Positions 1 through 44,840 of a stretch of 44,840 nt of DNA are shown here, piece after piece. The notes beneath the pieces were generated by a model. That model was not told the DNA's origin. It did no database searches and was given only the letters and a program-made list of their open reading frames with translations. The stretch spans positions 1 through 44,840 of the forward strand of contig PMIW01000162.1 in NCBI GenBank assembly GCA_003158365.1, in the 5' to 3' direction. Within the stretch, counting starts at the first letter, position 1. The number at the start of each line of letters is the position of its first letter. A program made the position numbers and the translations under genes. Source of the stretch: Ignavibacteriota bacterium (lineage in GTDB: Bacteria; Bacteroidota; Ignavibacteria; Tepidaquicellales; Tepidaquicellaceae).

Positions 1-1167
1 GACATCGAGTCGCTGCCGTTTCTCGAAGCTTTAAGGCAGTTTATGCACGAAGTAGGAAAAACCAATTCTCTGTGTGTTCATCTGACTTTAGTACCGTTTA
101 TCAAAGCCGCGGGTGAACTTAAAACCAAACCCACACAGCATTCTGTAAAAACATTGCTTGAAATCGGAATCCAGCCAGATATTCTGCTTTGCAGAAGTGA
201 AAAAACACTTTCAAAAGAGATGAAAGCAAAGATTGGATTGTTCTGTAACGTGGAAACTGATTCAGTTATGCAGGCACTTGATGCAAAATCGATATACAGT
301 GTCCCGATTAATCTGCACAATGAAAAATTCGATGATGTAATACTTAAAAAATTAAATTTAAAATGCAGTAAGCCGAATATAATTAACTGGAAAAAAGCAG
401 TAAATAAAATTCTATTCCCGAAAAAAGAAGTGGTAATCGGAATATGCGGAAAATACAATCTCGTGCCCGATGCATATAAAAGTATTATGGAATCATTTAT
501 TCACGCAGGTGCTTTTAATGAAGTAAGCGTAAAATTAAAATGGATAGACGCAGAAGATATCGAAAAGAGCCCTAAGAACACAAAAGAGATTATGAAAGAT
601 ATAAAAGGTCTGCTGGTATGCCCGGGATTCGGAGAACGAGGTATTGAAGGAAAAATTGCGGCAATTAAATATGTAAGGGAAAATAATTTACCGTTCCTTG
701 GAATATGCCTGGGGCTTCAGTGTGCAGTGATTGATTTTGCAAGAAATGTTTGCGGCCTGAAGAGTGCGAACTCGACGGAGTTTAAAAACTCACGGTATAA
801 TGTTATCGATATTATGGAATACCAGAAATCGGTTGTTCTTAAAGGCGCTTCCATGAGACTTGGCTCTTATCCCTGCATTATAGAAAAAGGCACACTTGCA
901 TATAAGTGCTATAAAAAGGAATTTATTAATGAAAGACACAGGCACAGATACGAAGTAAATAATAATTTCAGGAGAATCTTAACCGATAATAATCTTATTC
1001 TGTCCGGATTATCCCCTGACGGCTCTTTGGTTGAGATAATCGAATTACCTCAGAAAATTCATCCGTTTTTCATTGCAAGCCAGTTTCATCCCGAATTTAA
1101 ATCGAGGTTAATCAATCCGCAGCCTTTGTTCAGGGAATTTGTGAAAGCTTGCAGTTTAATTAATTAA
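1..1167 (+). CDS. pyrG: CTP synthase, C-terminal part (5' end outside window)
   Basis: The frame is open from base 1 (DIESLPFLEALRQFMHEVGKTN...), typical of the CTP synthase amidoligase domain. The glutamine amidotransferase domain follows with GICLGLQCAVIDFARN and C-terminal SQFHPEFKS. Confidence 0.95.
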   Translation, partial: DIESLPFLEALRQFMHEVGKTNSLCVHLTLVPFIKAAGELKTKPTQHSVKTLLEIGIQPDILLCRSEKTLSKEMKAKIGLFCNVETDSVMQALDAKSIYSVPINLHNEKFDDVILKKLNLKCSKPNIINWKKAVNKILFPKKEVVIGICGKYNLVPDAYKSIMESFIHAGAFNEVSVKLKWIDAEDIEKSPKNTKEIMKDIKGLLVCPGFGERGIEGKIAAIKYVRENNLPFLGICLGLQCAVIDFARNVCGLKSANSTEFKNSRYNVIDIMEYQKSVVLKGASMRLGSYPCIIEKGTLAYKCYKKEFINERHRHRYEVNNNFRRILTDNNLILSGLSPDGSLVEIIELPQKIHPFFIASQFHPEFKSRLINPQPLFREFVKACSLIN

Positions 1168-1174
1168 TATTTTT

Positions 1175-3592
1175 TTGGAATTCACAGGACTTACATCTAA
1201 AGAAGTAAAAGAAAGAAAGGATAAAGGGTTAAGCAACCGCTCTTCAAAACCCAAAACAAAAACCGTTAGCGAGATTTTTGTAAATGATATCTTTTCGCTT
1301 TTCAATTTTATTATTTTCGGGATAATTGCCTTCGTACTGTATTTCTATATAAAAAACAAAGACGAACGTCTGCTTCTCGACTCCATCGGTATTCTCAGTA
1401 TTGCCTTTACAAATACCTTCATTGCTATATACCAGGAAATCAAATCCAAAAAAGCACTCGATAAAGTAAACCTGCTCTTAAAAAAACAAATTAATGTACT
1501 GCGTGACGGAGAAGCAAAAAAAATCGATGTAACCGAAATTGTGGTCGATGATTTAATCCGGATTAAAAGAGGCGACCAGATTGTAGTGGACGGAAAAGTG
1601 GTTAAAGCAAAAATTCTCGATATCGACGAATCTTTATTGACGGGTGAATCCGTTCCGGTAGAAAAATTCGAAGAAGATAAAGTGCTTTCGGGAAGTTTTT
1701 GCGTCTCAGGTTCGGGAATCTATAAAGCGGAAAAAGTCGGAGATAAGAGTCATGCCAATTCAATAACAGCACTTGCAAAAAGGATGAATTTGTCCACAAG
1801 CCCTTTGCAAAAAAAAATAAACCTTATATTAAAGGTTTTATTCGGGTTTGCATTAATTTTAACGTTAGTGGAAGTCATCGTATGGAATGCCAATCCAAAA
1901 ATAGAATTTGTTGAATTCATCAGAAAGATTGCCACTATACTGATATCCCTTGTTCCCCAGGGACTTGTATTGATGGCATCTGTCACTTATGCAGTGGGGG
2001 TTTACAGGATTAGTAAAATTGGCGCAATTGTCCAGAAACTCAATGCGATAGAATCTTTTTCCAATGTCAAAGTGGTCTGCATGGATAAGACAGGCACGCT
2101 TACGGAAAACAAATTAAGGATTCATTCATTCACAAATTTAAGCAAAACCATTCCCGAAGAGGAAATAAAACTTCTGCTTGGAAGTTATTCTCACAATTCA
2201 AGCGATAAGAATACAACAATTATGGCTCTCGATGAATTCGACTATTATAAAACGGCTGAATGCATCGAAGAATTTCCTTTTAACTCATCAAATAAACTGA
2301 GCATACTGAAACTTAAAATAAAGGAGCAATCTGATTTTTACATCCTGGGAGGTTTCGATGTTTTAACCGAAAAACTGGCGGAAGAGCATAAAAATATTTC
2401 TCTGAAAGTGTACAATGAAAATAATCTGAATATATACAGGAATCTTCTGTTCGGGAAAGTCCTGAATATAGATTCCATTAGTGACGCAAGAAATAAATTA
2501 AATGAATTAAATATTGAACCAATATGTATAGTATCCATCACGGATACAGTACGAAAAGATGTTTATGATGCACTGGATTTATTCAATAAAAACGGAATTG
2601 GTTTTAAGATTCTCTCGGGCGATTCAGGCGAAGCCGTTATGGCAATTTTAAATGAAATCGGATGGAAGATAAATCTTGAACAGATCGTAAGCGGCAGAGA
2701 ACTTGATTTGGTTTCAAAAGAGGAATTTAAAAATATTGTTCTTACGAAACAGGTTTTTGCAAGACTGAATCCGGAGCATAAACTTGATATAATAAAAGCT
2801 CTTAAGAAAGAAAAAATATATACGGCGATGATAGGAGACGGTGTTAATGACCTGCCTGCAATAAAACAATCAGATATGGGAATCGCAATGGAAGAAGGAA
2901 GTGCAATTACAAAGGAAGTTGCAGATATAATTTTACTTAAAAACAAATTTTCACTGCTGCCCGAGATTTTTAACGAAGGTAACAAGATTATCAACACTGT
3001 AAATTCCGTTTCAAAATTGTTTTTAACAAAAAACTTCCTTGTCATATATCTGAGCCTGCTATCTTTGATATTTATGCTCGATTTCCCATTAACTCCCAGG
3101 CGTGTATCTCTGTTAAATGTTTTCGCAATCGGTCTGCCGGCATTAATAATTACACTTAGAAATCAAAATATTGAAAAATGCTTAAATTTCATCAAGGATA
3201 CTTTTTCGTTTGTTCTGGTATCTTCAACAATAATAATTGCGGGAGGATATGCGGGATATTACCTGACATCAAGAATGTATAATTCTTTGAAATCAGAACT
3301 CGATATGGTAATGGTAACCATTATCATTTTTATTTCCGTCATGAACTTCATAATTGTTGCGCTTGAATCCAACGAGAAAAATGTAATTTACTTTTTGTAC
3401 GGTATATTGCTTCTTGTAATTTATGTGTTTCTTGCTACCACTGAAATACCTTTTTCATTTATCAAGCTGATGAAAATATTTTATGAAATAAGATTTATTA
3501 ACCCTGAACACTGGTGGATTATTATTTTAATCAGTTTTCTCAGTTCTGCACTGCTGTTTATAATTCATAAAATAAGGGAAAGACTCGTTTAA
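1175..3592 (+). CDS. Cation-translocating P-type ATPase (HAD-IC)
   Basis: Phosphorylation motif DKTGTLTENK, DESLLTGESVPVEK actuator motif, MIGDGVNDLPAIKQSDMGIAM hinge motif and multiple TM segments. Probable TTG start at 1175. Confidence 0.92.
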   Translation: MEFTGLTSKEVKERKDKGLSNRSSKPKTKTVSEIFVNDIFSLFNFIIFGIIAFVLYFYIKNKDERLLLDSIGILSIAFTNTFIAIYQEIKSKKALDKVNLLLKKQINVLRDGEAKKIDVTEIVVDDLIRIKRGDQIVVDGKVVKAKILDIDESLLTGESVPVEKFEEDKVLSGSFCVSGSGIYKAEKVGDKSHANSITALAKRMNLSTSPLQKKINLILKVLFGFALILTLVEVIVWNANPKIEFVEFIRKIATILISLVPQGLVLMASVTYAVGVYRISKIGAIVQKLNAIESFSNVKVVCMDKTGTLTENKLRIHSFTNLSKTIPEEEIKLLLGSYSHNSSDKNTTIMALDEFDYYKTAECIEEFPFNSSNKLSILKLKIKEQSDFYILGGFDVLTEKLAEEHKNISLKVYNENNLNIYRNLLFGKVLNIDSISDARNKLNELNIEPICIVSITDTVRKDVYDALDLFNKNGIGFKILSGDSGEAVMAILNEIGWKINLEQIVSGRELDLVSKEEFKNIVLTKQVFARLNPEHKLDIIKALKKEKIYTAMIGDGVNDLPAIKQSDMGIAMEEGSAITKEVADIILLKNKFSLLPEIFNEGNKIINTVNSVSKLFLTKNFLVIYLSLLSLIFMLDFPLTPRRVSLLNVFAIGLPALIITLRNQNIEKCLNFIKDTFSFVLVSSTIIIAGGYAGYYLTSRMYNSLKSELDMVMVTIIIFISVMNFIIVALESNEKNVIYFLYGILLLVIYVFLATTEIPFSFIKLMKIFYEIRFINPEHWWIIILISFLSSALLFIIHKIRERLV

Positions 3593-3653
3593 TAAACTTT
3601 TTAATATATGGAGTTTTAATATAGCCTTATTTGTTTAATAGGAAAAAAGACAT

Positions 3654-4217
3654 ATGAAAAACTCAATATTTTTAATTTTAATTATTGTATTTTTAGGTTT
3701 TAGCAGTTTCACAATTTTGAAGGAAATGACAGATAAAAATATAAATATATTAGATATTACCGTTAAAACAATTGACGGAACAGATAAATCTTTATCGGAT
3801 TATAAAGGTAAAGTGTTGCTGATTGTAAATGTAGCTTCATTTTGCGGGAATACACCGCAATACGACGGACTTGAAAAAATTTATGAAAAATATAAGGATA
3901 AAGGCTTTGAAATTCTGGCTTTCCCGTGCAATGATTTCGGGAAACAGGAACCGGGAACAAACGATGAAATTAAAACTTTCTGCTCGACAAATTACCACGT
4001 GACATTCCAGCTTTTTGATAAAATTAAAGTGCTGGGTGATGATAAAAGTCCTTTGTATGAAAAGCTGACAAAGTTTGACCCTGTAGGAGATATAAAATGG
4101 AATTTCGAAAAATTTATAGTGGATAAAAACGGGAATGTAGTCGGAAGATTTAATCCGAAAGTTGTTCCTGAAAGTAATGAAGTAGTATCGTTAATAGAGC
4201 AGGAAATCCAGAAATAA
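3654..4217 (+). CDS. Glutathione peroxidase family protein with N-terminal signal/TM segment (Cys type)
   Basis: NVASFCGNTPQY, AFPCNDFGKQEPG and KWNFEKFIVDKNG are the thiol peroxidase/GPx motifs. Hydrophobic N-terminus. Confidence 0.9.
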   Translation: MKNSIFLILIIVFLGFSSFTILKEMTDKNINILDITVKTIDGTDKSLSDYKGKVLLIVNVASFCGNTPQYDGLEKIYEKYKDKGFEILAFPCNDFGKQEPGTNDEIKTFCSTNYHVTFQLFDKIKVLGDDKSPLYEKLTKFDPVGDIKWNFEKFIVDKNGNVVGRFNPKVVPESNEVVSLIEQEIQK

Positions 4218-4231
4218 ACTAAATATAATTA

Positions 4232-5965
4232 ATGCAGAAAAACGCAAAGTGTGTTTATGACCCGCTATCTGAACTGATGGCATATTATTCAAAAGAGAAA
4301 ATTGAAAAAGCCGTTATCACCGAAAAGAAAAAGTTATCTGTCGAAGATACTTTAAAAGAAAGAATTGTGGACGGAGATAAAATTGGAATCGAGAAAGATC
4401 TCGAAACTGCACTGAAAAAATATCCTGCGCTGGAAATAATAAACAATATACTGCTCGATGGTATGAAAACCGTCGGTGATTTATTCGGCTCCGGACAGAT
4501 GCAGCTGCCGTTTGTACTGCAGTCTGCCGAATGCATGAAAGCTGCGGTGGGATACCTCGAACCATATATGGAGAAAGTGGAAGGAGAATCGTCTAAAGGT
4601 GTAATGGTTCTGGCTACAGTTAAAGGAGATGTCCACGATATCGGGAAAAATCTTGTCGATATTATACTTACAAATAACGGATACAGGGTGATAAATCTTG
4701 GCATTAAATGCCCTCTTGAAAATATTCTGAATGCTTACACGGAAAACAACGCAGACGTAATAGGAATGAGCGGATTGCTTGTTAAATCAACTGCTATAAT
4801 GAAGGAAAATCTGGAATTGATGAATGAAAGAGAATACGAATACCCTGTAATTTTAGGGGGAGCGGCATTGAATAAGAGATTCGTCGAAGGTGATTTAAGA
4901 AGCATGTATAAGGGAGATGTATATTATGCAAATGATGCTTTTGACGGTCTGAAATTTATGGAGTTTATAATAGAGCATAAAAAGAAAGGCGAAAGGCCGA
5001 AACTTGATGTTTATCTTGATCCAAGATTAAAAGAAAAGAAGATACCTGAAAAAAAGAAAGATTTCGAAATAATAAAATCAGACGTTACGGCTTTAAATCC
5101 CGTACCTTTACCGCCATTTTGGGGCAGTAAAACAGTTGAGGATATTTCTTTAGATAAAGTATATGAATACATCAATGAAATTGCATTATTCCGCGGAAGC
5201 TGGAATGTATATAAAGACAGGTCGAAACCAGATGAAGAATACGACGAATTAATTAATACTGAAATTATCCCTGTGTTTAATGAATTTAAACTGAAAGCTA
5301 AAAGAGAAAGATTATTAATCCCTAAAGTTATTTACGGATATTTTCCCTGCCAGTCTGAAGGTAATGATTTAATAATTTACAAACCGAAGAATATCAGTGA
5401 TTCTGATTTATATGATGTGTGGGAAAATACAAACTGCAATAAATTTAATATGAATAATCTCACAGAATGGATGCGTTTTTCATTTCCAAGACAGAATACC
5501 GAAAGACATTTATGTATAAGTGATTTCTTTAAAGCCAAAGAAACCGGAATATTTGATGTTGCTGCATTTCAGATTGTAACAGTAGGGAGCAGGGCGACAG
5601 AATACGCACAGTCGCTCTATTACGAAAACAAATATCAGGAATATTTGTATTTTCACGGACTATCAGTCGAAACGGCCGAGGCACTGGCGGAATACTGGCA
5701 TAAAATCATCCGTAGAGAACTTGCAATTGATGATAAAGATTCTGACGATATAAAGAAGATATTCCAGCAGGGCTATCAGGGGTCAAGATATTCGTTCGGT
5801 TATCCCGCCTGTCCCGAACTTGAAGACAATAAAATATTATTCGAACTGCTTAATCCTGAAAGGATAGGAATTATTCTGACCGAGGAATGGCAGATGGTCC
5901 CCGAACAATCAACAAATGCAATAGTTTGCTATCATCCGGAAGCAAGATACTTTTTTATTAAATAA
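4232..5965 (+). CDS. metH: Cobalamin-dependent methionine synthase C-terminal half (cap + B12-binding + AdoMet activation domains)
   Basis: GDLFGSGQMQLPFVLQSAECMKAAVGYLEPYME (cap), VKGDVHDIGKNLVDIIL (DxHxxG cobalamin motif), SRYSFGYPACPELED...PEQSTNAIVCYHPEARYFFI (activation domain). No homocysteine or folate domains in the ORF. Confidence 0.9.
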   Translation: MQKNAKCVYDPLSELMAYYSKEKIEKAVITEKKKLSVEDTLKERIVDGDKIGIEKDLETALKKYPALEIINNILLDGMKTVGDLFGSGQMQLPFVLQSAECMKAAVGYLEPYMEKVEGESSKGVMVLATVKGDVHDIGKNLVDIILTNNGYRVINLGIKCPLENILNAYTENNADVIGMSGLLVKSTAIMKENLELMNEREYEYPVILGGAALNKRFVEGDLRSMYKGDVYYANDAFDGLKFMEFIIEHKKKGERPKLDVYLDPRLKEKKIPEKKKDFEIIKSDVTALNPVPLPPFWGSKTVEDISLDKVYEYINEIALFRGSWNVYKDRSKPDEEYDELINTEIIPVFNEFKLKAKRERLLIPKVIYGYFPCQSEGNDLIIYKPKNISDSDLYDVWENTNCNKFNMNNLTEWMRFSFPRQNTERHLCISDFFKAKETGIFDVAAFQIVTVGSRATEYAQSLYYENKYQEYLYFHGLSVETAEALAEYWHKIIRRELAIDDKDSDDIKKIFQQGYQGSRYSFGYPACPELEDNKILFELLNPERIGIILTEEWQMVPEQSTNAIVCYHPEARYFFIK

Positions 5966-5968
5966 AAA

Positions 5969-5998
5969 AAATCCTGTTAAACATAATTAACAGGATTT
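5969..5998. terminator. Bidirectional intrinsic terminator between convergent genes
   Basis: Perfect 12-bp inverted repeat AAATCCTGTTAA / TTAACAGGATTT with a 6-nt loop (ACATAA), flanked by an A-run on the left. Lies between convergent metH and the OMP gene. Confidence 0.8.
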
Positions 5999-6025
5999 AT
6001 CTAAAAATCTTATAAAGAAAATCTA

Positions 6026-6775
6026 TTATTTTATGCCCTTATATGGCTGAACTTCCGTATAAAAATTAAACCCAACATTAATAGTTAATATTCCTATCCT
6101 TCTCCAAAACGTAGCTGAAGATGTACCGGCTGGAGGATTTGGTCCATCGTTTAAATCCTTTCCTATTTCACCATTTGATTTACCAATAATATTTTCTAAA
6201 TTATATTTTAATCCGACAGTTAAACCATATTGAAAATTTTTGTCGAGAACAAATTCATATCCCGAGGAAACTTGTGCCCCAATTCTGAATGCAGGTTCAA
6301 AAAATTTAGGCGCATAAGAACCTTGTGTACAGGTTAAATAATTTCCTGTAACCGCAAAACCAATATATTGTTTACTTCTGCATCTTGGATTAAAAGCATA
6401 TTCATATCCTAATGCTCCTGACCAAATATTATAATTTGTATATTGTGTACCATCGGTTGTTGCAAAGGTAAAAAACGGAAAATTATTTTGTTCCGTATTA
6501 ATCATTTTATTATAAGTCGCACTTATTGTAAAACGATGATTTCTTCTTATACCAAATCCATATTTTGAATATATCGAGATACCTCTGCCCCAAATCATTC
6601 CGTAAACATTTTGGTCAGTCGTAAAATTGGTTCCATGGGCATCATTTGTAGCAAAATTACCGTCAAAAGAAATTCCAAATATTAATTTTGGAGGTGTGAA
6701 CCCCTGAGCGAGTGTGTCTTTGGTCAAAAATGAAGACACCAATAATATAACAAAAAGTATAATTACTTTTTTCAT
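6026..6775 (-). CDS. Outer-membrane beta-barrel-like protein (secreted, unknown function)
   Basis: Signal peptide (MKKVIILFVILLVSSFLTKDTLA) followed by aromatic-rich alternating beta-strand pattern typical of small OM barrels. Confidence 0.65.
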   Translation of the reverse strand: MKKVIILFVILLVSSFLTKDTLAQGFTPPKLIFGISFDGNFATNDAHGTNFTTDQNVYGMIWGRGISIYSKYGFGIRRNHRFTISATYNKMINTEQNNFPFFTFATTDGTQYTNYNIWSGALGYEYAFNPRCRSKQYIGFAVTGNYLTCTQGSYAPKFFEPAFRIGAQVSSGYEFVLDKNFQYGLTVGLKYNLENIIGKSNGEIGKDLNDGPNPPAGTSSATFWRRIGILTINVGFNFYTEVQPYKGIK

Positions 6776-6790
6776 AACATATTGGTATTT

Positions 6791-6810
6791 AATTAAATTA
6801 AATTAAATTA
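6791..6810. repeat. Pentanucleotide tandem repeat (AATTA)4 just upstream of the OMP gene start
   Basis: Direct read: AATTAAATTAAATTAAATTA. It lies 16-35 nt upstream of the minus-strand ATG at 6775. Confidence 0.9.
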
Positions 6811-6851
6811 GTTTTTTTTTATAAAAAAATCAAGAGTTTATTGATTACTAA

Positions 6852-8552
6852 TCAAAGAAATGCTTTTAATGATGCATATAAATAAGATTCATGGCTTATT
6901 TGTGATAAATATATAAAATTTTGAAACTTATACTGGTATTGAATTTCAAGGAAATATTGCTTTATTGGCTCGAAAAAAACGTTAATAGTAAAAATATTTC
7001 TGTTAATTCTATCCCCCAGAAGAAATTTGCTGTTTATTTGATTATCACCCACCCCAATATTAATATTTCCTCCGTAATTGATAATTACATTTTTTGAGGA
7101 ATCATAATAAATTCCTTCTGCAGAACGCTGAAACTGATACAGCAAATTTATATTTAAGCGGGAAGTAATTTGATATTTCAATTTTAATGCGATTTCATCT
7201 GAATTTGGTGGCAAATCGTGTCCTAAAGATAAACCCCAGTTTGTATAAGAATCTTTATTCGAACGATGCGAGTAAATAAATGGATTCAACCTAGTATATT
7301 CCAGATTCAGATTAATATCGGGAATATTAAATGCACTAGCCCACATTGTACCGATTTGATATCCTATTTTATTGTCGAATGAAGTAATATCATTTTTAAA
7401 AATTGTCGAAAAATTTATATCATCAATTAAAAGCGATCCTTGTAACGCCAAATTTTTAACAGGATTAATTTCAAAATCCACTCCAATAAGTGTATTGTTA
7501 TCCGTTGTTTCTTTTGCGCCTGTATTCAAATCCGCAGAAGTAATAAAACTAATGGGATTAAAAAAGATAAAACTGAAAGGATTATTACTCATTATAACGC
7601 TCTCAAAATAACCGGCTTTAAAAATATCACTGAACTGAACCTTTAACCTGTGAAAAGCAATATTTTTTGATTTTAAAGGCGTACCAACTGAATCACCGTT
7701 AATAGAACCGTAAGTAAATGTGTATTTTATTTTTTTATAACTCAAATCCAGCATCATAAAATCAAATGGTGTCGTATTATTTGACAGAAATAATTTATCA
7801 ATATATCCATATCCGCAATTTAGTGCTTCCCTGCCAAGAGTTAATGAAAACCAGTTTGTTTTTGTTTGGTATCTCAGGCTTCCAGTAAAAAAATCATAAT
7901 TGTGGTATCCGTTAATGAAATCCGGATTTGCTTTTAAAACCGGGTCATTATCAACAGCAAATTGCAATCCTGAATTATTATCCCCTAATTTTTTTCCGGA
8001 AAAAAGATTTAATGAATAACCAATTCTGTTGTATAGTGTTCCTCTTATACCCATTCCAAAATCCCCTAAAAATATTGAATTGTCCCCCATATCACCTTTC
8101 TCATTTAGTGAGTACAAATTCCCTGTCAATCCCCAAAAAAATGTTGCATTTGTATCTGAGTAATTATATAAATACTTTTGTTTTTTATTCCCAAAAAGCG
8201 ATAATTCATTAAATTCTTTTAAAACAGAGACAGAATTATTTAAAGAATTATATAATTCATATTCGAATTCGATTTTAAAATCTTCAAGTTGATTTTTTTC
8301 TGTTCGAGTCAAATTTCTACTCTCACCAATTCTATTTATATATGCTGCAACTTCTCTCCTTGAAATTGGAGTCATTCCGGAATTGTAATCCGGAATTATT
8401 CTTTTTATTTGCATGATTTTCAAATATTCATAAATAGGGTGCGATACGGGAACAATTTCATTCTGGGAATATACATCTCCCCAAATTAAAATAATTGCAA
8501 TTAAATTAAGGGAAAAAACTGAAAATAAAATATTGTTAATCGTTTTAAACAA
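6852..8552 (-). CDS. Capsule assembly Wzi family outer-membrane protein
   Basis: Hydrophobic N-terminus, IYEYLKIMQIKRIIPDYNSGMTPISRREVAAYI motif seen in Wzi-family proteins, long beta-barrel-like remainder, at the end of a polysaccharide locus. Confidence 0.75.
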   Translation of the reverse strand: MFKTINNILFSVFSLNLIAIILIWGDVYSQNEIVPVSHPIYEYLKIMQIKRIIPDYNSGMTPISRREVAAYINRIGESRNLTRTEKNQLEDFKIEFEYELYNSLNNSVSVLKEFNELSLFGNKKQKYLYNYSDTNATFFWGLTGNLYSLNEKGDMGDNSIFLGDFGMGIRGTLYNRIGYSLNLFSGKKLGDNNSGLQFAVDNDPVLKANPDFINGYHNYDFFTGSLRYQTKTNWFSLTLGREALNCGYGYIDKLFLSNNTTPFDFMMLDLSYKKIKYTFTYGSINGDSVGTPLKSKNIAFHRLKVQFSDIFKAGYFESVIMSNNPFSFIFFNPISFITSADLNTGAKETTDNNTLIGVDFEINPVKNLALQGSLLIDDINFSTIFKNDITSFDNKIGYQIGTMWASAFNIPDINLNLEYTRLNPFIYSHRSNKDSYTNWGLSLGHDLPPNSDEIALKLKYQITSRLNINLLYQFQRSAEGIYYDSSKNVIINYGGNINIGVGDNQINSKFLLGDRINRNIFTINVFFEPIKQYFLEIQYQYKFQNFIYLSQISHESYLYASLKAFL

Positions 8553-8558
8553 AAAAAA

Positions 8559-9569
8559 TTAAGATTTGCTTTTATGATGTATTTTTAAATCGATAAGTTT
8601 TTCGGCTTTGTCTAATATGCCGAATGGGTGGTCAAAATTTTCCAATTCTAATTTATTAGGTTTTTTACTTATTTCCTTTTTCCAGTTAAGCTTTAAAATA
8701 TCCGAACCCGGAAACTGTCTTAGAATTTTTTTGTTTATTAAATATTGATCTACAGCAAGATTTTTTTCGAAATACGAAATTGCATTTGCCCCAAGCAGCG
8801 CGGCTTCACGCGTCAGTGTTCCACCTCCGGATAACACAATATCTGCATAACAACATAAAGAGCGGGCATCAAAAACAGGTAATTCTTTATGCCTTATTTC
8901 ACCTTCCCTGTTAATCCAAACTATCTGTGCATCAGGTACTTGCGATTTTATTTTTTCTATTAATATTTTTACTATACTTTCCTTGGAATGGTAAGACGCT
9001 AAAATCGGTTCCCCTCTTATTAATATTATCGGTTTTGTAGTTTTAAGATTTAATATTTTCAATATACTTTCATCAGGTTTGTAATCATATACATTCGCAA
9101 TCTCGCAAACCCCATCAAACTGCAGGATACTTACATGTGACGGAGTAAAGTCTCTTAGAATACTTTGTTCGATACAAATCGGGGCAATTAAGACGTTTGA
9201 AAGCGGACATACAAGCATGTTCTGAGGAACCATCAATTCATTATCAATATATGATACACTTGGTATTCCAAATCCCCAAGCTACCCTGGCAGCCTCAACA
9301 CTGTGCTTGTGAAGTAATACATCAATTTTTTGATCTTTGAAATAATCAGCAAGTTCAATTACCCTGACAGAACTTGTAATAATTTTACTGTAATGACTTT
9401 TTCCTCCGTGCTTTCCTATGATATCGGCATTAATTTTGTAGAGTTTTATTAATTCGGGAATCGGCTTGTAGTCGCGGGCAGTGTAAAAATATTCTTTAAT
9501 AAAATTTCCTACGTGCTGGAAAAAATGAACGTGGGGGCCATTGAAAATATCAATCCAGTATTTTTTCAT
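8559..9569 (-). CDS. DUF354 family protein (glycosyltransferase-like)
   Basis: MKKYWIDIFNGPHVHFFQHV N-terminus and the GGGTLTREAALLGANAISYFE donor-site-like motif, characteristic of DUF354. Confidence 0.8.
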   Translation of the reverse strand: MKKYWIDIFNGPHVHFFQHVGNFIKEYFYTARDYKPIPELIKLYKINADIIGKHGGKSHYSKIITSSVRVIELADYFKDQKIDVLLHKHSVEAARVAWGFGIPSVSYIDNELMVPQNMLVCPLSNVLIAPICIEQSILRDFTPSHVSILQFDGVCEIANVYDYKPDESILKILNLKTTKPIILIRGEPILASYHSKESIVKILIEKIKSQVPDAQIVWINREGEIRHKELPVFDARSLCCYADIVLSGGGTLTREAALLGANAISYFEKNLAVDQYLINKKILRQFPGSDILKLNWKKEISKKPNKLELENFDHPFGILDKAEKLIDLKIHHKSKS

Positions 9570-9584
9570 AATAAAATAATTTTT

Positions 9585-10523
9585 CTAAAATATAATAAAT
9601 AAAGATATGCAAAAAATTAATTCTATTGCATATACAAAATAAACAATATGTTTTTCGTGTTTGGGACCGTTAATTAAAACTAAGCGTATAAGAGAATAGT
9701 ATTTTTGTTCGGGAAAATGCAAAAGTCCGTCTTTAAGTATCAGAGGTTTTAATTCTGAACGAGATTTTACACCAATGCTTATATATTTAATCACTATATT
9801 CAATAAATGGGGAAGCATAACAAAAACAACAGGAAGTACATGGCCCGTCAGAAGACCCAATCCGAAAAATACCGACGGAGGGACAAGGGTTCCGGAATCT
9901 CCTATAAATATCTTCGCAGGATATTTATTTAAATACCAGAATATTGAATATCCCGTAAGAAGCAAAATACAAATACCGGCTTCCACATGATGACCATTAA
10001 TATAAAAATATATAGTCAACGCAAAACTTGATATTATCGTAACTCCTGATTCCAATCCATTGAAACCTGCTAAAAGATTATATGCATTCACAAGAATTGC
10101 ATAAGATATGCTAATAACCAAAACAAGCATAAGATCCGTTATTATGGAATTAGATATCATTCGAATATAATATATTGAATATACCGAACCAATAACAGCT
10201 GTATATACAAATTTTGGATATGGTTTTATATTCCTGAAATGGTCAATAAAACCAAGCATGCAAATTAAAGGAGTTGTAATCAGAAGTGGTGCAACATTCT
10301 GAAAATTAAAATAATACCAGTATAATATCATAGAAAACATAAAACTAATAGTAATAGACAAACCACCTTCCTCAGGAATTTTCGGTTTATCGGATTTATT
10401 TATATCTATTCCGTATATTCCTTTATCCATTAAATAATAGTTAAAATTCTGAAGCAGGATTCTTGTAAGCGCAGCATTTAACATTACAACGATAATGAAA
10501 ACAATGATATTATTTTCAGACAT
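9585..10523 (-). CDS. MraY/WecA/ALG7-superfamily phosphoglycosyltransferase (archaeal/eukaryotic GlcNAc-1-P transferase-like)
   Basis: Polytopic membrane protein with NAYNLLAGFNGLESG, KIFIGDSGTLVPPSVFFG and C-terminal INGPKHEKHIVYFVYAIELIFC, resembling ALG7/AglH rather than WecA. Confidence 0.8.
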   Translation of the reverse strand: MSENNIIVFIIVVMLNAALTRILLQNFNYYLMDKGIYGIDINKSDKPKIPEEGGLSITISFMFSMILYWYYFNFQNVAPLLITTPLICMLGFIDHFRNIKPYPKFVYTAVIGSVYSIYYIRMISNSIITDLMLVLVISISYAILVNAYNLLAGFNGLESGVTIISSFALTIYFYINGHHVEAGICILLLTGYSIFWYLNKYPAKIFIGDSGTLVPPSVFFGLGLLTGHVLPVVFVMLPHLLNIVIKYISIGVKSRSELKPLILKDGLLHFPEQKYYSLIRLVLINGPKHEKHIVYFVYAIELIFCISLFIIF

Positions 10524-11679
10524 TTTTTGAAACTTTTATTTTAAATAATAAATACGATAGAGCCGTGAACATCCATGCGTTTACCCATCTCATGTACGGA
10601 GTTTTATTTATGTACATTCTGGTCTTCTGGAAGAAATAATAGCCTTTTTTACTCTTCATATTTTCAATTCCCCACAAAGCTGATTTTACCGCAAGGTCGA
10701 GGTTACCAAATCTTGTCAGGGTCAGTATTGATTGTGCAATTGCCGTTGAATCGACAGGATTAAGTCTGTGCTCATAATATTTCGGAATTTCGTTATTATG
10801 AAAAAAATTCGTTAAATAAAATTTATAACCTTCTTCAAGGTTAGAAATATAAACATTTGAATTGGAATAGTAAATAAAATCATTTAAAGCATCAAGGATA
10901 TATCCTGTATGAAAATTATCAACCCATTTCCGGGCATCTCCTCTGGAATATGACCAGCTCCCGTTTTCATTTTGATTTCTCATTACATAGTCAACGGTTT
11001 TTTTCGCCTCATTAATAAGATTATCATCTTTCGTAACTGAATATACCTGGCTCAATAACCTTGCACCTTTCATTGTTGCATTTAAGACTTTTTGCTTATC
11101 ATTTGGAGAATATGAATAACAGAATGTCTCCCCATCGAAACTTTTATTCAAATCTTTCAAAGCAAAATTAGCAGCATCTTGACATAAATCAAACGATTTG
11201 GAATTATTTAACAGAGAATAATTAATAAACAAAGAATTCGTTATTATCCCGGTTGCCACAATTGTCGGATAGAATGCAGGAATTCTTGCATAACGGGCTT
11301 CCCAGTCAAAATCATATCCCCAGCATGCTCCGCTAAAATCTTTTGATTTCAAATCAATCAACTTGTTCAATAATTTATCTATCTCAGATATATAAAAACT
11401 TTTTCTGTCCACAAATATTACAGATAAATAAGAGTAAGCTTGAATACATAATCCTAAAGTTACGGGATTTAATCCTTTTTCTATGCCAAGCAAACTTCTA
11501 GTATTAAATGGTATTCTCCTGTAAACCTGCTGGCAGCCAAATCTAATAAATTTATTTGACCTTAATACTGGAAGTTTAAAAACAGGTGACATAAGTGAAT
11601 CATAGGGATCATACCCTCTGTAATCCTCTGATATTATGTACTTTTCGAGTTGTAATATACTTTCTTCTAATTCTTTCAC
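10516..11679 (-). CDS. Alpha/alpha-toroid-like protein associated with polysaccharide biosynthesis (unknown function)
   Basis: All-helical repeat architecture with NENGSWSYSRGDARKWVDNFHTGYILDAL-type toroid motifs. Overlaps the start of the phosphoglycosyltransferase gene by 8 bp. Confidence 0.6.
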   Translation of the reverse strand: MKELEESILQLEKYIISEDYRGYDPYDSLMSPVFKLPVLRSNKFIRFGCQQVYRRIPFNTRSLLGIEKGLNPVTLGLCIQAYSYLSVIFVDRKSFYISEIDKLLNKLIDLKSKDFSGACWGYDFDWEARYARIPAFYPTIVATGIITNSLFINYSLLNNSKSFDLCQDAANFALKDLNKSFDGETFCYSYSPNDKQKVLNATMKGARLLSQVYSVTKDDNLINEAKKTVDYVMRNQNENGSWSYSRGDARKWVDNFHTGYILDALNDFIYYSNSNVYISNLEEGYKFYLTNFFHNNEIPKYYEHRLNPVDSTAIAQSILTLTRFGNLDLAVKSALWGIENMKSKKGYYFFQKTRMYINKTPYMRWVNAWMFTALSYLLFKIKVSKNV

Positions 11680-11681
11680 AT

Positions 11682-13814
11682 CTATATCTGTCCTGGACTT
11701 CCTGTTTTTATTGATTCTAAAATTTTTAAAGTGACTAAAGAAGTATCAAAAATAGAATCAACGGATAAATTTTCTTTTTCTTTTCCTTCAAGCAATTTAA
11801 TAAAATGCAATACTTCTTCTTTATGTCCCTTGCTTCCGGAATAAGATTTTTTTATTTTCCTGCTGTTATTATAAAAAGTAACATCCCTGAAATTATTCAT
11901 TACGGCTGTTTTACCGCCGGAGAAAACTTCACAGTATTCTTTCGGCTGGGAACTGTCACCGCTTGCAACATAAAGAATATTTACAACGGAACCATTTTCG
12001 TATTTGATTGTGATGTTAACATTATCATTTTCAACCAATTTCGAATTATCTGTGTCTAATGATTCAGCGAAAACCTTAATCGGTCTGGAATCCGTTAAGT
12101 AAGAAATTGTATCAATAAAATGGCATACCTCACCGATAATTCGTCCTCCCTGCTCCGGAGACTGTATCCAGTGAGTCTTCGGGATCAATCCTGCATTAAT
12201 CCTGTAGTTAATTACATAAGGTTCGAGATTGTTACTATAGAATTTCTTAATATCGTTGAAAGGTTCAGAGAATCTTCTGTTAAATCCGACGAATAAAATC
12301 TTTTCCGGATTATACAGATTTTCTATTTCATCAAGTTCATCTGCATTTATTGCAATCGGCTTTTCAACAAAAACATTCTTCCCTTTTTTAATTGCTTGAG
12401 CTACATATTTTCCGTGAGAATCGTGACGCGAGGCTATAAATACAGTATCAATTTTTTCATCATTCAGAATCTCATCGTAATCAGTAGTGAAATACTCAAA
12501 ACCGAATTTATCTGAAACCGATTTCGAATTTACCGGCGTACCAGTACAAACTCCCCGTAAAGATACTTTATTTTTTATAAGATGAGGCAGTAGATTTGAC
12601 TGTGCAAAATTACCTGCACCTATAAAACCAACAACAGGTTTTGATGACAGAATTATTTTAGAATTTGAATTATAGAATTTCTTAACCGATAAATTCTCGT
12701 TTTCGGGATATCCAATCAATATTGCAATATATTTTTCACTTTTTTTGTCTGTTATTATATCATAAGCATTAAGAGCATTTTCAATTTCGAATCTGTGAGT
12801 AATTAGAGATTTTACATCAATCCTATTCTGTGAAATTAAGTCCAACACAGACTGCATATTCCTGTTTTCAGTCCATCTTACATAACCCATAGGATAATCT
12901 ATTCCTGCATCTTCATATTGTTTATCATACCTTCCCGGTCCATAACTGCAGGATATTTTCACATCCAGTTCTTTCTCATAAAAAGGTGACCGCGGAATAT
13001 CCGTTTTCACAGCACCAACTATTACAATGCACGATTTTTTTCTTGCATATTCTAGAGCAAACTCTACAGGTTCATTCGATTTTGTTCCCGCGGTAATAAT
13101 CACAGCATCAGTGCCATATCCATTAGTAAACGATTCAACAGTCTTAATAGAGTCTGAATCAGATAAACAGCATATATCACATCCCAGCTTTTCAGCCAGT
13201 TCAAAATTTGATTTATTAATATCGATTCCTATAACTTTACATCCATTCGCTTTAAGAATTTGAACTGTTATAAGTCCTATTAATCCCAGACCTATCACCG
13301 CTGCAGATTCTCCTATATTAATTTTTGCCTGTCTTACACCCTGCATGGCTATCGAACCCAATGTTGTAAAACTTGCCTCTTCGAATGAAACATTATCAGG
13401 AATTTTAGCAATTAAATTTTTGGGAACACTTATTACTTCGGAGTGATTTGCCGAAGAGCCTGCACACGCAACCCTGTCACCCGGTTTAAATTCATCAACA
13501 GATGATTCAATTACAACTCCTGCACAGCTGTATCCTAACTCCTTATAATTATCGAGACGATTTTGTACTTTGCTATAAGTAGCGGTCAGTCCTTCCTTCT
13601 TAACATTCTCCAATACCTGTTTGACTAGGTCGGGACGCGATTTCACTTTACCAAGCATTGATGCCTGTGCTGTTTCTACCGATGTCTTCTCAGTTCCGGA
13701 ACTAATTACCGAGTTTACATTTTTAACAAGAACATACCCCTTTTTTAAAACCGGTGCAGGTAAATCTTCAATTTTCATTTCCCCTGATTTCTGATACTGT
13801 ATAATTTGTTTCAT
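11682..13814 (-). CDS. Bi-domain oxidoreductase: zinc-type alcohol dehydrogenase-like domain fused to Gfo/Idh/MocA domain
   Basis: N-terminal MDR features (GYSCAGVVIES...GDRVACAG; AAVIGLGLIGLITVQILKANG) followed by the Gfo/Idh/MocA signature (VGFIGAGNFAQSNLLPHL...VFVEKPIAI). Confidence 0.9.
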   Translation of the reverse strand: MKQIIQYQKSGEMKIEDLPAPVLKKGYVLVKNVNSVISSGTEKTSVETAQASMLGKVKSRPDLVKQVLENVKKEGLTATYSKVQNRLDNYKELGYSCAGVVIESSVDEFKPGDRVACAGSSANHSEVISVPKNLIAKIPDNVSFEEASFTTLGSIAMQGVRQAKINIGESAAVIGLGLIGLITVQILKANGCKVIGIDINKSNFELAEKLGCDICCLSDSDSIKTVESFTNGYGTDAVIITAGTKSNEPVEFALEYARKKSCIVIVGAVKTDIPRSPFYEKELDVKISCSYGPGRYDKQYEDAGIDYPMGYVRWTENRNMQSVLDLISQNRIDVKSLITHRFEIENALNAYDIITDKKSEKYIAILIGYPENENLSVKKFYNSNSKIILSSKPVVGFIGAGNFAQSNLLPHLIKNKVSLRGVCTGTPVNSKSVSDKFGFEYFTTDYDEILNDEKIDTVFIASRHDSHGKYVAQAIKKGKNVFVEKPIAINADELDEIENLYNPEKILFVGFNRRFSEPFNDIKKFYSNNLEPYVINYRINAGLIPKTHWIQSPEQGGRIIGEVCHFIDTISYLTDSRPIKVFAESLDTDNSKLVENDNVNITIKYENGSVVNILYVASGDSSQPKEYCEVFSGGKTAVMNNFRDVTFYNNSRKIKKSYSGSKGHKEEVLHFIKLLEGKEKENLSVDSIFDTSLVTLKILESIKTGSPGQI

Positions 13815-13820
13815 AATTAA

Positions 13821-14516
13821 TTATTTTTTCAGAACTAAAAAAATAAGGGAGCTAAAATATTTATTTAATGCAGTTCTTTTTCCAAAATCATATTTGCCGT
13901 AATATGCCATTTCCTGAATTGTAAAGCCGTATTTTAGAAATAATTGCTTGATTTGCTTTTCATTCATATAGTTTATTATAAAATGAAAATTATTTTTACT
14001 GAATAATCCGAGCTTTTTAAAAATTATTTCAATTTTTCTAAAAAAGGAAACTTTATTTGGTATGGATATAAACAAATATCCACCGGGACGCAATAAATTA
14101 TAACACTGCTCCGTTAATTTTTCTTTTTCACTCACGTATTCAAACACACTTGAAAGTAATATAATCGAAGCTGTATTACTTTTGGAAGAAATATAATCCT
14201 CTTCCATTGGAAGCATTTTATTGTGTATGCATATATTTCCGGTATCATTTCCAATTTTGTCAGACAACAAACGAATCATTTTGGATGATGAGTCTATGCT
14301 TATTGTTTTATATCCTTTTGAAACGCAATAAACGGAAAGAATTCCATTGCCACAACCTAAATCATAAATAAGATTATCACAGAATTCAATAGAATATTTA
14401 TCAATATTTCTTTCCCATAAATTATATCGAGATAAATAATCTTTCTTCTCCATAGTTTCGATTTCATATACTTCGGAAATATTATCAAAATATTCAGATA
14501 TATTTTTTCTATACAT
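13821..14516 (-). CDS. Class I SAM-dependent methyltransferase
   Basis: Motif I LIYDLGCGNGILSVYCVSKGYKTISIDSS and the LLRPGGYLFISIPNK motif. Confidence 0.85.
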   Translation of the reverse strand: MYRKNISEYFDNISEVYEIETMEKKDYLSRYNLWERNIDKYSIEFCDNLIYDLGCGNGILSVYCVSKGYKTISIDSSSKMIRLLSDKIGNDTGNICIHNKMLPMEEDYISSKSNTASIILLSSVFEYVSEKEKLTEQCYNLLRPGGYLFISIPNKVSFFRKIEIIFKKLGLFSKNNFHFIINYMNEKQIKQLFLKYGFTIQEMAYYGKYDFGKRTALNKYFSSLIFLVLKK

Positions 14517-14581
14517 ATATTATATAAAATTTATTTATCAATATTGACTAAAATTCATCAATGCAAGTTTAATAACTTTGT

Positions 14582-15745
14582 TTAAATAACCTCTTTATTC
14601 CACGAATTATTAATAACTCCATTAAATATTGATACAATATTTCTAATATTAATATCCAAAGTGTATTTTTCTTCAAATCGTTTTCTTGCATTTAAAGACA
14701 TATAGTAAAATAGTTTTCGGTCTTTTAATATTTTTATAACAGCTTCCGCATAATTTTTTGCGATATAATTATTAATTAAAAAACCTGTTTCCCCGTCAAC
14801 AACCACTTCGGGAATCGCGCCTACCGTTCCTGCCGAAACAATTGGACATCCCGCTGACATTGCATCAAGTAAAACCAACGGAAAACCGTCTATATATGTT
14901 GGGTATAGAAGTATATCCGAGTTTTCTAATAAATTTATTTTATTTTCATGATAAACAGATCCTATAAAATTTACATTACTGTTTAAATTTTTTTCATCAA
15001 CCATTCTGTAAAATTCTTCCTTAACTTTTTCCTGTGACAAATTGAAATACCAGTCATGTCCCCATTTACCGGCAACATTTAATTTAATATCCGGATAATC
15101 TTTTTTTATTATTTCCAGAACCTCCAGTGATAAGAAAAGGCCTTTGAATTTTAATAAATTTCCAAAGAAAAATAGAATAGGTAGTCTATTGTTTACATTC
15201 CTTCCTTTATAAGTAACTTCGGACTGAATACCATTTGGTAATGAAATAATATTTTCCGACTTTTGCCATTTTATAAAAATGTGCTTTAATTTTTCACCCA
15301 GGACTATAGAATAATCAATTTTCTTTTGAGATATACTGATAAAATACCGCATAAATATATTTGCTTTGCTGTAGAAATTTAAAAATTCCGAACCGTGAAG
15401 ATGTTGAATAATTCTGGACTTAAAAAATAGCTTAGAAATTAAAACGAAAAGGCCTTCCCTTATGTAGGCAATTCCCTGCGGTGTGTTAATATATATTAAG
15501 TCGGGTTTCTGCTTCCTGCATATTTTATAAAATTGAAATAAATTTTTGACAGCTGTTTTCACATTCATATAATCGAATCTTCCTAAATTATCCAGATCTG
15601 ACCTTGAGTCACTTGTGTTAAGAGAAAATACAGAAAATTCGCTTTTTATTAAAGGATGATTAATTAAGTTTTCGAAATATACACTCGATCCGTGATACGG
15701 AGGAGGCAAAGAACCGATAAAAAGTATTTTGTTTTTTTTATTCAC
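14582..15745 (-). CDS. Glycosyltransferase family 4
   Basis: GSLPPPYHGSSVYFENL N-terminus; DILLYPTYIDGFPLVLLDAMSAGCPIVSAGTVGAIPEVV donor-binding motif. Confidence 0.9.
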   Translation of the reverse strand: MNKKNKILFIGSLPPPYHGSSVYFENLINHPLIKSEFSVFSLNTSDSRSDLDNLGRFDYMNVKTAVKNLFQFYKICRKQKPDLIYINTPQGIAYIREGLFVLISKLFFKSRIIQHLHGSEFLNFYSKANIFMRYFISISQKKIDYSIVLGEKLKHIFIKWQKSENIISLPNGIQSEVTYKGRNVNNRLPILFFFGNLLKFKGLFLSLEVLEIIKKDYPDIKLNVAGKWGHDWYFNLSQEKVKEEFYRMVDEKNLNSNVNFIGSVYHENKINLLENSDILLYPTYIDGFPLVLLDAMSAGCPIVSAGTVGAIPEVVVDGETGFLINNYIAKNYAEAVIKILKDRKLFYYMSLNARKRFEEKYTLDINIRNIVSIFNGVINNSWNKEVI

Positions 15746-15842
15746 AAAGATAGGTAACCATAATATTATTTAATTAAAAATCCGGGAAGTCTGAGAAATC
15801 TTAATATAGAATTTATTTTTAATATTACATAATATCCGACAT

Positions 15843-16262
15843 TTATAATAATCCAATTAATTTTTTTATATTGATTTTTGGATTCCGATGTTCATGCTCT
15901 GTTTTTCCGGTAATAAAAGCAGTTGTTTCTTCTTTTATTTTTTTCTTAATGACTAAAACACTGTCATAAAAATGCAGTGAATTTACCGTTTAAGTATAAC
16001 GGTTAGGTTTAAACTTTTTTTGTTCAGAATATAATGCATTTAAATAATCAATTAATTTTTTACTGAATTCGATAAAAGTATTATATCTTCGAAAGCCACC
16101 TCCGAATTTAAGGTAGTATGATGTATGTAAATCTTCGCATAAATAGACTCCATCAGGTTTAATATGTTCAAATAAATATTTAAATGAAATTTTCTGGTGC
16201 GAAACCATATGACTGCCGTCATCAATCAGAGAATATTGTTTATCATTTAATAAATTAGTCAT
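15843..16262 (-). pseudogene. 5'-truncated SAM methyltransferase remnant with an in-frame TAA
   Basis: LIDDGSHMVSHQKISFKYLFEHIKPDGVYLCEDLHTSYY...KPNRYT*TVNSLHFYDSVLVIKKKIKEETTAF...LIGLL*. The frame continues past the TAA at 15990-15992 with the conserved-looking C-terminus SLHFYDSVLVI. The expected N-terminal SAM-binding half is absent because the adjacent GT2 gene occupies 16269 onward. Confidence 0.8.
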
Positions 16263-16268
16263 TTATTT

Positions 16269-17291
16269 TCAGTTTGGAGTTTTTCTGAATATTCTCTTGG
16301 TAAGGAATAATAACGAGTCGCATATTTTTGTACCGAAAATTAATAAAGCAATAAAATAAATATAGTAATAAATAGTATTGTTAATTTTAACTCTGTCGTT
16401 TAATTGCCTGAAATAAAAAATAAAATCTATTGTTCCGACTCTCTGCCGTTGAATTGCAAGGACTCTGTATGAATATTTTGAAAGATTTTTTCTTAATTTC
16501 TCCGAAAAATTAATCTTATACTTCTCATCTAAATAATCTGAAATTCTAAAAAAAGACATCATAAAATTAACGGAGTTTCTTATGGTTATAATACCCGGGT
16601 CATAAAGATGCTTTTCGTTTTCCGAATTACCAAAAAACGGGACTTCCGTTTTTTCTTTCATGGAATAAACGATAGGTATATCACAATATCCGCAAGGGTA
16701 CTTTAAGACAACTTCCGAAAGCAAATAAATCTGATATAGCAAGGTTCCGTTAAATATATCTGTTGAAAGTCCGGTTAGATATTCCCTTTTGATATTAAAT
16801 CCCGACATTGCAACACTAATTCGGAATAATTTCAATAAAGTATCGACTCCCGGCTCAAATAACTGTGACTTCGAAAAATAATTCATTGGTTCTTCCCAGC
16901 CCGAACTATGCAAGTATTTCCAGTTTTTCAGAATGTAACCTAAATTTCTATTTTTCTTTACAAATTCAATGTAGCTGCATAAATTATTTTTAATAAAAAA
17001 ATCATCATCACCCATTAGCATCATATATTCCCCTTCACCCTTCTCGACTAACTTTTTTATGTTTCCATCAAACCCGAGATTTTCTTCATTTTCAATATAC
17101 TTTACGTCAAATAGTCCTTTATCCCTGAACTGAACGATGACTTTTCTAATCTCCAATCTCTTCGGACTATTATCCTCTATCACTAAAATGTCTATATCAT
17201 CTGAACATTCGGAAGGAATACTGTTAAGTAATCTCGATAATGTTTCAGGTCTGTTATAAGCCGGAATGCTTATTGTGATAATTTTATTCAA
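16269..17291 (-). CDS. Glycosyltransferase family 2
   Basis: ITISIPAYNRPETLSRLLNSI...ILVIEDNSP...MLMGDDDFF (GT-A fold, DDD). Confidence 0.88.
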   Translation of the reverse strand: MNKIITISIPAYNRPETLSRLLNSIPSECSDDIDILVIEDNSPKRLEIRKVIVQFRDKGLFDVKYIENEENLGFDGNIKKLVEKGEGEYMMLMGDDDFFIKNNLCSYIEFVKKNRNLGYILKNWKYLHSSGWEEPMNYFSKSQLFEPGVDTLLKLFRISVAMSGFNIKREYLTGLSTDIFNGTLLYQIYLLSEVVLKYPCGYCDIPIVYSMKEKTEVPFFGNSENEKHLYDPGIITIRNSVNFMMSFFRISDYLDEKYKINFSEKLRKNLSKYSYRVLAIQRQRVGTIDFIFYFRQLNDRVKINNTIYYYIYFIALLIFGTKICDSLLFLTKRIFRKTPN

Positions 17292-17322
17292 TCTATTTCG
17301 AAATATTTCTCTTTATTATTGT

Positions 17323-18177
17323 TTATTCGCTAAGTCTTTTAAATAATCCGTTTATATTTATTGCAACCAGATTCCAGTTTTTCTCTCGCAATTTTTCATC
17401 CAATATTCCATTCTTTGAAAGACGGAAAATTTTATAATCTCTACCCAGTTCTTCATATACATTTTCTATTTCGAAATACTGTTTTGTAACATAATTGTAT
17501 TCAAAAATAATCAAAGGAATCTCTCTTTGAATTAAATTTCTTGCACCTTTCATTATTTTTAATTCTGCTCCTTCGGCATCAATAAGCATTATTATGTTTT
17601 TCTGATTTATATTTATTGTATCAATAGTAACAGTTTCAACTTTTAAATCCGAATTCCCGTTTGTATCTATGTGTGAACCGCTGAAACTTTCTGTTTTTTT
17701 AAATGACACAAATCCATTAGTATCATATGCGGCTTTTGGTACAATCAAAACATTTTTAAAATTGTTTTTTTCAACTGTCTTATTCAGAGATAATACACAT
17801 TCGATCTGCGGTTCAAAAATATAAAACTTATCTATTTGATTATCACCTCCGAAATCAATTAAAAACTCTCCTACATTACCCCCTACTTCCACTAAAGTAA
17901 AATTCATATTGCTAAATGTGTTCAAAATATGTCTTAAAAAAATATGCGTTTCCGTCTCATTATATTTCCCATTAATTAACCTGGCATAAGAACCTCTTAC
18001 CTTTGGATTGTAAAAAAGAAATTTATTTCCGAACCGAAAATAATCTTCGTAATTTAAAAATTTATAGAAAAAGCTGACACCTTTTATATTAATATTAAAT
18101 ACAGAATGTAAAAATTCATGTATATGCATAAATAGTTTAACAATGTATACTATAATTCTGCTATTTTTCTTTATCAT
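17323..18177 (-). CDS. FkbM family methyltransferase
   Basis: TLVEVGGNVGEFLIDFGGDNQIDKFYIFEPQIECVLSLNKTV...IIMLIDAEGAELKIMKGA. Confidence 0.88.
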   Translation of the reverse strand: MIKKNSRIIVYIVKLFMHIHEFLHSVFNINIKGVSFFYKFLNYEDYFRFGNKFLFYNPKVRGSYARLINGKYNETETHIFLRHILNTFSNMNFTLVEVGGNVGEFLIDFGGDNQIDKFYIFEPQIECVLSLNKTVEKNNFKNVLIVPKAAYDTNGFVSFKKTESFSGSHIDTNGNSDLKVETVTIDTININQKNIIMLIDAEGAELKIMKGARNLIQREIPLIIFEYNYVTKQYFEIENVYEELGRDYKIFRLSKNGILDEKLREKNWNLVAININGLFKRLSE

Positions 18178-18194
18178 AACATATTATTTCAAAT

Positions 18195-19100
18195 TCAAAT
18201 GTGTGTAAAATATATATCTGTAACATATTTGGATATGGTTTCTTTAAACTTATCGAAATTATAATTATCCTTTTCTATTTTTTTAGTCAGACCTTTTTTG
18301 TATGCTCTAATTGTAAAAATAAATCCATAATTATATGTAAAATAAATAAAATTCCTAAATTCCCTTGCTATACTTTGCAAAGAAAAATATTTTCTTAAAA
18401 AGACTCCCCTCCCTTTAATAACATGCTCCGTTTTTTCACGAGAATTTTTCACATTCCGTTTTTGAATATGATATACCTCGCAATCATTTACATACGCTAA
18501 TTTAGCCCCGTTTTTTGTTGCTCTCATGCCCCATTCAAGGTCCTCGATGCTTATTGGCGAAAGGTCATTATCATAAACACCATATTTTTTAAAAGTTGAA
18601 CTCTTTACAAACTGTGCACAGCCGGGTAATGAGTTTACGAAAATGTTATTATCCAAAACCGAAACATTTTTAAACCAATTCTTTCTTACCTCTCTTGTAC
18701 CTAATGTTTGAATACTCTCGTCATCAAACCATCTGACTATAGGGCAGCAACCGGCTAACTCAGGGTGACTTTGCATAAATTTTCCCAACTTATTTAACGT
18801 TTCAGAATCCTTAAAAACAATATCATTATCTGAAATGAATATATAATTAGATTCCAATTTTATTAACTCAAGTATTCCTATATTTCTTCCTGTAACGCAA
18901 CCGTAATTACCGTTTAGTTTTCTAATATCAATTTCCGGAAACTCTTCTTTTATTTTTTCAAAAGTCATATCAGATGAATTATTATCAAGAATCAACAATT
19001 TGTATTTTTCCAATGGGAAGCATTGTATATAATTCAATATGAATTTTTTCGTAATATCATATTGATTATAAGTAACTAAAAGTACTCCTATTGAAGACAT
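18195..19100 (-). CDS. Glycosyltransferase family 2
   Basis: GVLLVTYNQYDITKKFI...LLILDNNSSD...GCVTGRNIGI...FISDNDIVF. Confidence 0.9.
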   Translation of the reverse strand: MSSIGVLLVTYNQYDITKKFILNYIQCFPLEKYKLLILDNNSSDMTFEKIKEEFPEIDIRKLNGNYGCVTGRNIGILELIKLESNYIFISDNDIVFKDSETLNKLGKFMQSHPELAGCCPIVRWFDDESIQTLGTREVRKNWFKNVSVLDNNIFVNSLPGCAQFVKSSTFKKYGVYDNDLSPISIEDLEWGMRATKNGAKLAYVNDCEVYHIQKRNVKNSREKTEHVIKGRGVFLRKYFSLQSIAREFRNFIYFTYNYGFIFTIRAYKKGLTKKIEKDNYNFDKFKETISKYVTDIYFTHI

Positions 19101-19119
19101 TTTATATTCTGATATTTAA

Positions 19120-20004
19120 TTACAAACGAAACCATTTTTCGGGGACTATATTATCATATTTAATATCACTTACGTACCATTTTTTGGGAGCAATGACAAT
19201 GGTTTCCTTACTATCTGCAATCCAGGCAGCCCACCATGGAAAAGTGCTGTTTGGGATTATAAAGTGCTTACAGGAATACATGAGTTTAAATTTATTTTTA
19301 AATTTATATCCTGAATGCTCGTCTCCGATAAAAACATGCTTTTTATCAATCTTCACATTCTTTCGGCACCACTCTATATCATCTGAAAAAATATAAAATA
19401 CTGGATCGGATGTTTTTGAACACAATAATTCAATTGCGTTTTTGTAGTAATAATCAAAGTAAGAACCTGTGAGTGTACCCAGATATTTATCCTGAAGATA
19501 TTCTTTCCTCCTGTAGCTCAAACAAACCGAATTAGTATTTGCAATTTCTCGGAATATATTTTCGGATTCCGATAAAGAATCATTTATCAAAAACCCCTTT
19601 TTAATTATTCCAGATATTTCGGAAAAGTATTTATGGTTTTGCCAGTATCCTATTAAATAGCAATTGTCTTTCGCTTTTAAATATTCTTCGTTGAAACCAT
19701 TGCCATTTTCCGATACAATATTTTTATACCTGTGAAATTTATTTAATAAATTATAAATGGTATAAGTTGTATTTCCTTTTGGCATAATAAATTGAGATAT
19801 TTCCTCTTTAGATGCAATTTTCAAATCAAGATTAAAAATATCGAGGTCGTAATTTCTGAAAATCATAGATTTGGTGTTATATCTTGAATTTAAGTGAGTT
19901 ATATCCACTTTCAATTCCGTATTATTTCTGACAGATATAGCTTTTCCAAATGCATACTGAAACATCTGGTTACCCAAACCGCCAATTAACCTTGAGATAA
20001 TCAT
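19120..20004 (-). CDS. Glycosyltransferase family 11 (alpha-1,2-fucosyltransferase-like)
   Basis: MIISRLIGGLGNQMFQYAFGKAI N-terminus, CLSYRRKEYL (HxRRxDY-like), FYIFSDDIEWCRKN and FIIPNSTFPWWAAWI. Confidence 0.88.
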   Translation of the reverse strand: MIISRLIGGLGNQMFQYAFGKAISVRNNTELKVDITHLNSRYNTKSMIFRNYDLDIFNLDLKIASKEEISQFIMPKGNTTYTIYNLLNKFHRYKNIVSENGNGFNEEYLKAKDNCYLIGYWQNHKYFSEISGIIKKGFLINDSLSESENIFREIANTNSVCLSYRRKEYLQDKYLGTLTGSYFDYYYKNAIELLCSKTSDPVFYIFSDDIEWCRKNVKIDKKHVFIGDEHSGYKFKNKFKLMYSCKHFIIPNSTFPWWAAWIADSKETIVIAPKKWYVSDIKYDNIVPEKWFRL

Positions 20005-21254
20005 TAATAATATATTTTACCTTCCACTGACAATTCTTTGGATTCTTCTGTTTCCAAAACTTCATATTCATCTCTCTCTTCAATCAATGTTATTGTTATA
20101 AAGAAATAAAATAGAAAAAATACATCAAAATATATAAATACGTTATCGGTAATAAATAAAACATTTGTATAGATTACATATAATAGCGTCTTTAAATTCC
20201 TGGCATTAATTTTATAAAGAAAGTATACCCACAAACAAAAAACGACTGGACCGAACTCAAGAAAGTTTTTTAAAATATCCGAATGAAAATTATAATTCAT
20301 TCCAACTATATCCGATATAGTCTTTGTCACGAACCCAATCCCATCTCCCATCCAGTCAAAAACATGTTTATCCATGTACATGTTATAAATCCAGAAACGC
20401 CCTGTCGTAATATCTCCTGCATTGGTACCCGTTAAAAGGAAAATAAAATCATCATAATCCCCAAGTGTATAATGATACAAAAAATATACAATTATCAAAT
20501 TGATTAATACCATAATCACTGAAATTGTGACTTTTTTCATTTGTGACCACTCTTTTTTACCTGATAATTTATAGATAACAAAGACTAATAGTAAAGCACC
20601 CATGGCAATTCTTTTTGAAGACAAAAGACTTACGAATAATGCGTAAATAAAATATCTGTAATTTTTCTTTAATGCAAAATATATCATAAAATATCCCATG
20701 TAAAGTCCGTGGGATGCTATTCCCATAGTTTTTTCCGCTTTCAAAAATAAATTTATCGGATTCACAAAAATCGGATCTGTAAAACCTCTTTCCGGTGAAA
20801 GCAAGTGAATGGCATAAGTAAATACAATACCCCAAAAAAGAAATTTGATATAAAAATCTTTATTGTTATGATTATAATATTTAAACAGAAAAAAAGTAAA
20901 TAATAATGGTGTTGTAAAAAACAGTGTTTCCCCAAAAAAGTTCATATACAAAGGTTTGCTAATATACACAACAAACAATGACTGAACAACTATAATGAAA
21001 TACATTATCATATTTTTATAATACAGCTCATCAAACAGATTAAAATAACTTCTTCTCGGTAAAAGAAAGAATGGTGACAAAAACGGAACTATATATTTTA
21101 TGTATCTCAATTCTCTGAAATACGGTATCATAGTGAATGTCATAGAGATAAGAAATAATACCAATAAAACCATAAATGGTAAGTGGTTTGTCTTTTTATC
21201 AACTTCTGTATCGGCTTCTATATTGTATTCTATGTCAGCTTCCTTGTATCTCAA
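20004..21254 (-). CDS. Polytopic membrane protein, candidate Wzy-type polymerase
   Basis: About 10-12 predicted TM segments with a large periplasmic-type loop. Located among GT and flippase genes; no other polymerase candidate in the locus. Confidence 0.65.
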   Translation of the reverse strand: MRYKEADIEYNIEADTEVDKKTNHLPFMVLLVLFLISMTFTMIPYFRELRYIKYIVPFLSPFFLLPRRSYFNLFDELYYKNMIMYFIIVVQSLFVVYISKPLYMNFFGETLFFTTPLLFTFFLFKYYNHNNKDFYIKFLFWGIVFTYAIHLLSPERGFTDPIFVNPINLFLKAEKTMGIASHGLYMGYFMIYFALKKNYRYFIYALFVSLLSSKRIAMGALLLVFVIYKLSGKKEWSQMKKVTISVIMVLINLIIVYFLYHYTLGDYDDFIFLLTGTNAGDITTGRFWIYNMYMDKHVFDWMGDGIGFVTKTISDIVGMNYNFHSDILKNFLEFGPVVFCLWVYFLYKINARNLKTLLYVIYTNVLFITDNVFIYFDVFFLFYFFITITLIEERDEYEVLETEESKELSVEGKIYY

Positions 21255-21333
21255 ATAATTATTTATTAATGTAAATTAGAAATCATAATTTGTTTTGCCT
21301 GACTTATCTAATTTCTTATTTAAGCCATAATAT

Positions 21334-21999
21334 CTAATCTTTATTTATCTTTAGACAGATAACGTCTTCATTTACTTTTAATTCATAATCCTTTGTGTAT
21401 TTTAAAACAATTTCATTTAATTCGTTTATAGTCGGATAGTCATTTGAACCATTAAAACATCTCGCATCATCTATTAAAATAATGTGATTAAAAAAAGAAT
21501 TTTCCAATATGCTTCTTAATTCATCCGCAATTGGAGTGTCTTTATTTCCTTTAACAGTATTTCCTCCCGAATAATGACTGTCTAGCCAAAAAATTACCGG
21601 TTTTTTAATTTCTTTCAGGATACTACTAATCATTTCGCCACTGTCTCCATTCAAAAGTATGACATTTTTATTTTTCCTGAATCTTTTTTGGCATTTACCG
21701 AATAATTCTTTTGATAATTCGATTGAATATATTTTATCAAAAACATTTTTCATTGCATATACCATGTCTCCCATATATGTTCCGGTTTCTATTAAAATTT
21801 TTATTCCTGTTTTTTTTTGATAACTTTTTATCAAATTTTGTTTAAATACATGCGGTGGAGGCAACTGTTTACCGTTCTTTTCCCATTTTACAATAATATT
21901 ATTTCCAAAATACTTGGTTTTACTCATTCTGTATATATTATGCACGGATTCAGGAACAATATTCAGCACTAAGTTTTTTGTTTTATTAATAATTTTCAT
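21334..21999 (-). CDS. SAM-dependent methyltransferase-like protein
   Basis: GIKILIETGTYMGDMVYAMKNVFDKIYSIELSKELFGKCQKRF (class I MTase-like motif I/II), FWLDSHYSGG. Confidence 0.65.
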   Translation of the reverse strand: MKIINKTKNLVLNIVPESVHNIYRMSKTKYFGNNIIVKWEKNGKQLPPPHVFKQNLIKSYQKKTGIKILIETGTYMGDMVYAMKNVFDKIYSIELSKELFGKCQKRFRKNKNVILLNGDSGEMISSILKEIKKPVIFWLDSHYSGGNTVKGNKDTPIADELRSILENSFFNHIILIDDARCFNGSNDYPTINELNEIVLKYTKDYELKVNEDVICLKINKD

Positions 22000-22000
22000 A

Positions 22001-22669
22001 TTATTTTAATCTCCAGTTTTCCCAAACAAAAGGATATTCATACGTTGGATAGTGAGTTATAGCAAGCCTGCTTCTTATTTTATCTCTTAACAAATCATCT
22101 CCATAATTAAAATTGTGAAATTGAACTTGAATATTTTTAAAAAAATTAATTCTATTATTTGCTAAAACCTTATCAAGTAACTCATATTCCATGCCTTCGA
22201 TATTAATCTTAATTAAATCAACATCCCTAATATTATTTTCATCCATAAATTCAACAATTGATTTTATAAAAATATTTCTTGATTCTGAGCTTTTTTTTAT
22301 TGCACTCGACGCAGCTCCATCTAAGGTAATAAGCTCAGTTCTTGTTTCCGAGCCTAATCCTGATTTGTATAATTTTATATTATTTCTTCCTTTGAATTTA
22401 TTTAGGGCAATTTCAAAAAACTCATCTATTGGTTCAAAAAAATAAATCTGCGATTTATATTTTCTGTCAATATTATTTGTAAACTCTCCCACATATCCCC
22501 CTACATCAAAAACTATACTTTTTCCATTCAAAGGATAATTATATCGTAATTTTCTTTCCCCTTTAGCGAGATACCATTTATATAGAAAATAGTTTTTTTT
22601 ATCTCTAAGAATATATATTTTAATAAATGCTTTTAATTGGAGTATAATTTCACCTAAATAATTGCTCAT
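22001..22669 (-). CDS. FkbM family methyltransferase
   Basis: IVFDVGGYVGEFTNNIDRKYKSQIYFFEPIDEFFEIALNKF...DVDLIKINIEGMEYELLDKVL. Confidence 0.88.
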   Translation of the reverse strand: MSNYLGEIILQLKAFIKIYILRDKKNYFLYKWYLAKGERKLRYNYPLNGKSIVFDVGGYVGEFTNNIDRKYKSQIYFFEPIDEFFEIALNKFKGRNNIKLYKSGLGSETRTELITLDGAASSAIKKSSESRNIFIKSIVEFMDENNIRDVDLIKINIEGMEYELLDKVLANNRINFFKNIQVQFHNFNYGDDLLRDKIRSRLAITHYPTYEYPFVWENWRLK

Positions 22670-22677
22670 AAAAAATA

Positions 22678-24084
22678 TTATGTGGTTTTAAATATTACAG
22701 GCTTGTAACTGAAAATAAGAAAAATCAAAAATCCGGAAACGATAAGATTAAGAATAAGTTCCAATGCAAAATTAATTACAAAAAGATTTATTAAATAAAA
22801 ATAAGCAAAACCTGCAAGCAAAATTAAAAACCTAAAGAAAAATTTACTTAACGGAATGAGATTGGATTTTTTCACATAATTTCTAACGTCAATATATTGT
22901 ATAAGAAACAAAATCAGGAATGCAATCATAGTTGAAACAGAAGCAAACTTATAGCCATAAACGGGTATGAAAATAATATTCAATGCAATATTGATAGCAG
23001 CCGAAATCATAGAAAATAGGGATATTCTCAGGTTCCGTTTGTAATAAAAAGCGTAATTTGCAAAAAGAAGATAAAGGAATATAAAGACATAGCCCAATAC
23101 AACAAAAGGTATAATTTCAAAAGACGAATAATATCTCTTCTCTCCGAGAATTATTACAAGCTCACGGGAGAATACAATAAGCAGTAATGCTATTGAAAAA
23201 ATTATACTTATAAACTTAGGAGATAGGTTTATAATATCTCTGTATTTTTCATCTCTCAATTTTCCATAAAAAATAGGTGCCCAGGATTGATTCATTCCCA
23301 TTATCACAACATTAATAACCATGCCAATATTATATGCAAATGCATACAAACCCACATCGTTTTCCCCCGAATTTATGTTTATAATTATTCTATCCGAAAA
23401 ATTCAGTATAATTTGTGTAAGTGCATGTGGAATCAAAGGAAAACCGACAATAAATGTATATTTTATATACTTAATATTGAAATTAAATTTAGTCAACTTT
23501 AATAACTGCGGTAGCAAAACTACAAATAATATTGCGGATACACATAATTCAGCATACAATCTTCCGAGATATTTTGAATTCTCTAAATTTACAATAAGAA
23601 TAATAGAAAGAATTGTTATACACGAATATTTCAAGATATTATATATAGAATATTTTCTGCTGTTTTGTGTCATTTGAAAATAACTCGATATCAAAGTAAT
23701 CGGGATACTCAGTATACATGAAATGAGTGCATACACTATTATTGACTTATCAACAGAAATTAAACCCGCAAGAGGATTTAGAAAAAGCAAAATTAGAACA
23801 GTAATAACCGAACCGGTAACAGAAATAAAAATAATATTCGATCCAAGAAATTCATCATAAACTTTATCTTTTTCAAAAAAATACAAATTAATTGAACTAT
23901 CTAAACCCATCATAAAAAATATAGAAAAAAATCCGACAAATGTCGTAAATATTGAAATCACTCCGTAATCCGAAGGAGAAAGCAAACGGGTGAATATTGG
24001 CATCGTAAGGAAAGTTAATCCTTTTAGAAAAAAATTTGCTGATATATAATTTTTTGAATGACCTAGAAAACTTTTTAATTCCAA
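22678..24084 (-). CDS. Wzx-type polysaccharide flippase (MOP superfamily)
   Basis: FLKGLTFLTMPIFTRLLSPSDYGVISIFTTFVGFF is a typical Wzx N-terminus; 12-14 TM segments. Confidence 0.92.
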   Translation of the reverse strand: MELKSFLGHSKNYISANFFLKGLTFLTMPIFTRLLSPSDYGVISIFTTFVGFFSIFFMMGLDSSINLYFFEKDKVYDEFLGSNIIFISVTGSVITVLILLFLNPLAGLISVDKSIIVYALISCILSIPITLISSYFQMTQNSRKYSIYNILKYSCITILSIILIVNLENSKYLGRLYAELCVSAILFVVLLPQLLKLTKFNFNIKYIKYTFIVGFPLIPHALTQIILNFSDRIIININSGENDVGLYAFAYNIGMVINVVIMGMNQSWAPIFYGKLRDEKYRDIINLSPKFISIIFSIALLLIVFSRELVIILGEKRYYSSFEIIPFVVLGYVFIFLYLLFANYAFYYKRNLRISLFSMISAAINIALNIIFIPVYGYKFASVSTMIAFLILFLIQYIDVRNYVKKSNLIPLSKFFFRFLILLAGFAYFYLINLFVINFALELILNLIVSGFLIFLIFSYKPVIFKTT

Positions 24085-24133
24085 ATCATTTTTTAATGCA
24101 CTTAATTTATTTTGAACAAAATTACGAATAAGA

Positions 24134-25198
24134 TTATTTTTCTTTTTGTACTAACGAATTTAATTCTTCGAATGAATTCAGTACTTTCACCTGATTTTCA
24201 AAGAGTTTATTAATATAATCTTTATGCGGAGTCAGGCTTACATTGAATTCATTTAATAATATATTACTTAAATCAATTGAATATGTATTATAAAGCAAAT
24301 TTGCATTTACAAGAGCAGTTGAAAGAAATCCAAATAAGTAATCGGGTTTAAAGAAATCGAGCAATGACTCAATGGGTAAATCGTGGGGCAATACATCTAC
24401 ACCATAAATATCATATTGATCGAGAATATCACACTGATGCGGTTTTATATAAACTTTTATATTTTCTTTTTTCAAAATTTTGATAAGCTTATCAAGAAAC
24501 CCCATATATTCTGCATGATGATTTAAGATAGGATATGATGCAATAAATGCGGATCCTGTTAAATCCTTGTTTCTGTATTTATTCAGCGTTTCTCCAACAG
24601 AATTATAAATAGAATTTGAATATTTAGCAAGAAATTCCCTGTAATTTGCAATGACATCAGTATTTGGTATTAAATTATATTTCCCTTTTTTTGTAAAGAA
24701 TGTAAAATCTTCGCTTTTGTATAACATCATTTTAATCAGAATCCTTTTTATTTTGCTTTTCAGGGCAAACACATATCCCTTTTCGTTATAATATGTAGAA
24801 ATACCTTCTTCTATAACCACACACTTTATAAGAGAATTAAACATTGATAAAGTAAAAAAAATCAAATTGAGACTTGCATTTCTTACATTAACAATATGTA
24901 TAGATTTATCATATCCACGAAATATAAAATGCTTTAGTATTATAAAATACTTACTCGGAAGTATTTTAAAGTAACTATAATTTTTAACAATCCTAATATT
25001 TACATTTTCTATTTCAAATACCTGTTCTTTTATCGGGTCGTTTCTCAACCAGTTTTTTCCGACATATATTACTCCATTAACTTTTTCCGATTTCGAAATC
25101 CTATAAGCGTATGTTATAGCACCAAGCAGGTGATATATATCACCAACAAAGGCAATTAGGTTTGTATCTCTTGATAGCAAGCTGTATTTATTTCTCAT
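24134..25198 (-). CDS. Polysialyltransferase/GT52-like glycosyltransferase (candidate nonulosonate transferase)
   Basis: VVIEEGISTYY (D/E-D/E-G motif), IKVYIKPHQCD (KPHP-like), LFGFLSTALVNA (S/T-rich). Directly follows CMP-sugar biosynthesis genes. Confidence 0.55.
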   Translation of the reverse strand: MRNKYSLLSRDTNLIAFVGDIYHLLGAITYAYRISKSEKVNGVIYVGKNWLRNDPIKEQVFEIENVNIRIVKNYSYFKILPSKYFIILKHFIFRGYDKSIHIVNVRNASLNLIFFTLSMFNSLIKCVVIEEGISTYYNEKGYVFALKSKIKRILIKMMLYKSEDFTFFTKKGKYNLIPNTDVIANYREFLAKYSNSIYNSVGETLNKYRNKDLTGSAFIASYPILNHHAEYMGFLDKLIKILKKENIKVYIKPHQCDILDQYDIYGVDVLPHDLPIESLLDFFKPDYLFGFLSTALVNANLLYNTYSIDLSNILLNEFNVSLTPHKDYINKLFENQVKVLNSFEELNSLVQKEK

Positions 25199-25724
25199 TG
25201 AAAATTGTAAGTGAAAAAATATTTACATATTTACTGTTAAACATATACTGTTTATTAAAAACCGATTCGACTCCATAACCTGCTTTTTCGAAAGCCTTTT
25301 TCGATGCTACATTCTGCTCGTAGCACCCGGCTCTAAGTTTATGCAGGTTCAAAACAGTAAAAGCATAATTGGTAATCAACTTTATTGCTTCAGTGGCAAT
25401 TCCCTTTCCCCAGTAATTTTTATCACCCAATATAAGACTTACATCAGAGAATCTATGTATCCAGTTAATTGGTCCTAATTTGATATTCCCTATATGTTTA
25501 TCATTTTCCTTTAAACAAATAGCTAAAAATATCTCATTCATACTTCCGTCAAATTTTTCCACATACTTTCTTATACTTTCGATTGACTGCGGAATGAATC
25601 TTGTTTCCAAATACTGATTGACTTCGGAATCGTTCATCCATTGATAATACTCTTCATTTACGTCTGTAATTCTCACCTCACGTAAATAAATTTTTTCCCC
25701 TTCTATGTAATGTTTATATTCCAT
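25188..25724 (-). CDS. GNAT family N-acetyltransferase (RimJ/PseH-like)
   Basis: GNIKLGPINWIHRFSDVSLILGDKNYWGKGIATEAIKLITNYAF...NVASKKAFEKAGY. Confidence 0.9.
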   Translation of the reverse strand: MEYKHYIEGEKIYLREVRITDVNEEYYQWMNDSEVNQYLETRFIPQSIESIRKYVEKFDGSMNEIFLAICLKENDKHIGNIKLGPINWIHRFSDVSLILGDKNYWGKGIATEAIKLITNYAFTVLNLHKLRAGCYEQNVASKKAFEKAGYGVESVFNKQYMFNSKYVNIFSLTIFNEK

Positions 25725-25734
25725 GTTTTTATAA

Positions 25735-27045
25735 TTAAGTTAACCTTTTAAAGCCTGAATGACAAACTGGAGTTTTTAAAAAATTTTCCGGATTTCCGGA
25801 TTGTATGGCTTTGTAAATAATTTCAAATGCTTCATTAGCAGAAAACTCATATTTATTTAAAGCTATATCATCATGTGCATATGAAGAATAAAAGGCATTT
25901 GTTGCAAGCACTCCTCGTTCAAGCATCTCCTGTGTGTACAAGGTTTTTAGTGACAAAGCATTCGTGTAATTAAAAGCAAAATGTGCAAGAGGATCAATAC
26001 CTGAAACTTCTATTTCAATATTATTGTTTTTTGCAACTCTTAACCAAATATCTTTCATTTTTTTCCCGGTATTAATTAAATGAGTTGGAACATCTTTCGC
26101 TATAATTTTTTTCACAGTAGCAATGGCAGATACGGGACCAATCCTTTCTGTCCAGTAAGTACTGCTTATAAACGAATCCTGTGCCGCTTGCATCACATTC
26201 CCGTTTCCGATTATAGCTGCCATTGGGTACCCGTTACTCATTCCTTTGGCAAACACAGCAATATCCGGTTCAAAATTAAAAAGTAAATGTGCCCCGCCTT
26301 TGTTTAATCGCCACCCTGCAGTTATTTCGTCAACAACCAATGGGATTTTTTCTTTTAACGAAGTCTCTTTTATTATTTGCAAAAACTCGATATTTGGATT
26401 TGTATTTCGGATTGATTCAAGTACTATAGCTCCAATGTTATCCTTATGTTTTTTTACAAGAGATAAAAATCCTTTTGCATCATTATAATTAAAAGGAAAA
26501 GTTAATCCTGTAAGACCTCGAGGAACACCAAGCGGATCTAAACCGGGTAACAAATGCCCATCGAGAGATTTTTCGTCAGATAGATTTGCGGATAGATACC
26601 AATCGTGCCATCCGTGATATCCACAAAATAGTACTTTATCTTTTTTTGAATATGCTCTTGCGATTCTAACTGCAATGGACATTGCTTCTCCGCCGGAACG
26701 TGCATATCTTACCATTTCCGCCCATGGATGTAAAGAAACGATTAACTCTGCAAATCCGACCTCCTCCGGTGCATTAAGTGTGCTCATTGTACCATTCGAT
26801 ATTGCTTCTTTTACAGCATTGTTAACATCTTTATCAGCATAACCTAATATACAGGAACCAATTCCCATATAACTCATATCAATGTATTCTTTACCGTCTA
26901 AGTCCCATATTTTATACCCTTCTGCTTTTTCATAATACGCCGGCCACAAACCAGGTAAAAACATTTCAGGTCTTTTGGAAAGCAGCTGTGTTCCACCCGG
27001 GATAATTTTTTTTGCTTTTTCGTACAAATCCAATGTTTTACTCAT
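25735..27045 (-). CDS. Class III aminotransferase, glutamate-1-semialdehyde aminomutase-like
   Basis: IPGGTQLLSKRPEMFLPGLWPAYYEKAEGYKIWDLDGKEYIDM; PLVVDEITAGWRLNKGG; FAKGMSNGYPMAAIIG (PLP lysine). Confidence 0.9.
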   Translation of the reverse strand: MSKTLDLYEKAKKIIPGGTQLLSKRPEMFLPGLWPAYYEKAEGYKIWDLDGKEYIDMSYMGIGSCILGYADKDVNNAVKEAISNGTMSTLNAPEEVGFAELIVSLHPWAEMVRYARSGGEAMSIAVRIARAYSKKDKVLFCGYHGWHDWYLSANLSDEKSLDGHLLPGLDPLGVPRGLTGLTFPFNYNDAKGFLSLVKKHKDNIGAIVLESIRNTNPNIEFLQIIKETSLKEKIPLVVDEITAGWRLNKGGAHLLFNFEPDIAVFAKGMSNGYPMAAIIGNGNVMQAAQDSFISSTYWTERIGPVSAIATVKKIIAKDVPTHLINTGKKMKDIWLRVAKNNNIEIEVSGIDPLAHFAFNYTNALSLKTLYTQEMLERGVLATNAFYSSYAHDDIALNKYEFSANEAFEIIYKAIQSGNPENFLKTPVCHSGFKRLT

Positions 27046-27829
27046 TTTTTAGTTTTTTATCAAGTTCTAAAGATTTTGTATATCCTAAATTTCTTTGAAT
27101 ATGTTTATTAACATCTAAGACTTTTGAATTTTCAGAAAGAAAATTCAGAAGTTTATCGAGACTTATATAAGATTTTTCATCATATAGTTTTTCATAAATT
27201 AAGGAAATCAGTTCGTAATCTTCTTCGTTATCTAATGTTAGTCTTATATGTTCAAGATTTTTATCCGATTCGTAATTTCCGATATTAAATATTTCCTTGT
27301 GATTTCTTATATAAGGTGTAACATGTTCCCTTTCGGAATTAAGATTCGCATTTTTCCATGCTTTTTCTAAAGATTCAAAATTAAACACTTCAACATCATA
27401 TCCATCGGGAAAAGTCGGTGGGTCAACATTTGAAGTATAATCGAATTTATTTATCAAATGTAAATCAATTACATTATCAATTATTTTCGGATCAATTAAT
27501 GGACAATCACCTGTCACCCTTATTAATATATCTGCTTTTGAATTTTTTGCAGCCTGATAAAACCTGTCAAGAACATCATCAAGACTTCCTCTGAAACATT
27601 TTATGTTAAAACCTTTAGCCCATTGAAATAATATATCGTCGGTTAAATCTACACTTGTTGCTAATATGTATTCATTAATTTTTTTTGAAAACGATAATTG
27701 CCTGAAAACTTGTTCTAAATTGGGTTTCCCTGCTAATGGTTTCATCATTTTTTCCGGTAAACGTGATGATGACATCCTCGCTTGAACAATACATACAATT
27801 TTTTTCTCGGATGTTTTCATTTCTTCCAT
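27038..27829 (-). CDS. Cytidylyltransferase family protein (PseF/SpsF-like CMP-sugar synthetase)
   Basis: IVCIVQARMSSSRLPEKMMKPLAGKP...LIRVTGDCPLIDPKIID. Confidence 0.88.
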   Translation of the reverse strand: MEEMKTSEKKIVCIVQARMSSSRLPEKMMKPLAGKPNLEQVFRQLSFSKKINEYILATSVDLTDDILFQWAKGFNIKCFRGSLDDVLDRFYQAAKNSKADILIRVTGDCPLIDPKIIDNVIDLHLINKFDYTSNVDPPTFPDGYDVEVFNFESLEKAWKNANLNSEREHVTPYIRNHKEIFNIGNYESDKNLEHIRLTLDNEEDYELISLIYEKLYDEKSYISLDKLLNFLSENSKVLDVNKHIQRNLGYTKSLELDKKLKNE

Positions 27830-28683
27830 TTATAAGGTAATAAAATATTTATATCTTCTACTTTTAATTTTTTTAATTCATCGTAATACTCAAAAGCATT
27901 TTCTATTTGATTTTCATTTTCTATTAATTCCAAACACTGTTTTTTATTATCTATTCCAATAACAATTTTATCGATATTTTTATTTTTCATAACAAAGGAA
28001 AGACACAAAGCCTGAATTCGGATCCCCAATCTATCTGATAGTTTACGTAATAAATCGAGTTTGTCTTTTATACTATTAAAATAAATATTTAATTCTTCAG
28101 GGTTAATAAAAAACAATCCCTGTAAATATACAGACCGGGTATGTATTTCCACATTTTTTTCTTTTAATGTATCAAAATATGGCTCAAACCTTCTGTCAAA
28201 TATATTATAAGGAAACTGAATTAAATCAAAATTAAAATCAATATCAAATAACATTTGAAGTTCATCTGCATTATATAAAGAAAATCCGATTTTTTTTATT
28301 TTCCCTGCTTCTTTCTTTTTTCTTAATTTATTGAATATCTCGGGATTTTTTCTGAATGAATTGATATTATGTATTAAATAACCATATACATTATCTGTTT
28401 TTAACCTCAAAAGAGAATCATTGAATATTTTATCGAATTCGTTAATATTGCAATCGGGCAATTTCGTTATAATGCTAAAATACCGTTTATTTTCTTCACA
28501 ATACTTCCCGATTCTTTTTTCACTGTCCCCGTAAACATATGCTGTATCGAGAAAAGATATATCGTTAACCGAACAAATATTCAAAACTTGATTAATTTCT
28601 TCATCGGAAAGTCTACCTGTTTTATTGTTAATACCATAATCAGAACCGAATTGAGCTGTTCCTATTGCTACTCTTTTTTTCAT
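27817..28683 (-). CDS. Aldo/keto reductase
   Basis: AIGTAQFGSDYGINNKTGRLSDEEI...FLDTAYVYGDSEKRIG; IGFSLYNADEL. Confidence 0.88.
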   Translation of the reverse strand: MKKRVAIGTAQFGSDYGINNKTGRLSDEEINQVLNICSVNDISFLDTAYVYGDSEKRIGKYCEENKRYFSIITKLPDCNINEFDKIFNDSLLRLKTDNVYGYLIHNINSFRKNPEIFNKLRKKKEAGKIKKIGFSLYNADELQMLFDIDFNFDLIQFPYNIFDRRFEPYFDTLKEKNVEIHTRSVYLQGLFFINPEELNIYFNSIKDKLDLLRKLSDRLGIRIQALCLSFVMKNKNIDKIVIGIDNKKQCLELIENENQIENAFEYYDELKKLKVEDINILLPYKWKK

Positions 28684-29717
28684 TTGTTTTCTATGAACTC
28701 CCAGTTTAACGGGGTTCCTCTTTTAATGTTTGTATTGGATTTTTTGCCTAAAACATCATAATAATATTTGGGATGCAATCCATACCCGGGTCTGATTGAC
28801 TTAATATTTTCTTTTGTGAAAACTTCACCTGTTTTTATATCTTTAACGACAAAAAGTGAACGCGCAAATACTTTATTCTTTTTTCCCTTTTCACCTAACA
28901 CATAAGTTATTTTTCCTGTAGCTTTTTCTGTTTCCCTGATTAACTTTGTCATTTGCGAAAACTCTGATGGCTCTATGGAAAATACCCAGTCTGTTCCCCC
29001 AAGTTTTCAATCTAGTATAAAATGTTTTTCGATAATCTTTGCTCCTAAAGCAGCTGCTGCTATAGGGACACCAATCCCTGTTGTATGATCTGATAAACCT
29101 GCTATACAACTAAATCTTTTTGCCATATCAGGTATGGTAAGCAGATTCGCTTCTTCAATTGGAGCGGGATATTCCGATGTACACTTTAGTAAAGCTATTT
29201 GATTATTACCTACATCTTTACAAGCATTTACCGCTTCTTCAATATCATTAAGTTCTGCCAAACCTGTGGAAATTACTATTGGTTTTCCTTTCGATGCAAT
29301 ATATTTAATAAGGGGAATATCAAATATTTCAAAAGATGCAACTTTATACATAGGGACATCAAGCTCTTCGAGAAAATCTACCGCTGTAAAATCAAAAGGT
29401 GTGGAAAAGAATATTAAATCTAAACTTTCTGCATGCTTCTTTAATTTACTGTGCCACTCCCATGGCGTATATGACTGCCTATATAGCTCATACAGTGTTT
29501 TACCGTCCCAAAGTGAACCGTTATTAATCCTAAAATATTCATTATTACAATCTATTGTCAGCGTATCTGCTGTGTAAGTCTGAATTTTAATTGCATCAGC
29601 GCCGGATTCTTTTGCAGCGGAAATAGTTTTCAATGCTAAATCGATACTTTGATTGTGATTAGCAGAGAGTTCTGCTACAATAAATATTTTTTTAAAATCA
29701 AAATTATTTTTCATCAT
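28680..29717 (-). pseudogene. pseI: NeuB/PseI-family nonulosonic acid synthase interrupted by an in-frame TGA at 29007-29009
   Basis: N-terminal part IFIVAELSANHNQSIDLALKTISAAKESGADAIKIQTYTADTLT...IEKHFILD, then TGA, then in the same frame KLGGTDWVFSIEPSEFSQMTKLIRETEKATGK...KENIKSIRPGYGLHPKYYYDVLGKK (SAF domain). No frame change is needed. Confidence 0.85.
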
Positions 29718-29718
29718 T

Positions 29719-30753
29719 TCAACCTTTTAAATTACTGCAAATCTCAGGAATAACCGATAGCATCTTATGTTTGATAAATATATTTTTTACGGTCATAAAT
29801 AATTTTTCCCTGATTCCTGAATCAGATATTACGTTTATTAATTTATTTGATAATTCTTCAATTTCAATATTATTAATATCTCCGATAGAATACGCTAATT
29901 CTTTTTCTTTTAACTGTTCATTAATAGCTATCTGATTTTCCACAGTAAAACCTGTTACAATCGGGGTATTTAATTTCAGCAATTCCCAAACGGTACTTCC
30001 TGAAGCACTGACAGCTAAATCGCACCACTTAATTAATGAAACGACATTATTAGAATTTTGAACTACTTCTATTGAATGCTTGCTTTCCTTCATATAATTT
30101 AAAATCGAATCTATATATACGTTAGTAAAGCCCAATAGAGTTTTAATACTTAATTTTGTATCGTTTTTTTCAAAGGCTTTAAGAACTTTTAGCGTATTAT
30201 TATTTTCATCACTTCCACCCATTGTAATTAAAATATTTTTGCACTCATTTTTCAGACTCCTTCTCCACCCTCTCAATTCTCTAAATTCTCTTCTTAATAA
30301 TACATACCGCAAGCCTAGAAATAGTTTTGTGTAATTTTCACAGGAATATTTGAATATTTTTTCCGCATTTATATTCTGATTCAAAATGTAATCACTGACA
30401 TAATGACATTTTGCTATATCATCTATACACATCAATTTAAGCCCGTAATTTTTTATAATTGTTTGATATTCGGTTTCAAATTTATAACCATCCGTGATTA
30501 CCAAATCTATTTCATTATTCTTTGCATATTTTGCAGTATATTCTGAATCTTTCAATAAATTATCATATTCTGTAATTTTTATAACTTTGAACTTTTCATT
30601 TGCTATTCTGTCTATTACTTTTTGTTGACTGGAATTTGTAACAAAAATAACATTATGCTTTTCTTCACTCAACATTTGTCCGAGAGCAATGCATCGTATA
30701 ACATGACCGGTACCAATTTCAAATGAAGCATCCGCCCTTATAAGAAAATTCAT
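29719..30753 (-). CDS. pseG: PseG-like UDP-sugar hydrolase
   Basis: FLIRADASFEIGTGHVIRCIALGQML...ILITMGGSDENNNTLKVLKA...WCDLAVSASGSTVWELLKLNTP. Confidence 0.9.
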   Translation of the reverse strand: MNFLIRADASFEIGTGHVIRCIALGQMLSEEKHNVIFVTNSSQQKVIDRIANEKFKVIKITEYDNLLKDSEYTAKYAKNNEIDLVITDGYKFETEYQTIIKNYGLKLMCIDDIAKCHYVSDYILNQNINAEKIFKYSCENYTKLFLGLRYVLLRREFRELRGWRRSLKNECKNILITMGGSDENNNTLKVLKAFEKNDTKLSIKTLLGFTNVYIDSILNYMKESKHSIEVVQNSNNVVSLIKWCDLAVSASGSTVWELLKLNTPIVTGFTVENQIAINEQLKEKELAYSIGDINNIEIEELSNKLINVISDSGIREKLFMTVKNIFIKHKMLSVIPEICSNLKG

Positions 30754-30756
30754 AAG

Positions 30757-31620
30757 CTATTTTGCGGAATTTATATTTTTATTTCCAATAAACATTCCCG
30801 ATTTGGTTTGTACTTTAAATATTTTGTTTTCTCTGATTTCATTAATAACATATTCTTTTACAGATTTAAATAATTTTTCCCACATATTAACCGGAATATC
30901 TTTATACAAGTAAATTTGAGATTTTAAATAAATCAAATAATAATCCAAAAACGGTTCCGGTGACTCAAACAACAATTCATTATCAAGTGTATAACCCGTA
31001 ACATTTGAAAAATATTTACTCAGAACAGATTCTCCTTCTTCCAGATTAAACCCAGTACACCTTTCTGGATTTCCTGTTGTGTATTCAGGAAACTTTAATG
31101 ATTTCATAAAATTGAAATGTAAATCATATAATTGGTGCATATAATCAGATGAATTGGTTGTCGCAATAAAAACTCCCTGTAATGTCATTGAATTGGATAA
31201 TCTTTTTAAAAATTTCTCTTTATCTTTTATATGCCACAACATATGATTACACATAATTAAATCATAACTGTTAGATTCATAATCTATTACTTCAACATCT
31301 GCAACTTCATATTTTACTTTTTCCTTATTTTCTATTGTTTGTTCACTTGCGGTTTGAATATTTGATTTGGAAAGATCATAACCCGAATAATAATTTCCTA
31401 TACTTTTTTGCAACAGATATTTTATAAACCTGCCTTCACCGCATCCTAAATCCAAAACTTTATTAATGTTTTCCTCATTTGGTAATTTATCAAGAACCCA
31501 TGCATCCCACATCACCCTGATTTTACTAAAGTTTTTATGAACATTTATTCTTTTCATCAAATCAGTACTATCGCTATAATATTCCTTAATATTATTTAAA
31601 AATGTTAATTCACTATTCAT
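30757..31620 (-). CDS. Class I SAM-dependent methyltransferase
   Basis: NKVLDLGCGEGRFIKYLLQKSIGNYYSGYDLSKSNI; YDLIMCNHMLWHIKDKEKFLKRL. Confidence 0.88.
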   Translation of the reverse strand: MNSELTFLNNIKEYYSDSTDLMKRINVHKNFSKIRVMWDAWVLDKLPNEENINKVLDLGCGEGRFIKYLLQKSIGNYYSGYDLSKSNIQTASEQTIENKEKVKYEVADVEVIDYESNSYDLIMCNHMLWHIKDKEKFLKRLSNSMTLQGVFIATTNSSDYMHQLYDLHFNFMKSLKFPEYTTGNPERCTGFNLEEGESVLSKYFSNVTGYTLDNELLFESPEPFLDYYLIYLKSQIYLYKDIPVNMWEKLFKSVKEYVINEIRENKIFKVQTKSGMFIGNKNINSAK

Positions 31621-31629
31621 CTTTTGTGT

Positions 31630-32829
31630 TTATTTTGTTAACAAATGCTTTATTTTATCTGTTACATATTCAATTTCTACATCACTTAAATCCGGAAACA
31701 TTGGAATACTCAGACAGTTCTTATAATAATTTTCCGAATTTGGAAAATCACCCTGCTTGTAGCCATATTTTTGAGCATAATAAGGTTGTAGATGAACCGG
31801 GATATACAGGACCTGCGATCCGATTTTATTCTCCCTCAATTCTTTCATGACTGAATTTCTTGACCTTCCAAGTTTTTCGAAATCGATTTGCAAAGTATAT
31901 AAATGGTAAGATGATTTTACATATTCTTTTTCTACCGGTGTAGTTACTATATTAATTTCTGAAAATCGGGAATTATAATACTCCGCAATCTTTCTTCTTC
32001 TCTCCACAAACTTATCTATCTTTTTCAATTGACTCAATCCAAGTGCACACTGAATATCGGTGATTCTGTAATTGTGGCTTACTTCATTCATTTCATAATA
32101 CCACATATTCGGTTCCTTTTTTTCATCATAAGCCAAATTTTTGTTTACAAACTTATCCGCATTTTTATGCATCCCGTGATTTCTGTAAATTATCAATCTT
32201 TTATATAATTCTTCATCATTTGTCGTCGCAATTCCGCCTTCACCTGTAGTAATATGCTTGACTGGATGGAAACTAAAGACCGCAATGTCTGAAAATTCAC
32301 ATGAACCAACTTTGTTATTTTTGTAACTGCTGCCAAAAGCATGACAAGCATCTTCTATAATTTTAAAATTATATTTTTTCTTTAAATCATAGATTTCTTC
32401 CATATCACAGGAATGACCTCCCAGATGAACAGGTATAACAAAATCAATTTTTTGCTTTTGTAATTTATTTTCGAATTCTTCAACGGATAAATCGAATGTA
32501 TCGGGTGTAACATCTGAAAAAACAACATCGGCACCAACAAATTGTGTACAGTTTGCTGAAGCAAGAAAAGTTACAGTTGACGTTACTGCATTCATTCCTT
32601 TTTTTAAACCTAATGCAAGACTGGCAATATGCAACGCAGATGTACCGCTCGAGCAGGCTACCGCATATTTTACATTCAAATACTTTGCAACCTCCTCTTC
32701 AAATTTATTTATCGCCGGACCTTGCGTAATAAAATCGCTCCTCAGCACTTCCACAACTGATTGAATGTCTTCTTCGCTTATCTTTTGTCTGCCATACGGT
32801 ATAAATCTGTTAGGACTTTGAATTTTCAT
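31630..32829 (-). CDS. pseC: PseC-like PLP-dependent aminotransferase (DegT/DnrJ/EryC1)
   Basis: FIPYGRQKISEEDIQSVVEVLRSDFITQGP; FKIIEDACHAFGSSY; VFSFHPVKHITTGEGGIATTND (PLP lysine). Confidence 0.88.
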   Translation of the reverse strand: MKIQSPNRFIPYGRQKISEEDIQSVVEVLRSDFITQGPAINKFEEEVAKYLNVKYAVACSSGTSALHIASLALGLKKGMNAVTSTVTFLASANCTQFVGADVVFSDVTPDTFDLSVEEFENKLQKQKIDFVIPVHLGGHSCDMEEIYDLKKKYNFKIIEDACHAFGSSYKNNKVGSCEFSDIAVFSFHPVKHITTGEGGIATTNDEELYKRLIIYRNHGMHKNADKFVNKNLAYDEKKEPNMWYYEMNEVSHNYRITDIQCALGLSQLKKIDKFVERRRKIAEYYNSRFSEINIVTTPVEKEYVKSSYHLYTLQIDFEKLGRSRNSVMKELRENKIGSQVLYIPVHLQPYYAQKYGYKQGDFPNSENYYKNCLSIPMFPDLSDVEIEYVTDKIKHLLTK

Positions 32830-34237
32830 TATTATATTCTTCCCAAAATTTTATATTGTAATAAATTTTGTTTTCAGGATTTTTTATTAATTTATTTTTA
32901 AAAAAATTATACAATTCCCTGTACCCTTCTTTTACGGATATATAATTAAAAGAATCCACTTCTTTTTCATATTTGTCAAATGATACTTTGTAATTTCTAT
33001 TGTCTTTCTCAGATTTATTAATATTTATTTTTACTTTAGGGAATATCTCTTTCGCTAAATAAGCAACATCAATTATTTTAAGATTGTTTTTCTTATTTCC
33101 GATATTATAGATTCGGTTACCAACAATCTCCAACTTTGAATTTAATACAGAAATTATTGCTTTTGAAACATCTTTCACGTGAACATTTGGTCTCCACTGC
33201 TCTCCGCCAAATACGTTAAGTTCTTTATAAAAATATGCATTCTTAGCAAACAAATTCACGACCAAATCAAACCTTGATCTATTTGAAACTCCAAATACTG
33301 TAGATAACCTCAAAATGGTAGGTGAAAAATTCTGGCTTACTTGGTTTAAAATAGCATGTTCCGACATCAATTTCATTCGTCCATAATGTGAAACAGGATT
33401 AACGGATGATGATTCCGTTAAGAAGTTATCTGGGTCTTTGCTTGCTCCATATACACTGCAGGAAGAAGTATATATAAATCTGTTAATATTTAAATATGAA
33501 CATAATGATGCCATCGAATTTACAGACAGGAAATTTGTTTTGAAAGCGGTTTCAGGAATTAGCGCACATGCGGGATCACCTACAATCTCCGCCAAATAAA
33601 CGACTGCATCTACATTGGAAATCGCTTTAATCAAGGTATTCGTATCTATAGCATCACCTTTTATCCTCTTAAAATAATCGGAATTAATTTTGTCCAAAGA
33701 ATCCTGGTTATAAACAAAATTATCGAGAACTTTTACCATATAACCTTTTTTTAATAATGCTCTAACCAAAACCGAACCAATATATCCTGCACCGCCTACA
33801 ACCAAAATCTTTGCTGGTATTTTATTTTTTTTGATTTTATATAAATAAGTCCCTGAAATTAATTCATCAAAACTAATTGCGCCTTTCACAATCATTTTAT
33901 CGTCAACAATGGGTATTAAAATATATTTTCTTGAATAGCTGTCATCCGGATAAAGTTTATTCAGCCTGTTTATTATATCGTTCTTATTACCTTCGTTATT
34001 TAGTTGATTTGATGTTATATACACGGGTACTTTGTTCATTACAATTTTGAGTTGCGTTTCAAGACTATATCCTTTTAGTAATGACCTTCTTAAATCACCT
34101 TCAGTTATAACACCTTTTAATTTTCCCGATTTATCGATAATAGTAATAAGAATTCCGAATTTGCTTTTGATTTTTTCAAAAGCATATCTTATTGTCTTTT
34201 CTTCATTTATATTAATATATAAATTTGAATCGTGCAT
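32810..34237 (-). CDS. Fusion of N-terminal tandem CBS domains with an NAD-dependent epimerase/dehydratase (extended SDR)
   Basis: GKLKGVITEGDLRRSLL...YILIPIVDDKMIVKGAISFDEL (CBS pair) followed by ILVVGGAGYIGSVLVRALLKKGYMVKVLDN...YTSSCSVYG...SHYGRMK (YxxxK). Confidence 0.88.
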   Translation of the reverse strand: MHDSNLYININEEKTIRYAFEKIKSKFGILITIIDKSGKLKGVITEGDLRRSLLKGYSLETQLKIVMNKVPVYITSNQLNNEGNKNDIINRLNKLYPDDSYSRKYILIPIVDDKMIVKGAISFDELISGTYLYKIKKNKIPAKILVVGGAGYIGSVLVRALLKKGYMVKVLDNFVYNQDSLDKINSDYFKRIKGDAIDTNTLIKAISNVDAVVYLAEIVGDPACALIPETAFKTNFLSVNSMASLCSYLNINRFIYTSSCSVYGASKDPDNFLTESSSVNPVSHYGRMKLMSEHAILNQVSQNFSPTILRLSTVFGVSNRSRFDLVVNLFAKNAYFYKELNVFGGEQWRPNVHVKDVSKAIISVLNSKLEIVGNRIYNIGNKKNNLKIIDVAYLAKEIFPKVKININKSEKDNRNYKVSFDKYEKEVDSFNYISVKEGYRELYNFFKNKLIKNPENKIYYNIKFWEEYNNENSKS

Positions 34238-34241
34238 TATT

Positions 34242-34694
34242 TTATCTTTTTAAAATTTCCCATGGATTCCAGTAATAGGCTTCATACCTGAAATCATCGT
34301 TCTTGCTTTCTTCAAGGGTTGAAGTAGAAAAGAATATCAAATTAGTGTCTTCTTTTAAAGTCATAAAACCATTTGCAAATCCTTTTGGAATATATAAAAT
34401 CGAAGGTGATTTATCACTCACAACATACCTGTTTATTTTTAAATCTTTTGAAGGTTTTTTCCAATTATCGATTTTTACGGCTGCAACTACTGCCGCACCC
34501 GTTACTACGTAAACATATTTTGATTCGTTTTTATGTGCATGCCATGCTCTGACAAAATTATTTTGGTAATTGGATACTTGGTAAAATCTTTTAATTGAAT
34601 TCATATCAAAATCATTACAAAATCTTACTTCGCCTCTGTCATCTACAGACACTCCGCCTTTGATTAAACCGATTTCATTTTCTGATTGATTCAT
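34242..34694 (-). CDS. RmlC/WxcM-like cupin (dTDP-4-dehydrorhamnose 3,5-epimerase family-like)
   Basis: FVRAWHAHKNESKYVYVVTGAAVVAAVKID...SPSILYIPKGFANGFMTL. Confidence 0.8.
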   Translation of the reverse strand: MNQSENEIGLIKGGVSVDDRGEVRFCNDFDMNSIKRFYQVSNYQNNFVRAWHAHKNESKYVYVVTGAAVVAAVKIDNWKKPSKDLKINRYVVSDKSPSILYIPKGFANGFMTLKEDTNLIFFSTSTLEESKNDDFRYEAYYWNPWEILKR

Positions 34695-34726
34695 AATAAT
34701 TTATGTTTTAATAATTAGTTTGTATA

Positions 34727-35206
34727 CTACAAATATAAATAAAAATCAAAATATTTTTGTTTGTTTATGATATAAGATTTTTTAAATAAATATCCGGCAT
34801 TCAAGAAAATTTTTTGAGATGCTTCATTAAAATCCTTTACTGTTGCTTTGATTTTTGAAACGTTTGGATATTCCTTTATAATTACTTTTTGTGAAAGTGA
34901 AAGCATTTTCCCCGATATTTTTTTTCCTCTGAATCTTTTATGAACACTTATACTTATTTCCGCTTCATTATTTTTTACAATGTATCTAACCTGTCCTATT
35001 AATTTATCTCTAAAATGAAATAACAAGAATAGATGATTTATATCTTTTAATTTTTTTGTAAACCAATTTTTATGTTCTTCCCATTTTATAACTGTGCTGA
35101 CAGATGAGTTCAATCTAACAAGCGGATCATTGGATAGATAAAATATTTTTCTAATATCGGAAGGTACTGCATTTCTGAGCGATATTTTAATATTGTTTTT
35201 CACCAA
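34727..35206 (-). CDS. GNAT family N-acetyltransferase (PseH-like)
   Basis: ISLRNAVPSDIRKIFYLSNDPLVRLNS...EISISVHKRFRGKKISGKMLSLS...ASQKIFLNAGYLFK. Confidence 0.82.
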   Translation of the reverse strand: MVKNNIKISLRNAVPSDIRKIFYLSNDPLVRLNSSVSTVIKWEEHKNWFTKKLKDINHLFLLFHFRDKLIGQVRYIVKNNEAEISISVHKRFRGKKISGKMLSLSQKVIIKEYPNVSKIKATVKDFNEASQKIFLNAGYLFKKSYIINKQKYFDFYLYL

Positions 35207-35241
35207 AATATTCTTTTGTTAAGTTTAAATTTTAATTAATG

Positions 35242-36420
35242 TCATTTAATAAAGCTAATGAACTGAATGATTGTTTCCACCACAAATTCAATTTGTTCGT
35301 CCCTTAGTTCCGGATAAATAGGAAGAGCTATTGTTTCGTTAGAAGCCCTTTCTGAATTTACAAAACTTGTATTCTCAAATCTTGATTTCAGGCTTGCGAA
35401 ACATTCCTGCTTGTGAAAAGGAACGGGATAATATATTTCCGTACTGACTTCTTTTTCTGTCAGATGCTTTCTTACATCATCGCGATTCTGCACCCTGATT
35501 ACATACTGATTGTAAATGTGATAGTTTTTAAACCCGCTGTCTTTATATATTGCTCCGGGCAATAATACTTTTTCCTTACTGCTGAATTCGGTTATGCCCT
35601 CTTTACCTGCTACACCCGATTCCATAAATAATTTTGTATAAAGACCTGCATTTTTTCTGCGTTTTTCGGACCAGCTGTCGAGATGTGGAAGTTTTACGTT
35701 TAATACTGCTGCCTGAATTGCATCGAGCCTGAAGTTACCTCCGATGATTTTGTGATAATATTTTGGCTTACCCCCGTGCACTCTCATAATCCTTAACTTT
35801 GCACCAAGCTCATCATTATTAGTGATTACAAGTCCGCCGTCACCAAAGCATCCAAGATTCTTACTCGGGAAAAATGAGAAACAGCCTATATCTCCGTGGT
35901 TACCTACTTTTCTTCCGTCTTTATACTGCACTCCTATTGCCTGTGCTCCGTCTTCGATTACTTTCAGGTTATGTTTCTTTGCAAGAGCTGTTATTTCATC
36001 CATTTCAGCGGATTGACCGTAAAGATGAACAGGAATAATTGCTTTTGTTTTACTTGTTATTTTGTTCTCAATAGATTTTACATCTATGTTGTATGTCACA
36101 GGATTCGAATCAACAAAAATAGGTATCGCATTCATTCTCGAAACAACACCTGCAGTCGCGAAGAATGAATAAGTCGGTACAATAATTTCGTCACCGGGTT
36201 TTATGTCTATTGCCATTAAAGCGATAAGTAATGCATCCGTTCCAGAGGAGACCCCGATTGCATACTTGCAGTCAAGATATTCACACATTGATTTTTCCAG
36301 TTTTTCTACTTCCGGACCAAGAATAAAATATTGTGACTCAGCTGTCCTAATTAACGCTTCATCAAGTTCATTCTTCAAGGTTTTATATTGCGCTTTTAAA
36401 TCAAGTAATGGTACTTTCAT
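35242..36420 (-). CDS. DegT/DnrJ/EryC1 aminotransferase (WbpE/WlbC-like)
   Basis: VPLLDLKAQYKTLKNELDEALIR; YFILGPEVEKLE; KVIEDGAQAIGVQY; FSFFPSKNLGCFGDGGLVITND. Confidence 0.9.
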   Translation of the reverse strand: MKVPLLDLKAQYKTLKNELDEALIRTAESQYFILGPEVEKLEKSMCEYLDCKYAIGVSSGTDALLIALMAIDIKPGDEIIVPTYSFFATAGVVSRMNAIPIFVDSNPVTYNIDVKSIENKITSKTKAIIPVHLYGQSAEMDEITALAKKHNLKVIEDGAQAIGVQYKDGRKVGNHGDIGCFSFFPSKNLGCFGDGGLVITNNDELGAKLRIMRVHGGKPKYYHKIIGGNFRLDAIQAAVLNVKLPHLDSWSEKRRKNAGLYTKLFMESGVAGKEGITEFSSKEKVLLPGAIYKDSGFKNYHIYNQYVIRVQNRDDVRKHLTEKEVSTEIYYPVPFHKQECFASLKSRFENTSFVNSERASNETIALPIYPELRDEQIEFVVETIIQFISFIK

Positions 36421-36469
36421 GTTTATTAAAATTTATGTTCAGAAAAATCATTCAGTAATTATTTTCAAA

Positions 36470-37045
36470 TTATATTTCTTTAACAAGATTATTTTCCAAC
36501 TTGTACTTTTTCTGTGATTTATCACAAAAAGCAATTCCGTCTTTATCGAATTTTAATTTTTTACCTGCTTCGCTCAGCCACCCTACAACTCTGGCAGGAT
36601 TACCCACTGCAAGTGCAAAATCCGGAATATCTCTGGTAACTACAGCCCCTGCTCCGATAAATGCGAACCTGCCGATTGTATGTCCGCATACTATCGTGCT
36701 GTTCGCACCCAGCGACGCACCTTCTTTTACTAAAGTCTTTAAATAATATTGCGCACCTACCTGGGGATACTTGCTTCTCGGATCAATTATATTTGTAAAA
36801 ACCATCGATGGACCGCAAAATACGTAATCTTCCAGCTCGACACCTTCGTAAACAGATACGTTGTTTTGTATCTTTACAAAATTTCCGATTTTTACGTTAT
36901 TACCGATATTTACATTTTGTCCCAGAACACATTTGCTCCCTATTTTAGAACCGGATTGAACGTGGGAGAAATGCCACACTTTGGTACCTTCGCCAATTTC
37001 GACATTTTCATCAACAACGGCGAATTCATTTACATAATAATTCAT
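36470..37045 (-). CDS. Left-handed beta-helix N-acetyltransferase (WbpD/WlbB-like)
   Basis: VNEFAVVDENVEIGEGTKVWHFSHVQSGSKIGSKCVLGQNVNIGNNVKIGNFVKIQNNVSVYEGVELEDYVFCGPSMVFTN hexapeptide repeats. Confidence 0.9.
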   Translation of the reverse strand: MNYYVNEFAVVDENVEIGEGTKVWHFSHVQSGSKIGSKCVLGQNVNIGNNVKIGNFVKIQNNVSVYEGVELEDYVFCGPSMVFTNIIDPRSKYPQVGAQYYLKTLVKEGASLGANSTIVCGHTIGRFAFIGAGAVVTRDIPDFALAVGNPARVVGWLSEAGKKLKFDKDGIAFCDKSQKKYKLENNLVKEI

Positions 37046-37093
37046 AATATTGTGAGTTTATTGATTATTTTTGAAAAGTACTTACAATTACTA

Positions 37094-38062
37094 TTATTCA
37101 TTTAATTTGACCTGCGAAATTTCCAGAACATCAAGTACATCCTTGGCGTGAACACCGTCCGTCCTCGGAGTTTTATCATTTATTATGCAGTCAAAGAAAT
37201 GTTTTTGCTCTTCTTCAAGCGGAGCTTTTTCCGGATAACTTATAACTTCATAATCCGAATCGAATTTTTCTATCGACCCGTTCACTATGCTGAATCCCTT
37301 TTTATAAAATTTAAGCTTTTCATTTTTCGAACTGTCCTGGAATACAAGCATCCCCTTGTCTCCTATTACTACTACACGGTGCTCTTTGAACGGATGAAGC
37401 CAGCTTACGAAAATGTGTGCGTGTACATTGTTCGGATATTTCAGGTATGTCAGAGTAGTATCTTCAATTTTTTCCTGCACAAATGCAGCCCCTTTAGCTC
37501 CGATATAAACAGGTTTGCTTCCTGTCAGGAACTGAATTATAGAAATATCGTGCGGGGCAAAACTCCATAATATGTTTTCTTCACTTCTTATCGTACCTAA
37601 ATTCAGCCTGTTGCTGTAAATATACTGAAGATTACCTATCAACCCTTCATCTATCATATCTTTCATTGTAAGTACAGCCGGATGATATAACAATACGTGC
37701 CCTACCATCAATTTTAATTTCCTTTCGTTCGAAATATTTATTAATTCAAAGGCTTCAGCTGAAAGCAAAGTAATCGGTTTTTCAACAAGTACATTTTTAT
37801 TTGCAAGAAGACATTTTTTTGCAACATCAAAATGAGTTTCTGCTGAGGTTGAAACAATTACTGCATTTATTCCGGAATCGTTTAAAACGTCATCCAGGTT
37901 AGAAGTAAATTTAATTTCTTTCGAAACCTGCTCAACCTTGCTTATGGCTGAGGAATTTATGTCACAAACAGATATTAAATTTTTATTTAAGATTTTGTAT
38001 GCGGTCTTAACATGATTCATTCCCCATTTCCCGCAACCTATAACTGCTAATTTTATTTCCAA
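37094..38062 (-). CDS. Gfo/Idh/MocA oxidoreductase (WbpB/WlbA-like)
   Basis: KLAVIGCGKWGMNHVKTAYKI; NVLVEKPITL; LMVGHVLLYHPAVLTMKDMI. Confidence 0.9.
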   Translation of the reverse strand: MEIKLAVIGCGKWGMNHVKTAYKILNKNLISVCDINSSAISKVEQVSKEIKFTSNLDDVLNDSGINAVIVSTSAETHFDVAKKCLLANKNVLVEKPITLLSAEAFELINISNERKLKLMVGHVLLYHPAVLTMKDMIDEGLIGNLQYIYSNRLNLGTIRSEENILWSFAPHDISIIQFLTGSKPVYIGAKGAAFVQEKIEDTTLTYLKYPNNVHAHIFVSWLHPFKEHRVVVIGDKGMLVFQDSSKNEKLKFYKKGFSIVNGSIEKFDSDYEVISYPEKAPLEEEQKHFFDCIINDKTPRTDGVHAKDVLDVLEISQVKLNE

Positions 38063-38092
38063 TTTTTATTAATTTTATTTATTAAATGTGTT

Positions 38093-39187
38093 TTAATAGC
38101 CGCGTTTTAAAACTTTCCTGTAATCCGATTCAATCATTATCTTTACTAATTCATTGAATTTGGTTTTCGTCTGCCAGCCGAGTTTTTCTTTTGCTTTTGC
38201 AGAATTGCCGATTAATATATCGACTTCAGTCGGACGGTAATAGCCCTTATCCACTTCTACAACTACATCACCGATTTTCGGAATAATGTTTTTTTTATCG
38301 CCAACAATAGCACATTCGGATATTTTCTTTATTAATCCCTTTTCATCCTGCTCTTTACCTTTCCATTCCAGTTCTATTCCCAGCTCTTTAAAAGTCAGGT
38401 CCGTAAACTCCCTGACAGTATGTGTTTCACCTGTTGCAAGAACAAAATCCTCGGGATTTTTTTGCTGTAACATTAGCCACATACCCTCGCAGAATTCAGG
38501 TGCGTAACCCCAATCACGTTTTGCATTTAAATTACCCAGATACAATTTACTTTGCTTACCGAGTAAAATTCTTGAAACAGCTCTCGTAATTTTTCTTGTT
38601 ACGAATGTTTCCCCCCTTCTTGGCGATTCGTGATTGAACAAAATACCGTTGCACGCAAACAGATTATATGCTTCACGGTAATTTATCACAATCCAGTATC
38701 CGTAGATTTTTGCTGCTCCGTAAGGACTGCGGGGATAAAATGGGGTTTTTTCGTCTTGCGGAATCTCCTGTACTTTACCGAATAATTCGCTTGTCGAGGC
38801 CTGGTAAAATTTTGTCCTGATACCTGTTTCCCTTATAGCATCAAGAAATCTCAAAGTCCCTATTGCATCTACTTCAGCAGTATATTCGGGAATCTCGAAT
38901 GATACTTTTACATGGCTTTGTGCGGCAAGATTGTATATTTCATCGGGCTGGGTCTTCTCAATCAGCCTGTTCAGGTTGCTCGTATCTGTTACATCTCCGT
39001 AATGCAGGAATAATTTTTTATTCAGTATATCCGGATTATTATACAAATGGTCAATTCTACCGGTATTAAATGAACTGCTTCTTCTGATAATACCGTGAAC
39101 TTCATAATCTTTACCAAGCAAAATTTCGGTAAGGTAGCTTCCATCCTGTCCGGTTATTCCGGTTATTAATGCTATTTTCTTTTTCAA
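38093..39187 (-). CDS. gmd: GDP-mannose 4,6-dehydratase
   Basis: [103 protein letters not shown]. Confidence 0.97.
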
Positions 39188-39277
39188 ATTTTGAAAATAT
39201 TAAATTTTTAATAAAATATTGCGACTTTTTGAATATAGCTCCGCCTAATTACTCACATTTAAGCAAAAAATCACAAA

Positions 39278-39299
39278 AAATTCAGATTTTACTGAATTT
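39278..39299 (-). terminator. Candidate internal intrinsic terminator between the WbpA-like gene and gmd
   Basis: Perfect 8-bp inverted repeat AAATTCAG / CTGAATTT with a 6-nt loop. Read on the minus strand it is followed by a T-rich tract (TTTGTGATTTTTT). Located in an unusually long 214-bp intra-array gap. Confidence 0.45.
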
Positions 39300-39401
39300 C
39301 TGTAATCTTAAATATACTTTTATTCAATACTTTTATCAATATAAAAAAAGGAATTCAAAAACCCACAATTCATTTATAATTACCGCAAAAATAAATACTT
39401 A

Positions 39402-40709
39402 CTAAGCTTTGAATATTTTTGAACTTTTAAATTTACCAAACGCATTCCTGGTATCAACTATAATCCTGGAATTCCGTAAAATAAATTCATAATCATAATA
39501 AGTATGATCAGTAGATAATAATACTAAATCATATTTTGAAAGATTGGATTTGGTAATTTTTGTTGATTTTTTATTAAACTTATATTTTCTTAATTTCGGA
39601 ATTTCCGTTACATAATCATCGTTATAATCCACAATCGCACCCCTGTCCTGAAGTAATTCAATTAATTTTAAGGACGGTGATTCACGTATGTCATCGATGT
39701 CTTTCTTGTATGCCAGTCCAAGTATTAGAATTTTTGCTCCGTTAATATGCTTGAAGTTTTTGTTAAATGCATGCATTACTTTTTCTACTACATAATACGG
39801 CATGGAAGTATTTACTTCACCTGCAAGCTCTATAAACTTCGTGGATATCTCAAATTCACGTGCTTTCCATGTTAAATAAAAAGGATCTATCGGTATGCAA
39901 TGCCCACCCAAACCAGGTCCGGGGTAAAACGGCGTGAACCCGAACGGTTTTGTAGATGCTGCACTTATTACTTCCCAAATATCTATGTCCATTCTGTCGA
40001 ACACTGTTTTTAATTCATTTACCAGAGCTATATTTATCGAGCGGTATATATTTTCAAGCAATTTAGTGGCTTCTGCTGCACGTGCGCTCGATACTGTTAC
40101 TACTGTATCAATTACTTTGCTGTAAATCATCTTTCCTATCATTGTGCATTTTTCAGTAACCCCGCCGACTACTTTGGGAATTGTAGACGTAGAATAGTGC
40201 GGATTATTCGGGTCTTCCCTTTCAGGCGAAAAACACAACCAGAAATCTTTTCCTACTTTTAAACCGGTTTTTTCAAGTATGCGTAGTATATCCTCATCAG
40301 TTGTTCCGGGATATGTTGTGCTTTCAAGCGATATCAACTGCCCTTTTCGCATATACTTTGCAATCTCCTCGGTGGAATTCAATACATAACTCAAATCAGG
40401 CTCCCTGTTTGCATTTAATGGTGTCGGGACACAAATAATAACTGCATCTGTTTCTTTTATCCTCGAAAAATCCGTTGTCGCTAAAAATGTCTTTCTGTTC
40501 ACTTCTTTCTTTATTTTTTCAGAAGGGATATGTTTTATGTAAGATTTTTTTTCTTTATTTATTTTTCTGACTTTCCCGGCATCTAAATCAAATCCTATTA
40601 CCTGAATATTCTTAATGGAAAATTCCAAAGCAAGAGGCAAACCCACATATCCTAACCCGATTATTCCTACCTTAAATTTATTTTTTTTAATTTTTTGTAC
40701 TAAATCCAT
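39402..40709 (-). CDS. wbpA: UDP-N-acetyl-D-glucosamine 6-dehydrogenase-like nucleotide sugar dehydrogenase (WbpA-like)
   Basis: FKVGIIGLGYVGLPLALEFSIKNIQVIGFDLD; CVPTPLNANREPDLSYVLNS; ESTTYPGTTDE; GPGLGGHCIPIDPFYL. Confidence 0.9.
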   Translation of the reverse strand: MDLVQKIKKNKFKVGIIGLGYVGLPLALEFSIKNIQVIGFDLDAGKVRKINKEKKSYIKHIPSEKIKKEVNRKTFLATTDFSRIKETDAVIICVPTPLNANREPDLSYVLNSTEEIAKYMRKGQLISLESTTYPGTTDEDILRILEKTGLKVGKDFWLCFSPEREDPNNPHYSTSTIPKVVGGVTEKCTMIGKMIYSKVIDTVVTVSSARAAEATKLLENIYRSINIALVNELKTVFDRMDIDIWEVISAASTKPFGFTPFYPGPGLGGHCIPIDPFYLTWKAREFEISTKFIELAGEVNTSMPYYVVEKVMHAFNKNFKHINGAKILILGLAYKKDIDDIRESPSLKLIELLQDRGAIVDYNDDYVTEIPKLRKYKFNKKSTKITKSNLSKYDLVLLSTDHTYYDYEFILRNSRIIVDTRNAFGKFKSSKIFKA

Positions 40710-40730
40710 AGAGGTTTTTTGATTTATTAA

Positions 40731-41258
40731 TTAATGATTGGTATTTATTAATGGTTTGAACAGTTTTACTTCTGAACTGCTTAATTGTACACTGAACGTG
40801 GAATTTAATTCGATTATATTTACTATCAACTTATAATGACCCCTGATTTCTTTTATGTAACCGGTCAATCCCCTGAATATTCCCCCTGTTATTTCCACTA
40901 AATCTCCTTCCATTATGCTTTTTTCCTCAATCCTGATTTTTTCAGGCGCCTGAAGAGATAATTTAATATTCAGAATCTCTTTTTCAGATACTATTGCAGG
41001 CCTTTTTTGATACATTAAGTATCTCAGAGCTCCGTATGTATTTGATATAGCCCTGATTCTCTCACCCTCGTCAGAATTCACAAAAACATATCCGGGAAAT
41101 AAAGGTACCATTAACTTTTTCTTTCTGTCCGACCAATACCTTACCGTCTGTATCATTGGCAGAAAAACTTCAATGTCTTTGCTGATTATCTGCTCAAATA
41201 CTTTCTTTTCATTTTTAGGTTTGGTATGAATTACATACCAGTTCTTTGCATCGCTCAA
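40731..41258 (-). CDS. NusG-family transcription elongation/antitermination paralogue (UpxY/RfaH-like)
   Basis: WYVIHTKPKNEKKVFEQIISKDIEVFLPMIQTVRYWSDRKKKLMVPLFPGYVFVN NGN domain; EGDLVEITGGIFRGLTGYIKEI KOW motif. Confidence 0.92.
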   Translation of the reverse strand: MSDAKNWYVIHTKPKNEKKVFEQIISKDIEVFLPMIQTVRYWSDRKKKLMVPLFPGYVFVNSDEGERIRAISNTYGALRYLMYQKRPAIVSEKEILNIKLSLQAPEKIRIEEKSIMEGDLVEITGGIFRGLTGYIKEIRGHYKLIVNIIELNSTFSVQLSSSEVKLFKPLINTNH

Positions 41259-41295
41259 AATATCCGTACTGGTTTAACTTGTAAATGGTATTTTC

Positions 41296-41577
41296 TTAAT
41301 CAAAATAACTTTTTAAAAACTTCTGGACTATGTATGCAGATAATATCATCAGTACAATGTACATTAAAACAAGTTGAAAGAAATTCTTGCTGATTTTATA
41401 TGAGAAAATTTTCCCTCTCCATCCGCATGACTGGCAGAAATAAGGACTTAACTTTATCTTCCTTAGTATTTTTTCAATAACATTACGCGTCCTGCTTCTT
41501 CTTAAAGCAGCAATTTTACCGCAATTCGGACATCTTGCCAGCTGAACATTCTTCCTTACAAATAATCTTAAGTTCAA
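41296..41577 (-). CDS. Small zinc-ribbon membrane protein of unknown function
   Basis: CPNCGKIAALRRSRTR...PYFCQSCGWRGK (two CxxC pairs) followed by one hydrophobic TM segment. Confidence 0.65.
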   Translation of the reverse strand: MNLRLFVRKNVQLARCPNCGKIAALRRSRTRNVIEKILRKIKLSPYFCQSCGWRGKIFSYKISKNFFQLVLMYIVLMILSAYIVQKFLKSYFD

Positions 41578-41593
41578 TTTCTGTTGTTTTTAA

Positions 41594-43867
41594 TTAAGAT
41601 TTTTTTACCTGTTTACTTCTTCTTTTATCCAATCCATCCGGTCTTGAATAATAATAATAATAATTGTAATAATATCCGTAAGCACTCTTCAGACTAAAAT
41701 TATTAAGCACGGAGCCAAGAAACTTATGAGAATCGATCTGATTTATTCTTTGATACGTTTTCAAAAATGCATCCATCGGTGTCTTATTTGCCTGAACAAT
41801 CAGGATTGTTCCGTCTGATATTCTTGATAAAATTTCCGGGTCGGTAACAGAAATAAAAGGAGGAGAATCAAGTATTATCATATCATAAATACCTCTTAAC
41901 TTTTCAAGAAAATCTACCATTTGTTTTGAACCCAGTAACTCAGATGGATTTGGCGGTATAGTTCCGCTCGTTATGTAAAATAAATTATCCAGTTTCGTCG
42001 AACGCGTTATCTCTTCGAGAGAAACATTGGAAAACAAATAATCGCTTAACCCCGGAAATCTTTCCGCTTCAAATACAGCGTGAATTCTCGGCTTTCTCAA
42101 ATCGCAATCCATTAACAAAACTTTTTTATCGGCAAGGGCAAAACTTCCTGAAAGATTCAGGGCAACTGTGGTCTTTCCTTCTCCCGGAACGGAACTTGTA
42201 ACTAATATAGTTTTTAATTCGGACTCCAGCTTTGAATAAAGTACCCGCGTTCTTAATGCCTTAAAAGATTCAGATGCGATTGCATTCGGCTTGTTGGCAA
42301 CAATGAACTCAAGCTGGGATGAACCGAGCTCCTTTAACTCTTCAATTGACGGTACCCAGGCTAATACAGATACTCCTTTCTGTTCAATCTCTTCGGGATT
42401 CTTTATTGACCTGTCGAGATAATTTCTGAGGAATGCAAAACCGATTCCAAGTATCAGTCCCAATACCGAACCAATCAATACTATCAACTGGCGGTTTGGT
42501 TTGGAAGGGCTTGTAGGAAATAAAGCTTTATCGATAATATTTACGTTCCCAAGCTGGGCTCTTTCATTAATAAGTGCTTCCTGGTATTTTTCTTCCAGTG
42601 CCAGAAATAATTTCTCGTTTGATTTTCTTGCTCGCTCTAATCTTGCTAATTCCATACTCTGTGAAGGTAACTTTCCAAAATCTAATTCATATTTGGATAA
42701 TAACCTGTTTAACGAATTTACTTTCGCCTTATTGGATTGTACCTCGATACTTTCTTCTATAAATTTCTGGTAAATTGTGGATTTGTCTGAAGGTGTATTT
42801 GATAATAATCCCGTTTTAATTGCTTTGATTCTGTCTTCATAATCCTTTTTTAAAGGTGCTAACTTTTTATCGTAATCCGACTTTACTTTATCAATTAATT
42901 TTTGATCAGCTGATACAGTTATATCCAGATTTTTCTGTATCTCAATTTCCGCAATTTTCTTCTGAAGCTCATTTACATACGGCTGGTTCAATTGTCCTTC
43001 TATATAACCGGGAATGCTGTTATCGATTTTTTCAAGTTCGTTTTTTAATTCGGAATACGCCTTCTCCTTTGAGGTTAAATCGACATCAGCCGCATTTTTA
43101 GCGGCTTCGAACGAGGAAATCTGGTCAACGAGTTTTCTTGCCTGGTCATCCAGAAACATAATGCCGCCTTTTTGCTGGTAGTCCTGCAACGCGGCTTCGG
43201 AATTTGATAAATCGTTAATCCTCTTGCTTTTTTCTTCTTCCAAAAAGTTTTTTATTGTTGTCAGCTCGCGTCTTGCAAAGTCAATACTGTATTTTAAATA
43301 AGTTTCCGCATAAACATTTGCAATCAACTGCGTTTCATAACTCGAAGGACTTTGAACTTCTATTTCTGCTATATCAAGACCTCTCTTCTGATTTATGGCT
43401 ACAATGCTTCCCAATATTGATGTCAAAGAAGATGCGGGAATTACATCAACTTTTACTTCCGGATTCCTGTTTACCAGATAAAAATAAAGGCTCTTATTCG
43501 GATTGACTCTGAAACTATCAAGTAGTGTGGCTGCGACCTTTCCCCTTATTGTATAACTTTTCAGAATTTCTATTTCATTCGAAATATATCTGTCTGTCTG
43601 AAAATCCTGAAACTCGGGAATTAATTGCGTGGATAATATGCTTCCCTGCGGCCTTACAATTTTTAAACTTGTTGTTGTCTTGTAAATATTAACTGCGTTC
43701 ATTACATATATAACTGTCACTAAAACACTGGCAGAAAAAATCAATAAGATTGGCAATATATTTGACCTTAAAACATTTAAATACTCTTTAAGGTTATTCG
43801 AAGGATGCGGGGAAGTGATTATCGGTTTGGTTCCTTGTCCACCCTGTATTTTTACACCTTGATTCAA
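41594..43867 (-). CDS. Wzc-type chain-length determinant / tyrosine autokinase
   Basis: Wzz N-terminal domain with TM; KTILVTSSVPGEGKTTVALNLSGSFALADKKVLLMDCDLRKPRIH (Walker A/A'); MIILDSPP; C-terminal tyrosine cluster YGYYYNYYYYYS. Confidence 0.95.
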   Translation of the reverse strand: MNQGVKIQGGQGTKPIITSPHPSNNLKEYLNVLRSNILPILLIFSASVLVTVIYVMNAVNIYKTTTSLKIVRPQGSILSTQLIPEFQDFQTDRYISNEIEILKSYTIRGKVAATLLDSFRVNPNKSLYFYLVNRNPEVKVDVIPASSLTSILGSIVAINQKRGLDIAEIEVQSPSSYETQLIANVYAETYLKYSIDFARRELTTIKNFLEEEKSKRINDLSNSEAALQDYQQKGGIMFLDDQARKLVDQISSFEAAKNAADVDLTSKEKAYSELKNELEKIDNSIPGYIEGQLNQPYVNELQKKIAEIEIQKNLDITVSADQKLIDKVKSDYDKKLAPLKKDYEDRIKAIKTGLLSNTPSDKSTIYQKFIEESIEVQSNKAKVNSLNRLLSKYELDFGKLPSQSMELARLERARKSNEKLFLALEEKYQEALINERAQLGNVNIIDKALFPTSPSKPNRQLIVLIGSVLGLILGIGFAFLRNYLDRSIKNPEEIEQKGVSVLAWVPSIEELKELGSSQLEFIVANKPNAIASESFKALRTRVLYSKLESELKTILVTSSVPGEGKTTVALNLSGSFALADKKVLLMDCDLRKPRIHAVFEAERFPGLSDYLFSNVSLEEITRSTKLDNLFYITSGTIPPNPSELLGSKQMVDFLEKLRGIYDMIILDSPPFISVTDPEILSRISDGTILIVQANKTPMDAFLKTYQRINQIDSHKFLGSVLNNFSLKSAYGYYYNYYYYYSRPDGLDKRRSKQVKKS
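41647..41664. repeat. Trinucleotide microsatellite (AAT)6 inside the Wzc tyrosine-cluster codons
   Basis: Direct read of AATAATAATAATAATAAT on the + strand. It encodes consecutive Tyr residues on the minus strand. Confidence 0.9.
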
Positions 43868-43901
43868 AAACTGAAAATTAATTTATTAAATTGAAGGATT
43901 C

Positions 43902-44435
43902 TTAATTTTTTCTTGTAATCGATATTACTAAAATAGCTAATGATAATAGAACCGATGCTACTGAAACAACAATTGATAAATTATCTTTGAAAAACATTCT
44001 TGGTTCGCCCGGGAATACAATAATATCGTTCGGTTTTAAAGATATATTTCTTTTATAATTTTGAACAACTTTTTCACCCCAGAAAACATCATTATAATCA
44101 AAAACCATCATTTCGTCCTTAGTTATATTTAATGTATCATTCTTTGGTCTGAACAAACGTATATTCTCCAGTTTAGCATCTACAACAGGTCCTCCGGCAT
44201 ATGAAACTAAATCTACTAACGTTGAACCTTGCGGAATTATGTACTTTCCCGGATATTTGACGTAACCCCAAATACTGACTTCTATGTTAACTTTATCCTT
44301 TTCCCCGTAATTATAAAACCCGCCCTGCTGCGAAAATACCTGGTTCATCCCCACTCTTTCTTTATCCTGAGCTTGTGTAATTCCCGAAATGATAAAAAAT
44401 GAAAGTGTGATTAAAAAAAAGCTAATTTTATTCAA
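43902..44435 (-). CDS. SLBB-domain polysaccharide export-like protein with C-terminal TM
   Basis: Signal peptide; VEVSIWGYVKYPGKYIIPQGSTLVDLVSYAGGPVVDAKLENIRLFRP (SLBB); C-terminal hydrophobic helix. Directly upstream of the wzc-like gene. Confidence 0.82.
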   Translation of the reverse strand: MNKISFFLITLSFFIISGITQAQDKERVGMNQVFSQQGGFYNYGEKDKVNIEVSIWGYVKYPGKYIIPQGSTLVDLVSYAGGPVVDAKLENIRLFRPKNDTLNITKDEMMVFDYNDVFWGEKVVQNYKRNISLKPNDIIVFPGEPRMFFKDNLSIVVSVASVLLSLAILVISITRKN

Positions 44436-44520
44436 TTGTGATAAAAATTTTAATCTTTAATATATTGTTTTAATACTTAAAACTAAATGATAAAATTACT
44501 GTTGTGTTATTTGCTATCAT

Positions 44521-44538
44521 ACTGATTTTTCAATCAGT
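44521..44538 (-). terminator. Weak candidate terminator after the MFS transporter gene
   Basis: Inverted repeat ACTGATT-TTTC-AATCAGT in the 108-bp gap. No clear U-tract on the minus strand. Confidence 0.3.
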
Positions 44539-44543
44539 TCTGT

Positions 44544-44840
44544 TTAATGACCTGATTTTTCTTTTGGCATTGCGTTCCATAAAAACATCATTACTATTGC
44601 CCCTATAATTGCAAAAGGTATCGGCCATAGTTTCCAGGCCTGCCATCCGTAAGTTGTAGTGATATACCCGACTGCCTGACCGACAAATGCACCGGCTAAA
44701 TACTGGAATCCGTCAATTAACCCTGCCGCTGTAGCAGCCGCTTTTCTCCCTCCGAAATCCATAGAAGCAGCCCCGCCAATCATTCCGTGCGCACCATTTA
44801 CAAAAAATGATAAAAACATTATCATTACTGCTGCCATTAT
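44544..44840 (-). CDS. MFS transporter, organophosphate:Pi antiporter-like (GlpT/UhpT), C-terminal part (5' end outside window)
   Basis: FVNGAHGMIGGAASMDFGGRKAAATAAGLIDGFQYLAGAFVGQAVGYI; frame open to the window edge. Confidence 0.82.
   Translation of the reverse strand: MMAAVMIMFLSFFVNGAHGMIGGAASMDFGGRKAAATAAGLIDGFQYLAGAFVGQAVGYITTTYGWQAWKLWPIPFAIIGAIVMMFLWNAMPKEKSGH

Follow-up and report, generated by a model that had tools for sequence, protein, structure and literature searches.

Bacterial capsule initiation is credited to two kinds of enzyme, WecA/TagO-like and WbaP/PglC-like proteins. The WecA/TagO enzymes belong to the same superfamily (PF00953) as Alg7/DPAGT1, the polytopic GlcNAc-1-P transferase of eukaryotes (GPT), whereas the WbaP-type initiators are monotopic proteins (PF02397 with CoA_binding_3) of unrelated fold. 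A published phylogeny recovers two great clades, with most archaeal and eukaryotic sequences in one of them (Lombard 2016, PMC4973528). The archaeal GlcNAc-1-P transferase AglH (S. acidocaldarius, M. voltae) acts in N-glycan synthesis and, as has been proposed, pairs with a MurG-like second enzyme, Agl24 (PMC8993221).

The window, that is, the whole stretch of DNA analysed here, is an entire contig (C13) of 44840 bases from an uncultured Ignavibacteria bacterium, whose 3.0 Mb assembly has an estimated completeness of 88.6%. It carries a capsule locus whose candidate initiator is a polytopic phosphoglycosyltransferase (PGT) that resembles Alg7/DPAGT1 more closely than it does WecA/TagO.

The capsule locus and its candidate initiator

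Five closely packed minus-strand genes (13814 down to 6852) encode, in order, BIDO, TOR, PGT, a DUF354 protein and a Wzi-like protein (Table 1). They make up one end of a capsule locus of the Wzx/Wzy type, which extends as far as a Wza-like gene at 44435; since the window is a whole contig of an incomplete assembly, the locus may be cut upstream of wza. The end of TOR overlaps the start of PGT by 8 bases and a further 15 bases separate PGT from DUF354, which thus follows the transferase gene directly, as the initial annotation had it.

That annotation also held that no other initiator is evident in the locus and that PGT may therefore start repeat-unit synthesis. A second initiating transferase was looked for in the window locus and none was found. 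In the sister genome, an Ignavibacteriae MAG (JACREY010000012.1), a 588 kb contig contains the locus in full. No PF02397 protein is encoded anywhere between wza and the outer-membrane gene that follows wzi, and the sole polytopic PGT there is the Alg7-like one, which supports the predicted role as initiator. Monotopic initiators are encoded outside the locus in both genomes (the window's genome has five PF02397 matches there and the sister four) and a WecA-type protein lies on another contig of the sister genome; an initiator acting in trans is possible in principle. Contamination of the MAG is unlikely because the order of the module and the flanking non-capsule genes match those of the sister genome.

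Table 1. Features of the capsule locus, in window coordinates
Feature	Coordinates	Strand	Description
Wzi-like protein	6852-8552	minus	Capsule assembly outer-membrane protein; PF14052
DUF354 protein	8559-9569	minus	336 aa; PF04007; proposed MurG-superfamily glycosyltransferase acting second
PGT	9585-10523	minus	312 aa; polytopic PF00953 phosphoglycosyltransferase, Alg7/DPAGT1-like; proposed capsule repeat-unit initiator
NxLAGxNGLExG motif	10045-10079	minus	N149-G160 of PGT; Alg7 type, from alignment and pattern search
TOR	10516-11679	minus	387 aa; weak Pec_lyase similarity; conserved DUF354 neighbour in the class
BIDO	11682-13814	minus	Two-domain oxidoreductase (zinc-dehydrogenase and Gfo/Idh/MocA); part of conserved module
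Wzy-like membrane protein	20004-21254	minus	Named from sequence character and position; no Pfam match
Wzx-like membrane protein	22678-24084	minus	Named from sequence character and position
DegT aminotransferase	35242-36420	minus	Of the gene set flanking WbaP in related loci
WbpD-like acyltransferase	36470-37045	minus	Of the gene set flanking WbaP in related loci
Gfo/Idh oxidoreductase	37094-38062	minus	Of the gene set flanking WbaP in related loci
Wzc-like export gene	41594-43867	minus	Far end of locus; assigned from sequence
Wza-like export gene	43902-44435	minus	Far end of locus; assigned from sequence

Related loci carry WbaP-type proteins

The pairing of DUF354 with PGT is upheld. Relatives that share the BIDO-TOR-DUF354 module carry a WbaP-type enzyme, with the same presumed role, instead. 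Nine other DUF354 loci have a monotopic PF02397-type protein, and in five of these (L070, L071, L077, L078 and L079) BIDO, TOR and DUF354 are followed by DegT, WbaP, Gfo/Idh and WbpD-like genes. In L077 an Epimerase_2 gene interrupts the module ahead of DUF354, and a gene of similar size occupies that place in L078. The PGT and PF02397 types occur together in none of the loci examined; about ten DUF354 loci have neither in the stretch fetched.

The genes of the module differ in their histories. Between the window and L070, L077 and L079, BIDO is 59-62% and TOR 52-56% identical (TOR 58% against L078), whereas the window DUF354 is only 30-34% identical to the DUF354s of those three relatives, which are 40-67% identical among themselves. 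A tree of DUF354s places the window pair outside a clade of 27 sequences from the class (97/95), and kinship with the DUF354s of the bacterial family is rejected (AU p 0.0006). This discordance between DUF354 and the genes around it is most simply read as a joint arrival of PGT and DUF354, which would have displaced an older DUF354 and WbaP. Three further genes (DegT, Gfo/Idh and WbpD-like) likewise have only distant counterparts in the relatives (31-49% identical), and by these comparisons more than one exchange has taken place in the locus. GC content does not single out either gene (PGT 0.30, DUF354 0.34) in a window that ranges from 0.26 to 0.38.

Family and likely function of DUF354

The DUF354 protein scores 196.3 bits against PF04007 (cut-off 22) and is a clear member of that family. 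The initial annotation called its start familiar from archaeal genomes. A reading of DUF354 as an archaeal signature is rejected, given its presence above the Pfam cut-off in 85 of the 294 genomes from the class to which the window belongs and the separate clade that the haloarchaeal copies form in the DUF354 tree. All 11 plasmid records that have a DUF354 match are haloarchaeal; in six such loci (L084, L109-L113) DUF354 lies among surface-polysaccharide genes and genes of unknown function, and not beside a PGT.

Searching the literature for bacterial Alg7-like PGTs or for DUF354 function, we found nothing beyond an earlier survey, which predicted a glycosyltransferase for DUF354 with few catalytic residues kept (PMC4520260). 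When a profile of 18 DUF354s was compared using hhalign, it matched Epimerase_2 (8.8e-6), MurG (2.2e-5, over 237 columns) and PseG (3e-4), with about 40 other proteins used as controls giving 0.02 or worse. The top match raises the tentative possibility that DUF354, as a nucleotide-sugar enzyme akin to UDP-GlcNAc 2-epimerase or to the hydrolase PseG, feeds the pathway and is not a glycosyltransferase; several haloarchaeal DUF354s adjoin UDP-sugar dehydrogenases, and Epimerase_2 adjoins DUF354 in two relatives. However, the catalytic histidine of the epimerase HRP/HRREN motif has no counterpart in the DUF354 alignment, the MurG match is the longer and opens at an N-terminal histidine (His13) that is at least 90% conserved, and DUF354 appears to have been exchanged jointly with the initiator. 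These observations favour DUF354 as, probably, a MurG-like second-step glycosyltransferase.

As such, DUF354 would act right after a polytopic PGT, as MurG and Alg13-Alg14 do and as is proposed for Agl24; its similarity to these enzymes is remote. Work on Agl24 stresses a conserved histidine in the MurG/Alg14 group (PMC8993221), to which that of DUF354 may correspond.

An Alg7-like phosphoglycosyltransferase

PGT scores 83.9 bits against Glycos_transf_4 (PF00953; cut-off 27), which places it in the superfamily. Its NCBIfam matches are ranked archaeal MraY (45.9 bits), WecA (33.6) and MraY (30.7), where the respective cut-offs (450, 326 and 192) all lie far above these scores, and the HHH of MraY is missing from its aligned C-terminal region.

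The motifs are more informative. PGT contains NAYNLLAGFNGLESG and a GIDINK loop, both common to human DPAGT1 in alignment, and the motif that had been claimed for it is present at N149-G160 and recurs in the 79%-identical sister orthologue, as does the C-terminal tail. Whilst LAGxNGLExG and GxDxNK are common to PGT and DPAGT1, LAGxNG is seen in none of about 40 aligned bacterial WecA/TagO/MraY proteins; these read (L/M)xDGxDGL or close variants where PGT has LLAGFNGL, and their loop at the GxDxNK site differs also, being of the RKxH type in most WecA rows. With Alg7/DPAGT1, PGT further shares the longer NAxNxLAGxNGLExG pattern and FxGD. Two of the motifs published for AglH (PMC5222938) are likewise found: DxxK (CL I; D40-I-N-K43) and NxxNxxxGxxGLxxG (CL III, of LAGxNG type; N146, N149, G153, G156L, G160). 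The third, DDxxN/D (CL II), is not intact, reading D94-H95-F-R-N98 with the same DH in the sister. The proposed likeness of the C-terminus to ALG7/DPAGT1 stands in so far as a GPxHE tail is present and in register with DPAGT1, but the similarity of the tail alone is not significant (-0.1 bits). PGT is thus Alg7-like in sequence, though a strict membership test does not file it with Alg7/AglH. It differs from Alg7/DPAGT1 in being short (312 aa), without the large loop region that precedes the DPAGT1 tail, and in its bacterial capsule setting, where the carrier is presumably undecaprenyl phosphate.

Among solved structures human DPAGT1 is the sole significant relative; a profile of the only two PGT orthologues available (window and sister) scored it at 1e-9, against 0.012 for MraY, whereas the control, a typical WecA-type protein from the same class, gave the reverse ranking. 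AlphaFold models built from two sequences were unusable (pLDDT 39 and 33). In a tree of bacterial and eukaryotic rows (the two PGTs, 32 WecA/TagO, two MraY and DPAGT1), PGT joined DPAGT1 at 90/94; in a second tree, from which the long-branched E. coli WecA was left out and to which a presumed yeast Alg7 sequence was added, the value was 95/94. Placement within ordinary WecA/TagO, the outcome that would have told against the initial annotation, was thus not obtained, but neither was it statistically excluded, as AU tests of PGT on the WecA side gave p values of 0.20 and 0.13 in the two trees, both with long branches.

PGT might then be a fast-evolving bacterial relative of WecA/TagO that still initiates the capsule, its likeness to Alg7 being convergent or due to long-branch attraction. 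The AU results, an overall identity of about 30% to WecA-type proteins, and the shortness of PGT and its lack of the large DPAGT1 loop region are consistent with this. We consider it unlikely, however, as several separate PGT motifs agree with DPAGT1 and with no bacterial row and the structure ranking is reversed relative to the bacterial control. The Alg7/DPAGT1-like character of PGT is upheld by motifs, structure ranking and tree alike, and placement on the DPAGT1 side is favoured, though not proven.

The active site and the Asp-to-His change

Equivalents of DPAGT1 Asn182, Asn185, Asn191, Phe249 and Asp252 are all present in the PGT alignment. The second aspartate of DDxxN is His95 in PGT and is changed in the same way in both genomes. 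At the matching position in AglH, the D100A protein is inactive and fails to complement in yeast (PMC5222938). In the DPAGT1 structure the counterpart aspartate bonds Ser57 and Thr253 and touches neither metal nor substrate (PMC6218659). PGT is under strong purifying selection (dN/dS of about 0.04 against the sister orthologue, with dS near saturation) and is therefore probably functional with His95.

It is quite improbable that the capsule is initiated by a monotopic or WecA-type enzyme from another part of the genome while PGT is inactive or does another job: the histidine and the initiators outside the locus speak for it, but the purifying selection, the retention of the change in both genomes, the siting of the initiator inside the module in related loci and the absence of metal ligation by the DPAGT1 aspartate all speak against it.

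A proposed initiator and second transferase

We infer the catalysis, substrates, order of action and lateral origin of PGT and DUF354 from sequence comparison, as follows. PGT would initiate a Wzx/Wzy-type capsule repeat unit by moving a HexNAc-1-phosphate, most likely GlcNAc-1-P, from a UDP-sugar to undecaprenyl phosphate (substrate and lipid carrier being assumed from the pathway), so that an Alg7/DPAGT1/AglH-like polytopic enzyme would stand in for a WbaP enzyme or for a WecA enzyme, with which it would share pathway position and presumed reaction. Like AglH, it would be expected to pair with a MurG-like second enzyme, in this case DUF354, which would add the second sugar to lipid-PP-HexNAc. 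The two genes would have entered as one cassette in place of an ancestral DUF354 and WbaP-type initiator, with BIDO and TOR staying; the initial annotation raised archaea as a possible source of PGT. We put the chances of this proposal as a whole, that is, PGT as locus initiator, DUF354 as second transferase and entry as one cassette, at about even. A more far-reaching version seems doubtful to us: that an Alg7/AglH-type initiator transferred between domains and carrying a natural Asp-to-His change runs the pathway with the MurG-like DUF354, presumably on undecaprenyl phosphate, as a system modular enough to replace that of WbaP.

If the proposal is true, the replacement of a WbaP enzyme by an Alg7-like one, along with its neighbouring glycosyltransferase, would widen the list of capsule initiators and make Alg7-type chemistry accessible in a bacterial system, whilst DUF354, a family with no assigned function, would gain a testable role as second-step transferase. 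Such an exchange also suggests that the initiator and the enzyme of the second step are replaceable as one unit, and the pair would add another case to MraY-MurG, Alg7-Alg13/14 and AglH-Agl24.

Distribution of PGT

PGT is found in two of the 29 genomes of the family, both of the window's genus, and in the same two (window and sister) of 294 in the class, where the remaining threshold-level matches are fused frames of 640-670 aa, those read being WecA-type. A 35-base degenerate LAGxNG pattern, run against 396 genomes of the phylum, had no match outside the window. Within the phylum sample PGT is thus confined to one genus. A scan of 84,980 species, using search peptides that are weakly conserved, returned the sister only. 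Plasmid searches with PGT or a DPAGT1 fragment yielded only bacterial WecA/TagO/MraY-type proteins, viral contigs held no PGT relatives (pattern matches lay in an unrelated frame) and phage records gave only WecA/TagO-like matches (23-31% identical), the names of these records referring to Firmicute phages or to faecal samples.

Other features of the locus and its relatives

The window's genome has a further locus (L083; contig C168, 5912-10017) in which two divergent DUF354 genes lie near an additional Wzi-like gene and a monotopic PF02397 initiator of 355 aa; L082 is similar. The sister and relatives have an asparagine-synthase-like gene, possibly for amidation of a uronic acid, ahead of BIDO (L064, 3264-5153; L070, 3786-5861); it is missing from the window. 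An otherwise empty gap at about 15900-16270 holds a minus-strand methyltransferase-like remnant (LLNDKQYSLIDDGSHMVSHQ...) with stops and no start. The NeuB-like gene at 29007-29717 (within 28690-29717, minus strand) is cut by an in-frame stop, past which NeuB-like sequence (KLGGTDWVFSIEPSEF...) goes on in the same frame; the gene therefore appears to be a pseudogene or to contain a sequence error, the sister frame being 346 aa long. Finally, a minus-strand gene at 24134-25198 matches PF07388 (alpha-2,8-polysialyltransferase; 33.7 bits) and lies near NeuB-, PseG- and CMP-synthase-like genes, which suggests a capsule that contains nonulosonic acid.
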